Assembly: GCA_036172665.1 (NCBI GenBank) | Contig: CM069872.1 | Coordinates: 25,114,001 to 25,178,000 of the forward strand | DNA from: Prosopocoilus inquinatus | Taxonomy: Eukaryota; Arthropoda; Insecta; Coleoptera; Lucanidae | Direction: 5' to 3' | Length of the DNA: 64,000 nt | Part shown: positions 1-64,000 of the stretch, piece after piece | How positions within the stretch are numbered: the first letter of the stretch is position 1 | How the letters are laid out: the number at the start of each line of letters is the position of its first letter | Translations under genes and position numbers: made by a program | The notes under the pieces: model-generated | The model's database searches: none | The model's input: only the letters and a program-made list of their open reading frames with translations | What the model was told of the DNA's origin: nothing

Positions 1-123
1 GTACAAGTGTTATTTAATAGACAAGCTCATTACTACTGAGTTGTTTATTGTGTAAATCGACAGCTTAATTAAAGTGTTCTGAAATTTAACGACTATAATT
101 TGTGAACCCCCAAATTCGTGACA
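1..123 (+). repeat. 3' part of an LTR (family A), cut by the window edge
   Basis: This matches the 3' parts of two fuller LTR copies at 36795-37082 and 53398-53718, sharing the stretch GACTATAATTTGTGAACCCC and a terminal GTRACA. It ends inside the degenerate polymerase gene that follows, so it is an LTR inserted in that gene. Internal retrotransposon coding sequence is not visible. The 5' half lies outside the window. Confidence 0.75.
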
Positions 124-747
124 GTATTATGACATTAATAATATTTATGGCACATCCATGGGATTGCCTTTACCATTTGCACAATTTGTATGAGTTGATC
201 CTTATTCGATAGATGTAATGAACGTATCAGACGATGCTGAATTTGGTTATATTTCGGTATACGATTTACTTTATCCCGAAGAACTATTTGAAAATCATAA
301 AAATTTACCACTGTGTCCAGAACGTTTGGTACCGCTAACTTCGTCTTCAAAAATTCCCAAATTGTTAACAACTTTATTTGATAAAAAAACAATATATATA
401 CATTACAGAAATTTAAAACAGGCAATCCAATTGGGTTTGAAAGTTGAAAGAGTATTAAGAATATTGAAATTCAAACAGTCAAAATGGATGGAATCGTACA
501 TAAATTTAAATAATGATTTGCGTAAAAAAAGTAGAAATGATTTTGAAAAAAATTAATGAATAATTCAGTATTTGGAAAAAACATGGAAAACGTTAGAAAA
601 TATAGACATAAAATTGGTAACCAAATGGGAAGGACGTTACAGAGCAAACTATTACATATCATAACCTAATTTTCATAATTGTACCATTTTTGATGATGAC
701 ATGGTCATTATCGAAATGAAACGAATGAATATTAAATTTAACAAACC
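124..747 (+). pseudogene. Protein-primed family B DNA polymerase, 5' fragment (Polinton/Maverick-type)
   Basis: The best open stretch (218-556) reads GYISVYDLLYPEELFENH, LPLCPE, IHYRNLKQAIQLGLKVERV and LKFKQSKWMESYI. These are the motifs around and after polymerase motif A in protein-primed PolB enzymes of Polintons and related adintoviruses, which replicate linear element DNA from a terminal protein. A weak NNIYG motif A precedes it near 140-170. After 556 the frame shifts into an MNNSVFGKNMENVRK block and then a KLVTKWEGRY block with further stops, so the copy is dead. It stops at a TA microsatellite where a 4 kb element has entered and resumes at 4816. I read it as a Polinton relic rather than a recent virus, because only the polymerase is recognisable. 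Confidence 0.8.
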
Positions 748-748
748 T

Positions 749-770
749 ATATATATATATATATATATAT
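749..770. repeat. (TA)n microsatellite, left side of insertion
   Basis: About eleven TA units separate the polymerase codons from the left terminal repeat of the inserted element. A longer TA run (4776-4815) lies on the other side. The element appears to have inserted into TA-rich DNA or generated it; the exact target duplication cannot be read inside the run. Confidence 0.9.
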
Positions 771-1450
771 ACATCCCGCTATCATTTGGGCGTCTCTATA
801 TTGTCAATTAGCCATCACTTGGGCGTCCCCCGTAATTGAGCGTCCGTATACGGACGCTCGATTGTATCCCATGCAAAAAAATTTTTGGGGACTCCTAGGA
901 CCTCTACCTGTCATTTGGCAAAATTTTTCTGGACGGCCGAATGATGATCAAATGGAAACAGTCGTATATTTTTAGTTCCAGCGTATATCCACTGGTGGCG
1001 CTAGTATCATTTTCGTATATAGAACTGCAGATATACAACTTTCACTTAAGTGCAATAGAGCGTCCAGTAAATTTGTCAACACTGTAATCCTATTTAAATA
1101 TGCTTCTGTGATTCCCGCTCGAAAAAAATTCGTAGTCTGTTAGGTTTGATAGACAACATGGACGAGAGTGGTCATTATTTTCCTGAAGAATACGTAAGTA
1201 AAATATACTTTTTATAAAATATGTTACGTTACAACTGTACATGCTACGTAACATTTTTTAGTATGCTTTTACAGTCGCAAATTCCGCTCAAAAGAATGAA
1301 AGGTAATGGTGCAATCCGTTATCACCGACATTACAAGTGTAATGAAAACGAGAAAAATGAAGTATGTTTATTGGTTTATAGTATCAATAGCATGTTTTTA
1401 AACTAGGAATAATAATTGCTTTAGGTTAATTGACACTGTATAGATTTATA

Positions 1451-2200
1451 CAGGGTAGGGCAAAAGTATGGAACCGAAAACTGTTTGACGTATCTATTTG
1501 AAATTTGGTATGTGACTCAGAGTCAATAGGACCTACATTACCGATTGTTTCAATTGTTTATCTGCTCTTGTTTCTGAGATCCAACGCCTACTTGGTTTTT
1601 CTTAAATAACAACCTGCTGATTTTTTTCCTCTATTTAATAGTTCGTTTAATTCTTTACACGACCACATAAAAATATTTATCTACTGCATAAGAAAGTTTC
1701 TAGGAAATAATGTTTGAATGAAAAGGTTAGAAAAGATGGTTTACGCTGATATTTAGTATTTGTTTTCTTGTTTTTAAGGCAATTTTTATTAAATTTTTCT
1801 TTAGTTCTATCTTAAAAACAGCCCATAATCTTGTGGTTTTACAGTTTTTTTGTTAAAACTATATTTTTTGTCGAATATCAAACAATTAACCATTTTTCCT
1901 AACTTTTTCATTCAAATGTTTTTTTCTCGAAAATTTTCTTATGTAATTGATAATTATTTTTATATGGTCGTTTAGAAAATTAAACGAACTATTAAATAAA
2001 GGAAAAAAAAAAATAAGCAGGTTGTCATTTAAAAAAAATCAAGTAGGCGTTGGACCTCAGAAACAAGAGCCGATAGACAATTGAAATAAACTGATGATGT
2101 CTGAAATCTTATTGACCCTGAATCACACACCAAATTTTAAACAGATACGTCAAACAGTTTTCGAAATAATAAGCCGGTTCCATACTTTTGCCCTTCCCTG
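1451..2200. mobile_element. Tc1/mariner-type MITE with very long inverted repeats
   Basis: TA at 1449-1450 and 2201-2202 flank ends CAGGGTAGGGCAAAAGTATG and its near-perfect inverse. The inverted similarity continues for several hundred bases, so the 750-bp copy is almost wholly fold-back, with its centre near 1820. No transposase reading frame is present. TA duplication and CAGGG-type ends are typical of Tc1/mariner derivatives. Confidence 0.85.
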
Positions 2201-2654
2201 TATACGGTCGTTTAGAAATATTTCCCGATATTTTCAGGGTGATAGAACATCTAAAAATAAGGTCACCTTTTTATACAAAGTGAACAATAAGAAATTGATA
2301 AATTTTATGTTTTAACATTATGTAATAGGTGCATGCGAACTTTTAAACCTCAATTACTCCAAAATTGAGTTGAATCTGAACCTTTTTTGTGCCAAATAAT
2401 CTATAATAAGAATATTTCTTTCACAAATTTTTGACGAAATGTGTAAACTGAAAAGTTAGGATTAACGTATTAAAGCTACCCCTACAAAACTACTTTTTAA
2501 AACAATTTTTTGCTCGGATTGTCTTTTCAGTTGCTTCCTAAAAGTTACCTGCAAAGTATTGAAGTGGCAGAGTCTCTAATAAAAAAGTTACGTAGTCCGT
2601 TATGCCTTTTTATGTGGTCCCTTTACACAATATTTATAATGTGTACAGGTGCAA

Positions 2655-2876
2655 ATATGCCGAAGAAGCCGCGTTGCTCACCCTCGATATTTAGGTCGCG
2701 CTTGATACCTCGATATAAAACAAATGGAACTTTGCATTTCGAAGACGAATAGCAGTCCATATGTTCGACGTGCACGATTCCATTTAAAACTATTCATTTG
2801 TTTTACATCGAGATGATATTGCGGTATCGAGCACGACCTAAATATCAAGGGTGAACAGCGAAGGCTCTTCGACTTG
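2655..2876. mobile_element. Imperfect palindrome, probable MITE
   Basis: CCGAAGAAGCC...GTTGCTCACCC followed by TCGATATTTAGGTCG on the left is mirrored by CGACCTAAATATCAAGGGTG...GGCTCTTCGAC on the right. Arms are about 90 bp. No coding content; superfamily unknown. Confidence 0.6.
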
Positions 2877-3339
2877 TTGGTACCGTAAGTGGTTAACAGT
2901 AAAGTTCACTATAAACACACATACACCAATCCCTACAATTTATTGCTGGAGTAACTCCGCTTAAAGAAGCAATAAACGAAATTATCTTTTTGGTTCACAT
3001 TGTTTAGATGAATTTATCTTACGGTAATATAACGCGAATAAAACAATTTTCACAACAAAAAGTGATTTTTTTGTCTACTTGAATTTTTAATTAGTTATAT
3101 AATTTTATACTGAATGACTTTCTTTTGGCAATTTTGCAAAATAAACACTTGTACATAAGTGTTGTGAAAAATACATTTTTCATTCTAGTGGAGTAAAATG
3201 CTCTCACTATTTTTCAGTATTTCTATAAGAAAGCCATTCAGAATAAAAAGAAATAACTAAACAGATTCATTCAGATTATTCGCTTTACGTTAAGGCAATA
3301 TTATCAACTTAATATTAGCAACATCCTGCGATCGTTTTC

Positions 3340-3455
3340 TAACTTGACATTGCTTCTGCTAGCGAGGACCCAAATAGGACTGAAACAGCTATAGAGGATG
3401 TTCGAAAGATCCTCTGTAATAAAAAATGATTTGCAACAAAATTTTGTAATCTTAT
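3340..3455 (+). repeat. Decayed relative of the hammerhead repeat (retrozyme-like)
   Basis: AGGACTGAAACAGCTATAGAGG and ATGATTTGCAACAAAATTTT match the GGGCTGAAACAGCTGTAC..AGAGG and CGATTTGCACAAAATTTT parts of the 310-bp ribozyme repeat. The core strand before stem II reads GCTAGCGAGGACCC and no longer fits CUGANGA, so ribozyme activity should be lost. Confidence 0.5.
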
Positions 3456-3564
3456 AATTGAAGTTGTCTCTAATAATACAGTTGTCTTTATGGTGATCAT
3501 TTATTTCCAGAAAGAGACTGTCATTAGAAAACTTGAAATCCCGAGCTTAATCTATATCTAGCTA

Positions 3565-3750
3565 CTTACCGTTGAATTCCTGGCTTCCGGTTGGAACCGC
3601 GTCTCTTCTCGGATTTCTTCTACTACCAACGTTTCGTTCTACATAGCAGAAGAACTTGCTCAGGGCTGCTGCTGCAGGTGGTCTTGCTGCTGTTTCTTGT
3701 AAGTCGTTGATACTGAGTTGGTATGTCCGCTGTCGTCGTATTTATAGTGG
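3565..3750 (-). repeat. Inverted copy of a Penelope-like element 3' end
   Basis: Read on the minus strand, this matches the C-terminal and 3' region of the PLE on the plus strand at 4000-4215: a Ser/CAG-rich run followed by the CTTCTGC...GAAACG and CGCGGTTCC...CCAGGAATTCAAC pieces. The two copies meet near 3750 in inverted orientation, an arrangement often produced by PLE integration. Confidence 0.7.
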
Positions 3751-4221
3751 TCGATGGGCGTAACGGGTTCAATTGAACACAAACTAGAAACCGGCCACCA
3801 GATCCAATTTTCCGACACAAAACTCCTAGCCCGCTCGTCTCATTTGTTTAACCGGAAAATCCATGAATCTATAGAAATTTTCAAACACTCCAATAACCTG
3901 AACCGTGATAATGGCTTCTACCTTCACAATACATGGAAACATCTCATTAACGGCTCGTCACGCACCAACAGACCAATCCCCGCCCACCGTTTCACCCCGC
4001 TGCCGCCATCGACCACTATAAATACCACGACTGCAGACGTACCAACTCAGTCTCAACGACTTACAAGAAGCAGCAGCAAGACTACCAGCAGCAGCAGCAG
4101 CAGCAGCCTTGAGGAAGTTCTTCTGCAATGGAAAACGAAATCCGGCAAGAGACGCGGTTCCAAGCGGAAGCCAGGAATTCAACAACGGACGACGGCCGCG
4201 GAAGCTTTCAAGTTACAGTAG
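3751..4221 (+). pseudogene. Penelope-like element endonuclease C-terminal fragment
   Basis: The frame from about 3754 reads EHKLETGHQIQFSDTKLL, KIHESIEIFKHSNNLNRDNG and LHNTWKHLI. This is the region after the GIY-YIG core in insect PLE polyproteins, which pair a reverse transcriptase with a GIY-YIG endonuclease. A closely similar segment lies at 10600-10850, which supports the family call. The GIY-YIG core itself is absent here, the reverse transcriptase is missing, and a poly-Ser tract ends the frame. It is a 5'-truncated, inactive copy joined head-to-head with an inverted 3' piece. Confidence 0.75.
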
Positions 4222-4770
4222 CTAATTACCGTAATATTTGTGTCCTGACGAACATGTGTTTCACATTAACGATCCACTGAGAAACTGAAAATATTAGTTG
4301 CCTTGCTATTGATTACGAACGTTATTTTTTAAGAACTCTGGAGTAACGCAGTAGTTTTGGATATAAAAAAGTCAGTTTCGTGTTTAAATTTCACGAAACG
4401 AAAAGTCAGTTTTATGTTTAAATATCATGAAACGGAGAAATGAGTTTTATGTTTCAAGAAAACTTTCAGAAATTTTGAAAGAATTTCATGACGGAATTTC
4501 GACGAGGTACCTTGAAGTACCCCCCTACCATTTAAGAACTTAGTAAAATTGACAACACCGCTGGAGCTTGCATTGCTTATCATATGGAAGCGTATACACA
4601 AAAAGGACGCCTTATTGATGTTTAATCGGAGGGAGGTGTATATCAGCGGACGCCTTATGTATAGGACCAACGAAGGAGTTACAGATGATAGTGCAGTAGT
4701 AATATACAGCAGGCCCGCCATGTTGGACGCTACATAGAACAGTTATGAAAGGAGCTTCCAGTGATACTGG

Positions 4771-4775
<5 letters not shown>

Positions 4776-4815
<40 letters not shown>
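4776..4815. repeat. (TA)n microsatellite, right side of insertion
   Basis: About twenty TA units between the right terminal repeat of the 4 kb element and the resumed polymerase frame. Confidence 0.95.
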
Positions 4816-4819
<4 letters not shown>

Positions 4820-5437
4820 TTTACTATACTAGATCTTTCTAAAGCGTTTTTATATGATTTTCATTACAATTATATCAAAAATAAATTTAAAGACAAAGCT
4901 AAATTACTTCATACAAATACAGATTCTTTGATTTATCATTTTTTCGTTGAAGACATTTACGAACACATTAAAGAAGACATGTCATAATTTGATACATCGG
5001 ATTATTCTTCTACTAACAGATATCAAATTCCTCTTCGGAATAAAAAAGTTCTAGGATTAATGAAAGATGAAAATAATAGTAGATTAATGTTAGAATTTAT
5101 AGGACTTAGATCGAAAATGTATACAATAAAAGTTGAAAATAATAATGTTATAACAAAAGCAAAAGGTGTGAAAAATTCAGCACTTCGTTCGATTTTGTTT
5201 GAGGACTATTATCAAACTCTATTTAATAATTCCATGTTAGACACAACCCAACATTTAATCAGATCCCAACAACATGAAGTTTTCACGATTGAACAAAGAA
5301 AGATTGCTCTGAGTCCTTTTGACGACAAACGAATTATTAGTTTCATTTATGCAGACACGATTCCTTGGGGTTTAAAAAAAAAAACAAAAAATGAATTACT
5401 TAACCACACAACGGTTTTAATTATTTGCAATTGCTGA
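4816..5437 (+). pseudogene. Protein-primed family B DNA polymerase, 3' fragment
   Basis: This continues the polymerase interrupted at 747. It shows [19 protein letters not shown], then the motif C region reading [10 protein letters not shown], then [25 protein letters not shown] and a C-terminal DKRIISF. Motif C in the family is normally DTDS; here the first catalytic aspartate is Asn, so even a continuous protein should be inactive. A stop at about 4985 and a frame change split this half too. A short downstream stretch (5600-5640, frame reading YNYTGP) faintly recalls the PLA2-like minor capsid protein of Polintons, but I do not claim it. Confidence 0.8.
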
Positions 5438-6439
5438 AAGATAACCTTATCAGGTAAGTTTTTTAATATTTTTCTTTTTTCTATCTCTACAATTAAATTT
5501 GTTCCATTTGTAGTTGCAAACCTAGGATAGAAAAAAAATTAAAATTTATAAAAACTACACCTAATGCATATACACCTACGAAAGAATCAACCACGGCTGG
5601 CTAAGATTTAGGATGCGTGCATATAATTACACAGGCCCCGCAAGAGGCGAAGAAATTATCAACATAGTGATAAAAAAATCAACTCCCTGTATGGCACCAA
5701 GATTGCATTAAAAAAATTCTACGGACGTTGGAGCAGACGTTGTCGACGAAGAATATCGTGCTACATTTTAACCATTCTGGCGAAAATTACGTGATTTGTC
5801 AACAAATTTAATATCCAAGAAGTGCCGAACTATCGTGCACAACTTGATGTAACAGCGGTTTTTACTTTCTGAAACAATTTTAATTAATTAACATAAGCTG
5901 CCTAGTGTTTTTCTGTAAGATATATACGATAAGTAAAAATATTTTTAATTTTCACTTAAAAAAAATAAATAAAAAAGCAAAAAGTCATATAATTTTTTCT
6001 CCCGACCTTTCCTAATGCATAACTAATATTACATCGTTCAGTCATTACTCGGGGAATTATTATACTGACAGTTACATTCTTTTCTAAAATACCACACTTA
6101 CTAATTACAGCAACAGTTCTTATGCAAAAAGTACAAAACGATGGCTATTATTATTATTTAAAAATTGCAAGCGAACCGTGTTTTACTCTTTTTTTTTCGA
6201 AATTTAAAGATTTTTAATTTAGTTTATAAATTATTGATATTTACGTATTATTTAATTGTACAACGTTTTGCAGTTTCATAAAAATACATAAATAGCAATT
6301 ACAAAGAGTACACGTAATTTATTGTTATAAGTTCTTTGATGGGAAAGAAGCGTCATTAAAAATATTCTCTTTTAATATTTACAGAAATAAATGTAGAACA
6401 TTTCATTAAAAAAATTTAAGCAAGCTTGCACTTTGACAA

Positions 6440-6480
<41 letters not shown>

Positions 6481-6839
6481 AGTGGGTTCGATAAAAGACG
6501 CCTTGGACTAGTTTTGCTGAATCTACACATTTTTCAAAGTTCATTGACTCGTTGTACTGAACGAACACGCCGGATAAAATTATAACCCTTCTTCAAGAAC
6601 TAAACGGGGGTTAGATTTATTTTTTTTCTCAACGACTTTTTCTGGTATTATGACGCCATTGCCAACATTCTTCAGAGCTGCAAGAAGTAAAGATTTTTCT
6701 GCAACGGCCTCTTCGGCTCAAGAACTAAAGGGGTAACTTCTTCACCTCTTAAGCCACTCCCCTAACTTAGGGGATGACCTTCAACGATGGTAACTTCGGA
6801 TGGACACATGCCATCCGCAATTTTTTTCAAGGTCAAACT
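5438..6839. other. AT-rich stretch without a recognised gene
   Basis: No credible reading frame. The only clear structure is a (CA)n microsatellite at 6443-6476. The interval 5550-5860 may be further decayed Polinton sequence. Confidence 0.6.
6443..6476. repeat. (CA)n microsatellite
   Basis: Seventeen uninterrupted CA units. Confidence 0.97.
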
Positions 6840-9632
6840 GTCCCAGGATCCCGCTAGTTAAACTACTACCTGCGTTCGCGTACGGCCAAAATTGCGTTCG
6901 ATTCGCCTCGTTCGAATGCGTCCTCTCGCGAACGCGAAAAAGATCGCGTTGGTTTTAGGTTAGGTTGCGTTCGACTGGCAGCGCGCCCTCCCTCTGACTG
7001 CCGGGCCGACGGCCCCCGACTGCCGGCATAATATAATAATATGTATATATGTCAAGGTTTCCTTACCGCGATTGACGACGACTTCGCATCGACACCTTGC
7101 GAGTGTTGCCAACTCTCGCCAGTCTTTTATGCGGCAAATTCGAATGAGCCGGAGGGGGGGGGGGATAAGCCGGTTTCTCCCGCAACGAAGTCTGTCAAAA
7201 TTTACGCGTTCGGTCGAGCGCACCGTCGTCTTTGAAAAATCACATCTCGACCACGCGACGACCTATACACGTCGGCTCGGTGCCGTTCGAAAGACGAAGG
7301 ACGCGCTCGTCCCTCCGAACCCCGAAAACCCCCACGCCCCCCGTCTTAGGACATAAAATTGCCTCTTCCGTCCCGAAAGTCGCGTCGGTCGGGTGTCTTT
7401 GAAAATTCAACGCGCCTTTGTTCGTAGGCCGGATTCGACGGCGGCGCCCTCCGCGCACGGGCCGAGATCCCCTCTATCATATCGTCAGGAGAAATCCCGG
7501 ATATTCCTTCAAATGTCCGAACTGCGAGTTTTTTTCCGCACGCGCAGACATGGGTTTATCTTCAGCACGAACGATATCGATCATTGCAGCGCCATCTTTG
7601 ATCGACAGATCGAACTGACTTGTTTTTCGGTCCCGACTCGGCGAGATCTTTCGTTTGATATGCGACAATCCGGTTCATCTTTGACACGACCAATTTCGAT
7701 CATTGCAGTGCCATCTTCGATCGAAAAATCGAACCGACGCGATTTTCCGTCGCTGCTCGGCGAAGGCTCTCGACACTCCGAGTGTATCTTCGACAGAACC
7801 AATTTCGATCATTGCAGCGCCATATTTGATCGAAAAATCGAACCGACGCGATTTTTCGTCGCCGCTCGGCGAGGGCTTTCGTTTGAGGCGCGGCAACCCG
7901 GGTACACGTTCGCCACCGTCGATTTTAGATCGTGGCGCCCCCATCTCGATCTCCAAGACAGCGTCGGTGTCTCGACGACGAAAACGACGTTCCCCCGCCG
8001 CGACGCTTTCGATCGTCGCGATGCGCGCTCGACCGCGCGGATGTACTCCGAAATCCGGTTTCAATTTCACCGGCGCGGCGATTCCCGAACATTTCGAATG
8101 TCCCTCGTAGACGCGACGTCCGCCGTACTTGCGATTGCCTCGCGACAAAATTAGTTAAAATTTTCGCGTTCGGTCGAGCGGACCGTCGACTTTAAAAAAT
8201 CACATCTCGACCGCCCCGCGTTGGATCCGAGCGAGCTCGGTGCCGTCGAAAAGACGAAGGAAGCGCGCGTTCCTCTGAACCCCGAAAACCCCCCTCGCCG
8301 CACCGTCTTCCGAGAAAAAATCGCCTCTTCCGTCTCGAAAGTCGCGTCGGTCGGGCGACTTTGAAAATTCGCCGCTCCTTTGTTTGCAGGCCGAGATCGA
8401 CGGTGGCGCCATCCGCGCACGGGCTGTCATCTTCTCTACTACCTCGTGAAGAGAAATCCCGAATATTCCATCAAATTTCCGAGCCGCGAATTTTTTTCCG
8501 CGCCGACTACCGAAAGCGAAACGTCAAATCGCCAGAGCGGGCTGATTTATGAAAAATTCCGGGTAGGTCGCCGAGGTGCAAAGCCGGATCCCCGTTGCCG
8601 CAGAATGAAACGAATGGACGGACGCATCCGCCCGGAGAGCAAAAGTCCGGCCGTCACTTCAAGTTTCGGCAGAAAAAATTGTTCCCTTAGAGAATCACGA
8701 TAGTGCGCAGGCGAAAAGTCGACTTTTGAAAAATCGCCGCTCCTTTGTTTGAAGGTCAAGCTCGACGGTGGTGCCCTCCACGTACGGGCTGAGGTCTCCT
8801 CTACCACCTCGTGAAGAGAAATCGACTACCGAAAGCGAAACGTAAAATCACCCGCACGCAGGCTGGTACATGAAAAATTCCGGGAAGGTCGCGTGGCCAC
8901 GCAGCCGATTCCCCGTTGCCGTGTAGCGGAGCGAAGGACACGTCCGCCCGGAGAGGAAAAGTCCGGCAGTCGCTTTCAGTTTCGGCGGAAAAACTCTCCG
9001 AGAATCGCGACGGCGCGCGCAGACGAAAAGTCGACATTTGAAAAATCGCCGCTCCTTTGTTCGAAGGCCGGGGTCGACGGTGGCGCCCTCCTCGTACGGG
9101 CCAACATCTCCTCTACCACCGCGCGAAGAGAAATCCCGGATATTCCTTCGAATTTCCGAGCCGTGATTTTCTTTCCGCTCCGGGCGAAATTCGTGCTCCT
9201 TCGGAACCGGTCCCGTACGATTGAGAGCGACGCCGCCGACGCCACACGACGTCCCGACGGCCCCTCTCTCCCGCCGCGAGAGCGCGTTCGCCTGCGCGCG
9301 ATAACTCCACGCCCGGAACGAAAAAACTCCCAATTTTTCGATCGTTTGGCGTCCTTCCGTTTAAAATACACGGAAATGCAGTATCGAACTCCGAAGCTAC
9401 AAAATTGCAAGTTTCAACCCTTTCCGGCCCTTTCCAGGACCGGATTCAACGCGATCTTCCGAAGGAACACGGCCCCCACCTATCCTCCGAAATTCGTCTG
9501 GATCGGTCAATAACGAAGGGCGCCGGAATTTTTTCACAGAAAACGGGCATTTTCGGGAATACGCGCCTGCGTCGCCCCCGGAGTGCGTCGGGTCGAGAAA
9601 CCGCCGGCGTCACTGGACACCTCGCTTCACAG
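6840..9632. repeat. GC-rich higher-order repeat block
   Basis: Base composition changes sharply from the AT-rich surroundings. Three unit types recur. Alpha begins CGTTCGGTCGAGCG at 7207 and 8167 and is partial at about 8717 and 9023. Beta (CGAAAGCGAAACGT... CGCCCGGAGAG) spans 8516-8716 and 8832-9022. Gamma (CGATCATTGCAG.GCCAT) sits at 7578, 7697 and 7806, period about 110-120. Long frames exist on both strands (up to 253 codons) but repeat with the DNA and show no domain, so I treat them as by-products of GC richness. An rDNA-spacer-like or satellite origin is possible. The right edge cuts a transposon copy at about 9633. Confidence 0.65.
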
Positions 9633-10215
9633 GGAGAAAATATCAACTATATTTCGGAAATTTTCAAATGTAATTCAGAATTGTTAATTTAATTTCAGAA
9701 TATGTTATTTAAAATTTAAATTAATCAAATCACTTGTAATTCAGATTTATTTAATTGCAGAATTCGTTAGTTGTAATTCAGATTAATCAGTTTAATTTCA
9801 GAATATATTAAATGCAATTCAGAAAGAATTATTTTTTAATTTTAGACTATTCGTTATTTATCTACTTTAATTATAAATCAATATTATACAATTCCTTGGG
9901 ATAAAGAATGGGAACAAGTTTTTTTTATTTCTAATTGTACAGTTGTTTGACGGAATTTAAAATCATTCATATTTCAATTAAAAGTTACTGGTTCTTAATT
10001 ACAATTGATGTAATCTCAAATTCATTTAGTATATTCCGAAATTAAACTGATTAATCTGAATAACATTTGACGAATTCTAAAACTAAATTGTTAATCTGAA
10101 TTACAAATGATATATTCTGAAACTAAATTGATTAATCTGAATTATATGTGAAATGAAATTAGCAAATCTGAATAGCAATTGACGAATTCTTAGTTACAGT
10201 TGGAAAAGGTGTAGT
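9633..10215 (-). mobile_element. Non-autonomous copy of the ACTACACC element (copy C, left end truncated)
   Basis: This is in inverse orientation to copy B at 20307-21164; the internal stretch around TTGTATAATT/ATCCCATTCTTTATCCC is shared. It ends at GTTGGAAAAGGTGTAGT, the inverse of the left terminus ACTACACCTTTTCCAACTG. Both arms are arrays of a roughly 35-40 bp unit containing ATTCAGATT and TTTCAGAAT. The left end lacks the terminal 20-odd bases where it meets the GC-rich block. No coding sequence. Confidence 0.8.
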
Positions 10216-10880
10216 TAGCCGGGCCTTCGCCCTATCACAACCCTCATCACTCCAGACTGAACTAAACCACATACCTAACAAAAATCTTACTCATCAACAA
10301 TTATAACAAAAACGGCATACAAAGATCCATTGCCCGTCAACTCACCCCAATTCCACCGCGGCCTGAAACTGATACACCGCCATTCACTACGGCTTACCTA
10401 CCTTACATCCACACCATAATGGACCGAATAAGCAAAATCCTTAAAAACCTTAAACGACAAAACGTCAAATCCATTTTCTTACCTGTGACAAAACTTTCAA
10501 ACTACCTACCCTCCACAAAATACCATATTCCCTTACAATCCGAAGGAGTGTATCCAATTCCGTGTTCCTGTGGACGTACATACGACTGGCTACGTCCTAG
10601 CTGAACACAAACTACAAACCAGTCAACAAATCCAATTTTCCGACACAAAACTTCTACACCGCTCACTTCTTTTCTTTGACCGTGAAATCCGTGAATCTAT
10701 AGAAATTTTCAAACACTCCAATAACCTGAACCGTGATAATTTCTTCTATCTTGACAATACATGGAAATCACTCATTAACAATCCGTCACGCACCAACAGA
10801 TCAATCCTCACCCACCGTTCCACTCCGTTGTCTCTACCGACCACACTATAAATACCACGATAACGGACATGTCAATTCAG
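10216..10880 (+). pseudogene. Penelope-like element, endonuclease region, 5' part
   Basis: Frames give IFLPVTKLSNYLPSTKYHI, then GVYPIPCSCGRTY (the GIY side of the GIY-YIG endonuclease with the CxC typical of insect PLEs), then AEHKLQTSQQIQFSDTKLL and REIRESIEIFKHSNNLNRDN. The YIG half and about 25 residues are missing between GRTY and the TGYVLAEH block, and the frame shifts there. The element is interrupted at 10880 by a LINE and resumes at 16605. It starts immediately after transposon copy C and ends immediately before copy A. Confidence 0.8.
10869..10880. repeat. Target-site duplication of the LINE (left)
   Basis: ATGTCAATTCAG occurs here and again at 16593-16604. The sequences outside it join into continuous PLE sequence. 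Confidence 0.85.
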
Positions 10881-11104
10881 CCGTCATTCTGCAGCGAGCG
10901 TCCGAGGCGATCATACGTGTTTTACAGAGTTCTCTCCGAAGCGACCCGGCCTGTTCAGGCGCTGTCAAAAGCTAATTTCTTAGCTCTATTTTGCCTTTTA
11001 AAAGGCAGCAGAATCCAAGTTTACGCTTGATTTTTATTTTATTTCGACACGACACTGAGTAAGGTGTCCCGGCCCAGAGCCCCGGCAAGCGCCCCCGCGC
11101 CCGA

Positions 11105-12203
11105 GTGGAGCTTGTGAAGAGCGAGGACGAACGAAGGACCGACGTCAGCAGCAGCGAAGAGGAGTTTCAGCAGCCGAAGCCGAGGAAGACCGCCCGCGGA
11201 AAACAGCTGCTGCTTCCGAGACGCACTTCCACCAAGAATGAATATCAGACCTTGTCCGACGACGACAAGGACGCCACGCCGGAGTCCCAGCCGCCAGCTC
11301 CGCGAAAGGTCCAGATCCCCCCGGGAAAAAGAGAAGTGGACGCAGGTCTGTAGAGATCTTGATGTTCGGAAGATGGCTTTCTCGAAAGCGAAGAACACGG
11401 GAACCGGTATTCGCATCCAGTCGACGACGGTGGACGACGACCGCGCGATGACACGAATGTTCGACGAGAAGAAGGTGCAGTACCACACGTACCCACTTAC
11501 GGCTGACAAGCCGCTGCGAGTCGTGATCCGAAATCTGCCCTCCAAAATCAGCGAGGACGAAATCAAGGCTGACCTCGAACAGCAGGGCTACCCGGTTTAG
11601 TCGGTTTCCCGGCTGAATAAGGGACCTGAACAGCGTGCTATGCCGCTAGTCATGGTCCAGCTATCAAGGGGCGTCGATGGCAAACGCATATTCGATGATA
11701 AGACGGTCGCTCGGCTCGATGTAACAATCGAGTCGAAGAGACGTCCGTCCGGCGTTGGTCAGTGTCACCGCTGCCAACAGTTCGGACACTCTCAGAGAAT
11801 GTGTCGCGCCAGTCCTTACTGCGTGAAGTGCGCGGAGCCACATCACACTCGTGCGTGCAAGAAGCCACGGGACACCCCGGCTGTTTGCTGCAACTGTGGC
11901 GGACCGCATCCCGCTTCTTACAAGGGCTGTGAGAAGTTCTCGCAACCGCCGATCCTCGAGAGGAAGCCGGAGACACCGAAGCCGAAACCTGCCCCGGAGT
12001 TTAAGGGCGGCAAGTTCCCGGAACTGCCCGCGAAGAAAGGAGCGAAGGACCCCGCCCACACGGACCGAAACCGAAACGGCCAGCATGTTACCCCGGGAAA
12101 CCCGACCGAAAAATGTCCTGTTTTCACGGTAATTTTTCCATGCTTTTCTTCATTCTGCGAAACCGACGAGCGTCGCAGCACTCAACGCTTCTATGGACCA
12201 TAG
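11105..12203 (+). pseudogene. LINE ORF1, gag-like nucleic-acid chaperone (broken)
   Basis: The product would coat LINE RNA in a ribonucleoprotein. An acidic, basic-patched N-terminus runs to about 11350, where the frame shifts to 11238-11600 (TYPLTADKPLRVVIRNLPSK, the region preceding the knuckles in Jockey-type ORF1). An in-frame TAG at 11598-11600 interrupts it. The continuation from 11640 carries three knuckles: CHRCQQFGHSQRMC, CVKCAEPHHTRAC and CCNCGGPHPASYKGC. The ORF1 C-terminus (LADLLSRVDFSKLL... SLFHHG) is at 13900-14073, cut off by the AT-rich insertion. Confidence 0.85.
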
Positions 12204-12473
12204 CGAAGCCAGATCCGAAGACTCAGCTGAGGAGTTGCGGTCCGTTCGCGAAGAGGCTGTAGAGGCGTAGTCAGGAGCCGGACGCAGAACGCATAAAAAC
12301 GGCACATTTTCGGCCCCGAGCGACGAGTAATCCCCGGTAAATCCAGCGGGAATCCGCGTTCGACTATTTCGACGGTGAAGTGGTGTAAAGTGCGGAAGTG
12401 GGAACTTTAGTGACATATATACCATTATAAATGAACGATTTAATCATTTAATCAACATACAACTTGTTTACAA

Positions 12474-12486
12474 TGATAATCACATT
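12474..12486. repeat. TSD of ribozyme repeat locus R1 (left)
   Basis: TGATAATCACATT is repeated at 13683-13695. Confidence 0.85.
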
Positions 12487-12531
12487 ATAGAAAAATTTTG
12501 TGCAAATCGTTTTTGATTGCAGTGAGAACCT

Positions 12532-12594
12532 CGAGCAGCCTCTGGACAGCTGTTTCAGCCCTGCTTGGGGCTTCTTCAGCAGAAACGTAGCTCG
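12532..12594 (-). ncRNA. Type I hammerhead ribozyme, R1 inverted unit
   Basis: Minus strand: stem I CGAGC and GTTTCTG pair with CAGAGGC and GCTCG; core CTGAAGA; stem II AGCCC/GGGCT with loop CAAGCA; GAA; palindromic stem III ACAGCTGT; C at the cleavage position. Confidence 0.8.
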
Positions 12595-12815
12595 ACATTC
12601 CCACTGCAAAACATGTTTCATTATGCTTTGACAGCAAGCATGGCCGCCTTGCATGGGGGACTCATTAGGAGCAAATCCCGCTTCAATTTGTCTATCCTAC
12701 TGCAATGTTAGGTCAAAAAGCGATAGTAAGATGTCGCTATTTTATATGTTCATCATTCTTACATCGCAATTGCGAATAAATTGGGCAAGTCGTTTTTGGT
12801 CTGCAGTGGGAATGT

Positions 12816-12878
12816 CGAGCTACGTTTCTGCTGAAGAAGCCCCAAGCAGGGCTGAAACAGCTGTCCAGAGGCTGCTCG
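12816..12878 (+). ncRNA. Type I hammerhead ribozyme, R1 unit 1
   Basis: CGAGC-TAC-GTTTCTG / CAGAGGC-T-GCTCG stem I, CTGAAGA core, AGCCC/GGGCT stem II, GAA then ACAGCTGT stem III. Predicted cleavage after C12865. Position 7 of the core is A instead of U, a position known to tolerate change. The 8-nt palindromic stem III implies that two copies fold together. Confidence 0.85.
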
Positions 12879-13124
12879 AGGTTCTCACTGCAATCAAAAA
12901 CGATTTGCACAAAATTTTTCTAAAATCTTTCATTATGCTTTGACAGCAAGCATGGCCGCCTTGCATGGGGGACTCATTAGGAGCAAATCCCGCTTCAATT
13001 TGTCTATCCTACTGCAATGTTAGGTCAAAAAGCGATAGTAAGATGCTATTTTATATGTTCATCATTCTAACATCGCAATTGCGAATAAATTGGGCAAGTC
13101 GTTTTTGGTCTGCAGTGGGAATGT

Positions 13125-13187
13125 CGAGCTACGTTTCTGCTGAAGAAGCCCCAAGCAGGGCTGAAACAGCTGTCCAGAGGCTGCTCG
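13125..13187 (+). ncRNA. Type I hammerhead ribozyme, R1 unit 2
   Basis: Identical in all stems and core to unit 1. Confidence 0.85.
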
Positions 13188-13436
13188 AGGTTCTCACTGC
13201 AATCAAAAACGATTTGCACAAAATTTTTCTAAAATCTTTCATTATGCTTTAACAGCAAGCATGGCCGCCTTGCATGGGGGACTCATTAGGAGCAAATCCC
13301 GCTTCAATTTGTCTATCCTACTGCAATGTTAGGTCAAAAAGCGATAGTAAGATGTCGCTATTTTATATGTTCATCATTTTTACATCGCAATTGCGAATAA
13401 ATTGGGCAAGTCGTTTTTGGTCTGCAGTGGGAATGT

Positions 13437-13499
13437 CGAGCTACGTTTCTGCTGAAGAAGCCCCAAGCAGGGCTGAAACAGCTGTCCAGAGGCTGCTCG
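13437..13499 (+). ncRNA. Type I hammerhead ribozyme, R1 unit 3
   Basis: Identical in all stems and core to unit 1. A fourth unit starts after it but ends before its ribozyme. Confidence 0.85.
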
Positions 13500-14065
13500 A
13501 GGTTCTCACTGCAATCAAAAACGATTTGCACAAAATTTTTCTAAAATCTTTAATTATGCTTTGACAGCAAGCATGGGCGCCTTGCAAGGGGGACTCATTA
13601 GGAGCAAATCCCGCTTCAATTTGTCTATCCTACTGCAATGTTAGGTCAAAAAGCGATAGTAAGATGTCGCTATTTTATATGTTGATAATCACATTGTAAT
13701 TATCCACTAATAAACGAGATTAGCTCATTTTTCTTCACCCCTTTGTTTCTTTACGTTGCCGAGGCAATTTCTCTGCCAGCTGCGATAAGTATAACGCACC
13801 CCATTGTTCCTAATTAACGAACCATTAATTAATAAATTTTATTATCAAATAATAAACATTTTTCCCGAATTTATCGTCCCAGCTCGCACCCCCCCGGTAA
13901 CAAGCGTATGGCAGCAGCTCGCGGATTTACTTTCGCGAGTTGACTTCTCGAAGCTTCTCAGCGTGGCGGCCGAAGTGATCGCCAGCCTCAGCCAGGCGTC
14001 GAACGGCACCGAGATGATAGAGGCCTTGTTAGGCTACGCCTCCGACATATCATCGCTGTTCCACC

Positions 14066-16480
14066 ATGGATAGACTGCCAAGGCGACCGCGTTCTCTACA
14101 GACTGTTTTTTGGAATGCCAAGGGACTCAAACCCAAGCGATTGGAGTTGATGGAATTCGCTCAGCCGTCAAAACCTGGACGTAATTCTATTCAACGAGAC
14201 ACATCTGAGAGCGGGGGACGATCCCAGGCTTCCGAATTATCAGCTCTACAGGAACGACAGGCCAAACGCGAGAGACGGAGGAACTGCCGTTTATATAAAA
14301 CGAGACATCGACCACCACGTCATTGATACGCCGCCCCTCCAGCACCTGGAGGCGACCATAGTGGCAATACAAACGACCGACGGCACGGTTCGACTGATCT
14401 CCGCTTACAACGCGCCGAATCGGGATCCGATCTCCGGGGGTTTGGACGCGATGTTCGAGACGGATGGCGCGACGATAATCGCCGGCGACTTGAATTCCAA
14501 ACATCCCGATTGGAAAAACCGTGTTACTAATCGGAACGGAAGGATTTCGGTTCGCTCGGCCGGCCCGATGTCCTCGACAATGTCGTCTTAAAGGACGTCG
14601 CGACGGTGCATCAGCTTTCTGTTCTGAACGAGCTCGATTCCGATCACGCCCCAGTTCTGTTGCAGTTGGAAGGGGACCCCGAAGAGGACGAGGACGTGGA
14701 CAACACAAGAAAGAAGATATCCTGAGGAGCGTTCACCGGCCACCTGCAGGAAGCTCTAGGGCCAACAACCCCGATCAAAACGCGCGAAGAACTAGAGCAC
14801 GCCGTAAGCACACTGACCGACAGCATCGCGGCTTTGCTTGCGCACGCAACGAATCCGACGCCGGCCCGCCCTTTTCAAATGCGATTGCCCGAGGACGTCC
14901 GTGAACTCATCAGGGACAGAAATCGCGCCAGGAGGCGGTGGCAACGGTCACAGGACCCCCAGCACAAGAGATAGGCGAACAGGCTGACCGGAGAAGTTCG
15001 ACGTGCCCTAATCGAACACCGAAGGGAAACCTGGGACATCAAAATCGACGGCTTGAATTCCGATGTTAATTCTCTCTGGAGAATACCTCGGATTCTCAAG
15101 AATAGAGGAGCACCGCCCATGCCGCCTATACACGGAGAAAGAGGCGTAGTCTACACCGATGAGGAAAAGGCCGAAGCTTTTACCGACAATCTAGAGCGTC
15201 AATGCAGCCCTGTCTACGAGAACGCAGATGTGGAACACTTCGGCCGCATTCACCGTAGAGTCAGGCGCTCGCTAGAACAGGAAGATGTCGAGCATATCGC
15301 CCTCGGAGGTGAAGAGGGCAGCGAAGAAGTGCAAGAAAAGAAAGACCCCAGGTCCCGCGGCATAGGCAACAGGGCACTACAGTAACTTCCGACGAGAGCG
15401 ATCGCCGCTCTGATCGGCATACTCAAGGCGATGCTCCGTCTGCGTCACTTTCCATCCCCGTGGAAGTGCGCGGATGTCATTGTGTTGAGAAAACCCGGAC
15501 AGCAAGCGGCGTTTCCTCAAAACTACCGACCGATCAGCCTCCTGCCAGCTCTCGGAAAGCTGGCCGAGAAAGTCATCCTCCGAAGACTGAAGGGGCACCT
15601 AGAGCGCCTCCAGGTCCTCCAGGACGAGCAGTTCGGTTTCCGTCCGGGTCACTTCACAGCTCACCAAATCCTGCGCGTCACAGAGTGTGTCACCGAGGGT
15701 TTCAACAACAAGGAATACACGGAATTAATTTTGCTGGACGTGTTGAAAGCATTCGACAAAGTCTGGCATCAGGGCCTGCTTCTCAAGATGTTGGAGGCGG
15801 GAATACTTTTGGGTATTGTCCAGCTGATCGCCTCGTTCTTGAAGATACGCAAGTTCCGTATAAAAATAAACGGAGTTCGAACTTCGGAAAGAACGCAGAG
15901 AAGAGTACCGCCATCGTACTAGGACGAAAGGGACGGATGCGACCACCAGAAGAGATTGCCATGTTCGAACGAGGTATTCCTTGGCGAACAGAAGCGAAGT
16001 ACCTGGGAGCCATCCTGGACACCCGACTCACCTGGAAACAGCGCATCGAGTCCGTCGCCGCCAGAGCCAAACAGGTCCTGGCCAACCTCTACGGGCTGAT
16101 GAGCCGGGGAAGTAAGCTGCATCCTGACAACAAGATGAAGCTTTACAAAACCGTCATCAGACCCACCATGACGTACGCCTCTGTGGCCTGAGGCTAAGCG
16201 GCGAAGACTCACATGCAAAAACTCCAGGTGATCCAGAACAAAGTCCTACGAATGCCGCTCAACGCTCCGTAGTTCGTCAGGAACGACCAAATCCATATAG
16301 ACACTGGCACCGAGAAGATAGAAGAATTCGTGTAGCGGCTCGCCATGAAGACTCACGGGAACATGCTAGACCACCCCAACAGCTCATCAGGAACCTGGAG
16401 GACTACGACAAAGAGCTAGAGCACAGACACAAGCGGCTAAGAATGATGCTACTGGATTAGTGCAGAGGAGTATCGCACAA
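14066..16480 (+). pseudogene. LINE ORF2: APE endonuclease and reverse transcriptase (broken)
   Basis: ORF2 nicks target DNA and reverse-transcribes the LINE RNA. The endonuclease begins VFWNAKGLKPKRLELMEF and continues after frameshifts with LISAYNAPNRDPIS, IIAGDLNSKHPDW and DSDHAPV. The reverse transcriptase shows NYRPISLLPALGKLAEKVIL, QFGFRPGHFTAHQI, LDVLKAFDKVWHQGLL and, further on, GIPWRTEAKYLGAILDTRLTWK. The segment between the FRIKING block (about 15870) and KSTAIVLGRKG (about 15905) is far too short: the palm block with the catalytic YADD box has been deleted. At least four frame changes occur. The C-terminus is decayed. Confidence 0.85.
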
Positions 16481-16604
16481 CATGCGGCGATCGCCGCGTA
16501 AGTACATTTTCCAATATGTTGTTTTTCTGTTTCAGATGAAGGAGTTTAAAGAACAAAGTTCTAGGTACTCCGTTGAAGATGCCCGATTAACGATGTCAAT
16601 TCAG

Positions 16605-16752
16605 TCTCATCGACTAACAAGAAGTAGCAACAAGACCACCAGCAACAACAGCCCTGAGGAAAGTTCTTCTGCAAAAAAGAATGAAATGTCGGCAGTAGAA
16701 GAAATCCTAGACACACGGTACCAATCCGAGGCCAAGATTTCAACTACTGGAT
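16605..16752 (+). pseudogene. Penelope-like element, 3' remainder
   Basis: TCTCATCGACTAACAAGAAG and the CAGCAACAACAGCCCTGAGG stretch match the PLE 3' region at 4045-4130, and continue the PLE copy left at 10880. Element copy A begins at the next base. Confidence 0.75.
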
Positions 16753-18674
16753 ACTACACCTTTTCCAACTGTAATTAAGAATTATTCAATTATAATTCAG
16801 ATTCTTTAAGTTTATTTCAGAATGTATCACATATAATTCAGATTTTTCAATTCATTTTCAGCATATGTCATTTGTAATTCAGATTTTCTAATTTAGTTTC
16901 AGAATTCGTCAAATGTTATACATATTAATCTGTTTAATTTCAGAATACGTTAAATGAATTTGAGATTGCATCCGTTGTAATTACAAAATTGTCACTTGTA
17001 AATAAAATATCACTGATTTCAGATTCGTCAAATATAATTCTGCTTATGATGATCTAAAGAATATCAAATAGGAGCATTTATTTAAAAAAAAAAAAAAAAT
17101 ATTAACAACAACTAAGTAGATGATTTCGGTAGTAATATTTATTAATTAATAATAATGTAGCAGATAATGCAGATAATGAATACAAAAGTAATATGTACCT
17201 AGTAATCTCTTAAGTTAGTTAAGGAAACAGAAAAAAAATTATTTATTGAAAAGAATAAACAGAAATCAAACCAATCCAAGCCAAAAAATAAAAAATCAAT
17301 AACTGCATAATTATTTATAAAACAAGACAATAATTTAACTATTCACCCGCGTGCATATCGTTCAGTGCTAATACTGCTGCAAGAAGTTGTGTGCTGCGCC
17401 GCTCGGGCACAATCTCCTCCTGCAATGGTGCGGTGGTTGCGTGGTCTATCGCATGTTCTAGGTAAATCAGCCTTTACTCTCCACCCCTGGCGCATTCAGA
17501 TTTGGTATCCAGATTTGATTTCACATGAGATTTAATTTTTGCCCAAATCATTTCAATTGGATTTAACATTGGGGAATATGGACCCAACCGCAATAAAGAT
17601 ACTTCGTTTGTGTTTATCACATATTCCAATGCAGAATGACAAGGGGCATTATCACAGACTATCACAAAGTCTCTTAATTGGTTGCCCAGCTCTTGCCATT
17701 GTAAGAAGACCGTCCTTAGCCAATGATTCGCAGATTCTGATGCAAATGAACCGCGTCGTCCTTCCATGGATACTACTCTCGTGGCAGAAATTGCTCCTAT
17801 TAAATGAATATTTGGTCCTCTGGTAGCTAGCAGAACTTGTAAAGATCGCGAACCTCTCTTTGAATAACCTTTACTTCGCCGACAAAATAAATTGAAGTTC
17901 GTTTCGTCGTTTTGTTTTCCGCTTAAAGCATATTATCAATTTCATTTTCCGTTAATATCTTCGGTTTTTGACCCCCTTTAGCTAACATTCTATCTCGTCC
18001 GGAATGTACCCAGTGAGAGCAGTCTTGTACGTCCTAATGTAGAAGCTAATGCAGTCCAATTCTCTCCTCGATTTGCATATGCTACAATTCTCTCGCGATC
18101 TTGATTGTTATACCTTTCGTATGTCTTTCTCTCAACTAACTCTGTTTCTACCACAGCAGTTCTACAAATGGGGCAAATAATATCATGTGCCTACACATCT
18201 TCTATTGCCTGGAAGCACTTCATGTGCAGCAGGTGTTCACATGGTAGAAGCCGCTTCACAGCATTTCTGGCCATAGATACTTGGCAGATAGCACAATTAT
18301 CTTTTAAATGCATTATTTTCACAATTGTTTTGTGCAATCTTTGAGGCATCTTAAAGTAATGTTTACTTCAAGGTATACTTAATTTAAATTATGATTAATA
18401 TCATACATTAACAAAGGCTGAAATTCATTTAATGCTTTCTGAATTACAACTGACGTTTTCCGAATTCAAACTGACTAATCTGAATTACAACTAACGAATA
18501 CTGAAGAAATTAAATTGATAAATTAGAATTACAAGTGATGCAATCTGAAAATGATGTGATTGTTCTGAATTTTAAATAACATAATCTGAAATTAAATTAA
18601 CAATTCTGAATTACATTTGAAAATTTCCGAAATATAGTTGATCCTTTCTGAATTACAGCTGGAAATGGTGTAGT
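16753..18674 (-). mobile_element. RING-transposase DNA transposon with repeat-array ends (copy A)
   Basis: Ends are ACTACACCTTTTCCAACTG and its inverse GCTGGAAATGGTGTAGT. Each end is followed by about 280 bp of short degenerate units containing ATTCAGATT / TTTCAGAAT, so the element has arrays of likely transposase-binding sites rather than a simple terminal repeat. The decayed transposase gene lies inside on the minus strand. I could not identify a target duplication. Confidence 0.75.
17339..18349 (-). pseudogene. RING finger - HTH - DDE transposase (broken)
   Basis: From the ATG at 18349 the N-terminus carries a RING-type zinc site: CAIC, then LLPCEHLLHMKC, then CPICRT, interrupted by a TAG at 18191-18193. 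A basic helix-turn-helix-like stretch follows (YERYNNQDRERIVAYANRG ENWTALASTLG). Then a DDE_3 (IS630/Tc1-like) catalytic domain: DETNFNLF with CRRSKGYSKRG, VIVCDNAPCHSALE, LLRLGPYSPMLNPIEMIW, with 32 residues between the second Asp and Glu. A conserved tail (YLEHAIDHA...ALNDMHAGE) ends at the stop 17341-17339. Several frameshifts make it inactive. DDE_3 enzymes cut and paste DNA; a RING suggests ubiquitin-ligase-type interaction, which is inference. Confidence 0.75.
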
Positions 18675-18987
18675 CTGCCAGTACTTTGTCGCGGTACTTA
18701 CAACAGCTCAGTTGGGCAGTAAATAAAATAGAACTTAGAGATTACTGTCTTTGATTGTCGTCGTTCACTTGACGAAACCAATAGCAGCAATCTCCAAATA
18801 CACAATCTTCCAAGCAGGAAAAATAACTTAATGTATCATTTATGTTGTGAGGTCTTCTCAAAACCTGTGCTGTTGTCTGTTGCTTCTGCTGCTTTCTTTG
18901 CAGTTTGCATTTCCCAGCAGTCAGGATTTATATAATAATTAAATAGACCTGTTCCAAATTTTATTTGAAATAATAAATTATACAAAA
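18675..18987 (-). other. 3' untranslated region of the zinc-finger gene with poly(A) signal
   Basis: On the minus strand an AATAAA lies at 18965-18960, 22 nt after the stop codon of the zinc-finger exon. The rest up to the transposon edge has no other feature. Confidence 0.6.
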
Positions 18988-19185
18988 CTATACATTGGAC
19001 GTCTGCTTTTGATGTCTTGCTTTTAGATGTCTTGACAATTTCTGGCTTTCGGTAAAGGACTTGCCACAACCAGAAATTTTACACGCATAAGGTTTTTCAC
19101 CAGTGTGAACTCGTAAATGTATAGTAAGATGATGCTTCTCGAAAAAAGACTTAAAACACTGCTCACATTTGTATTTTCTAATTCC
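18988..19185 (-). CDS. C2H2 zinc-finger gene, last exon
   Basis: Acceptor TTTTTAG at 19192-19186, then an open frame of 65 codons to TAG at 18990-18988. It encodes two C2H2 fingers: CEQCFKSFFEKHHLTIHLRVH, linker TGEKPYA, then CKISGCGKSFTESQKLSRH. It begins GIRKYK, which completes a standard linker after the last finger of the exon at 54454-54758 (HQRYHQ), and both junctions are phase 0. I therefore join them across an intron of about 35.3 kb. Family role would be sequence-specific DNA (or RNA) binding in the nucleus; target unknown. The alternative is an isolated paralogous fragment. Confidence 0.75.
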   Translation of the reverse strand, partial: GIRKYKCEQCFKSFFEKHHLTIHLRVHTGEKPYACKISGCGKSFTESQKLSRHLKARHQKQTSNV

Positions 19186-19510
19186 CTAAAAAGCAATACA
19201 AAAATAAATGATAATTCTAGACTACTATTTATATTATTCAACAAATTAATTGGACTCTTTGAAAAATGAAAAAAGAAAGATTGAAAAAACTATAGAAAAA
19301 AAATTCAAAAAACTTTACGCAGCTCACAGCTGAGTATTTACATACCTATAAAAACTGGCCAAAATTTGAAATTTTAAACTTAATATAAAACAAGAAAAAT
19401 GTTTTTTTTTTCTTCTTGTAATGACATATAAGTATAATGCTTTAAGGAAAATGGGTGTTTCAGAAAACTGTCGTTGTAGTAAGAAATTAATCTGATAAGC
19501 TAATTGTTAT

Positions 19511-19620
19511 AGGCTCAGTTTCTCAGTCATAGTTTAACTTTAATCTTCAGTTTTTTTTTACATAGGAACAGATGGAAATTAACTGAAGATTAACGTTAAA
19601 CTGTGACTGAGCAACCCGCC
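19511..19620. mobile_element. Short palindromic MITE
   Basis: Arms CTCAGTCATAGTTTAAC.TTAATCTTCAGTT and the inverse AACTGAAGATTAACGTTAAACTGTGACTGAG around a T-rich loop. TTA-like flanks suggest the Harbinger type. Confidence 0.6.
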
Positions 19621-19855
19621 CTTAGTTATCTAATCTATTTAAAACAGAAATCGATAATTAAGTAACAAATGCACGCTTACGTAGATTGGAGCTTTATTCG
19701 AAAAAGTAGGCGGTCAAACAATGAAATTATTTTTCAGCTTGCACCGCGTTCCTTAACTCTGTCTTGACAACAAATGCTATTCAACATAAATACAACATAA
19801 CAACATGAACAAAGTAACAATAAATTAATATGTAAATTAAATTTAAAATTCCAGT

Positions 19856-20068
19856 TCATGTAAAGTGATTGTTCAAAGTTACCTCCGTGGTTTGCAATAG
19901 TTTCTCGAGATAAGACATTAAGTTTCTTCTCGCTTTATGCAACATATATTGTGTTATTTGGCCACAGGCCCTACGAATACGTTTTTTAAGATCGTCTAGA
20001 TCAGTGATCGGCAACGATTTACGTACTAAGGGCCGCACAGTGGGACAACGCACTTTCAAATTTGGCAT
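19856..20068 (-). pseudogene. Tc1/mariner-like transposase C-terminal remnant
   Basis: The minus-strand frame reads LPITDLDDLKKRIRRACGQI, then TQYMLHKARRNLMSYLEKLL. This resembles the tail after the last catalytic residue in insect Tc1-like transposases (DDLK.RI..AC.. I...ML....RNL..R). No catalytic residues are present. Decayed fragment in the large intron. Confidence 0.5.
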
Positions 20069-20306
20069 TTAATCAAAACATGAAACCATTTATTTAGGTT
20101 TCTCACTAATAGTTTTCAATACATCAATCACCATACATTTAAAAAAGACTCTTGATGATCATCTGTGCCGGTATCAAGTGTGCTAAAAAATCACAATCAG
20201 TTGTCTACAGTGACTAGGTGAATTTTGCGCAAATCACACATGACTTAGTTTTGTGCTGTGCTTAACTATATTTTCTGAATTATTTTTTAATTTTATGATG
20301 GAACCC

Positions 20307-21164
20307 ACTACACCTTTTCCAACTGTAATTAGGAATTCCTCAATTGCTATTCAGATTTGTTAATTTAATTTCAGAATGTATCACATATAATTCAGATGTA
20401 TCAATTTAGTTTCAGAATATATCATTTGTAATTAAGATTTACCAATTTAGTTTCAGAATTCGTCAAATGTTATTCAGATTAATCAGTTTAATTTCAGAAT
20501 ATAATAAATGAATTTGAGATTACATCAATTGTAATTAAGAACCCGTAACTTTGAAATAAAGTAAAATTGAAATATGAATGATTTTAAATTCCATCAAACA
20601 TAGTTCAGTAAAAATCCTTAGAGCATCTTCAATCAAACTTTCTGCGATAACTTCAATATTTTATTTATCCTAGATGTTATACAAAAACAAACAAAAAACA
20701 CCATAACAAGTTTCCATTTAGCCCTTCAGTCTAACCATTCCTGTAAGAACTAACCAATAGAATATGTGAAACCCGGGCCAGTCGATCTTCAATAAGATAG
20801 AAGAGGTTTCTTCACCTTAAGTATTGTACATGTTTGTTTATTTCAGAAACAACTGTACAATAAGAAGTAAAAAACTTATCCCATTCTTTATCCCAAAGAA
20901 TTGTATAAATCTGATTTATGATTAAAGTACATAAAAACGCGTAGTCTAAAATTCATGCTTTCTGAATTACATTTAATATATTCTGAAATTAAACTGATTA
21001 ATCTGAATTACGACTAATGAATTCTGAAATTAAATTGATAAATCTGAATTACAAGTGATGCATCTGAAACATATTCTGAAATTAAATTAACAATTTTGAA
21101 TTGCATTTGAAAATTTCCGAAATATAGTTGATATTTTCTGAATTACAGCTGGAAATGGTGTAGT
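20307..21164 (+). mobile_element. Non-autonomous copy of the ACTACACC element (copy B)
   Basis: Complete at both ends (ACTACACCTTTTCCAACTG ... GCTGGAAATGGTGTAGT), with the same short-repeat arrays as copies A and C and no transposase. Copy C is its inverse. Confidence 0.85.
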
Positions 21165-21544
21165 TCAAATATTAAGTTTGTAAAGAGGACTGAACTTCTT
21201 AATATCATGAAAATGTTGAGGAATAATTTAATTTTTACTGAAAATCTCCAGAAATACAATCTCTTTTGGTATCAACGTACTCAGAAAGAAATGTTCTGTT
21301 GAACTAAGCTAAGAAATATATGAGTTTCTATTTAAAAAAATGAGTTGCAACCTAATGAAAATTTCAAATGCTCTGAAAATGTTAAAAAGCAAAATACAAT
21401 CAAACGAGTGATTTTCTCGAAATACTTGATCGCATTAGATCGAAAAAGTTTTTTTTTCGTTGTCATGGATACCGAAATTATCAATCAAGTCATATGACGA
21501 CTAGCAATATATCTGAGAATTCCATTTTTTGCTTAATCAAAGTG

Positions 21545-21866
21545 TGGTTTATACAGCCACTAAAACTAATAACTAAACATTAATAATTATCAACTAAAAA
21601 ATTAAAAGGCCGTACTGATACGAAGCGGTTTATACAACTTCACTAAAAATTAAGAATTCGGTTATTTCAATTCTTAGTGAAAAAGACGGGATGACCGTAA
21701 ATTTGACTGTACTTTCTCTTCAGTTAATATTCCCTCCACGGAATTTTCACAGCTAGGTGTGCAACGAGCAGGAGTCATTTTTGCTTGTATAAACGGAAAC
21801 TTTTGCATAGTTTTAATTTTAGTTTTAGTTAATTTTTAGTTTTAGTTTTAGTGACTGTATAAACCA
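21545..21866. mobile_element. MITE with 25-bp terminal inverted repeats
   Basis: TGGTTTATACAGCCACTAAA is mirrored by TTTAGTGACTGTATAAACCA. AT-rich interior with no gene. Confidence 0.7.
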
Positions 21867-23100
21867 AGCATTATTGTCTCTAAAATTCAGGTAAATCGAT
21901 TAATAAATAAAGATTCTAAAAGGGTGAGCACATGGCGTGTGACACCCGATATATACAAAATTAACCTTCAATTCAAAAACTTCAGACAAAAATATCTTAT
22001 ATTTAAAAGTTTCTCGGGCCGCGCGTTGCCGAATGCTGGTTTAGATCTTGTTTACAAGAAACATAAACTTTTTGTTTCGGAAAGCAAGAGAGATCTTGCG
22101 ATGTAACCACTGCTGCGTGGCGCCCTTTCCGATAACAACTTTTGAATCTTCCCCCGCCGTCTCCACTGGGCACAGTTACGTAATTCTGCTCAACATCAAT
22201 GTCCTCGAGATTCCGACTGACACGGTTCCGGGCATACGGTAAGTTACGGATTGTCGCCGGGCCTCTTCCACGGTCTTGGGTCCAAACAGCGCTGTGTGTT
22301 TCCTTGTTGTCACAAGATGTTATATTTAAAAACGTGGCAACAACTCATCATCCACCGAGTTTCGTATTTATCTGGCAACATTGTATGCCGTTGCTTCTCC
22401 GCATTATCTGACCAAATATGGTTACGAGCAATTTCATTGGTTATCGAGGCATTAAAGCCGTATGTGACCTTTCAGCTGATTGGCTGGTATTCTTAGCTTC
22501 GCAATGCGTTTCGCCATTACTTGACACACATTGTTCTGCTTTCGTTGGCTAAAGGTGTGTTATGTTGATGTTGTGAATTTAACGAAGCTCTTGCTCGAAT
22601 TTAGGAGAAGAGCTTATCGACGGTATTTTAAAGCCTCATCCGAAGCCTGAGCTGTTTGTAAACTCAGGTAAATTGAGCGAAATGCATGTGGCCATTTTGG
22701 ACGCTAACGGCTTTCTTTCTTTTCTTTGTTTGGCTTTCAGTTTTACTTTCAGTTTCAGTGTCACTTTCAGTCTCAATTGCAGTTGCATCTGCAGTTCTAA
22801 TATCGTTTTATACTTTTCTGCTTTAAGTACGATTCTACCCCCTTGACAGATTAATCGTTTTATCCATACGAATTGAGTTTTCACCTATTATCATTTTACA
22901 ACATTAGTATAAACCAAAAGCTGTTTCTCGGCTAAAACTAGAATGGCTATACATCCAACATTGCGCTGAATCGTCCGGAAATGTAAGCAACGAACCCGCA
23001 AACATGTTTGACCAGCAGTTATCCAGCATTCGGCAAAACATTGCTGTTCAGTATTATTATATATTCAAGAAGTTAGAAACAATTTATTGCTGTATCTTAC
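21867..23100. other. Intronic stretch without a recognised gene
   Basis: No credible reading frame. A run of CTTTCAGTTT-like imperfect repeats at about 22730-22800 is the only pattern I see. Confidence 0.5.
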
Positions 23101-23598
23101 CTTATGTATTAACAGATAAAATAGCGACATCTTACTATCGCTTTTTGACCTGACATTGCAGTAGGATAGACAAATTGAAGCGGGATTTGCTCCTAATAAG
23201 TCCCCCATGCAAGGCGGCCATGCTTGCTGTCAAAGCATAATGAAAGTTTTTAGAAAAATTTTGTGCAAATTGTTTTTGATTGCAGTGAAAACTTCGAGCA
23301 GCCTCTGTTTCAGCCCTGCTTGGGGCTTCTTCGGCAGAGACGTAGCTCGATATTCCCACTGCAGACCAAAAACGACTTGCCCAATATATTCGCAATTGCG
23401 ATGTAAGAATGATGAACAGATAAAAGAGCGACATCTTACTATCGCTTCTTGACCTGACATTGCAGTAGGATAGACAAATTGAAGTGGGATTTGCTCCTAA
23501 TAAGCCCCCCATGCAAGGCGGCCATGCTTGCTGTCAAAGCATAATGAAAGTTTTTAGAAAAATTTTGTGCAAATCGTTTTTGATTGCAGTGAAAACCT

Positions 23599-23661
23599 CG
23601 AGCAGTCTCTGGACAGCTGTTTCAGCCCTGCTTGGGGCTTCTTCAGCAGAGACGTAGCTCG
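23599..23661 (-). ncRNA. Type I hammerhead ribozyme, R2 minus unit
   Basis: Full stem I, core CTGAAGA, stem II and ACAGCTGT stem III with C at the cleavage site. The neighbouring minus unit at 23294-23348 lacks the stem III and cleavage bases and should be dead. Confidence 0.8.
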
Positions 23662-24000
23662 ACATTCCCACTGCAGACCAAAAACGACTTGCCCAATTTA
23701 TTCGCAATTGCGATGTAAGAATGATGAACAGATAAAATAGCGACATCTTACTATCGCTTTTTGACCTGACATTGCAATAGGATAGACAAATTGAAGCGGG
23801 ATTTGCTCCTAATAAAATTTTCCTAAAAACGCCTTGCATGGGGGACTTATTAGAAGCAAATCCCGCTTCAATTTGTCTATCCTACTGCAATGTCAGGTCA
23901 AAAAGCGATAGTAAGATGTCGCTACTTTATCTGTTCATCATTCTTACATCGCAATTGCGAATAAATTGGGCAAGTCGTTTTTGGTCTGCAGTGGGAATGT

Positions 24001-24063
24001 CGAGCTACATCTCTGCTGAAGAAGCCCCAAGCAGGGCTGAAACAGTTGTCCAGAGGCTGCTCG
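24001..24063 (+). ncRNA. Type I hammerhead ribozyme, R2 plus unit
   Basis: Same fold as R1; stem III reads ACAGTTGT (a G-U in the palindrome). Confidence 0.75.
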
Positions 24064-24784
24064 AGGTTTTCACTGCAATCAAAAACGATTTGCACAAGAT
24101 TTTTCTAAAAACTTATGTATTAAGAAAAATTACATGTGGCGCAGCTTTCTACAACTTTTTAAAAGATAACGAAAAAGTTCTTGTGAATGAACAAACTCTA
24201 GAAGCTTTTTGGCATTTATTAAGAAAAATTAGGATAGATACAACACTGTCGTTATTTTCTTAAGTTTCTAAATAACTACTAACTAGAGAACTCATATTCT
24301 ATTTCACCCTTCAGTGTGCATGTTCGCGTAATGCATTTATTTGTCGAAAAATCTGGTCGCCCTTTCTGAAATAAATTTGACAGTGATTTGGGCTGCCGAT
24401 GCCGAATGTAAATGAAATGAAATGGCATGTCGTTGCTAAGCACCGGTTCGGAGAATTTCGTCGCCGGCAAATTTGTCTGGCTGGGCCCGGTCTGAAGCCT
24501 GTCGGAAACGATACGGGCGTTCTTTGACTGTGTCGGTCCGGATACGGTGCTATTTCGGTCTAATGGGGAACTCGTTTAACCTAATATTTTACCTGGAAAG
24601 CTTCTAATATAGTTACGTAAGCTTTTTGGTTACTTTTCGGTTTATTATGTCATATTTGCACCGTTAACGTCTAGATTTATTGTAAAATTATTCCTTGTTT
24701 ATTATAAACTTATTCTTGTCGTTAATAAAATAGAAATTAAAATGATAGGCGTTATATTTGCGTCTGATTTCCATAAAATATTCA

Positions 24785-24992
24785 TAATTGAAGTTTGTTC
24801 TTGTCCGATGAAAATAGTAAGTAGAAAGTTTTTTTTTAATCTCAAACCGGACAGAAAAATGAAGGGAAACACACTCAACGTTTCGCTATAGATTTATAGC
24901 TTCGTCAGGAGCTATAAATCTATAGCGAAACGTTGAGTGTGTTTCCCTTCATTTTTCTGTCCGGTTTGAGATTAAAAAAAAACTTTCTACTT
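24785..24992. mobile_element. Small fold-back element with hammerhead-like core
   Basis: A 12-bp TSD ATAAAATATTCA flanks it (24773-24784 and 24993-25004). The interior is a near-perfect hairpin with arms of about 80 bp around 24908 (arms contain CCGGACAGAAAAATGAAGGG and its inverse). Confidence 0.8.
24870..24912 (-). ncRNA. Hammerhead-like core in the small fold-back
   Basis: Minus strand: CTGACGA, stem II GCTATA/TATAGC, GAA, short palindrome ACGT, then T at the cleavage position and GAG to pair with CTC. Stem I is weak, so activity is doubtful. Confidence 0.45.
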
Positions 24993-25276
24993 ATAAAATA
25001 TTCAGTTTGTCATTTTTAACAATCCGCTTATTCAAGGTCAAATAGCCACTGTCAAGTGACAAAACCATACGATGGCAGTACCTGTGTCCTTAGACAGAGA
25101 TCGAGTGCCTTTACGGAGAGCGAATTTCGGCTGAACTCATAAACTATCGTTTCGTTGTACGTGTGGCTTAAGTAGCAGTAATTATAATGTAAGTTTTACT
25201 GTTTACGCTTATTGTATCTACTGATCTTGTTGTACAAAATTTTGTTGCTAATCGTTTTTAATTGCAATGAAAACCT

Positions 25277-25339
25277 CGAGCAGTCTCTTTACAGCTGTTT
25301 CAGCCCTGTTTGGGGCTTCATCAGCAGAGACGTAGCTCG
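25277..25339 (-). ncRNA. Type I hammerhead ribozyme, R3 minus arm
   Basis: Canonical core CTGATGA with stem II AGCCC/GGGCT and loop CAAACA; stem III ACAGCTGT followed by A. Stem I GTCTCTG pairs imperfectly with AAGAGAC on this arm. Confidence 0.75.
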
Positions 25340-25599
25340 ACGTTCTCACTGCAAACCAAAAACGACTTGTCCAATTTATTCGCAATTGCGATGTAATAGT
25401 GATGAACAGATAAAACAGCGACATCTTAGGATCGCTTTTTGACCTGATATTGCAGGAGGGTAGACTTAGAAGCAAATCCGCTTCAGTTTGTCTACCCTAC
25501 TGCAATGTCAGGTCAAAAAGCGATCGTAGGATGTCGCTGTTTTATCTGTTCAATTGCGAATAAATTGGACAAGTCGTTTTTGGTTTGCAGTGAGAATGT

Positions 25600-25662
25600 C
25601 GAGCTACGTCTCTGCTGATGAAGCCCCAAACAGGGCTGAAACAGCTGTACAGAGGCTGCTCG
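25600..25662 (+). ncRNA. Type I hammerhead ribozyme, R3 plus arm
   Basis: Best-preserved core in the window: CTGATGA, AGCCC/GGGCT, GAA, ACAGCTGT, A; stem I CGAGC..GTCTCTG / CAGAGGC.GCTCG. Confidence 0.85.
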
Positions 25663-25677
25663 AAGTTTTTCGAAATG

Positions 25678-27155
25678 ACTACAAAGGGCATATTTAACTA
25701 AGCATTTCACTGTAGTATCTATGTAATTAAACAAAAATTAATTATTGTTAATTTAACAGAAAATAAAATGAACCTAAGCAATGTCTTTTTCTACTTCAGA
25801 AGGCATGTGATTTAGTATTTTAAACATTTAAATGAATGTATTAATATTAAAATTCTAATAACCTTCTCTTGTAGACCGACGATATGCTATATTTCGAGAT
25901 TAAAAAAACTTTGTACTTCTAATTTGCCATTTAGTTCATGAGAGTTGCCGCTAGAGGCATAAGTTCTGAACAGATCGTTGCCGGCATGGCCTGCTACATT
26001 AGCATACATTGACGTGTATCTCCAATTCGATTTTTAGAAATATAACGTAGGGATGTTGTATCATTTACGTTAAACATAACGTGCTGTTATCAATGACATC
26101 ATATAATAGGAATTTGAATGTAAACTCGGTCGGTAACGTCACGTTATATTTAACGAAAGGGGTGATTTACTTAAACTTTTTAAGTACGAAAGCAGTAACG
26201 ATCTAATAATTCACAAAAACGTCTTCGTGGCGTCCGAATTTTAATAAATAATTAATATTAAGTTATTAGTTCATGAAATTGCACACATAAATCAAACTGT
26301 AGAAGTAAGTACAATAACATTTTTGTAGCTTTTGAGTACAGGCAGGTGTGCGTTAATGAACGGACCAGTTTTGTCAAATTTATTCCAGAATTGGAACACA
26401 TTTCTTTCATTTATTTCTATAAAATAAGTGCCAAATACATTTTTATATTGGAATGAAACTAAAATCTACAAATTATTTGCGTTATTAGACAATCGCTGCT
26501 TTTGTAATAGATTCGCAATCTTTTATAATTTTAAGGAACTTTTCCACTAACAAACTTTACGATTTTGAAAAGCTGTATTTAATATTTTAATTTGAAATAC
26601 CTAAAGTGAATAGTTTGGATGTCTGTGTACGTATTTTGTTAGTTTTGGACTAGTTATCAGAAGATTATAAGACGCTAAATTATTGAAGCCTAATGATGGG
26701 ATTAATGAAATTTTGATACAAGAATAACTTTTACCTTTCTATGTTAAACAAGCTTTCCTCATTTTTAGGTTTTAAATTAATTATCGAATAACAAAAGGTG
26801 TTTTCGTAAATTCAACCGTGTTGGTCAGGTCAGGTTTTACAGGTTAATGTATTATTTCGAACCGGGCGAGGTCAGATCGGAACATTTACGAACGCAAAAT
26901 GCAGAAATATTTATTGGTTTGACAGAACCTCTTACGTATTACTATAAATTGAGTCGTTCTTAGCACGTTATGAATGAAAAAACTGGAGAAAACTAAAAGA
27001 AAAATTGCTGCGGCTACGTTTCCAATTAATAAGTTATGTATTTAATTACACTTATATCTGGTGACATTGTTCTTATTTACCTTCAACGTTTTGTTTTATT
27101 AAATTTCGTTACTATTGGAGCACTAACAATATCCTCAGTTGTGCAAATACCTAGA
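25678..27155. other. Intronic stretch without a recognised gene
   Basis: AT-rich; no credible frame. A small palindromic motif lies near 26060-26160. The 18-mer GTTTTCGTAAATTCAACC at 26800-26817 recurs inverted at 37154-37171, outside the piggyBac relic. Confidence 0.5.
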
Positions 27156-27195
27156 TTAACCCTAGAACAATAACCATTCGTAAAAATTACGAATG
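27156..27195 (+). mobile_element. piggyBac left terminus with TTAA target
   Basis: TTAA (27156-27159) followed by CCCTAGAACAATAACC and the subterminal palindrome CATTCGTAA..TTACGAATG. This is the standard 5' end of piggyBac elements. No matching right terminus was found; the 3' end of the element appears deleted. Confidence 0.85.
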
Positions 27196-27429
27196 CAAAT
27201 AAATTTTTTCAAGATATGACAACAATGTATTATTCTGAGATATCTCGCTCCTCCCGTATCTTCATCAGTCAGTCTAGCGAGCACTTCAGACATGTTGTAA
27301 TCGTCTACATATTTGTATACGCATTGCTTCGTATTTTTTACGAAAGGTTAGTAATTACGTAAATTTTTAGCGAACCTGTTTCTTTTTACATTTTTTAGAT
27401 TACAGGTAAATTTATTACAGAACGGCCCG

Positions 27430-28516
27430 AAAATGGGAAGACATAAGACCCTTCACTCATAGAGAATTAGAATTGGAGGTACAGAACATACTCGCAGGTG
27501 AATTCGGTGATGAAAACCAAGAATGCAACGAAGAAGATTCCAGCGACTCAAAGGTTGAAGACAATTTGGAGAATAATTTTAGCCCGTCTGGATCAGAGAT
27601 CAGACTTTTCCGATATAGGAAGTACCGATTCTGAACGAAATAGTCCTCGGAAGAAGAAAAGATTTAGGAAAAATTCTTCTCTTTGCGCACCTAGAAATTC
27701 TCCTACAATGTAAACCAAGGCTGTGCTTTATCCCGGATATCGGCGGATATCCCGGACATCGACAACCAAGAAGAACGACAGCAAACTGAAACTGATATTC
27801 AACATTTTAATGAGATAGATAATGAACAAAGAGAGTTAAACAATTTCGAGGAAACTGAAGAACAAGAAAACTCAGATATTCTTTTAGAGTCTGAGCAACA
27901 AGAAGTCAATTTGCCTCCCGGTTTGAAAGGAAAGAACGTTGGTGTACAGTTTCCAACATACGGAAATATATTTCAAAACGAAATATTCTGCATATTGTTC
28001 AAGGGCCTTCCAAACAAGCAAAAGATGCTAAAACACCATTAGATGCGTTATGATGTCTGGTGATTCTATGTTTGAAAAAATTGTGTTGCACACCAATGCT
28101 CAAATAAGAATAAAATCGGAAAATTTCAAAGTTGCTAAATCTACTAATTCTTCTACTACCAAGGATGAAATAAATGCTCTTGTTGGAATTTTGATATTTG
28201 CAGGTGCACAGAAAGACAACCACCTACACAGCAGAGATATGCTTGACTCCAAATTGTCCGGTTCTGTTTACAGAGCAATAATGAGTTGTGAAAGATTTGA
28301 TTTTCTTTTATGGAATTTGAGATTTGATGATAAAAATACGCGAGGTGAGCGAAGAATTCTAGATAAATTTGCCCCCATACGAGAAGTATAGGATGAATTT
28401 ATTTTCAACTGCAACGTGTCGTATAAGCCTGGTAGTTAATAACCATTGATGAACAATTATTGGCATTTCGAGGCAGGTGCCCTTTCAGGATGTATATCCC
28501 GAATAAACCCGCCAAA
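27430..28516 (+). pseudogene. piggyBac-like transposase, N-terminal part
   Basis: An acidic N-terminal region (ILAGEFGDENQECNEEDSSD) is followed after frame changes by the clear DDE_Tnp_1_7 block from 28050: ALVGILIFAGAQKDNHLHSR, MLDSKLSGSVYRAIMSCERF, LLWNLRFDDKNTR, LDKFAPIREV. A stop at 28391 and another shortly after lie before TIDEQLLAFRGRC...MYIPNKPA. The frame is then broken at 28516 by a hAT element and resumes at 36373. piggyBac enzymes excise at TTAA without a footprint; this copy is dead. Confidence 0.85.
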
Positions 28517-28828
28517 CATAGGCGCCGGATTTTGCAAATATTGTCGGGTGCAATTTTTGTCGATAGTTCAGTTTATAACATGTATAATACATATAATTTG
28601 TTCACAAATGAAAAGACAACTACCGGTGTTTCCTTATGAAAAATACAACTGGCAACGGCTTCCTTGTTAGAAACTCGATAACAGGTGCTTTCTTTTGCAT
28701 AAAAGTTTGAATCTGTTTTCGACTAGTTTTAATCTGGATTCTGTAGCAACAAACAAACAAAGCTTTGAATTATCGATATGAAAGTTTGCCTACAAATAAC
28801 TGCAATTCAATCAAAACGAAATATAAAA

Positions 28829-28832
28829 ATAC
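28829..28832. repeat. 4-bp TSD of the Gypsy element (left)
   Basis: ATAC here and at 35391-35394. Confidence 0.9.
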
Positions 28833-29159
28833 TGTTACGTTTCTAGGGTTTAAAGATTATTTATTTAAACGAATAAAACACTCGATAAAAACTTAACCGT
28901 AATTTAATAAAGCTTAAAAACTAATTTATTTGTAACAATTTATTTTCACACTAAAATCTAACTTCGACGATCGCTGTTCGAATTCGACTGACTCGTGAGT
29001 CAACTCCGGGCGATTTTATATCATTTGCTGCCGTCTGGAATCCTCCAGGCTGGAGAAGTCTAGTCTGTTCGATGTAGGCCCCGGTGGCGTGACGGCCGAT
29101 GACACATAACAGCGAACCGACTTCTTGACGCCTTGAGCTAAGCCGGGTGGTACGCCACA
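28833..29159 (-). repeat. Gypsy 3' LTR
   Basis: TGTGGCGTACC ... CGTAACA on the minus strand. The pol frame runs through the polypurine tract and ends inside this LTR at 29018-29016. Confidence 0.95.
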
Positions 29160-29372
29160 CTGCCCCCTTCTTAAAAACGTTTCGTCTCGAAATGTTCCTG
29201 GTGATAGTCTTGAAGGAGGGTGTCGGAATCTACATGCTGGCCCATTCTTGCAACTTCCCGTCTGGAAGAAGTAACAGTCTACGGTTTTGCTGTTGCTGAC
29301 TGTTGCCTGTGGGTGGTGGCTGCAGACTAGGACTTCAATTCCCGTTCTGTGGAAGATGACTTCCAGCATGCT
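29016..29372 (-). CDS. Gypsy pol C-terminus: end of macrodomain and CCCH zinc finger
   Basis: Directly in frame after the TGA at 29375-29373. It reads SMLEVIFHRTGIEVLVCSHH, the last helix and strand of a TARG1-type macrodomain. Residues 32-50 of the open part (29276-29220) then give CYFFQTGSCKNGPACRFRH, a C-x7-C-x5-C-x3-H zinc finger of the type that binds RNA in many eukaryotic proteins. The chain crosses into the 3' LTR. No other function is visible. The TGA looks like a single mutation in an otherwise clean frame. Confidence 0.85.
   Translation of the reverse strand, partial: SMLEVIFHRTGIEVLVCSHHPQATVSNSKTVDCYFFQTGSCKNGPACRFRHPPSRLSPGTFRDETFLRRGQCGVPPGLAQGVKKSVRCYVSSAVTPPGPTSNRLDFSSLEDSRRQQMI
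29160..29172 (-). promoter_or_regulatory. Gypsy polypurine tract
   Basis: AAGAAGGGGGCAG on the minus strand abuts the 3' LTR, the expected plus-strand primer. Confidence 0.85.
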
Positions 29373-30983
29373 TCAAATTACTCTCCAGTCTAGTCCGTCC
29401 AATCCGCAGCCCAATTTGGGGATGGCTAACTTCATCTGATGGTTCTCTATTAGCTGTCTCCTCAGGCTATATAGCGCTCTCCACATACTTTGATAGTCAG
29501 GTTTACCGCTTGATGTCTTCTTAGTGACTAAATAATGCACGTGGCGCCTCCGATCTGCCGTCGAATCAATGATCTGCAAGCTCTTGCCTACCACGGGATG
29601 CTGTCTTCGTAGCTCCTCGATTTGGCCAAATTTCTTGCTAAACACCTGAGCGTTTCCTTTGGACATTTTCAGGTCTTCTGCTACGCAGTGGGCCAGACTG
29701 TACTCCAGTGGCACTTTAAAGAGATCTTGTTGCTTCTCCGTGGTCACTCCAAACCGTGCCTTGCTTCCTTCGGCGTGATGAGACATGAAGGTTTCGAAGT
29801 TCACTTCGGAAACTTGCGCCCTTTGTACTGTTCCTTCATCTGCTTCTCCATGGTAAGGGGCTATCCGGTTGAAGTGGATTAATTTGGGTTTGCCATGGGG
29901 GACCTTCTTGATGCGGTAAACGACGTCGTTGATCCGTTTCATCACTTTGTAAGGACCTTCCCAAGAGGTCTGCAGTTTTGGGGACAGGCCTCGACGTCTT
30001 TGGGGGTTATAAAGCCAGACCAGTGCTCCAGGTTGGTATCCCCCGTGTTGAGCGTTGATGTCATAGTGTTCCTTCATCCGATCGCTGGCCATCTGTATAT
30101 TGTGACGCACTTGGTTGTGGATGTCGTCCATTTTCCTGCGTAATTTGCTCACGTAATCTTCGTCGGCAGAGACTTCGCCAGGCTTCACACCAAACTTCAG
30201 GTCGCAGGGCAGTCTCGGCTCTCGCCCGAATACCACTTTCGCCGGAGTCTCCCCTGTTGTCTCATGAACGGACGAGCGGTATGCCATTAGGAACAGGGGA
30301 ATGTACGTGTCCCAGTCCCTCTGATGATCGGAAACGACCTTGGACAAATGTCGGTTGATGGTTCTGTTGAACCTTTCCACCATTCCGTCTGACTGTGGGT
30401 GGAGTGCAGTTGTTCTAGTTTTTCGTACGCCGAGCAGAGTACACACGTTCTTGAACAAGGCCGATTCAAAGTTCCTTCCTTGGTCTGAATGCAGTTCCAT
30501 AGGTGCACCATACCGACTGATCCATTCCCTGACAAGAACTTCCGCAATAGTGACTGCCTCTTGGTTAGGTAGGGCGTAAGCTTCAACCCACTTACTAAAG
30601 TAGTCCATTACCACGACGATGTACTTGTTTCCACCATTCGTTTCTGGAAACGGGCCGGCTACATCGATGGCAACTCTCTCAAAAGGACTTCCAACGTTGT
30701 ACTGTCTCATGGGGGCCTTACCCCGCCTGTGAGGACCGTTACTGGCTGCGCAGACTGCACACTTTCTGCACCAATCCTTCACGTCTTCCTTGCAGTTCAC
30801 CCAGTAAAATCTTTCGCGCACCTTCTCCATAGTCTTCTTAACTCCCAGATGCCCTCCCGAAGTTCCATCGTGAAGTTCCCTCAGAACTTCTGGCACCCTA
30901 TTCTTGGGGATTAGTAACTGTGTCTTCTGTTCCATGCCTTCCTGATTCTCTATGCTTCGTCTCAGAAGACCACGATCCAACAC
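29373..30983 (-). CDS. Gypsy integrase fused to a TARG1/OARD1-like macrodomain
   Basis: In frame with gag-pol after one TAG. Integrase: zinc-binding H-H-C-C (H38, H45, C75, C78), catalytic D107, D167 and E203 with 35 residues between the last two, then a chromodomain-like or GPY/F-type end (WEGPYKVMKR) to about residue 378. A linker of about 35 residues follows. From residue 416 the chain reads QQDLFKVPLEYSLAHCVAED, KGNAQVFSKKFG, VHYLVTKKTSSGKPDYQSM and IPKLGCGLDGLDW. This is the fold signature of the OARD1/TARG1 macrodomain, which removes ADP-ribose from glutamate. The two residues known to act in human TARG1 (Lys84, Asp125) correspond to K488 and D529, both present. A TGA ends the frame about 25 codons before the domain ends. 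Possible role: reversing host ADP-ribosylation, by inference only. Confidence 0.9.
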   Translation of the reverse strand: MLDRGLLRRSIENQEGMEQKTQLLIPKNRVPEVLRELHDGTSGGHLGVKKTMEKVRERFYWVNCKEDVKDWCRKCAVCAASNGPHRRGKAPMRQYNVGSPFERVAIDVAGPFPETNGGNKYIVVVMDYFSKWVEAYALPNQEAVTIAEVLVREWISRYGAPMELHSDQGRNFESALFKNVCTLLGVRKTRTTALHPQSDGMVERFNRTINRHLSKVVSDHQRDWDTYIPLFLMAYRSSVHETTGETPAKVVFGREPRLPCDLKFGVKPGEVSADEDYVSKLRRKMDDIHNQVRHNIQMASDRMKEHYDINAQHGGYQPGALVWLYNPQRRRGLSPKLQTSWEGPYKVMKRINDVVYRIKKVPHGKPKLIHFNRIAPYHGEADEGTVQRAQVSEVNFETFMSHHAEGSKARFGVTTEKQQDLFKVPLEYSLAHCVAEDLKMSKGNAQVFSKKFGQIEELRRQHPVVGKSLQIIDSTADRRRHVHYLVTKKTSSGKPDYQSMWRALYSLRRQLIENHQMKLAIPKLGCGLDGLDWRVI

Positions 30984-30995
30984 TATGCAGTCCCA

Positions 30996-33900
30996 CTACG
31001 CCCAGTATGATTTTACGGACGGTGCACATGGTGCTACCTCTTCCCAGGTAGGCCTCGCGTTCCTGCTTTTCCACTCTAGCACTAATTTCAAATCCGGGTC
31101 GTTCTTCTGGTCTCTTCGCAGTTCTTCGTCTTGCCATTTGTCGTCAACTGTGGCTGTCCTCGCAGTCGTGGCTACTTTCTCGTCCAAACGACTACAGTGC
31201 TTACAGTCTTCGGCACAGGGTCTTCTCGACAAAGCATCGGCATTTCGATGGCTAGTTCCTGCCCGATGCTGAATTTCAAAGTCGTACTCCTGAAGTCGTT
31301 CGATCCATCGTGCAACTTGCCCTTCTGGGTTCTTGAAACGGAGAAGCCATTTTAGAGCGGCGTGGTCGGTCCTCAGCAGGAAGCGTCTACCATACAAGTA
31401 CTTGTAGAAGTGTTCTATCGTTTTTACGACGGCTAGCAATTCCCTTCTTGTGACGCAATAGTTTCGTTCCGGCTTTGATAGGACTTTACTGAAGTAGCCG
31501 ATCACCTTCTCTTGCCCCTCTTGTATCTGGGAGAGTACGCCACCAATCCCAACGTTGCTAGCATCTGTGTCTACGACGAATTTGCCTTCCGGGAGAGGAT
31601 AACTCAGAATAGGAGCACTAATCAAGTACTGCTTTAGTTGTTCAAAGCCAATTTGACACTGTTGGTCCCATTCAAATGGACGACCTTCTTCAGTGAGTTT
31701 TGTTAACGGCTTAGCAATGTCTGCAAATCCAGGAACGTAGCGCCGATAGTAAGTGCACAGGCCAAGGAAACTCCTTATTTGGTGTTTATTTCTGGGAGTT
31801 GGCCAGTCTTTCACCACCTGAATCTTCACAGGGTCCACGGCGATTCCATTTCCATTAACAATGTGCCCCAGGTAATTCACTTCCTTCTGGAACAGGTGAC
31901 ACTTCTTGAGGCTAAGCTTTAGTCCAGCTCCGCGAAGCCGCTGGAACACTCCTTCCAGGTTCCTTAGGTGGTCGTCGAACGTCTTTCCCACGACAATTAT
32001 GTCATCAAGGTACACCATGCACGTTGTCCAGGACAGACCTTTCAGAACCGTCTCCATTAACCTCTCGAATGTCGCTGGGGCATTACATAATCCGAATGGC
32101 ATCACTGTGAACTGCCACAGACCCATACCAATGGAAAACGCCGTCTTTTCTCGATCTTCAGGCGCCAGCTCAACTTGCCAATATCCACTCTTTAAGTCCA
32201 AAGTTGAGAAGATCTTTGAGCCGGCCAGGGTGTCCAGGGTATCATCAATTCGTGGCAGGGGATAGCTGTCCTTCTTGGTGACATTGTTGAGTAACCGGTA
32301 GTCTACACAGAACCTGGTGGACCCATCCTTCTTCTTCACAAGCACTACTGGTGACGCCCACGGGCTGCTTGATGGTTCTATCACATTATCCTTTTCCATC
32401 TCGCGAATAATGCGTTCCGCTTCCTCACGCTTCGCCAATGGTAATCGCCTTGGAGCTTGACGGATAGGTCTTTCTTCTCCAGTCTCTATTTTGTGTTTCA
32501 CGACATCAGTTCTTCCCTTGGATCCATTTTCTACCTCAAATACATCTTGATAGCGGCCGATCAGATTCTTTGCTTTTGTCTTCTGGTCTGGAGTCAATTC
32601 CTGGGCTGTTGACATAACCATTTCCCATAATTTCTTTGGGACTTTCGCTTCTGGCACGTTTGTTTCAAGTTGCCGGGAGATGGAGGACACCATGGTGCAG
32701 CTTCCCAAGATTGTTCCTTTCTTGATATTGACAGAGAAACAATTGACGTTCATCAGGCGGTCAGGTACTTCCTTCTTCGCCGTCAACAACATTTTTCCAA
32801 CGAGGACTCCTCTTCCAATCTTCTGATCATCTGTATTAGGTTCAACCATAACGACCTGCCCATCTTGAAAAACACCGTTCAGTTTTGCGTCGACGATAAC
32901 CTCAGTCCTGCTGGGTAATACAACGTCTTCAGAGAGGACTACTCGAGCGGCCACGTCTCCTCGTTGATGTAGAACCAACTCCTCATTATTGACCGCCATC
33001 ACGCCACGCTTTAAGTTCAATTGAAACCCGTGGGCACACATGACGTCCATGCCCAAAATTGCTTCGTCCTCTATGTCTGCTACCAGTGCACGGTGTTTTA
33101 TTGGAGTTGAACCAATGGTGATGATAACCTCTACTTCACCGTGGAGAGTTGCTGATGTTCCAGTTGCAGTTTTCAGTCTCCACTTGGTCGGCTCGGTGCG
33201 TCCAGATGACTTAATTACGTCGGGTCTTAGGATGGTCTTCGTCGCACCCGTATCCAACAACATGGTGTGAGGAATGTCATCAATGGTGACATCCACGAAG
33301 ACACTGCTGGTTAACTGCCGTAGGGATATTACTTGTTTGTCTTTCGTCTTTGGGGGCCTTTGAATACGAGTCGACGTTTGCCCCTCTGCACCGGCCCGGC
33401 TTAGTTTAACTGTGGCTTCCTTGGATCCTGTCTGGGCTTTGGACATCGTCTGCGAACATGTCCTTCGTCCTGGCCTTTCCAGCGGCTTCTTCTTCTTGAG
33501 AACCCGTTCCACAATGCGGCGAACATCCTCGGCGGTGGCATATTCCTTGGATTGCCCCTTATTAGCAGATCCCACCTTGGCGTTGGCGGACTCTTCCTCT
33601 TCTTCCTCTTGGAAGTCCATAGCCGCTCGCACCTTGACATGCCCTCTTGAAACTCGTCTCGCCGCTTCAAATTCCAAGGCATAAGCCAATGCGTTCTTGG
33701 ATGTCTTCGGATGGGTCATTCTCAATGCCTGCTGGTTGTCTGGGTCACGGATTCCATCTATGAAGGTCTGCACCGTCAAACATTTGAGGAATTCAACAGG
33801 AGCTGTGGGATATGCCAACTGGGCCAGACGCGCTACGTCCGCTTCGAATTCCTGAAGACTTTCTCCGGCTTTCTGACAGCGATTCCTCAACTGCGCATGG

Positions 33901-34964
33901 TATACCTCGGTCAGATGGGCCTGTCCGTAACGCATTTCCATCCTATTCACCAGCTTGTCGAAGTCTTCTTGTTCCTCTGGCGGCATCGTCTGTAGCACAT
34001 CGATAGCGTCCCCTCTCAAAGCCACAATTAACGAAGTGGCTTTTTCGCTGGCTGTCCATCTGTTCGCCTTTGCTGCTGCTTCGAACTGTTTGAAGTAGTT
34101 GGGCCAAGAAGACTTTCCATCGAACGTTGGTGGTTTTATTTTCAATTTCGAATTTTCTGCTGGTCCTTCCACAATTCGGGTTTCATTATTTTCTAGTGTT
34201 TCTACTGGTGGCTGATCCCCGAACACTCGCAACCCCGCCATGATTTGTTCCAGATTTTTGATTTTGTTATCCTGCTGAAATATTATTTCCTCCACATTTT
34301 CTTGCAGGTTCTTTGTTTCTTCTGATATTTTTACCACTAATTTATCTTCGAGGCCTTTTGTTTGTTCTAGAAATTTCTCGTCAAAATTTCTGGAGTGCTC
34401 TCGAAATTTCTCGTCTAAGTCTCTAGATTGTTCCAACAATTTATTCTGTAATTTGTCCAAATTTCCAGATTGTTCTAGAAGCTTCTCCTCTAAATTTCTG
34501 GATTGTTCCATCAATTTAGTTTGCAACTCGTCTTTGAAGTTTACAGATTGTTCTCGAAGTTCGTCCTTGAAATTTCCAGATTGTTCTAGAAGCTTTTCCT
34601 CTAAATTTCTGGATTGTTCTCGAAGTTTCTCTAAATTTCCAGACTGTTCTTGAAACTTCTCGTCCAAATTTCTGGATTGTTCTCGAAGTTCGTCCTTGAA
34701 ATTTCCAGATTGTTCTCGAAGTTCGTCCTTGAAATTTCTGGATTGTTCTCGAAGTTCATCTTTCAAGATTTTATTAAAATCGACGGGACCACACGAAATT
34801 TCGAACAGGAACGTCTCTGGATCTTCACCAGCTGTCAACAAATCGGATCGGAGACGCTGTTGAAGTGCGCCTTTCAAACCACAGGTTTCTAACTCTCGTT
34901 CTTCCAATTCGGTTTTTAATTCGGCCACTTTTAAGTATTTCAACAACACTTTTCTCGTAGCCAT
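30996..34964 (-). CDS. Gypsy gag-pol: Gag, protease, reverse transcriptase, RNase H
   Basis: 1,322 codons from MATRKVLLKYLKVAEL. Residues 8-42 resemble a SAP motif. Residues 68-235 are tandem 11-residue repeats (ELREQSRN..., KLLEQSGN...) predicting a long coiled coil. Residues 275-440 are a retrotransposon Gag domain (KIKPPTFDGKSSWPNYFKQF). Protease active site LLDTGAT near 569-575; reverse transcriptase with MPFGLCNAPATF and YLDD (985-988); RNase H with DTDAS, E1175, TDHAALKWL and NADALSRR. The frame ends at TAG 30998-30996 and continues in frame after it into integrase, so the stop is probably one point mutation. No complete CCHC knuckle is in frame; a GHVRRRC half lies in another frame at about 33460. 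Confidence 0.95.
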   Translation of the reverse strand: MATRKVLLKYLKVAELKTELEERELETCGLKGALQQRLRSDLLTAGEDPETFLFEISCGPVDFNKILKDELREQSRNFKDELREQSGNFKDELREQSRNLDEKFQEQSGNLEKLREQSRNLEEKLLEQSGNFKDELREQSVNFKDELQTKLMEQSRNLEEKLLEQSGNLDKLQNKLLEQSRDLDEKFREHSRNFDEKFLEQTKGLEDKLVVKISEETKNLQENVEEIIFQQDNKIKNLEQIMAGLRVFGDQPPVETLENNETRIVEGPAENSKLKIKPPTFDGKSSWPNYFKQFEAAAKANRWTASEKATSLIVALRGDAIDVLQTMPPEEQEDFDKLVNRMEMRYGQAHLTEVYHAQLRNRCQKAGESLQEFEADVARLAQLAYPTAPVEFLKCLTVQTFIDGIRDPDNQQALRMTHPKTSKNALAYALEFEAARRVSRGHVKVRAAMDFQEEEEEESANAKVGSANKGQSKEYATAEDVRRIVERVLKKKKPLERPGRRTCSQTMSKAQTGSKEATVKLSRAGAEGQTSTRIQRPPKTKDKQVISLRQLTSSVFVDVTIDDIPHTMLLDTGATKTILRPDVIKSSGRTEPTKWRLKTATGTSATLHGEVEVIITIGSTPIKHRALVADIEDEAILGMDVMCAHGFQLNLKRGVMAVNNEELVLHQRGDVAARVVLSEDVVLPSRTEVIVDAKLNGVFQDGQVVMVEPNTDDQKIGRGVLVGKMLLTAKKEVPDRLMNVNCFSVNIKKGTILGSCTMVSSISRQLETNVPEAKVPKKLWEMVMSTAQELTPDQKTKAKNLIGRYQDVFEVENGSKGRTDVVKHKIETGEERPIRQAPRRLPLAKREEAERIIREMEKDNVIEPSSSPWASPVVLVKKKDGSTRFCVDYRLLNNVTKKDSYPLPRIDDTLDTLAGSKIFSTLDLKSGYWQVELAPEDREKTAFSIGMGLWQFTVMPFGLCNAPATFERLMETVLKGLSWTTCMVYLDDIIVVGKTFDDHLRNLEGVFQRLRGAGLKLSLKKCHLFQKEVNYLGHIVNGNGIAVDPVKIQVVKDWPTPRNKHQIRSFLGLCTYYRRYVPGFADIAKPLTKLTEEGRPFEWDQQCQIGFEQLKQYLISAPILSYPLPEGKFVVDTDASNVGIGGVLSQIQEGQEKVIGYFSKVLSKPERNYCVTRRELLAVVKTIEHFYKYLYGRRFLLRTDHAALKWLLRFKNPEGQVARWIERLQEYDFEIQHRAGTSHRNADALSRRPCAEDCKHCSRLDEKVATTARTATVDDKWQDEELRRDQKNDPDLKLVLEWKSRNARPTWEEVAPCAPSVKSYWA

Positions 34965-35045
34965 TGTTTTTTTTTCCGATACTGTACTTATTTAATAATC
35001 TGATTAAATTTAATTTACTTTAAATTGTTTATTTATTTTCACAAA

Positions 35046-35062
35046 CCCGCACACCGACACCA
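35046..35062 (-). promoter_or_regulatory. Gypsy primer-binding site
   Basis: TGGTGTCGGTGTGCGGG starts one base after the 5' LTR. TGG complements the CCA end of a tRNA; I cannot name the tRNA. Confidence 0.7.
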
Positions 35063-35063
35063 C

Positions 35064-35390
35064 TGTTACGTTTCTAGGGTTTAAAGATTATTTATTTAAA
35101 CGAATAAAACACTCGATAAAAACTTAACCGTAATTTAATAAAGCTTAAAAACTAATTTATTTGTAACAATTTATTTTCACACTAAAATCTAACTTCGACG
35201 ATCGCTGTTCGAATTCGACTGACTCGTGAGTCAACTCCGGGCGATTTTATATCATTTGCTGCCGTCTGGAATCCTCCACGCTGGAGAAGTCTAGTCTGTT
35301 CGATGTAGGCCCCGGTGGCGTGACGGCCGATGACACATAACAGCGAACCGACTTCTTGACGCCTTGAGCTAAGCCGGGTGGTACGCCACA
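35064..35390 (-). repeat. Gypsy 5' LTR
   Basis: 327 bp, nearly identical to the LTR at 28833-29159; followed by the ATAC TSD. Confidence 0.95.
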
Positions 35391-36005
35391 ATACTTTAAT
35401 TCGAAGGGAAAAGGAAATTACCAATCTGAACTGAAATTTCAAGGAGAGTGAGGATTAATCCGTTTGGAAAAGAACGTCCGTCTTTGAATCTAAACGCATT
35501 TGGATCACGTTTTTGTGAGCAAAAGAAAGCACCTAATAAAGTGTCAAGTATGTGAAATAAATGACAAGGTTACGAGTTCTGAATTTTTAGTAATTACGAT
35601 AGATTAATGGTTTCTTTCATTTTAACAGTAAGTGCTTTCTTTCCCTTAAAAGTTTGAATCTAGTTTCGAATAGTTTGAAACTGGATTCCGTAGTTGTTGC
35701 AACAAAACACCTCAGATTTTAATTATTGACTGACAATTCGTCTGCAAATAACAGCATTTCGATCCAAATCAGTCCAAACAAAACATAAAAATAGTTTGAT
35801 TTGAAGAGGAAAGGGGATCATCGATCCGAACTGAAATTTCAAAGAAAGCACCTAGTGAAAAGGTTTTCTTCCATTTTCATGGCTTTGAGAAGGATAAGTA
35901 TTAGATATTTGAAGTCATTGATAATATTTTACAGGGGACTTGTGTTTTATAACAACATAATGCAACAGGTGGTGGTTTTTTGATTTGTGAATAAATAATA
36001 CACTA

Positions 36006-36084
36006 ATAGCGTTTTCTACTGATGTGCACTAATATGAACTGAGTGTGCACTCAGTGCATTAGTGCACGTCAGTAGAAAACGCTA
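36006..36084. repeat. 79-bp palindrome, possible micro-MITE
   Basis: TAGCGTTTTCTACTGATGTG is mirrored by CACGTCAGTAGAAAACGCTA. It lies inside the hAT element. Confidence 0.7.
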
Positions 36085-36372
36085 CATTTAAGTATGCTGT
36101 ATTCCTGCTTTGGACGATGAACCAGGAAGAGCTAGCGATATTTTAAACAATTTCTGAATTTCTAGTAGGTAATGTAGTCAACTGCGGATTTTCTTTAAAA
36201 AACTGTGTACTGTCAAATAAATTCTGCGTCAAATAATTTCTGCTTCTTTAAATTTAGTAAATAAAAAGACACCACTTTGTCGGGTGCTCTCCAATACTTT
36301 TGCACCCAACAAAATCATTTGTCAGGTGCACAAGACCCGTGTACCCGACGAAGCGGCGCCTGTGCCGCCAAA

Positions 36373-36794
36373 TATGGGATCAAAATTGTAATGACTTGTG
36401 AGGCTGGTACAAAATACATGTTAAATGCTGACCCTTATCTAGGAAAACATACACGTACAGACGGTGAACCTTTGGGAGAATATTATGTCAAAAAATTAAC
36501 AGAAAATATTTACGGCAGTAACTGCAACATCACAATGGACAACTGGTTCACTTCGGTTAGCCTAGCGGATAAACTCTTGAGACCTCCTTACAAGTTAACA
36601 ATTCTTGGTACTTTGCGGCAAAACAAAAGGGAGATACCCCCTGAAATGCTTGATTTGAAAAACAGAGAAGTCGGAAGTTCGATATTTTGTTTCGTTTTAG
36701 TATTATCAACAATGCATGGAGGCTCAGTTTGTCAAGAAATTAAAAAATCCGAGATGATTTTGCACTATAATCAAACCAAGGACGGGGTCGATAC
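36373..36794 (+). pseudogene. piggyBac-like transposase, central part
   Basis: Continues the frame broken at 28516: KYGIKIVMTCEAGTKYMLNA, DPYLGKHTRTDGEPLGEYYV, CNITMDNWFTSVSLADKLL and ending NQTKDGVDT. It includes the DNWF and DGVD blocks with catalytic aspartates of piggyBac enzymes. It stops where a solo LTR has inserted. Confidence 0.9.
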
Positions 36795-37082
36795 TGTTAC
36801 ATCCGTCACGCAAACAGATCTATTTTTAGCATCAGTACGCCACCTTGCGTCACAGAACATGACCGAAAACTACTCGATAATTCTAGCATGTTCGGGCAAT
36901 AGAGGGCTCTGCTATATAAGCCGACGATCCGCCAGAAGTAGTTAGTTATTAAGATAGCCAGCGAAGGGTTCGTACCTCGAATAAATAGAAAGTAGTAGTG
37001 TTAATTGTGTATATCGACAGCTTATAATTAAAGTGTTCTAAAATTTAACGACTATAATTTGTGAACCCCCAAATTCGTAACA
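36795..37082 (+). mobile_element. Solo LTR (family A)
   Basis: 288 bp from TGTTAC to GTAACA, flanked by a perfect 4-bp TSD ATAC (36791-36794, 37083-37086). TATATAAG at 36913-36920 is a promoter TATA box. It is inserted inside the piggyBac frame, which resumes right after. Confidence 0.9.
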
Positions 37083-37086
37083 ATAC

Positions 37087-37146
37087 ATTCGACCAAATGT
37101 GTGGCCATAAAAGTTGTTCTAGAAATTTCTCTAACCCGGTACCCAT
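37087..37146 (+). pseudogene. piggyBac-like transposase, last fragment
   Basis: After the LTR the frame gives DQMCGHKSCSRNFSNPVPI, the start of the region leading to the Cys-rich tail. The tail and the right terminus are missing. Confidence 0.8.
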
Positions 37147-37253
37147 TTAACTTGGTTGAATTTACGAAAACGTCTTAAGTTTTCAAAATTCAAAAATGCT
37201 AAACGTCACTGTCAGTAGTTTTGAAGCAGCTTTAATAGGTAGCGCTGAGTAAG

Positions 37254-37480
37254 GCACTCGATCTCTGTCTAAGGACATAGGTACTGCCATCATATGTTTT
37301 TGACACGCGACAGTGGGTATTTGACCTTGAACGAGTGGGTTGTCAAAATGACAAACTGGAATATTTTATGTAAATCAAGACGAAAAATGAGGCAGATTAC
37401 TTTAAATTTCCATTTTATTGAGGCAAAATATAAATTTATAATAACTACAAGCGTTTACAATAGGAATATAACATAATAAA
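37254..37480 (+). repeat. Interspersed repeat X, copy 2
   Basis: Begins GCACTCGATCTCTGTCTAAGG. Copy 3 faces it, so 37254-38372 may be one fold-back element. Confidence 0.65.
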
Positions 37481-37823
37481 CGGAAAACTGTAAGCTTTTA
37501 ATCTGACAAGAGTCAACTGCTATTACGAGAAACTGTAAGTTCTGCTTAAATAGCATTTGTTTTGGTTAAATATTGCCCACGGCTCTTTGGACTGGATACT
37601 GAACCTCGTTTTTATTCTTATTGGTTTTGGAACTTGCTAAATCTAATTATATTTCAAGTTCCATTATTCAGAGCCTAATAGTCACATGTGGGACACGGCG
37701 AAAAATCACAGTCCACAGTTTTTTTTTTAAATATTAACAAATAAATTATTGAAACTTCTGTTCATACAGTTATCTATTTATAAATTTATGCATTGAAATA
37801 ATTTCTGGATTTTCAGTGAATTA

Positions 37824-37951
37824 GGTCCAGTTTTACAATTGCAGCTCAACTTTGAGCTGAGGTTTAAACCCTTAGCAACGATTATTTCAACAATTGTTGT
37901 GAAGGGTTTAAGCTTCGGCTCAAAGTTAAACCGTGATTGTAAAACTGGGCC
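37824..37951. mobile_element. Harbinger-like MITE, copy 1
   Basis: 128 bp palindromic element GGTCCAGTTTTACAATTG ... GATTGTAAAACTGGGCC with a TTA duplication (37821-37823, 37952-37954). Confidence 0.85.
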
Positions 37952-37979
37952 TTAGGCATCCAATATACTCACGTCAAAC

Positions 37980-38372
37980 TCACATATACTTTTGATTATT
38001 TTTCCATTTTTTGTGTCATATTCGCACTATTAACGCTTAGATTTATTGTAAACTTATATGTTATGTTAATAAAATAGAAATTTAAAGTGACTTGCGTTAC
38101 ATATGCATTCTGATTTACATAAAGTATTCAGCTTGTCATTTTTGACAACCCGCTCGCTCAAGGTCAAATACTCACTGTCAAGTGTCAAAACCATATGATG
38201 GCAGTATGTGTCCTTAGGCCCAGTTTTACAATGACGGTTTAACTTTGAACCGAAGCTTAAATCCTTCACAACAATTGTTGAAATAATAGTTGCTAAGGGT
38301 TTAAGCCTCAGCTCAAAGTTGAGCCGCATTTGTAAAACTGGACCTTAGACAGAAATCGAGTGCCTTACAATC
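37980..38372 (-). repeat. Interspersed repeat X, copy 3
   Basis: Inverse of copy 2, interrupted by a Harbinger-like MITE at 38217-38344. Confidence 0.65.
38217..38344. mobile_element. Harbinger-like MITE, copy 2
   Basis: 128 bp, inverse orientation to copy 1, TTA on both sides (38214-38216, 38345-38347). Same length as copy 1. Confidence 0.85.
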
Positions 38373-38587
38373 GATTAGACAGCCGGCGTGGACCGGTGCG
38401 CTGCAAATTAAAAATTGACGCTGTTCGACTAGGTCAGGCCTGGGCATAAAATACGAGAAGAGCGAGGACGTAGTACCTCCCACTATTCGATAGTCGTCAA
38501 TCAAACGTCGATAAGAATGAGCCAGCCTGCCAGCCGATCGTGTACCAATAGAAGTTATAAAACGTGTGGCTCTCGTGAAATACAAAC

Positions 38588-38834
38588 ATGAACCAAAATT
38601 ATGAACTTAAGTATATGTGTTTTATAAACAGTACAGGTAATGCAGAATGTATTATTTGCGGTAAACTGTTGAGCGTAAAACCATATAATATTGCTCGTCA
38701 CTACAACATTTTCCATAAAGAATATTATCTACATAAGTTTTGTATATCGTTGGTTGTTGAAATTGAAGCGACTGAGCGTCATGCGGGAACCGGCACTCCC
38801 TGTGCGGTGGTAGAAGGAGAATATACCCCGACAT
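38588..38834 (+). pseudogene. BED-type zinc-finger fragment
   Basis: Opens MNQNYELKYMCFI and carries AECIICGKLLSVKPYNIARH then IFH, which fits a C-x2-C...H-x4-H BED-like finger found at the N-terminus of hAT transposases and their domesticated relatives. No catalytic domain follows. Confidence 0.4.
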
Positions 38835-39051
38835 ATTCCCCTCGCATGATTAGGCCTGGTCTAGGTAACCGCGGAATCGTAACCGTACGCAAAAAAGTTA
38901 AAATTTACGACAAGTGGTAAAATAATTATTGATTTCTATTTCAAAGATTTTTATTGTAAATGATCATTTTTAATGTCGATATGCAGTGAATTTTGCGAAC
39001 CGTTTGCGACGCTGATTTATAAAATACATATTGCGATAGTGTTTCCTTAAC

Positions 39052-39229
39052 TCGATCTATGTCTAAGGACACAGGTACTGCCATCATATGGTTTTGACAC
39101 TTGACAGTGGGTATTTGACCTTGAAGGAGCGAGTTGTTAAAAATGATAGGCTGAATACTTTATGTAAATCAGAAAACAAATGTAACACAAATCACTTTAA
39201 ATTTCTATTTTATTAACATAACATATAAG
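39052..39229 (+). repeat. Interspersed repeat X, copy 4
   Basis: Interrupted by the hAT element at 39230; resumes at 41412 (ATCTAAGCGTTAATTGTGCG). Confidence 0.65.
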
Positions 39230-41411
39230 TAAAGTCCGGATTTATATGTGCTAAAAAAGTGGAAAATAAGTTTTTTTTATGCGATTAAAATGGATCAAAA
39301 TATGGATATTATATGCGATAAAAATTTTATTTTACTTATACATACTTTAGAATAATAAAAACATAAATTGTTTCATATAAGTAATTTTAACACTTAACAC
39401 TTAAATAGTAGGATTACAAAATATAATCAACAGTTGATTTAAATTATTTGGGGTAAAATTTTGTCGTCTGTCTGTCAAAATATTTTTATAAGAGGAAAAC
39501 GAACGCTCGACATCGCATGAAGTAATGGGCGCAAATTTCATGGATGCTACATCTTTGGGGTCCATGTCCAAATCCTCTTCACTTTGACCTTTTAAAACTA
39601 AACAGATTTTCCTCATTTTATTGTAGTCAGGATTACGTAATAGAACCTTGTCTAATTTTGCCATTAACTTCTCTCCTATCTCCCCTGGAATTGATTTTAC
39701 ACTTTCAATTGCATCATCGACCACTTCAAAAGAATCTAATAGAGCCGTCTGGGATGATTCCAACTTTTTAATGGTGGATATTAAAACCGAAAAATGAGTT
39801 TTAATGAATGCTAATTGATTCCCGATGTTTGTGTTCGACATGCATTCCTTACAAATTCTTAAAGCCGCTGAATTGGAATCATCCAATTCTAAGAAAATTT
39901 CCTTTAATTGTTTAAAGTTATCTGCGTAAAAATTTGCTGCTTCAAGCCACGTACCCCATCTCGTAATTATAGGTTCTGGTGGTAATGGCAGGTCAGCAGC
40001 TAATTCTTTATAGTGTTGTATACGCAGTGGGGCTTTAAGAAACGCCTTTTTTCCGTTATTGATCAACTTATTTACTGTTGGGTATTCTAGTCGCACCAAT
40101 TCAGCGAGCCTATTCATTGCGTGAGCCATACAAGTGAAGTGCATCAGATTTGGGTAAAACACCTGTAAAGCCTGTCCTGCTTTTATCATGTAGGCTGCTG
40201 CATCAGACACCATTAGTAATATATTTTCCGATTTAACTTGATTAGGTGCATATAAAAGTGTCAAGCTGTCGTTAATAAAACGTGCGATCGTTGAATGATT
40301 TGTTTTTTCCAAAACTGCACTATTTACCAAATAAGATATTGGTGCAACTGTGTTGCTTAATACTCCTGCTAACATATTTGCTACATAACGACCGCAGGCA
40401 TCTGTCGTTTCATCAACTACTATATAAATATTGTTGTCGCTAAGCTTCTCTCTTATTTTCTTCATCCGTTGCTGATAGCATATACTTAGATAGTTTTTCC
40501 GCAAAGTCGATTCATTTGGAATATGACGATTGCAATATTTTTCCAAAAAAGTTCGAAAACTTGCTTGTTCAAGTTTATGCCAAGGAATGTTTGACTCTGC
40601 CATAGCACTGCACAAGTCTAAAAAGAATTCATTTCCTGTGTCACTGCCCTGTGAGTTACTGGCTGTTGAAGAAATAAAAGACTGCTTAAAGTTAGACACA
40701 CATCTTTTCTCCGACTCCTTATGGAGGTTTGTAGCCAAATGTTGATCAATCTGGTACTTTTGGTCTGACGACACCTTAAAATATTGTCAAAATGAAAATG
40801 TGATTTTTAAGAGAATTTGTAAGGTATCTACCTGTTTTGAGCATGCGTTGCAAAAAATAACTTTTCCATCTGTAGTTAGATGTTTAGATGCTTTAATCCA
40901 TTTTTTCAATAGCTCGGATCGAGAGGATGCTACTTTCGGCATTTTGAAAAGATAAGCACTGAATTTATTTCGTCTTTAAATTAAATAAGAAAATAACAAC
41001 TAATTCGCGTTGATAAATACACTAGTCACTAGTCACACACATTCACGGAGTTCTTATCTCAAACTGAAATGCAAAACATAAGTGCAAAATGCAAGTGCAA
41101 GTCGCTACAGATTCCCAGAAAATCACATTCCGGGAAATCGTAAAATAAAGTGGCCAGACGTTGAGAAGAATAAATTACTTCTTGGAAAAGCTGCAGACTT
41201 GAATATTGACCGTATATGGAATTATAATGTTATTTATATCAATATATGGATAAATAAATAAATATGCGCTAAAAGTCTAAAATATTAAGTTATATGCGAA
41301 ATAAAACTACCATTTTTGGGCTTCTCTAATCGACAAACATATAAATACAAAACGCCAAGTTTAGGTATGTTAGCGTAAAAAACTTGTAAAAACTTATAAA
41401 TCCGGTCTCTA
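39230..41411 (-). mobile_element. hAT transposon, apparently complete
   Basis: An 8-bp TSD CATATAAG (39222-39229, 41412-41419) flanks ends TAAAGTCCGGATTTATATG and the inverse of TAGAGACCGGATTTATAAG. 2,182 bp with an unbroken two-exon transposase gene, so possibly recently active. Confidence 0.9.
39401..40942 (-). CDS. hAT transposase, two exons, intact frame
   Basis: Exon 1 40942-40832 begins MPKVASSRSELLKKWIKAS and has CNACSK; intron 40831-40775 (57 nt, GTAGAT...TTTAAG). Exon 2 40774-39401 supplies QHLATNLHK, completing a BED-like finger, then the RNase H-like hAT core with VDETTDACGRYVANMLAG, MVSDAAAYMIKAGQAL and FTCMAHAMNRLAELV. The C-terminal hAT dimerisation block is CDVERSFSSYKNILTDRRQ. 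About 494 residues with no stop or frameshift. hAT enzymes excise via hairpins and make 8-bp duplications, as seen here. CGGBP1-like domesticated proteins are related, but terminal repeats and TSD show this is a transposon. Confidence 0.85.
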
Positions 41412-41841
41412 CATATAAGTTTATAATACATCTAAGCGTTAATTGTGCGAATATGATACAATAAATGGAAAAATAACCAAAAAGCATACATAATTATATT
41501 TTAATTATTCATAACGTTAATAAAAATAAAATTTTAAATGCTTGTTTGCTACAACCTAAAAATGTTAACTGGTGTGGGTGTGATTTGCTCTCATCTGTAG
41601 GATGTTTCTTGACGATTTATACCTAATATATATATTTTTTTCAGGATTTTTAGGTTTCAGGTATTAAATAACAGGGAATTATATACTTATTTATACATTA
41701 GAATAAGAAATTTTTTCGTGTCTTTGGACAATTTATTTCCGCATTTCCATGTTGTTTGGTTAGCTCTTATTTGTAAGGTTTTCTGACAGTTAATTTTAGG
41801 TGTTCACATAATTTTTTTTTTTCGATTTATACATAACATAT

Positions 41842-41930
41842 TTTTAGAAAAATTTTGTGTAAATCATTTTTGCAATGTCAGGACAAAAAGCGATAGTAAG
41901 ATGTTGCTATTTTATCTGTTCATAACATAT
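41842..41930 (+). mobile_element. Minimal derivative of the hammerhead repeat, locus R6
   Basis: Only 89 bp: left end TTTTAGAAAAATTTTGTG joined to right end AAAAGCGATAGTAAGATGTT...TATCTGTT, without ribozyme. A 10-bp TSD CATAACATAT flanks it (41832-41841, 41931-41940). Confidence 0.8.
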
Positions 41931-42130
41931 GTAGTTTATTTTTAGGTATCAAATAACAGGGAATTATATACTTATTTATTCATTAGAATAAGAAGTTTTT
42001 TCGCGTCTTTGGACTATTTATTTCCGCATTTCCATGTTGTTTGGTTAGCTCTTATTTGTAAGGTTTTCTGACAGTTAATTTTAGGTGTTCATAAAGTAAA
42101 ATAAAATAAAAACACTCGGTATTGTTTCAC

Positions 42131-42190
42131 TTAATATATTTAGTACTCAATGCACATTTCGGCTTTTATGCCATCTTCAGGAGTTATGTT
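42131..42190 (-). ncRNA. Hammerhead ribozyme, PLE left arm
   Basis: Core CTGAAGA, stem II GGC/GCC, GAA, near-palindrome ATGTGCAT, T, with ACTC/GAGT in stem I. Confidence 0.65.
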
Positions 42191-42254
42191 AAAAAACTAA
42201 ACTAAAACCGACTGTGCGAACTCTTAAATATATTTCGCCTAAACTAATAAGTAT

Positions 42255-42722
42255 TTACAATAAATTTTTATGGGCACTATTACAGCGGAGGATCTTAGAA
42301 ATTAGGTTCTTGTTAACTAGGGGTGTATTTGTCAGATCTATTTGGTCATTGAGCAGATTATCCGGTTTCTCGGTAATTTCCTTGTAAATAAATATGGATT
42401 CTAACACGTTCATTTTATAACTTTTGTTCTCAACAAATAAAATTTCTAGATTATCTAAAGAGGTGGTGTGATCACAACTCAGCAAATGATTAGCGAATAT
42501 TGAATTACCTTGGTTTAATCTGGCTACTCTCATATGTTCATCAAACCGTAGTTTAAAATTCCTTATTGTTTGTCCTATGTAACATTTATTACAGTTCGAA
42601 CATTTCAGTTTATAAATCCCTGACTTTTTGTACTTATCCTGTTTTAATTTGTTGTTTACAAGGGATGATTTGATTGTGTAATTATTGTAGAATGCAGTTC
42701 TGTAACCTATTTTCTTAGCCAA
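42255..42722 (-). pseudogene. Penelope-like element GIY-YIG endonuclease fragment
   Basis: 155 codons. KKSGIYKLKCSNCNKCYIGQ holds GIY and YIG with the CxxC insertion that distinguishes PLE endonucleases; RFDEH supplies the catalytic Arg region, NHLLSCDHTT the His, and LESIFIYKE the metal-binding Glu. It would nick target DNA to start reverse transcription. The reverse transcriptase half is missing, so the copy is 5'-truncated. The fragment itself is open with all motif residues visible. Confidence 0.85.
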
Positions 42723-42854
42723 ATTGTTGATTTTTAAACTGACACTACCTAGATAGACATAGACATTTTTGTTCGTTTCATGATTTTGCCGATTAGTGAG
42801 ATATTGTAACCGTTGTTGACAGCTATTGTTTTAATTATGTTCCATTCTTTCTCA

Positions 42855-42916
42855 TTAATATAACTCCTGAAGATGGCATAACAGCCGAAATGTGCATTGA
42901 GTACTAAATATATTAA
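42855..42916 (+). ncRNA. Hammerhead ribozyme, PLE right arm
   Basis: CTGAAGA; stem II GGC/GCC; GAA; ATGTGCAT as self-pairing stem III; T42898 at the cleavage site; stem I ACTC/GAGT extended by TTAATATA / TATATTAA. Confidence 0.75.
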
Positions 42917-43047
42917 GTGAAACAATACCGAGTGTTTTTATTTTACTTTATTATTATAATGTTTCACCAAGCGCCGACAGTCTGTTCCATTGAATATTTT
43001 AGGTGTTCACATAATTTCTTTTTACAGATTTATACATTAATATATAT

Positions 43048-43370
43048 TGTGGCGCGCCACCCAGCTCACTACGTCAAACTGAAGGCGTCAAGAAGTCGGT
43101 TCGTTATGCGTCATTGCTGCCACGCCACCGGGGCCTATACCGAACAAACTAGACTTTTCCAGCGATGGAACAGATGAGAAGGCAGCGTAGAATATAAAAT
43201 CGGCCGGGGTGGACTCAGGAGTCGTTCGAGTTCTAATTAGCGATCGTCGAAGTTGGATTTAGTGTGTAAATAAATTGTTACAAATAAATTGGATTGTAAG
43301 CATTATTAAATTACAGTTTTTACCGAGTATTTTATTCAAATAAATAAATTTAAACCCTAGAAACGTAAAA
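43048..43370 (+). mobile_element. Solo LTR related to the macrodomain Gypsy
   Basis: TGTGGCG ... CGTAAAA; shares GGCGTCAAGAAGTCGGTTCG and the CACGCCACCGGGGCC and CCCTAGAAACGTAA pieces with the young Gypsy LTR but has many differences. 4-bp flanks ATAT on both sides (43044-43047, 43371-43374). It shows an older relative of the same family. Confidence 0.8.
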
Positions 43371-43936
43371 ATATAGTTTATTTTAGATTTTTACATATTA
43401 ATTTATATTTACTTACATTTAGACATATATATCTTTTAGGATGATTAGATTGTTGTTAGGTTTAACATTTTTATGATTTTATCAGTGTGATTAGGTTGTT
43501 TTTAGATCCTTTTTTAGTGTTTTTAAGTTGGTAGCGTACTGAAGATGGCAGCTTAGCTCCCGACATACGTACCTAAGGATATAAAAATTATTGTGGGCGG
43601 AGGTTAATATCAATTATGATTTGTTCAAAGTCAATTTCCCACTGTCACTGTCGTATACATAAAAAGTGGGACCGAAGTTCAGGTCCTGACTTTCACAAAT
43701 TATAAAGGCTTTCAGTAAAAACCGAATCGAAACACGATAAAAGTTTTTAGGCGAAGCAGAAAGCAATGCGCAGTAAATGAATTAATTGAATGAATTAATA
43801 TTTTATTGGCGTATCCAAATAATAACTTTGTTCTTCTTCGGGCATTTTAAATTTTTGTTAATAAATTTTAAAGTATAAAATATTCTTACTCTAAAATATA
43901 ATTTAATAAGGTATGTACGAGAGAGGAAAATTTATA

Positions 43937-45670
43937 CAGGGAGATTCAGGCAACCTATTCATTAAAAGTTTACGGACTTCCTCTTTGAATCTCTATTTCA
44001 AGTTTTGCGGTTGTAAGTTAGCGATAATGATCTATTAAAATATAATATTTCCAACTTTCGACACTTCCGCTAGTACCGGAAGTTGCTCTCAACTTTCTTA
44101 TTTTAAATGGCATACCCCATTTTTATTGCATTTCTAAAATCTTCATGAAATTCTAAAAATATTCTGTGTAACATGTGATGCAATAAAAACTAGCCGTTTT
44201 AGAGATATTTCTATTTTTTAAAAAAAGTTCAAAGTTGCAGTACCTTGTTTATGATGCTGCCATCTTTGTGTGACAAAAGCCATAATTTCAATTTTTAGCC
44301 TGTGGTAGGCTATGTCAGTGGCGGTTCGTGGCTAATGATCCAGGGTAGACGACAGAGTGAAAAAGAAATAGTTAAAGGCCCAGTCGCGAGCAATAATTTT
44401 TGGTCGTTATTGGTTGTCAAAACAGGACGTTTAATTTTTTTTACTTTGCAGTAATTAACGTTTTGATTGACATTGACGACCAAAATTTAATGCTCACGAC
44501 TGTACATACTTAAGTTTTATAAATTAATTTCTTTTAACAAAATTGCTAGCACTAAATAAACCTTTTACTTTCATCTCGAAATGAGAGCGCTTGTTTTGCC
44601 AAAGTTATTCTTACGTGTTTTAAGCATGTTAAGAGAATTCTATTTTTTTTGTTAACTTCATCGTTATCCAAGCATTTTGTCTGACATTTGAGAAAAGAAT
44701 ATTTTTTATGCCAACAAAAAAGCGCCTTTTAAAAATTATTTCCACACAACCATTTATGATTTTCATACGAAGTAATCTTAAACGAACGATGAAATAATTG
44801 AACTCTTTTATCGGCATCAAAATAGTAATTTTGTCTACCCGAAGAAAAATATTTCTGTTAAAAAGACATTTCTAAAAAAAAATACCTATAATTTCATACG
44901 GGACATCCATGTTCTGTGACGATAATAATAAATTATAATAATACTCAATATTTAAACTGATTCAATCGTAAATTATTGAATAACCAAACTGAAACGTTTC
45001 TTGAACGAATATTTCCGAATAGCCCGAGGCGACACGATCTGTCGCCTAACATAGTACTTATTCGTTTTACTACACGTCACTCTAGATAGAAAGATACTTT
45101 CATGAGGATTTAAGGCGAAAAATTATTTCGCTTATTCTACTGATTCTACCGCTACCGACCAACCACATCATATGCAACGGAGGAACCGTTTAGAAATGCA
45201 ACTTAGGATTCGCTCAAAAATGGACCGCTATTACCTCTTGGACAAAAATATCAACATAAAAATTAACAATTGGTTATTTGTAATTAATATTAAATATAAT
45301 ACTTAATTCTTTATAAAATGTTAGGGTAGGCGACGCCTACCTTGCCTACCCTGAAAAGCCGCCACTGGGCTATGTTCATAAGCTTTCAGGTCATACCTAA
45401 TTTTACACAAAATCGTTTACAGACTAGTTGAAAAGTAACTTCTATTCGAACTGATTTCAACTGTCAAAAAGTCATAGTTTTTAAATAGAACACCCAGCAT
45501 TTTTTTACACCATAAGAACAAGAATTAAATGATCGTTCGAATTGTATTAGCATTCCCTATACCCATCTCTTACCTTTCTCTTTCTATTCATGATTTTCTC
45601 TTTGACACATCCATTTTTTCACTTTTTAGTATTATTCCTGAATAGTGTGCTTTGAAAATTTAACAAAATG
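43937..45670 (+). mobile_element. CAGGGAGATT fold-back element, truncated copy
   Basis: TA followed by CAGGGAGATTCAGGCAAC, matching the left arm of the full copy at 61064-62896. The right arm is absent. Split by a hAT element at 44316. Confidence 0.8.
44316..45367. mobile_element. Non-autonomous hAT element
   Basis: 8-bp TSD GGCTATGT (44308-44315, 45368-45375); ends CAGTGGCGGTTCGTGGC and GAAAAGCCGCCACTG. No transposase. Confidence 0.9.
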
Positions 45671-45857
45671 AGTTTTTTTAAATTAATTTCTGTTGGAGCA
45701 TAGTTATTTTATCGAGTCGTTGCCGAAATAATAATTAGACAGACAGTTGAATTGCGTTATTAAAATAAATGTTTCATGAGTTGTAAAAGTTCTCAAAGTA
45801 TTTTAATAAAATCTGCGTTTACGAAGCTATCCAGTTATATCAGGTTAACCAGAACTT

Positions 45858-46250
45858 ATGTCAGGTGATGACAGGTCGACCAAAGCTGTGGAATTCTGGA
45901 TCAGAAACTTTGCGAAGGCAAAATCAGATATAATTTTTTCTATTTGTCCATCGGAATTAAAACAAATAAAAGGTTGTAACACATCTCGGGGGTTTGGTTA
46001 AAATTGGAACGTATATATCAATCAAAAGGGCTTGCGAGGAAAGCAACACTCCTTAAACAGCTTACCTTGCAACGTATGGAAGAAAATGAGGAGCGAGCAC
46101 TTGAACAAATTTTTTGACGCTGTGGATAAGCTGCAGGAAATGGAAGTAGAAATTAATCCTGATTTGTTGGCGATTATGTTGTTATACAGTTTGCCCTCCA
46201 GCTTTGAAAACTTTCGATGTGCCATAGAATCTCGCGATGTAGTAGATTAG
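45858..46250 (+). pseudogene. Copia-type Gag fragment
   Basis: Frames give DDRSTKAVEFWIRNFAKAKS, SELKQIKGC, LKLERIYQSKGLARKATLLK, LNKFFDAVDKLQEMEVEINP and LLYSLPSSFENFRCAIESRD. This is the UBN2-type Gag of Copia elements, which forms the particle. Frame breaks near 46000 and 46110; it is cut at 46250. No protease or pol follows. Confidence 0.75.
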
Positions 46251-47399
46251 TATTAGGCAAAAATCGGAGAAAATTGAAACCGAATAATCGGTTTCTTTAA
46301 AAACGGGTTTTGGATAAAACCGCTTATCCAAATAATGGTTAAAACCGACTATTCGAGTATCCAAAAACCGACTATTCCGATATTTGAAAGACTGTCTACT
46401 TGAATATATTAAAAAACCGACTATTCGGATATTCGCGAAATGTGTAATCAAAAAAAAACAGCTTTTGGATTATCCGAAAATCGGTTAATTACGTATTAAC
46501 AAAAACTGATTCATAAAAAACAGACTCGACTGAATTTTAACTCTAATGTTCCTAATTTTTATTCAGATGAAGATGTTTTCAAACATTTCGATTTTGTGCT
46601 TCTCTTGTTTATTTTAAAGTATTAACATTTCTAATTTATAAGGACTCACACATCTACAAAGTGACACAAACTCACTAATAATCGCTTTCGTTTTTTTTTT
46701 TTTTGTTAAATACTAGATAAATGCCGATTATTCTTATTCTATCTAATGAACAATATTCAACATATTGTAAAGTAATGCAAATATTTTGTGCTGTAAAAAT
46801 TCCTTACAGTGCCAGACAACATCTGTACCATAATAAACTTTTATTAAATTCTCCCAAAGACGGTTGGGTACGGTCGAAAAGACTACTCACAACAAAAACT
46901 AAAATTACTTTAATTCTTCTTCTTCGACTAATATGTGGATTAGAAGTACCACTTGACCGCTTATATATTTTTTGTACGTAGTGAACATAACAGATAAGAT
47001 TTACCTTCATTTTTTTAATACTTCCAACATCTACTCATTTTTAATTTTATTTGAGTTTCAACTTTGCTGCCTTAAATTCCTAAAATTATCGTTAAATGGG
47101 TGAAAAAAATAAATACGTTATTGTGTATACAGTTATTTGAATTTCAAGTAGTTGGACTATTTGAATATTTTTCATCATTCGAATAACCGGTCATTCGAGT
47201 ATCCGATTATCCAAAAACCGGTATTATTCGAATATTCGGTTATCCAAATAATTGGATATTCGAATATCCGATTATCCAAATACTTGGATATTCGATTAAC
47301 CGATTATCCGGATAACCGGTTTTCGGTTTTGTTTACAACCTCGGATTATCCAAAACCGGTTAACCGTCTATCCAAAAAACCGACTTGGTTGCCAGCACT
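46248..47399. mobile_element. Probable hAT-type element with repeat-array ends
   Basis: TAGTATTAGGCA on the left is answered by TGCCAGCACTA on the right. Both ends (46270-46490, 47160-47390) are packed with inverted, degenerate 10-12 bp units such as CGATTATCCAAA and GGTTATCCGAAT. No TSD was confirmed and no gene is present. Confidence 0.55.
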
Positions 47400-47403
47400 A
47401 GTT

Positions 47404-47452
47404 ATGATGCGTAATCGACATCTGGGAGACTGGACGGGCTATTTTCCTCGAT
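47404..47452 (+). repeat. Short shared repeat
   Basis: GGGAGACTGGACGGGCTATT and flanks recur at 57877-57922, within unrelated surroundings. Confidence 0.6.
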
Positions 47453-47854
47453 GATGTAGAGATAACACAGGAATAAACAATAAATAAAATGGGTCAGTGA
47501 TGTAACATTTTGAATACCAAGTTCACCCAAATAGTGAAACGGAACTGCGTCAAATAATTTTTGTTTCTGCACAACTAATCGAATAAAATATAAATATTTG
47601 ATGAATACGAGGATTCAGATCTCATCAACTGTAACCTAAAATAAATTTATTTTAACAACTAACGTTACTGCCAACTAAAATGTCAGATTTTTATGGATAG
47701 TCCAAATTTAAAACAATTGTGAACGACTTATATGTAATACTTTATATCAATCGGTAAACTTCCGCCTATTAATAAAAAAATAGAGTATAGTTTTAGCAAA
47801 TCAGCGCATATGCAACTGTCAACAAAAAAAAAGGACATTTAATATCACCTACAA

Positions 47855-49420
47855 CTACGGTTTCAAATTTGTAAGTTCATCTGCACAACTATTCGTTAAA
47901 GCTAACTGCCCTTGAATCTGATAGTAGTAATGTGTTTTCTTCAGTTTCACAGTATTGCCATCCAAAAAGAAATAGGGCATAACTTTCATCTTTGCTGCTT
48001 CCTGATGAGTTATTTTTAACTTCGCTAACTTATAGGGACACTTGATCTCAATTATAGCATCCTCACCAACTAGTCCATCAGGACTAGCTCCAAGATACGG
48101 CATTTCTTTAGACATAAATAATCCACCGTTATCAACTTTTTGTCCAAATTCCTGTGAAAATTGCTTTCTCGCAATTTCTTCATGGTCATGGCACCAATTT
48201 AACTAACTATACTTCCCGAAAAATTAATTAATTTTTACTCCAATTTTTTGGCATCATTTGTTTGACGTCTTTTACAGATAATGCCAAATTTCGACGCTGT
48301 TAGTCTTCGCTCTTTATGCCATTTCACTTTGGTGTTTTGGCCAACAGTGTTTCTCTCTAACGATTCTAACTCCACCTGGGTCCTGCTCAAGTAGTTCATT
48401 AAAGATGATTTCTTTTCTTCTAAGTTTTCAAGAGGGATCACCTCTTCCACTAGTCTGTAGTCACCCTCAGCTTCGGCTGCCTGTTTTCTTTTCTGCCTTG
48501 CCCAGGAAATAGTCGTGCTCTGCATTTTCAGTAAAAACGCAACTTTGACGTATACAGTGTGTCCGGATTTCGTAGGGACAAAATTTTTTTACAGCAAGCA
48601 ATAATATCAGAAATAAATTCTCTCTTAAAAGGGCCAATAAAATTAGGGAGTACCAATTTAAAATTTTAAGTTTAGGTTAGATTACTGAAAATTTGTAAAA
48701 ATGAGATTAGTTTTATTAGTGCCCATAAAAATACTTAAATTATCATGCAAACTAATTCAAACCGCATCTCAATATCTTAAGTAACAAAAAAGTTACGGCA
48801 AATAAAAAAAAATAGGGAGATTTTGGTTTTTGTAAAATTTTAACCAAGTTGGCCATGACAAGTAATATTTGAAAATGGATTGTTAATGAGCTCTCGAACC
48901 TGCATCTTTTTTAATCATCTCTCTGTCTCTTCAAAGACAGACCCATGCTGTCCCTATGTATCCGGATACACTGTATACTTTGGTATATTTGCCTGGACTT
49001 TTCCCGACCATTCTCTTTAAATGCGGTGGTGATATTGCTCACTGAAATTATAAGAAACGCTAGCAGCGTGGCATCTCACTTCGTAGCTATTTTTCAAAGA
49101 GAAGTTAACTCTTTTTCCACCAACAAATTTTGAAACAATTGAATTGTACGTCTCCGCTGCATTAATGTTCATATATAAAAGTAAACTGTGCATTATGCGT
49201 CAAATGATTACACCAAGCAATAATATCATGAAATAATCCACATTCTACTAAGTCTGGAACTGAATTAATTTCATTATCTTTGAACCCGGTGCAAAAATAA
49301 ACGTCACAATCAGAATGATCGCCGAATACGTGCTTAGGGCAATTAATAATGCCCTTTTTTAACGCATTTACTTGCTCTGTGAGCGTCGGTACATTAGTAT
49401 TCAGTATTAATTCCTATTCC
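47855..49420 (-). pseudogene. YqaJ-type nuclease gene (broken, MITE inside)
   Basis: The minus strand first gives an N-terminal part (49420-49000): LKKGIINCPKHVFGDHSDC, VPDLVECGLFHDIIAWCNHL and KFVGGKRVNFSLKNSYEVRC. A Tc1/mariner MITE (48555-48973) interrupts it. Then come KWHKERRLTASKFGIICKRR (48300) and, after a gap, EMPYLGASPDGLVGEDAIIE, IKCPY, YYYQIQGQLALT (47855-48190). SPDG, E-x-K and the QIQGQ region are the metal-site motifs of the YqaJ/lambda-exonuclease fold. Such genes occur in viruses and mobile elements and as multi-copy insect proteins of unknown role. Stops and a deletion near 48200 mark it as dead. Confidence 0.7.
48555..48973. mobile_element. Tc1/mariner-type MITE
   Basis: TA at both sides; ends CAGTGTGTCCGGATTTCGTA and the inverse TATCCGGATACACTG, with GTAGGGAC/GTCCCTA continuing inward. 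Inserted in the YqaJ gene. Confidence 0.85.
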
Positions 49421-50030
49421 AATAATCTTAAGGACAGTCATTAATATTTATTCCAACGTTTAAATCAGGGTTCAGTTTTTAAGGCACTTTTAATGTTTTC
49501 ATTTGACTGTTATTGTTCTAGTGTTTTATTCTGTATAATATATATTTTTTCTTTACGTCCACTTTAGACCGCAATATTTCATTGTGCCTAATTTTAGTGC
49601 ACAGAAGTGTAGTCTAGATAAAAAAACAATCCACGTAAATTAAAAAAAAAAACAATTTTATAGGGATAATAATAACGGTAATGAAACAACAAAATGACGT
49701 TATTGATTTACAGAGGAACAGGCGATGCGCTTTTTTTTGTCGTTGTTTCAATTCTGATAAACTTTCACTTTCCGACAGACGTAGTTTTATTTTCCGAATT
49801 TTACTAGTTTCTGTGTTAGATCAGGTCGCCGTTTTTATTTACATCAATTTACATAAAAAATTTTACTCATCTGAGTGTGCGGTCGCCCTTAAAATTTGCA
49901 GAAGACCGCGGGCGGTGCCCATGTGAATGAGGCCTTATCCGAATATTCTGTTGTGGGTATGTCAAACTGACACGTAAACCAATCAAAAATAAAGATCAGT
50001 GACAGCAGAGTCATAAATTACAAGGAAAAC
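49421..50030. other. Intronic stretch without a recognised gene
   Basis: AT-rich; nothing supported. Confidence 0.5.
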
Positions 50031-50720
50031 GTTTAGATGGTAATTCTGTTCTCTGTTCTTTTCGTTTGTGTGTAAAAATGCAAGAACACATGTTGAACGT
50101 ATGTTTCTTCTAAATATATGCGAAAAATAGTGATACGCCCATTTGAAATCGAGTTCAGTTCTAAGCGAGCATACAGCCTTAAGTGTACAAATTCTTTTAT
50201 AATATCTGGAAAAATACAAATCTCTTCAAATTTGTTTAGGAAGACAATGTGCAGTTTTGAAATATATGATACAAAACCATCATCTGGCAACATTAGCTTT
50301 CTAAAAGTGTCCATGTCACTACTTTCATATGCTTTGAAGTAGCAAAATAACGCTGTGTCGTCTAAATATTCACACAGTGGGCATAGTCTATTCAAACAGA
50401 AAAAGAATGAATCTGTATACATTTCTTGATAACCACACAGATAACGCTAAATTTTTTTTTGTAAAACATTAATTTGAGAATCAATTAATTATTCTTAAAG
50501 GAGGTAAAGGAGCTGTTGAAGCAGTTTCTTCAACTACGTTAATGTTATTTAATTTTAATAACATGTTATCCGTTTCGCCTTCACAGTTCTCTGTACCCGA
50601 CTGAAACGGTTTAACACATAACCTCGCTCGATCTTCTGGGAAAGTAAAGAAAGACAAGTTACAATTATAGGATTTGTTTTTACATGTTTTACCGCACAAA
50701 CCATTCCATCCCTGCGCTTA
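50031..50720 (-). pseudogene. P-element-like (THAP) transposase remnant
   Basis: An N-terminal piece near 50700-50600 reads MCGKTCKNKSYNCNLSFFTF then PEDRARLC, like the start of a THAP zinc domain. A C-terminal piece (50422-50033) has a FLNKFEEICIFPDIIKEFVH then LRLYARLELN tail, resembling the end of P-type transposases. The catalytic middle is missing. The two pieces may be a small internally deleted P-like copy. Confidence 0.4.
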
Positions 50721-51755
50721 TTCATGGCGATTAATGTTTTTAATTATCCAATTAATAAGAATGAAGGTCTGCTCTTACAACAGCCTCTGAGTAACTAGTA
50801 CGCGTATGAAACTATTAGAACATTGATAATAATTTCACACGCAAACAAAACGCCACCACTGACACAAGCAATGTCGGGTACGCCAGTGCAATTTAATCTT
50901 AAAATAAGGCCGATCTATCTGCGCGTCTGAGATGCGTAAACTTTACCCCCACCCGAGAGTTTGCCTTCTGTGTATTCTGTGCTTACGCGTTTAGGTAACG
51001 CCATCACATTCCATTCAACAAGGAAATCAACACTTTTAGGGAATTCTGTTAACTACGACGGTGGTAGTTTACGGCCGACTGTCTAGTCAAAAATGTATTA
51101 GGTTATGTTATTCTCCGAAGCCACAGTGAAACGCCATTTGTAAAAAAAATTAATAAACTATCGACTGTTTTTTTATCCCTAGACGAAATTATTGTGCGAC
51201 AAGGATTGATAGAAAAAATCACTAATGTCGCTACCTGAACACGAAGTGTGTGGATTTAGAACCTTAGACCTTAGGGTCTACTTTCTCGGACCCGAATTTT
51301 AAGCGAATTGGAGTGGCCAACATACACGTTAGTGTATGTTAATATAGCAGGGCATGTTGCCAGATGCGCAATTTTTCTTTCCAGCGATAAATTAGATAAA
51401 TTAAATAAACACTGGGCACAAATTTGAAAATGCAGGCAGGGTTCGACTAGCCTTAAACCTTGTACTAATTTAATTTTATACGGAGTCATTATTATTTTTT
51501 TTTTTAGTATAGAAAAACATTTTATACTGACTTATTCCTACAGGCCGGTATTCATAATCATGAATTTCCTATAGGTACAAAGGAGAAATATTTTCATTCA
51601 ATCTTTCAAGCACTTTCAATACCCACAAAGTTATTCGAAAGAAAAACCTCATAAAGAGAGAGACGAACGAGAAGAATTTGACAATCTTTAAATAAATAAC
51701 GGCTATTCTGAGATTTCAAGAGAAAAACCCCCTTGACGAGCATTTTGGGCTATAA
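50721..51755. other. Intronic stretch without a recognised gene
   Basis: Short frames only, none with a recognisable domain. Confidence 0.5.
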
Positions 51756-52394
51756 AAACTAGGACCCGATAATTTTGTTACCCGAGTACCCGTTACCCGA
51801 CAATTACCCGTAGTAACCCGTTACCCGATACCCCATAACTAGTTCAATATCCGATAAGTATCGAATAAGAATTTGAAAAACCAGCATACCGGGTATTTGT
51901 GAAATAAATGCAGAAATTTAAACCTGTAAAAGACAGAAGTGCTATCGAGAAGTGACCTTTGCCGAAGTCGAGGGGCAAATAAAAGCGTTGTTTTTAACGT
52001 CGAAATAAGTCGTATTACAGTTAAGCGAAAGAATTTGCTTCATTTTTTATGATTATGACACAATTTATTGCTCCGTATTCTTTGGGATCAACAGTTTAGT
52101 TTGTGAAAAGTGATTGAACGAGTTAAACTAAAGCGAGTTAACACTAAATATGTCTACCTACATAGTATTATTACTTATTAAAATGCCGCAATTCACGAAC
52201 GGCGAGAAAACAGCATTTCAGAGGAGTGTATTCACAATGCCGTCGACAATATTTGCGCTAATCCTGACATGCACACGAATACAAGAATCACTTTTTCGCC
52301 GAGCTCATTTGTGTGTCGCTAATGATGGACGCCACGTCGAACAATTGTTATAAACATTTCTAAATGTCTACTAGTGAACGTTTATTTGAATGTT

Positions 52395-52754
52395 TTAGAA
52401 ATTTTGTTGCAAATCGTTTTTGATTGCAGTGAAAACCTTGAGCAGCCTCTGTACAGCTGTTTCAGCCCTGTTTGGGGCTTCCTCAGCGTTTTTGGTTTGC
52501 AGTGGGAATATCGAGCTACATCTTTACTGATGAAGCCCCAAACAGTGCTGAAACAACTGTACAGAGGCTGATCGAGGTTTTCACTGCAATCAAAAACGAT
52601 TTGTAGTAAAATTTTTAAAACTTTCATTATGCTTTGACAGCAAGCATGGTCGCCTTGCATGGGGGACTTATTAGGTAGCAAATCCGCTTCAATTTGTCTT
52701 TCCTACTGCAATGTCAGGTCAAAAATCGATCGTAGGATGTCGCTGTTTTATCTG
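52395..52754. mobile_element. Hammerhead repeat element (retrozyme-like), locus R4
   Basis: A short minus arm (52395-52489) joins a plus arm (52490-52754). Flanks TTTATTTGAATGTT (52381-52394) and TTTACTTGAATGTT (52755-52768) form a 14-bp TSD with one mismatch. Confidence 0.75.
52512..52573 (+). ncRNA. Hammerhead ribozyme, R4 plus arm (weakened)
   Basis: CTGATGA core and GAA kept; stem II AGCCC/GTGCT has a mismatch; stem III ACAACTGT is imperfect. Confidence 0.55.
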
Positions 52755-53397
52755 TTTACTTGAATGTTATTCTCCACACTTACGATATTCGGTGAATGTG
52801 TCTTCGACATTAGTGATTCCCGCGATGTTTACTGTCCACGATCAGAGAAGCAAGTTCCGTAGCTTTTTTCTATTATTTCATTAGCACCGAATAAGGGACG
52901 GATAAAGGAATTTTCTTTTTGTTATACGATTTTTTTCTTGTATTTTTTCGTGTTGTTTGTGCTCTGGGCGTACTGTGCTTAAAAATTTTGCACTTACTTT
53001 GCAAATATCCTGTAGAATTATCTGAAGTAACTGATCCTCTCTCGAGCAAAATGTTATGAAGGTCACATCCGGCATAAAGGCCACTCGGTTGTTGGGCTCT
53101 TTCCGAATATCGGGTATCGGGTAGTTATCGGGTAACGGCTTTTCATATAGGAGAACCGGTTACATTTAAATAAACGGGGACCCCATCGTCATCCCTAAAA
53201 ACTGTAGGATGGGTTACGTGTAAAACGGGGGTGGTTTTAACTACGGCAGAATCCATTACTCAGTCTTTAGTCAGTTACTTTGCCAGTAAAGCTATAGCAA
53301 CTGTTTGCACCACGTACCTTCTGAAAGTTATACATTCAATTCGCCTAAGCGTACATTTATTACTTAATTATCGATTTGTTTTTTTTTTGTTTTTTGC

Positions 53398-53718
53398 TGT
53401 GGCACAGAATAGTCTATTTTTAGCATCAGTACGCCACCTTGCGTCACAGAAAATGACTGGAGACTACTCGATCATTTTAGTATGTTGGAGCAACAGAGGG
53501 CTCTGCTATATAAGCTGTACGATCCGTCAGGAGTGATAGTTATGAAGTTAGCGAGCGAAGGATTCGTACTTCGAATAAATAGAAAGTACATTTTGTAAAA
53601 GTGTTAGTTGATAGACAAGCTCATTACAATTGTGTTGTTAATTGTGTAAAGCGACAGCTTTAAATTAAAGTGTTCTGAAATGTAACGACTATAATTTGTG
53701 AACCCCATATTCGTAACA
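53398..53718 (+). mobile_element. Solo LTR (family A), copy 3
   Basis: TGTGGCACAGAA ... TTCGTAACA, with TATATAAG at 53508-53515 and the same body as 36795-37082. Flanks TTGC and TTAC could be a TSD with one change. Confidence 0.8.
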
Positions 53719-53771
53719 TTACATATTCTCCGCTCATTGTTAATGACGCAGAGCTCATTTTCGTGATTTTG

Positions 53772-54212
53772 ATAATAGGTGAATTTTCGCCATACTTGAT
53801 TCTATAACCAGTATTAACCCAGTAGGTTAACCCCCACCGTTCGAAAGTTATAACTTTTGCAGTGATGGCGAAAATGCTGCCGGTACGGTACGGTAATAAC
53901 TGAGGTGTAATTCTAAAAGAAGATGAATTTAGAAAATGAATCCCAACAATTTAGGAATTATTTTTAATAATGATGTTCAAATATATATTTTTATCACTTT
54001 ATTTTATACAGTAGGGATTGATAGTTCCGGTTTTTAATTACTTATGTTCATTACCTACCTCGCGACCTAGGTAACAGATTTCTGTTACCGAGTAACAGCA
54101 ATGACGTATTCGATGACGTCAAACAGCATTACTCTGACATGGCCAAAATGACAAAAGTAATCGGTTTCAATTACCGGTTATAACAAGTAGCTGGCGAAAA
54201 TTCACCTATTAT
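53772..54212. mobile_element. MITE with 20-bp terminal inverted repeats
   Basis: ATAATAGGTGAATTTTCGCC on the left, its inverse at 54192-54211. No gene. Confidence 0.8.
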
Positions 54213-54453
54213 TACAGTGGAATCTTGTGCAACCATTACAATAAATTCTCTGAATGCTATTGGCACGTCTGCCGCGGTCTAACCATATTATGTTAAAATA
54301 CTTTTTCTTTTTGACATATTTGCGAGTCACAAGTTCTTTGTTACTCTTCTGGGCTAATCTGATAATTTGCAAGTTATCTGTATAATTGCAAGTACAGAAT
54401 TAATTCCGAGAAAATGGCAACGAAAGTAACATACTTCAATAATAGCATCTTAC

Positions 54454-54758
54454 TTGATGATATCGTTGATGTTTAATTAACTCTTTGTTGGTATAAAATG
54501 CAGACGGACATGTTTCACACTGAAACTCCCTCACTCCAGTGTGTATGCGTTCGTGTCTCTCCAAGCTTGATTTTGAAATGTACGCCCTGGTACACTGTGA
54601 ACAGTAAAACTTCACACCTTCATGATATTTCTGTTCGTGAGCTCGCAAGTTGCTTCGAACAGAAAATCCAATGTTGCATGTTTCGCAAGAGTACGGTTTT
54701 ACTTCCAGGTGAATTTTCTCGTGGCAGTTCAGCGAATTTTTAGTAACGAAACCTTTCC
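54454..54758 (-). CDS. C2H2 zinc-finger gene, internal exon (four fingers)
   Basis: Acceptor TTAATTAG at 54766-54759; donor GTAAGAT at 54453. It completes the finger begun upstream (C.TCG then GKGFVTKNSLNCHEKIH) and adds CETCNIGFSVRSNLRAHEQK, CSQCTRAYISKSSLERHERI and CETCPSAFYTNKELIKHQRY. It ends with whole codon HQ (phase 0). The next exon I can find in phase is 18988-19185. In total the known exons encode eight fingers. Confidence 0.9.
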
Positions 54759-54806
54759 CTAATTAATAAAATAAGTGTTGTGTGGCAAAAAGGGAACTGC
54801 ACTTAC

Positions 54807-54998
54807 CGCAAGTCACACAGAGAAACGGTCGTTTACCCTCATGATTCATTTCATGTGTCTTCAGCGTATAAGCTGAAGCGCAAGTTTTGTTGCAATTTTC
54901 CCATTTACAGGTGAATGTTGCTTTGTGGTTCTTTTTATGTAACCACCAATCGATTCTCCATGAAAATTCTTTACTGCATATTTTACATTTAAAATTGC
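54807..54998 (-). CDS. C2H2 zinc-finger gene, internal exon (two and a half fingers)
   Basis: Acceptor TTTTTCAG at 55006-54999, donor GTAAGT at 54806. Encodes CKICSKEFSWRIDWWLHKKN, then CKWENCNKTCASAYTLKTHE and the first cysteines of the third finger (CVTC). 192 nt, phase 1 at both ends, matching its neighbours. Confidence 0.9.
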
Positions 54999-55061
54999 CT
55001 GAAAAATACATGCATAAATGTTTCAATAAAATATGAGAATTGTAAATATACTGTATCTAAC

Positions 55062-55154
55062 CTTCATTTTTTAGTTCTGCTTCATCATTCTGAGAATCAG
55101 GTTGTTGTAATAATATCTTACCACCATCATCTTTATTTATAATCTGTTCTATTT
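55062..55154 (-). CDS. C2H2 zinc-finger gene, upstream exon
   Basis: Acceptor CATTACAG at 55162-55155, donor GTTAGA at 55061. Encodes an acidic linker, EIEQIINKDDGGKILLQQPD, then SQNDEAELKNEG, leading into the first finger. The start codon must lie further upstream on the minus strand; I could not find a phase-compatible exon. Confidence 0.75.
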
Positions 55155-55162
55155 CTGTAATG

Positions 55163-55975
55163 TAATAGTAAATATAAGCAACTTACAATTGGATAGCGCT
55201 TATCTAAAAGGTAGCAATCGCCAAAGAGCGTTTTTTGAGATAAAGGTACCGAACGCCTCGTATAATATTAAATTAAATTATTAACGGAAAATATTGCATG
55301 TTAACAGATTTCTATAACGCTAGTTATTTTTTTATGATCCAAACATCATAAACATTGTGTTAAAAGATCCATATACAAAACTGTAAATTTATTGGAAAGG
55401 AACCAAACGCCATTTTTGTAAAAAGAAAAACAGTCAAGCAAAATAATATGAGTAAATTCTATTAAATCTATTCTATAAATAAATATATTCTTTCTTTCAA
55501 AGTGTTTAAATGAAGTTAATATATCCACAAATTTATTTTTCAGTTTAAAAAAACTTTAACCTTAATTTTTTCAAAACTATAAAATTGTGGTTGGTACCTT
55601 TTAAATAAGAGCTATAAAATTAGTAACTAAATGATCATACAGCGATGCACAGTGGTCGAAATGCCTAATCTAGCTGTGCAAAATTCAGTGCATAAAAGTT
55701 TTTTGATTTTAACGATTTGAAAAATAGTTTTTAAATAACATTATCCATTTTCACTAGCAGATTCGGTTTTTCTCATCCCAAATGGACTCGATGAAAAAAA
55801 TTGTAGTTATTTGAGTAACTAAGGACAGGGCTTTTAAATTCAGATGTAAAAAGCAATAAACGATATTCCTAGCCTAAAAATGTATTATTTTTAAGATGTT
55901 GCAATTTCTGTTTTCCAAAGCTTTCCTCTACAGGTAATGTGAACACTAAAGATATGATGTTAAATTTGAGTTCTT
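55163..55975. other. Stretch without a recognised gene
   Basis: AT-rich; upstream intron of the zinc-finger gene. A candidate donor at 55192 would create a stop at the junction, so I do not call an exon. Confidence 0.5.
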
Positions 55976-55979
55976 TTTT

Positions 55980-56405
55980 TAAATCAACTGGCACGCTGTT
56001 AAAGTTTATTACATAGTAACCACTCATATCCATTTTCGACATTTTCGAGTTTCCAAAATCATGAATGACGTCATAGTTGCAGATTATGACGTCTTCACAA
56101 TTGAAGATTATGACGTCACAAGAAAAATGAAAAACGCTAGTTTGTGACAAATAAGTAGTAATTCAACTTTTATTTAAAACATTTTTTTTGTAAAACCTAT
56201 AATAGCGGCTTTATCATCGCATCAATCTTCCTTACTTTTTATTCACACTGTATATTTGTTTGCAATTTCTTGCTCATACTTTCTTATTAATTAATTACAA
56301 ATATTTGTTGTGGTTGTACGTAAATACATTTCAACTCGAATATCAGCGGATATGAGTGATTACTACATAATAAACTTTAACAGCGTGTTAGTTGACATAA
56401 AAGAT
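55980..56405. repeat. Inverted-repeat element, nature unknown
   Basis: ATATGAGTGATTACTACATA with the following AACTTTAACAGCGTG at 56345-56395 is the inverse of 55985-56030. Its arms produce matching short frames (YYVINFNSV / YYIINFNSV) on both strands that are probably not genes. Confidence 0.55.
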
Positions 56406-56848
56406 TCATTCAAATTTAAAAAACACAAGTCCCAATGGAATCTTAAACATGAGCGTTTCGTTTACTGTTTTGTGTATTTGAGTTTGAAAGTCCCGCTCTA
56501 AAGTTACTTAAATAACTACAAATTTTATGATGTCGTTTTAGTATATTATTACCAAAGTATATTACATAAAAAAACATCAACTTTTTTTAAATCGGTACTG
56601 TTTACTTTTATATTTTTGTACAGCTACATATATAAGCAGCGCCAAAAATATTACTAGTAGGAATTTTTGAAAGAGCCTTGAAAGCTGCGAGCTCTCTCTC
56701 ATGACAGTGGACCCAATAAAAATGACGGTCACAACACAATGACTGACCACTTTAAAAATGACCCTGACATGACATCATTTTAATAAATAACTGCCATTTT
56801 TAATAAATAATCGTAATTGAAATTAACCTCCGCCCACAATAATTTTTA

Positions 56849-56900
56849 TATCCGTAGATACGTATTTCGGCAGCTAAACTGCCATCTTCAGTACGCTACC
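56849..56900 (-). ncRNA. Hammerhead ribozyme, family F left end
   Basis: CTGAAGA; stem II GGCAG/CTGCC; GAA; palindrome ATACGTAT; C at the cleavage site; stem I CGTA/TACG. Confidence 0.75.
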
Positions 56901-58096
56901 AACTTAAAAACATTAAAAAAAAGATCTAAAACAACCTAATCACATAAAAATCATAAAAATGTTAAACCTAACAACAATCTAATCATCCTAAAAGATATAT
57001 ATGTCTAAATGTAAGTAAATATAAATTAATATGTAAAAATCTAAAATAAACTATATATGTTATGTATAAATCGGAAAAGAAATTATGTGAACACCTAAAA
57101 TTAACTTGTTGAAAACCTTACAAATAAGAGCTATCCAAACAACACGGAAATGCGGAAATAAATAGTACAAAGACCCGAAAAAACTTCTTATTCTAACGAA
57201 TAAATAAGTATATAGGTTGTTTTTTTTTTAGGATTTTTAGGTTTTTAGGTATCAAATAACAGGGAATTATATACTTATTTATTCGTTAGAATAAGAAGTT
57301 TTTTCGGGTCTTTGAACTATTTATTTCCGCATTTCCGTGTTGTTTGGTTAACTCTTATTTGTAAGGTTTTCTGACAGTTAATTTTAGGTGTTCACATATT
57401 TTTTTGCCGATTTATATATAACTAAGGCCTCGAATCTGAGGGTCAAACTCAGAGGCGTTGTATTCCGCGCGCGGCGGGGCTCGATTTCTCGCTGCATTTG
57501 CGATAGGCACGATCAAATTCTGCGTCTCATTAATTTAGATTTCGACGATTCGACATTTATTTGATTGCTCAGTCTTTCCGTAAATATTGAAGAGTTCAAA
57601 ATTTACCTAGAGAAAGCGTCTCTCACAACCTGTTATGTTCAGAGATCATTTTCTCGCTTTAAAAGACAAGCATTCTCACGGCAAATCGAAACGAACGAAC
57701 GAACGAAAATTTGGAATGTTATTTAATAATTAATTTTAATAATAATTAATAGCTAAGAAATTTTAGTATTTTCTTTCCTATTCGAATTTCGAATATCTGA
57801 GAATACTCAACAACGCGCCTCTCTGTTAAACCGGGCAACCGAACGATTCAGAGCTGCGCTACACCGGGGGTGTTCCGATGCGTATTCGGCATATGGGAGA
57901 CTGGACGGGCTATTTTCCTCGATCCTTTATACATAACATAGTTTATTTTAGATTTTTACATATTAATTTATATTTACTTACATTTAGACTTATATATCTT
58001 TTAGGATGATTAGATTATTGTTAGGGTTAACATTTTTATGATTTTATCAGTGTAATTAGGTTGTTTTTAGATTCTTTTTTTAGTGTTTTTAAGTTG

Positions 58097-58147
58097 GTAG
58101 CGTACTGAAGATGACAGCTTAGCTGCCGAAATATGTATCTACGGATA
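58097..58147 (+). ncRNA. Hammerhead ribozyme, family F right end (mutated)
   Basis: As the left end, but stem II GACAG/CTGCC has a mismatch and stem III reads ATATGTAT. Confidence 0.55.
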
Positions 58148-58462
58148 TAAAAATTATTGTGGACGGAGGTTAATTTCAATTACCTCTTAAACCACAGTCT
58201 CCTTTACTATTTTAGTAAATAATCGTAATTTAAATAAATGACTGTCACTGACACATGCAAATAGACATATACGCGTGTATTACTGTTGAAAAAAATACCT
58301 AACGTAAAATAAAAACGTAAGGTCCTTCAGTGCTTATGGCTAGGGTCCCTAGATATGATTGACATTTAACATGTCGGAGAGGGTTCGGAAGTACAGCATC
58401 AGATGCGCCATTTTGCAAAGCTCCGCATCGTCTACGAAATAGCAATACTATGTATGTTTAAC

Positions 58463-58690
58463 GCCTGAATGGTTCAGTGGTAAAAGCCTTGCAATCGTAA
58501 GGTCGTGGGTTTGCATCTGCTCGAGATATTTCTCGGGGGTCGTTACTCACTTGATACCCTTCAGTGTTGGGGAGCAAATTCGACAGTGCTTCCCTTTCAA
58601 CGGCGAGAAGGTTTGGAAGTAATAAAGCCATGGAACACTTTACACACCGATGAGAAGTTAGCAATAAAATTCCAGCAATAAAATTATGAA
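58463..58690 (+). repeat. tRNA-derived SINE
   Basis: The head GCCTGAATGGTTCAGTGGTA has a Pol III A box (TGGTTCAGTGG, 58470) and, 38 bp on, a B box (GGTTTGCATCT, one change from consensus). CCTT..TAAGG fits an anticodon stem. A non-tRNA body follows to an A-rich end with repeated CAATAAAATT near 58664-58685. No intact tRNA 3' half, so not a functional tRNA. Confidence 0.7.
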
Positions 58691-58940
58691 ATTTCAAAAC
58701 GCTGCCACCGCTAAAATAACGATCACAGATCAATAATATTTAATCTATTACAAAGAGTATAATGTGTAGATTCCCCTCATATGAAGAAACTGAAAAAATA
58801 TTTGATATTAAGTTAACTATGACTATTTAAACCAGCATAAGTCATTATTCATATATCGCACCAAAACAATTGCTTTCACTGAAAATGTTCACGTAGTCAT
58901 AAAGTAAACATACATATCTGTTTAATAATGCCTTCAGAAA

Positions 58941-59300
58941 GTTTTAGCCGGTTGATTTGAAGTAATTAGAAATTAATTAAAAGTGGCGCTCGGAGCAATG
59001 AAACAGTACCAATTTCAAATGTTCATAACTTTTCTCAGAGAACTTGCATAAAATTCTGTTTGCAGATAATTAAAGCACGGATCGAAATCTATCGTTTAAA
59101 CCACCCTCTGAGTTTTAGCCGGTTGGTTTGAAGTAATTAGAAATTAATTAAAAGTGACGCACAGACCAACTTCAAATATTCATAACTTTCCATTCCGCAC
59201 TTGCATAAAAATTCTGTTTGCAGAATATGAAAGCACGGATTGAAATCTATCGTTTAAACCACCCTCTGAGTTTTAGCCAGTCGGTTTGAAGTAATTAGAA
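58941..59300. repeat. Tandem repeat, units of about 160-170 bp
   Basis: GTTTTAGCCGGTTG starts units at 58941, 59112 and (variant) 59270; AAATCTATCGTTTAAACCAC ends each. Confidence 0.85.
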
Positions 59301-59310
59301 ATTAATAAAT

Positions 59311-59394
59311 TGTGACGTTTGCAACAATAAAAAAAAACTTTACTTTAATAATTGTGACGTTTGCAACAATAAAAAAAAACTTTACTTTGCGCTT
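59311..59394. repeat. Tandem duplication, 42-bp unit
   Basis: TGTGACGTTTGCAACAATAA occurs at 59311 and 59353. Confidence 0.9.
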
Positions 59395-59604
59395 TGTGAA
59401 TTATGGCCAAGGTCTGAAGTTTGCATTGAGTACACAGGGTGTTCAAAGTTTTTGTTATAGGCACACAACAACTTCGTTATTATGGAAGGTACGAAGTCGT
59501 TCAAATTGGCAAAAATATACTGCTTTTACTCAAGATTAGTAATTAAGCATTGTCCATGCGTAAGCTGACCGGATCAGTCAGATTACGGTGGAATTCTCGA
59601 TATG

Positions 59605-59650
59605 TTCTTCTTCTGATGAGGCCTCAATTAGGGCCGAAATCGCTATGAGA
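59605..59650 (+). repeat. Hammerhead-like relic
   Basis: CTGATGA, GGCC..GGGCC, GAAA and flanking GTTCT/AGAAC resemble the ribozyme, but stem III (ATCGCTAT) does not self-pair and is followed by G, which blocks cleavage. Probably decayed or chance. Confidence 0.3.
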
Positions 59651-60355
59651 ACCCTGTTGCAATTTAGCTGAATTGTAGCAGATTTTTAATGATTTTTTTT
59701 AATGATGAGTACAAATATCGCAATAACTTCGTTATTATTTGTTCTGAGGTTAAGTAGTAAAGAGTACTCTATATTTAGAATTTACTATTCTTTCGTTTCA
59801 CAACAAAAAATACGGAATATTTCATTAAAGAAAAGTTTACATGTGAAGATATTATGAGAACGCGATGCCATGGTTTTAAACGAAGCAATTCTCACTCGGC
59901 AGCATTTTATGTCAAAAAATTACATGTAAAAATATGACGCGACGCGATGCGCTGCTCGTGTGAGAATTGAGCCTAAACCGTAACAGATAGTAAAGTTGGC
60001 AAAGATACATAAAAGCTTAATAATGAAAAACTCTATCTGGAAATAAATTAGTCTAGAAGGCACTACCTTTTTTCAGTAAGTAACTCTGCAGCCATTTAGA
60101 TTTTCTTATTTTGTGCCTAAAAGGTAAAGTTATTTTCCTAACCTCAAAAAAATTATAGTAAGATATGTGTTGCGGAAAGCTAAACAGCGGATAAATTCGT
60201 CGATATTTTTAAGGCGATAAATTTTTTAAGAAGTCATACGGACACGTCGATTTCGCCTAATTTTTTTTCCCTTCCACACACTATTTTTAATACTACAAGG
60301 TGTTTACAGAAAGCTGGGCGATCGTCTGGAAGATATCGAATTTATCTGTTCCACG

Positions 60356-60690
60356 CTGTATAATTAATTGATCGACTTATTTTTTCTTTTATTCGATTTA
60401 ATTTAATTTATTTTTATGTTGTCAATTTATCTTTCATTCGCTTTTTAAGTATCAGTTGATCGTATTTTTTTTTGTTTTTTTTTTATTTACTCAATTTGAG
60501 TTCATTTTACATTTTAATCCCTTCGTTCGATCGCCATTTTTTTTTTCCTTTTCAGGAAATTTTATTTTATTTTTTTGATTATCAATTGATCGTCTTTGGT
60601 TTTTTTTTTGTTTACTTGATTTGAATTTATTTTAAATTTTTATCCCTTCGATTGATCCCCATTTTTAATAATAATAATAATAATAATAAT
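60356..60690. repeat. T-rich degenerate tandem repeat with (AAT)n end
   Basis: Units around TCAATTGATCG and TTTTAATCCCTTCG recur every 110-130 bp; an (AAT)n run at 60667-60690 closes it. Similar T-rich sequence surrounds locus R5 (62985-63062 and 63822-64000). Confidence 0.6.
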
Positions 60691-60757
60691 GTTTTATTGT
60701 CAGTTATCACCAGCACAAGGTCATTGTCAAAAAAAAACTGATACAGGCAAATATAAC

Positions 60758-61020
60758 ACAGATAGACATAAGCAAAACAAATTAAAAAGACAAAATACGA
60801 GTAAAACTATTTAGCAGTACTAACTATGCATTATGATTAATAAATAATGTGCGTCAAATTGGGCGATTTTGTTTAACATCACAGATCACAGATAGACTTA
60901 GGTAAAACAAATTAAAAAGACAAAATACAAGTAAAACTATTTAGCACTACTAACTATGCATTATGATTATAATACATAATGTGCGTCAAATTGGGCGATT
61001 TTGTTTAGCCGAGCACAGAT
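60758..61020. repeat. Tandem duplication, about 130-bp unit
   Basis: CACAGATAGAC at 60758 and 60888, with AACAAATTAAAAAGACAAAA and TGTGCGTCAAATTGGGCGAT in both. Confidence 0.9.
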
Positions 61021-61063
61021 CGCAGAAAAAAAAATTATTACATTTATATCGTTATATATTATA

Positions 61064-62896
61064 CAGGGAGATTCAGGCAACGCTTTCATTAAAAATTTAC
61101 GGACTTCTCCTTTGAATTTATTTTTCATATTTTGTAGTTATAAGTTAACGATATGGATCTATCAAAATATAATATTTTCAAATTTCGGACACTTCCGCTT
61201 ATACCGGAAGTTGCTGTCAACTTTCTTATTTTAAATGGTTTACTTCAATTTTTAATGCATTTTTGAAATTTCATAAAAATCTAAAAATATTTTGTGCAAC
61301 ATGTCATACAAGAAAAATTAACCGTTTCCGAGACATTTTAATTTTTTTTAAATAACTCAGACTTGCAGAACCTTGGTTATGATACTGCCATCTTTGTGCA
61401 ATAAAACGCATGATGCCCATTTTTGGCCTGTAGTAGGCTACAGTAACATTCTTTCAAATCATGTCCTGTTTTGCACTTGATTACTTATAGGCTGGTTGAA
61501 AAGTAACTTCTATTCGAACTAATTTCAACTGTCGAAAAGTCATGTTTTTTAAACGGAACGCCTAGTATATTTTTATACCATGTGACTCAGGATTAAATAT
61601 TCTTTCGTCCTGTATTAGCATTCCCTATGCCTATCTCTTATAGTTCACTCGTTATCGATGATTTCTTTTTAACACGTATTTTTTTTCCATTTTTCGGCAT
61701 TATTTTTAAATAGTGGGCTATGAAAACTAGAGAAATTATAATTTTGAAATCATCCGTCTAGTAGGAATTAAAAAAAAAAGAAAAACAATTTAATCGCTAC
61801 GAAGAACCAAAAAATGAATAATAAAACACAGACATATTAAAGATATTTAATGATAAGAAAAATCGACAATTCAAGAAGTTAATAAAAAAAAGTTGTTATA
61901 TCGAGGAAAATGCGTTATTAATTAGATACAGTAGAAAGTTATTACTAATAAATAATAGCCGAGGACAACTTAGAGCCAATATTATGACCAATAATTTGTG
62001 TATTATTTTTAATATTTCTGATTTATTTATTAGTTTTCATAAAATTTTGTATTGTAAGTGTAAATTTCTCCTTGTAAATGTGTAAATAGTCACACCAAGA
62101 ATTCTAATACATGCGGCATATGTAAACAAAAAGTTCAGATGATAGATATGTATTTAAATATTATTTGTCGGTTTTTAAAATGAAATTGAAATTACAGTCA
62201 GAAATTAATTTAAAAAACCTCAGTTTGTTAAATTTTCATAGCACACCATTCAGGAATAATACTGAAAAGTAAAAAAATTGATGTGTCAAAGAGAAAATCA
62301 TGAATAGAAAGAGAAAGGTAAGAGATGGGTATAGGGAATGCTAACACAGTTCGAAAGAACATTTAATTGTGATTCTTATGGTATAAAAATATACTAGGCA
62401 TTCCATTTAAAAAACATGACTTTTCGACAGTTGAAATCAGTTCGAATAGAAGTTACTTTTGAACCAACCCGTAAACGATTTTGTGTAAAATTAGGTATGA
62501 CCTGAAAGCTTATGAGCATACCCTACTACAGGCCAAAAATTGAAATTATGACTTTTGTTACACAAAGATCTTAGCATCATAAACAAGGTATTGCAACTTT
62601 GAACTTTTTTTAAAAAATGGAAATATCTCTAAAACGGCTAATTTTTCTTGTATCACATGTTACACAAAATCTTTTTAGAATTTCATGAAGATTTCAGAAA
62701 TGCAATAAAAAATAGGGTATTCTATTTAAAATAAGAAAGTTGACAGCAACTTCCGGTACAAGCGGAAGTGTCCGAAAGTTGGAAATATTATATTTTAATA
62801 GATCATTATCGCTAACTTATAACCGCAAAATATGAAATAGAAATTCAAAGAGGAAGTCCGTAAACTTCTAATGAATGGGTTGCCTGAATCTCCCTG
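61064..62896. mobile_element. CAGGGAGATT fold-back element, full copy
   Basis: 1,833 bp, TA on both sides, ends CAGGGAGATTCAGGCAAC and inverse, with inverted arms of about 650-690 bp and a unique centre at about 61740-62210. No transposase. TA duplication suggests a Tc1/mariner derivative. Confidence 0.85.
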
Positions 62897-63115
62897 TATA
62901 TAAAAAAAAATTATTATTACAAGGAGGGCAACGCATTAAATACTTTAATTGCTTTATAATGCGCACCACGTTCGTAGAATGTGGATCTATGCTTTCTTGT
63001 TTTCTCTTTTATACGATTTGTTTTTACTTTTTAATTATATTGTTTCTTTAACATATAACAATTAATTTTTTATAAAAAATTTTGTGCAAATCGTTTTTGA
63101 TTGCAGTGAAAACCT

Positions 63116-63178
63116 CGAGCAGCCTCTGGACAGCTGTTTCAGCCCTGCTTGGGGCTTCTTCAGCAGAAACGTAGCTCG
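63116..63178 (-). ncRNA. Type I hammerhead ribozyme, R5 minus unit
   Basis: All stems and core as in R1. A second minus copy after 63425 is cut off after its stem III. Confidence 0.8.
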
Positions 63179-63559
63179 ACATTTCCACTGCAGACCAAAA
63201 ACGACTTGCCCAATTTATTCGCAAATGCGATGTAAGAATGATGAACAGATAAAATAGCGACATCTTGCTATCGCTTTTTGACCTGACATTGCAGTAGGAT
63301 AGACAAATTGAAGCGAGATTTGCTCCTAATAAGTCCCCCATGCAAGGCGGCCATGCTTGCTGTCAAAGCATAATGAAAGTTTTTAGAAAAATTTTTGTGC
63401 AAATCGTTTTTGATTGCAGTGAAAACCTCGAGCAGCCTCTGGACAGCTGTTTCAGGTCAAAAAGCGATAGTAAGATGTCGCTATTTTATCTGTTCATCAT
63501 TCTTACATCGCATTTGCGAATAAATTGGGCAAGTCGTTTTTGGTCTGCAGTGGAAATGT

Positions 63560-63622
63560 CGAGCTACGTCTCTGCTGAAGAAGCCCCAAGCAGGGCTGAA
63601 ACAGCTGTCCAGAGGCTGCTCG
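63560..63622 (+). ncRNA. Type I hammerhead ribozyme, R5 plus unit
   Basis: CTGAAGA core, AGCCC/GGGCT, ACAGCTGT then C; stem I with GTCTCTG/CAGAGGC. Confidence 0.85.
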
Positions 63623-64000
63623 AGGTTTCCACTGCAATCAAAAACGATTTGCACAAAAATTTTTCTAAAAACTTTCATTATGCTTTGACAGCAAGCATGG
63701 CCGTCTTGCATGGGGGACTTATTAGGAGCAAATCCCGCTTCAATTTGTCTATCCTACTGCAATGTCAGGTCAAAAAGCGATAGTAAGATGTCGCTATTTT
63801 ATCTGTTCATAATTTTTTATAGTTTTTATTTTCATTCATCATTTTTTTTGTTTCTTGTTTTTTCTTTCGGTTGATTTTATTTAATACGATTTATTTATTT
63901 TTTCATTTTTTAATTATCAATTAGATTAACTTTTGTTTTTTCTTTCATTTGTTCTGTTTGAAAATATTTCATTTTACATTTTAATCTTTAATACCTCAGA

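What the first reader, a model, noticed from the sequence alone, without database searches (positions are those of the whole stretch)
29016..29738. Gypsy retrotransposon with a TARG1-like macrodomain and CCCH zinc finger after integrase
Seen: in the pol frame, after the integrase end (WEGPYKV), there are blocks DLFKVPLEYSLAHCVAED, YLVTKKTSSGKPDY and KLGCGLDGLDW, then C-x7-C-x5-C-x3-H. Known: human TARG1/OARD1 uses Lys84 and Asp125 to remove ADP-ribose from glutamate; the equivalents K488 and D529 are present. Viral macrodomains in other groups counter host ADP-ribosylation, and CCCH fingers occur in host antiviral PARPs. Inference: this element captured a host hydrolase and an RNA-binding finger, possibly to reverse a host ADP-ribosylation defence or to process its own proteins. 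I know of no standard Gypsy lineage with this architecture, but cannot search.
Basis: partly seen in the sequence, partly recalled or inferred. Interest (0 to 1): 0.92.

Follow-up and report, generated by a model that had tools for sequence, protein, structure and literature searches.

The report
Insect jumping gene carrying ADP-ribose eraser
A family of insect retrotransposons carries, welded to the end of its integrase, a captured relative of a cellular enzyme that strips ADP-ribose tags from proteins and nucleic acids, which hints that insect cells may use such tags against jumping genes and gives a way to test it.

Summary
On the minus strand lies a 6,558-bp Ty3/Gypsy LTR retrotransposon (28833-35390; LTRs differ at 1 of 327 bases; ATAC target duplication). 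Its single gag-pol frame continues past integrase into a TARG1-class macrodomain and a CCCH finger; this copy has two in-frame stops. The window's macrodomain piece matches human TARG1 (E=1.3e-23) and its model's eight best PDB matches are TARG1; K488/D529 are the catalytic dyad. It is no chance insertion: 150 scored places in the own genome carry it, and so do proteins from four beetles and a leafhopper. The 27 element macrodomains put in a tree form one group (100/98) against 37 others; all 20 macro-bearing RTs fall in one 27-row group: one capture, mostly joint inheritance. The dyad Lys is kept in 26 of 27, the Asp in 24 of 26; one related pair lost the Asp. The finger is missing from one subclade. 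Most likely it is an active ADP-ribosylhydrolase that travels with integrase and erases host ADP-ribosylation from element protein or nucleic acid; activity and function are untested. Main rival: a reader/targeting module. Known in kind (LTR elements with captured enzymes); ten searches of an open-access library listed no report of this one.

The parts
28829..28832 (.). target-site duplication, left copy (ATAC)
35391..35394 (.). target-site duplication, right copy (ATAC)
35064..35390 (-). 5' LTR, 327 bp, TG...CA
   Evidence: 1 mismatch to the 3' LTR
28833..29159 (-). 3' LTR, 327 bp
35046..35063 (-). candidate primer-binding site next to the 5' LTR (tRNA not identified)
   Evidence: sequence; role inferred
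30999..34964 (-). gag-protease-RT-RNase H part of the single frame (1322 aa); no CCHC zinc-knuckle pattern found
34845..34943 (-). SAP domain at the Gag N terminus (PF02037)
   Evidence: E=8.8e-6
33042..33296 (-). aspartyl protease (PF13650)
   Evidence: E=1.4e-9
31857..32339 (-). reverse transcriptase (PF00078)
   Evidence: E=1e-37
31284..31592 (-). RNase H (PF17917)
   Evidence: E=1.7e-33
30996..30998 (-). in-frame stop TAG between RNase H and integrase in this copy
30738..30911 (-). integrase H2C2 zinc-binding domain (PF17921)
   Evidence: E=1.4e-20
30405..30686 (-). integrase core (rve, PF00665)
   Evidence: E=1e-12
29856..29957 (-). integrase C-terminal domain (PF22938)
   Evidence: E=1.2e-10
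29376..29738 (-). TARG1-class macrodomain, first 121 residues
29520..29522 (-). codon of K488, equivalent of TARG1 Lys84
29397..29399 (-). codon of D529, equivalent of TARG1 Asp125
29373..29375 (-). in-frame stop TGA inside the macrodomain in this copy
   Evidence: of 30 own-genome loci only the window's own (L001) has a stop at this place
29307..29372 (-). C-terminal end of the macrodomain (22 codons)
29214..29288 (-). CCCH zinc finger (PF00642)
   Evidence: E=7e-7
29160..29172 (-). polypurine tract, read as LRRGQ in the frame; LRRGQ recurs near the end of several relatives' frames
   Evidence: role inferred

Best explanation
A lineage of insect Ty3/Gypsy LTR retrotransposons captured a TARG1-type ADP-ribosylhydrolase once and keeps it as a C-terminal extension of integrase, in many members followed by a CCCH finger. 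(Shown by sequence and trees.) The macrodomain keeps the TARG1 fold and, in nearly all members examined, the Lys/Asp dyad, so it most likely is an active hydrolase. (Inferred.) Made within the gag-pol polyprotein, it would be packaged with RT and integrase and sit on the replication and integration complex, where it removes ADP-ribose that host PARPs put on element proteins (Glu/Asp), on the RNA or cDNA, or on chromatin at the insertion site; the CCCH finger would help hold it on element RNA. (Inferred, untested.) The selective gain would be relief from an ADP-ribosylation-based restriction. Own odds: identity and single capture about 0.95; catalytically active in most members about 0.75; main role is erasing host ADP-ribosylation that hinders the element about 0.5.
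For: TARG1 match E=1.3e-23; family members printed are 30-50% identical to the human fragment. Models: the window's own 121 residues (mean pLDDT 89.8) have eight human TARG1 chains as best PDB matches (4j5s_A E=6.0e-11; TM 0.82-0.88 by query length), then DarG; natural Brassicogethes protein P0240 likewise (4j5s_C E=6.7e-17, TM 0.97 by target length, 0.8 A). Lys84 equivalent in 26 of 27, Asp125 equivalent in 24 of 26 element macrodomains. One group, 27 elements against 37 others, 100/98; all 20 macro-bearing RTs in one 27-row group, SH-aLRT 99; RT and macro distances of 18 elements correlate, r=0.577, 0 of 10000 permutations. Own genome: 150 of 150 scored matches without stops over the query, 97-100% identical; dyad pattern in 30 of 30 loci; among 16 of those 30 copies no amino-acid difference in the 22-codon macro C-end (pS 0.023) and pN/pS 0.17 in the CCCH part. 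Literature: TARG1 removes ADP-ribose from Glu/Asp and from thymidine of DNA, the Lys84 mutant failing to rescue (PMC8501950, passages); in Drosophila parp-1 mutants 5 mobile elements are significantly up and 3 down, and ten more, nine of the gypsy superfamily, trend up without passing the FDR (PMC7712786, passages); a few Tribolium PARPs group with the ancestor of the PARP7/11/12/13 branch (PMC4245714, passages); an orchid Gypsy lineage carries an active m6A eraser (PMC9289625, abstract and passages).
Against: No activity measured. P0016 (Arg/Asn) and P0028 (Lys/Asn), a supported pair with long frames, lost the catalytic Asp, so activity is not needed everywhere. Three rows in the macro RT group show no macrodomain (P0010, P0015, P0032). 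The macrodomain diverges faster than RT (mean distance 0.49 against 0.22), which could mean weak constraint rather than an arms race. Selection evidence is thin: copies were found by the macrodomain protein itself (biasing its pN/pS of 0.04), and the macro C-end has on average only 0.33 synonymous differences per pair. Thirteen of 30 own-genome loci have 5 or more stops in the 500 codons upstream, so many copies are decayed or cut. The Drosophila authors themselves allow an indirect cause. The window copy is broken by two stops.
Confidence: 0.55

Rival explanations
1. Reader, not eraser: the macrodomain binds ADP-ribosylated chromatin and steers integration to damaged or PARP-marked sites, as the chromodomain of chromoviruses, also a C-terminal extension of integrase, steers them to heterochromatin.
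For: Same position, after the integrase C-terminal domain; loss of the catalytic Asp in P0016 and P0028 with the domain kept; chromodomain targeting from a title in a reference list (Gao 2008) and from recall.
Against: The hydrolytic dyad is kept in nearly all members examined, which binding alone would not need; the two Asp-loss members also changed the GCG loop, so binding may be lost too; insertion sites were not surveyed.
Confidence: 0.2
2. Nucleic-acid guard: the specific substrate is ADP-ribose on the element's own single-stranded cDNA or on RNA/cDNA ends, not protein.
For: TARG1's reversal of thymidine-ADPr on DNA is called unique and non-redundant (PMC8501950, passages); DarG, the bacterial DNA hydrolase, is the next structural relative; location on the integrase, beside cDNA.
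Against: No animal writer of thymidine-ADPr on retro-cDNA is known to me; any TARG1 fold would match DarG equally.
Confidence: 0.15
3. Passenger: a captured domain that hitch-hikes without function or only as a folding/processing spacer at the end of the polyprotein.
For: Faster divergence than RT, Asp loss in one pair, three macro-less rows in the RT group.
Against: Kept with the dyad in elements whose macrodomains differ on average at about half of positions and found in beetles and a leafhopper; pN/pS well below 1 in the parts measured (with the bias stated).
Confidence: 0.1

Closest known systems
Human TARG1 (OARD1, C6orf130)
   Same: sequence (39% over 114 residues for the window piece, 50% over 110 for P0019), fold, Lys84/Asp125 dyad
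   Different: TARG1 is a stand-alone protein (PDB chains of 146-160 residues); here it is the C-terminal extension of a retrotransposon integrase, with a CCCH finger after it
AlkB/2-ODD-carrying Ty3/Gypsy elements of Phalaenopsis (PMC9289625)
   Same: Ty3/Gypsy lineage that acquired an enzyme erasing a modification; activity shown there in vitro
   Different: plant, 25-kbp elements, additional ORF, m6A on RNA; here insect, 6.6 kb, one frame, ADP-ribose
TRAS/Jockey LINEs with viral RNA helicase domains (PMC5563155, abstract)
   Same: insect retrotransposons with a fixed extra enzyme domain; the TRAS helicase is reported to suppress RNA silencing
   Different: non-LTR elements, viral donor, helicase
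Viral macrodomains (alphavirus, coronavirus; TARG1-like ones of some DNA viruses)
   Same: parasites with ADP-ribosylhydrolases
   Different: PMC7729036 (passages) puts coronavirus, togavirus and iridovirus domains in the MacroD type; PMC4245714 (passages) notes TARG1-like homologues in viruses, few with all essential residues; the element macrodomains form their own group apart from P0252 (Scale drop disease virus) and P0272 (Terrestrivirus)
Chromoviruses (chromodomain Ty3/Gypsy; recalled)
   Same: extra module at the integrase C terminus
   Different: no chromodomain found here

Membership tests
Ty3/Gypsy LTR retrotransposon | paired LTRs with TG...CA ends and short target duplication | tested here: met
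   327-bp LTRs, 1 mismatch, ATAC on both sides
Ty3/Gypsy LTR retrotransposon | order protease-RT-RNase H-integrase with H2C2 and rve | tested here: met
Ty3/Gypsy LTR retrotransposon | RT closest to Ty3/Gypsy elements | tested here: met
   listed hits with names are called K02A2.6-like, transposon 412, 297 or Ty3-I among others; no tree with reference lineages was built
Ty3/Gypsy LTR retrotransposon | primer-binding site matching a host tRNA | not tested
   candidate at 35046-35063; tRNA not identified
Errantivirus (env-bearing Gypsy) | env frame between pol and 3' LTR | tested here: not met
   the pol frame runs into the 3' LTR
TARG1-class macrodomain | sequence relation to TARG1 above other macrodomains | tested here: met
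   TARG1 1.3e-23, next macrodomain (5m3i, DarG by its title) 0.0065
TARG1-class macrodomain | TARG1 fold | tested here: met
   window piece; homologue P0240. The window piece lacks the end of the domain after the stop
TARG1-class macrodomain | catalytic Lys84 and Asp125 | tested here: met
   26 of 27 and 24 of 26; the window has both; P0016 lacks both, P0028 the Asp
TARG1-class macrodomain | ADP-ribosylhydrolase activity | not testable with these tools
   none
CCCH zinc finger | C-x7/8-C-x5-C-x3-H above Pfam cut-off | tested here: met
   for the window; pattern intact in 15 of 26 family proteins and 28 of 30 own-genome loci
Chromovirus | chromodomain after integrase | tested here: not met

The most novel reading that the evidence does not exclude
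Insects restrict retrotransposons by ADP-ribosylating their proteins or cDNA, and one Gypsy lineage answers with its own integrase-borne ADP-ribosylhydrolase: a counter-defence in a retroelement of a type that I know only from viruses and bacterial toxin-antitoxin systems.
Probability: 0.4. Interest if true: 0.92.

Novelty: new variant of a known kind. Interest (0 to 1): 0.78.

Why it matters
Fixation of extra protein domains in LTR retrotransposons is considered rare and can reveal host-element interactions (PMC9289625, abstract). A conserved TARG1 on integrase suggests that ADP-ribosylation meets the retroelement life cycle in insects, where to my knowledge a direct anti-transposon role of PARPs is little explored. 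The macrodomain is small and well modelled, and its activity can be assayed in vitro with established substrates. It also explains some proteins annotated as 'C3H1-type', 'SAP domain-containing', 'Cleavage and polyadenylation specificity factor' or 'OARD1-like' in insect genomes, which look like pieces of this transposon.

Tried and rejected
Chance resemblance or single-copy insertion: rejected. Gene-model artefact: rejected, the fusion is in the raw DNA of the window and the own genome and in proteins from several sources. MacroD-type donor: not supported. Prokaryotic or viral donor: not supported but only weakly tested; the tree holds two named viral rows and no named bacterial one, and pattern scans of IMG/VR and GTDB contigs gave 4, 28 and 7 pattern matches, none confirmed by tblastn. 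Readthrough of the TGA as a regular expression mechanism: not supported, since of 30 loci only the window's copy has a stop there. One search read about half of the loci on the wrong strand; one search corrects it. The linker count failed (pattern matched nothing). The regular expressions for the dyad were too narrow (3 and 11 of 137) and were replaced by the alignment count. The pN/pS let indels in; one search is stricter (16 of 30 copies), and its upstream segment (0.59) is still unreliable. Bootstraps of the tree had not settled; the RT tree is a short search without bootstrap and with some long branches outside the group of interest. A DNA-chosen, unbiased set of copies and a search for the host's own TARG1 gene were planned, but the genome search did not answer again. 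In the P0240 model the finger region is of low confidence (pLDDT about 50-65), so nothing structural is claimed for the finger. Literature searches; no listed title or abstract start was about a macrodomain in an LTR retrotransposon. Five of them listed only part of the papers found (20 of 34; 43: 10 of 38; 52: 15 of 40; 76: 12 of 20; 83: 12 of 15), the library lacks most subscription journals, and Repbase/Dfam were not available.
Full report
What is there. The finding lies on the minus strand in an LTR retrotransposon at 28833-35390 (6,558 bp). Its LTRs (327 bp) differ at one base and are flanked by ATAC on both sides. One and the same frame holds Gag with an N-terminal SAP domain, aspartyl protease, RT, RNase H, integrase, a macrodomain and a CCCH finger. 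In this copy it is cut by TAG between RNase H and integrase and by TGA inside the macrodomain. The frame reads through the polypurine tract and ends inside the 3' LTR. There is no env frame after pol, and no CCHC-knuckle pattern in the Gag-to-RNase H part. The element sits between two parts of a transposase of Pfam family DDE_Tnp_1_7 (piggyBac type, recalled): profile 11-109 at 28050-28391 and 149-286 at 36277-36945. It probably inserted into an older DNA transposon.

The macrodomain is real. The 121 residues before the TGA match human TARG1 over residues 4-119 with E=1.3e-23; the next macrodomain, DarG, has 0.0065. Pfam's Macro model gives only 12 bits against a cut-off of 22, which may be why it goes unannotated. 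A model of the window's own 121 residues (mean pLDDT 89.8) has eight human TARG1 chains as its best PDB matches, then DarG. A model of the natural Brassicogethes protein P0240, which is macrodomain plus a finger region with its first Cys changed, gives the same order (best TM 0.97 by target length, 0.8 A); its finger region is of low confidence.

It is a family trait. An RT search gave 6,146 proteins at E<=1e-100 among 7,957 scored candidates, 120 listed; 19 of these 120 carry the macrodomain. A search with the macrodomain region of P0007 gave 130 proteins at E<=1e-8 among 427 candidates, 120 listed; the named ones among these come from the longhorn beetles Aromia moschata and Molorchus minor. 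Of the 238 proteins then held, 137 have the macrodomain (19 of 120 from the first search, 118 of 118 from the second, which selects for it) and 120 of the 137 a CCCH pattern close by (11 of the 19 from the first search). Further named carriers: the beetles Callosobruchus maculatus (P0027) and Brassicogethes aeneus (P0240) and, judged by sequence, the leafhopper Macrosteles quadrilineatus (P0239, P0241, annotated 'OARD1-like'). P0008 and P0044 are filed under Klebsiella and Erysiphe, which I take as contamination.

One capture, then mostly joint inheritance. I built a tree of 64 macrodomains: 27 from elements (window, 18 of the 19 first-search carriers, P0005 being truncated, and 8 chosen later, among them one Aromia and one Molorchus protein to stand for many) and 37 others (human and 36 of the 40 hits: one named fly, two named viruses, the rest without a species name). 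P0239, P0241 and P0256 were counted as elements from their sequence before the tree was made. The elements form one side of a branch with 100/98 support; beside them, at 91/88, lie eight non-element sequences that include the fly Teleopsis. The comparison set is thin for named insects and the bootstrap had not settled, so capture from an insect TARG1 is likely, not proven. In an RT tree of 118 rows (3 of 121 dropped for short RT), all 20 macro-bearing rows, the window included, lie in one 27-row group (SH-aLRT 99, no bootstrap); the other seven are four fragments and P0010, P0015 and P0032 without a macrodomain. P0010 keeps a remnant like the finger and tract region, so it looks like a loss. 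Parsimony over all rows needs 5 changes of the label, fragments counted as lacking it. RT and macro distances of 18 elements correlate (r=0.577; 0 of 10,000 permutations; P0005 left out).

Conservation. Lys84 equivalent: 26 of 27 elements. Asp125 equivalent: 24 of 26 with a residue there. The exceptions are P0016 (both) and P0028 (Asp), a supported pair. The macrodomain differs more than RT does (0.49 against 0.22). The CCCH pattern is intact in 15 of 26 family proteins, degenerate in 2, absent in 7 and cut off in 2; six of the seven without it lie in one group of the RT tree, so it was probably lost there.

In the window's own genome (649.6 Mb, unnamed) the first look gave 1,319 candidates, of which 150 were scored; all 150 are 97-100% identical over the 121 residues and without stops over them. 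In the 30 loci fetched, the dyad pattern is present in 30, the CCCH pattern in 28, and a stop at the TGA place only in the window's own locus; 13 of the 30 have 5 or more stops in the 500 codons upstream, so many are decayed or cut there. Among the 16 of 30 without gross frameshift, pN/pS is 0.04 in the query part (biased by how copies were found), 0.00 in the macro C-end (22 codons, pS 0.023, 0.33 synonymous differences per pair), 0.17 in the finger part and 0.23 in the integrase core. Ten copies taken at every seventh place of the first 70 in the list all have two LTRs, with 0 mismatches between them in 3 of 10 and at most 3 in 8 of 10; of the 5 whose LTR match reached both outer ends, 4 have matching 4-bp duplications. 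The family was active recently.

How it may work. The position says that the hydrolase is made with Gag-Pol and goes where integrase goes, unless it is cut off by the protease. TARG1 removes ADP-ribose from Glu/Asp and from thymidine in DNA (PMC8501950, passages). In Drosophila without PARP-1, 5 mobile elements are significantly up and 3 down, and ten more, nine of the gypsy superfamily, trend up without passing the FDR; the authors allow an indirect cause (PMC7712786, passages). TARG1 is found only occasionally in invertebrates, the fruit fly among them, and a few Tribolium PARPs group near the root of the PARP7/11/12/13 branch (PMC4245714, passages). I therefore favour an eraser that keeps the element's nucleoprotein free of host-made ADP-ribose. 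Reader, nucleic-acid guard and passenger are the rivals given above. None of this has been tested.

Novelty. The kind is known: an orchid Gypsy lineage carries an active m6A demethylase (PMC9289625, abstract and passages) and insect LINEs carry helicases (PMC5563155, abstract). A macrodomain hydrolase on an LTR retrotransposon integrase did not appear in ten searches (listed under Tried and rejected).

Noticed in passing
28050-28391 (+) and 36277-36945 (+): Two parts of a DDE_Tnp_1_7 (piggyBac-type, recalled) transposase flank the Gypsy element, in profile order: probably an older DNA transposon split by the insertion.
   Followed up: partly
43079-43368 (-): A lone LTR, 82% identical to the element's LTR over 305 columns; no other piece of the element was found in the window.
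   Followed up: no
L031-L050 against window 28833-29159: LTRs of ten sampled copies are 80-98% identical to the window's LTR while the macrodomain DNA differs at only 3-7 of 363 bases: LTRs may be exchanged between lineages or evolve much faster.
   Followed up: partly
34302-34794: Eight imperfect repeats, spaced in multiples of 3, code for a repetitive LREQSRN-rich region in Gag.
   Followed up: no
28685-28746 and 35632-35693: 62-bp direct repeat (85%) outside the element on both sides; perhaps part of an older repeat.
   Followed up: no
P0016 and P0028: Related elements with long frames whose macrodomain lost the catalytic Asp and changed the GCG loop.
   Followed up: partly
39401-40774 (-) and 42255-42722 (-): hAT-like (DUF659; weak Dimer_Tnp_hAT) and GIY-YIG fragments.
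   Followed up: no
P0008, P0044: Macro-bearing Gypsy proteins filed under Klebsiella pneumoniae and Erysiphe pulchra, likely contamination of those assemblies.
   Followed up: no
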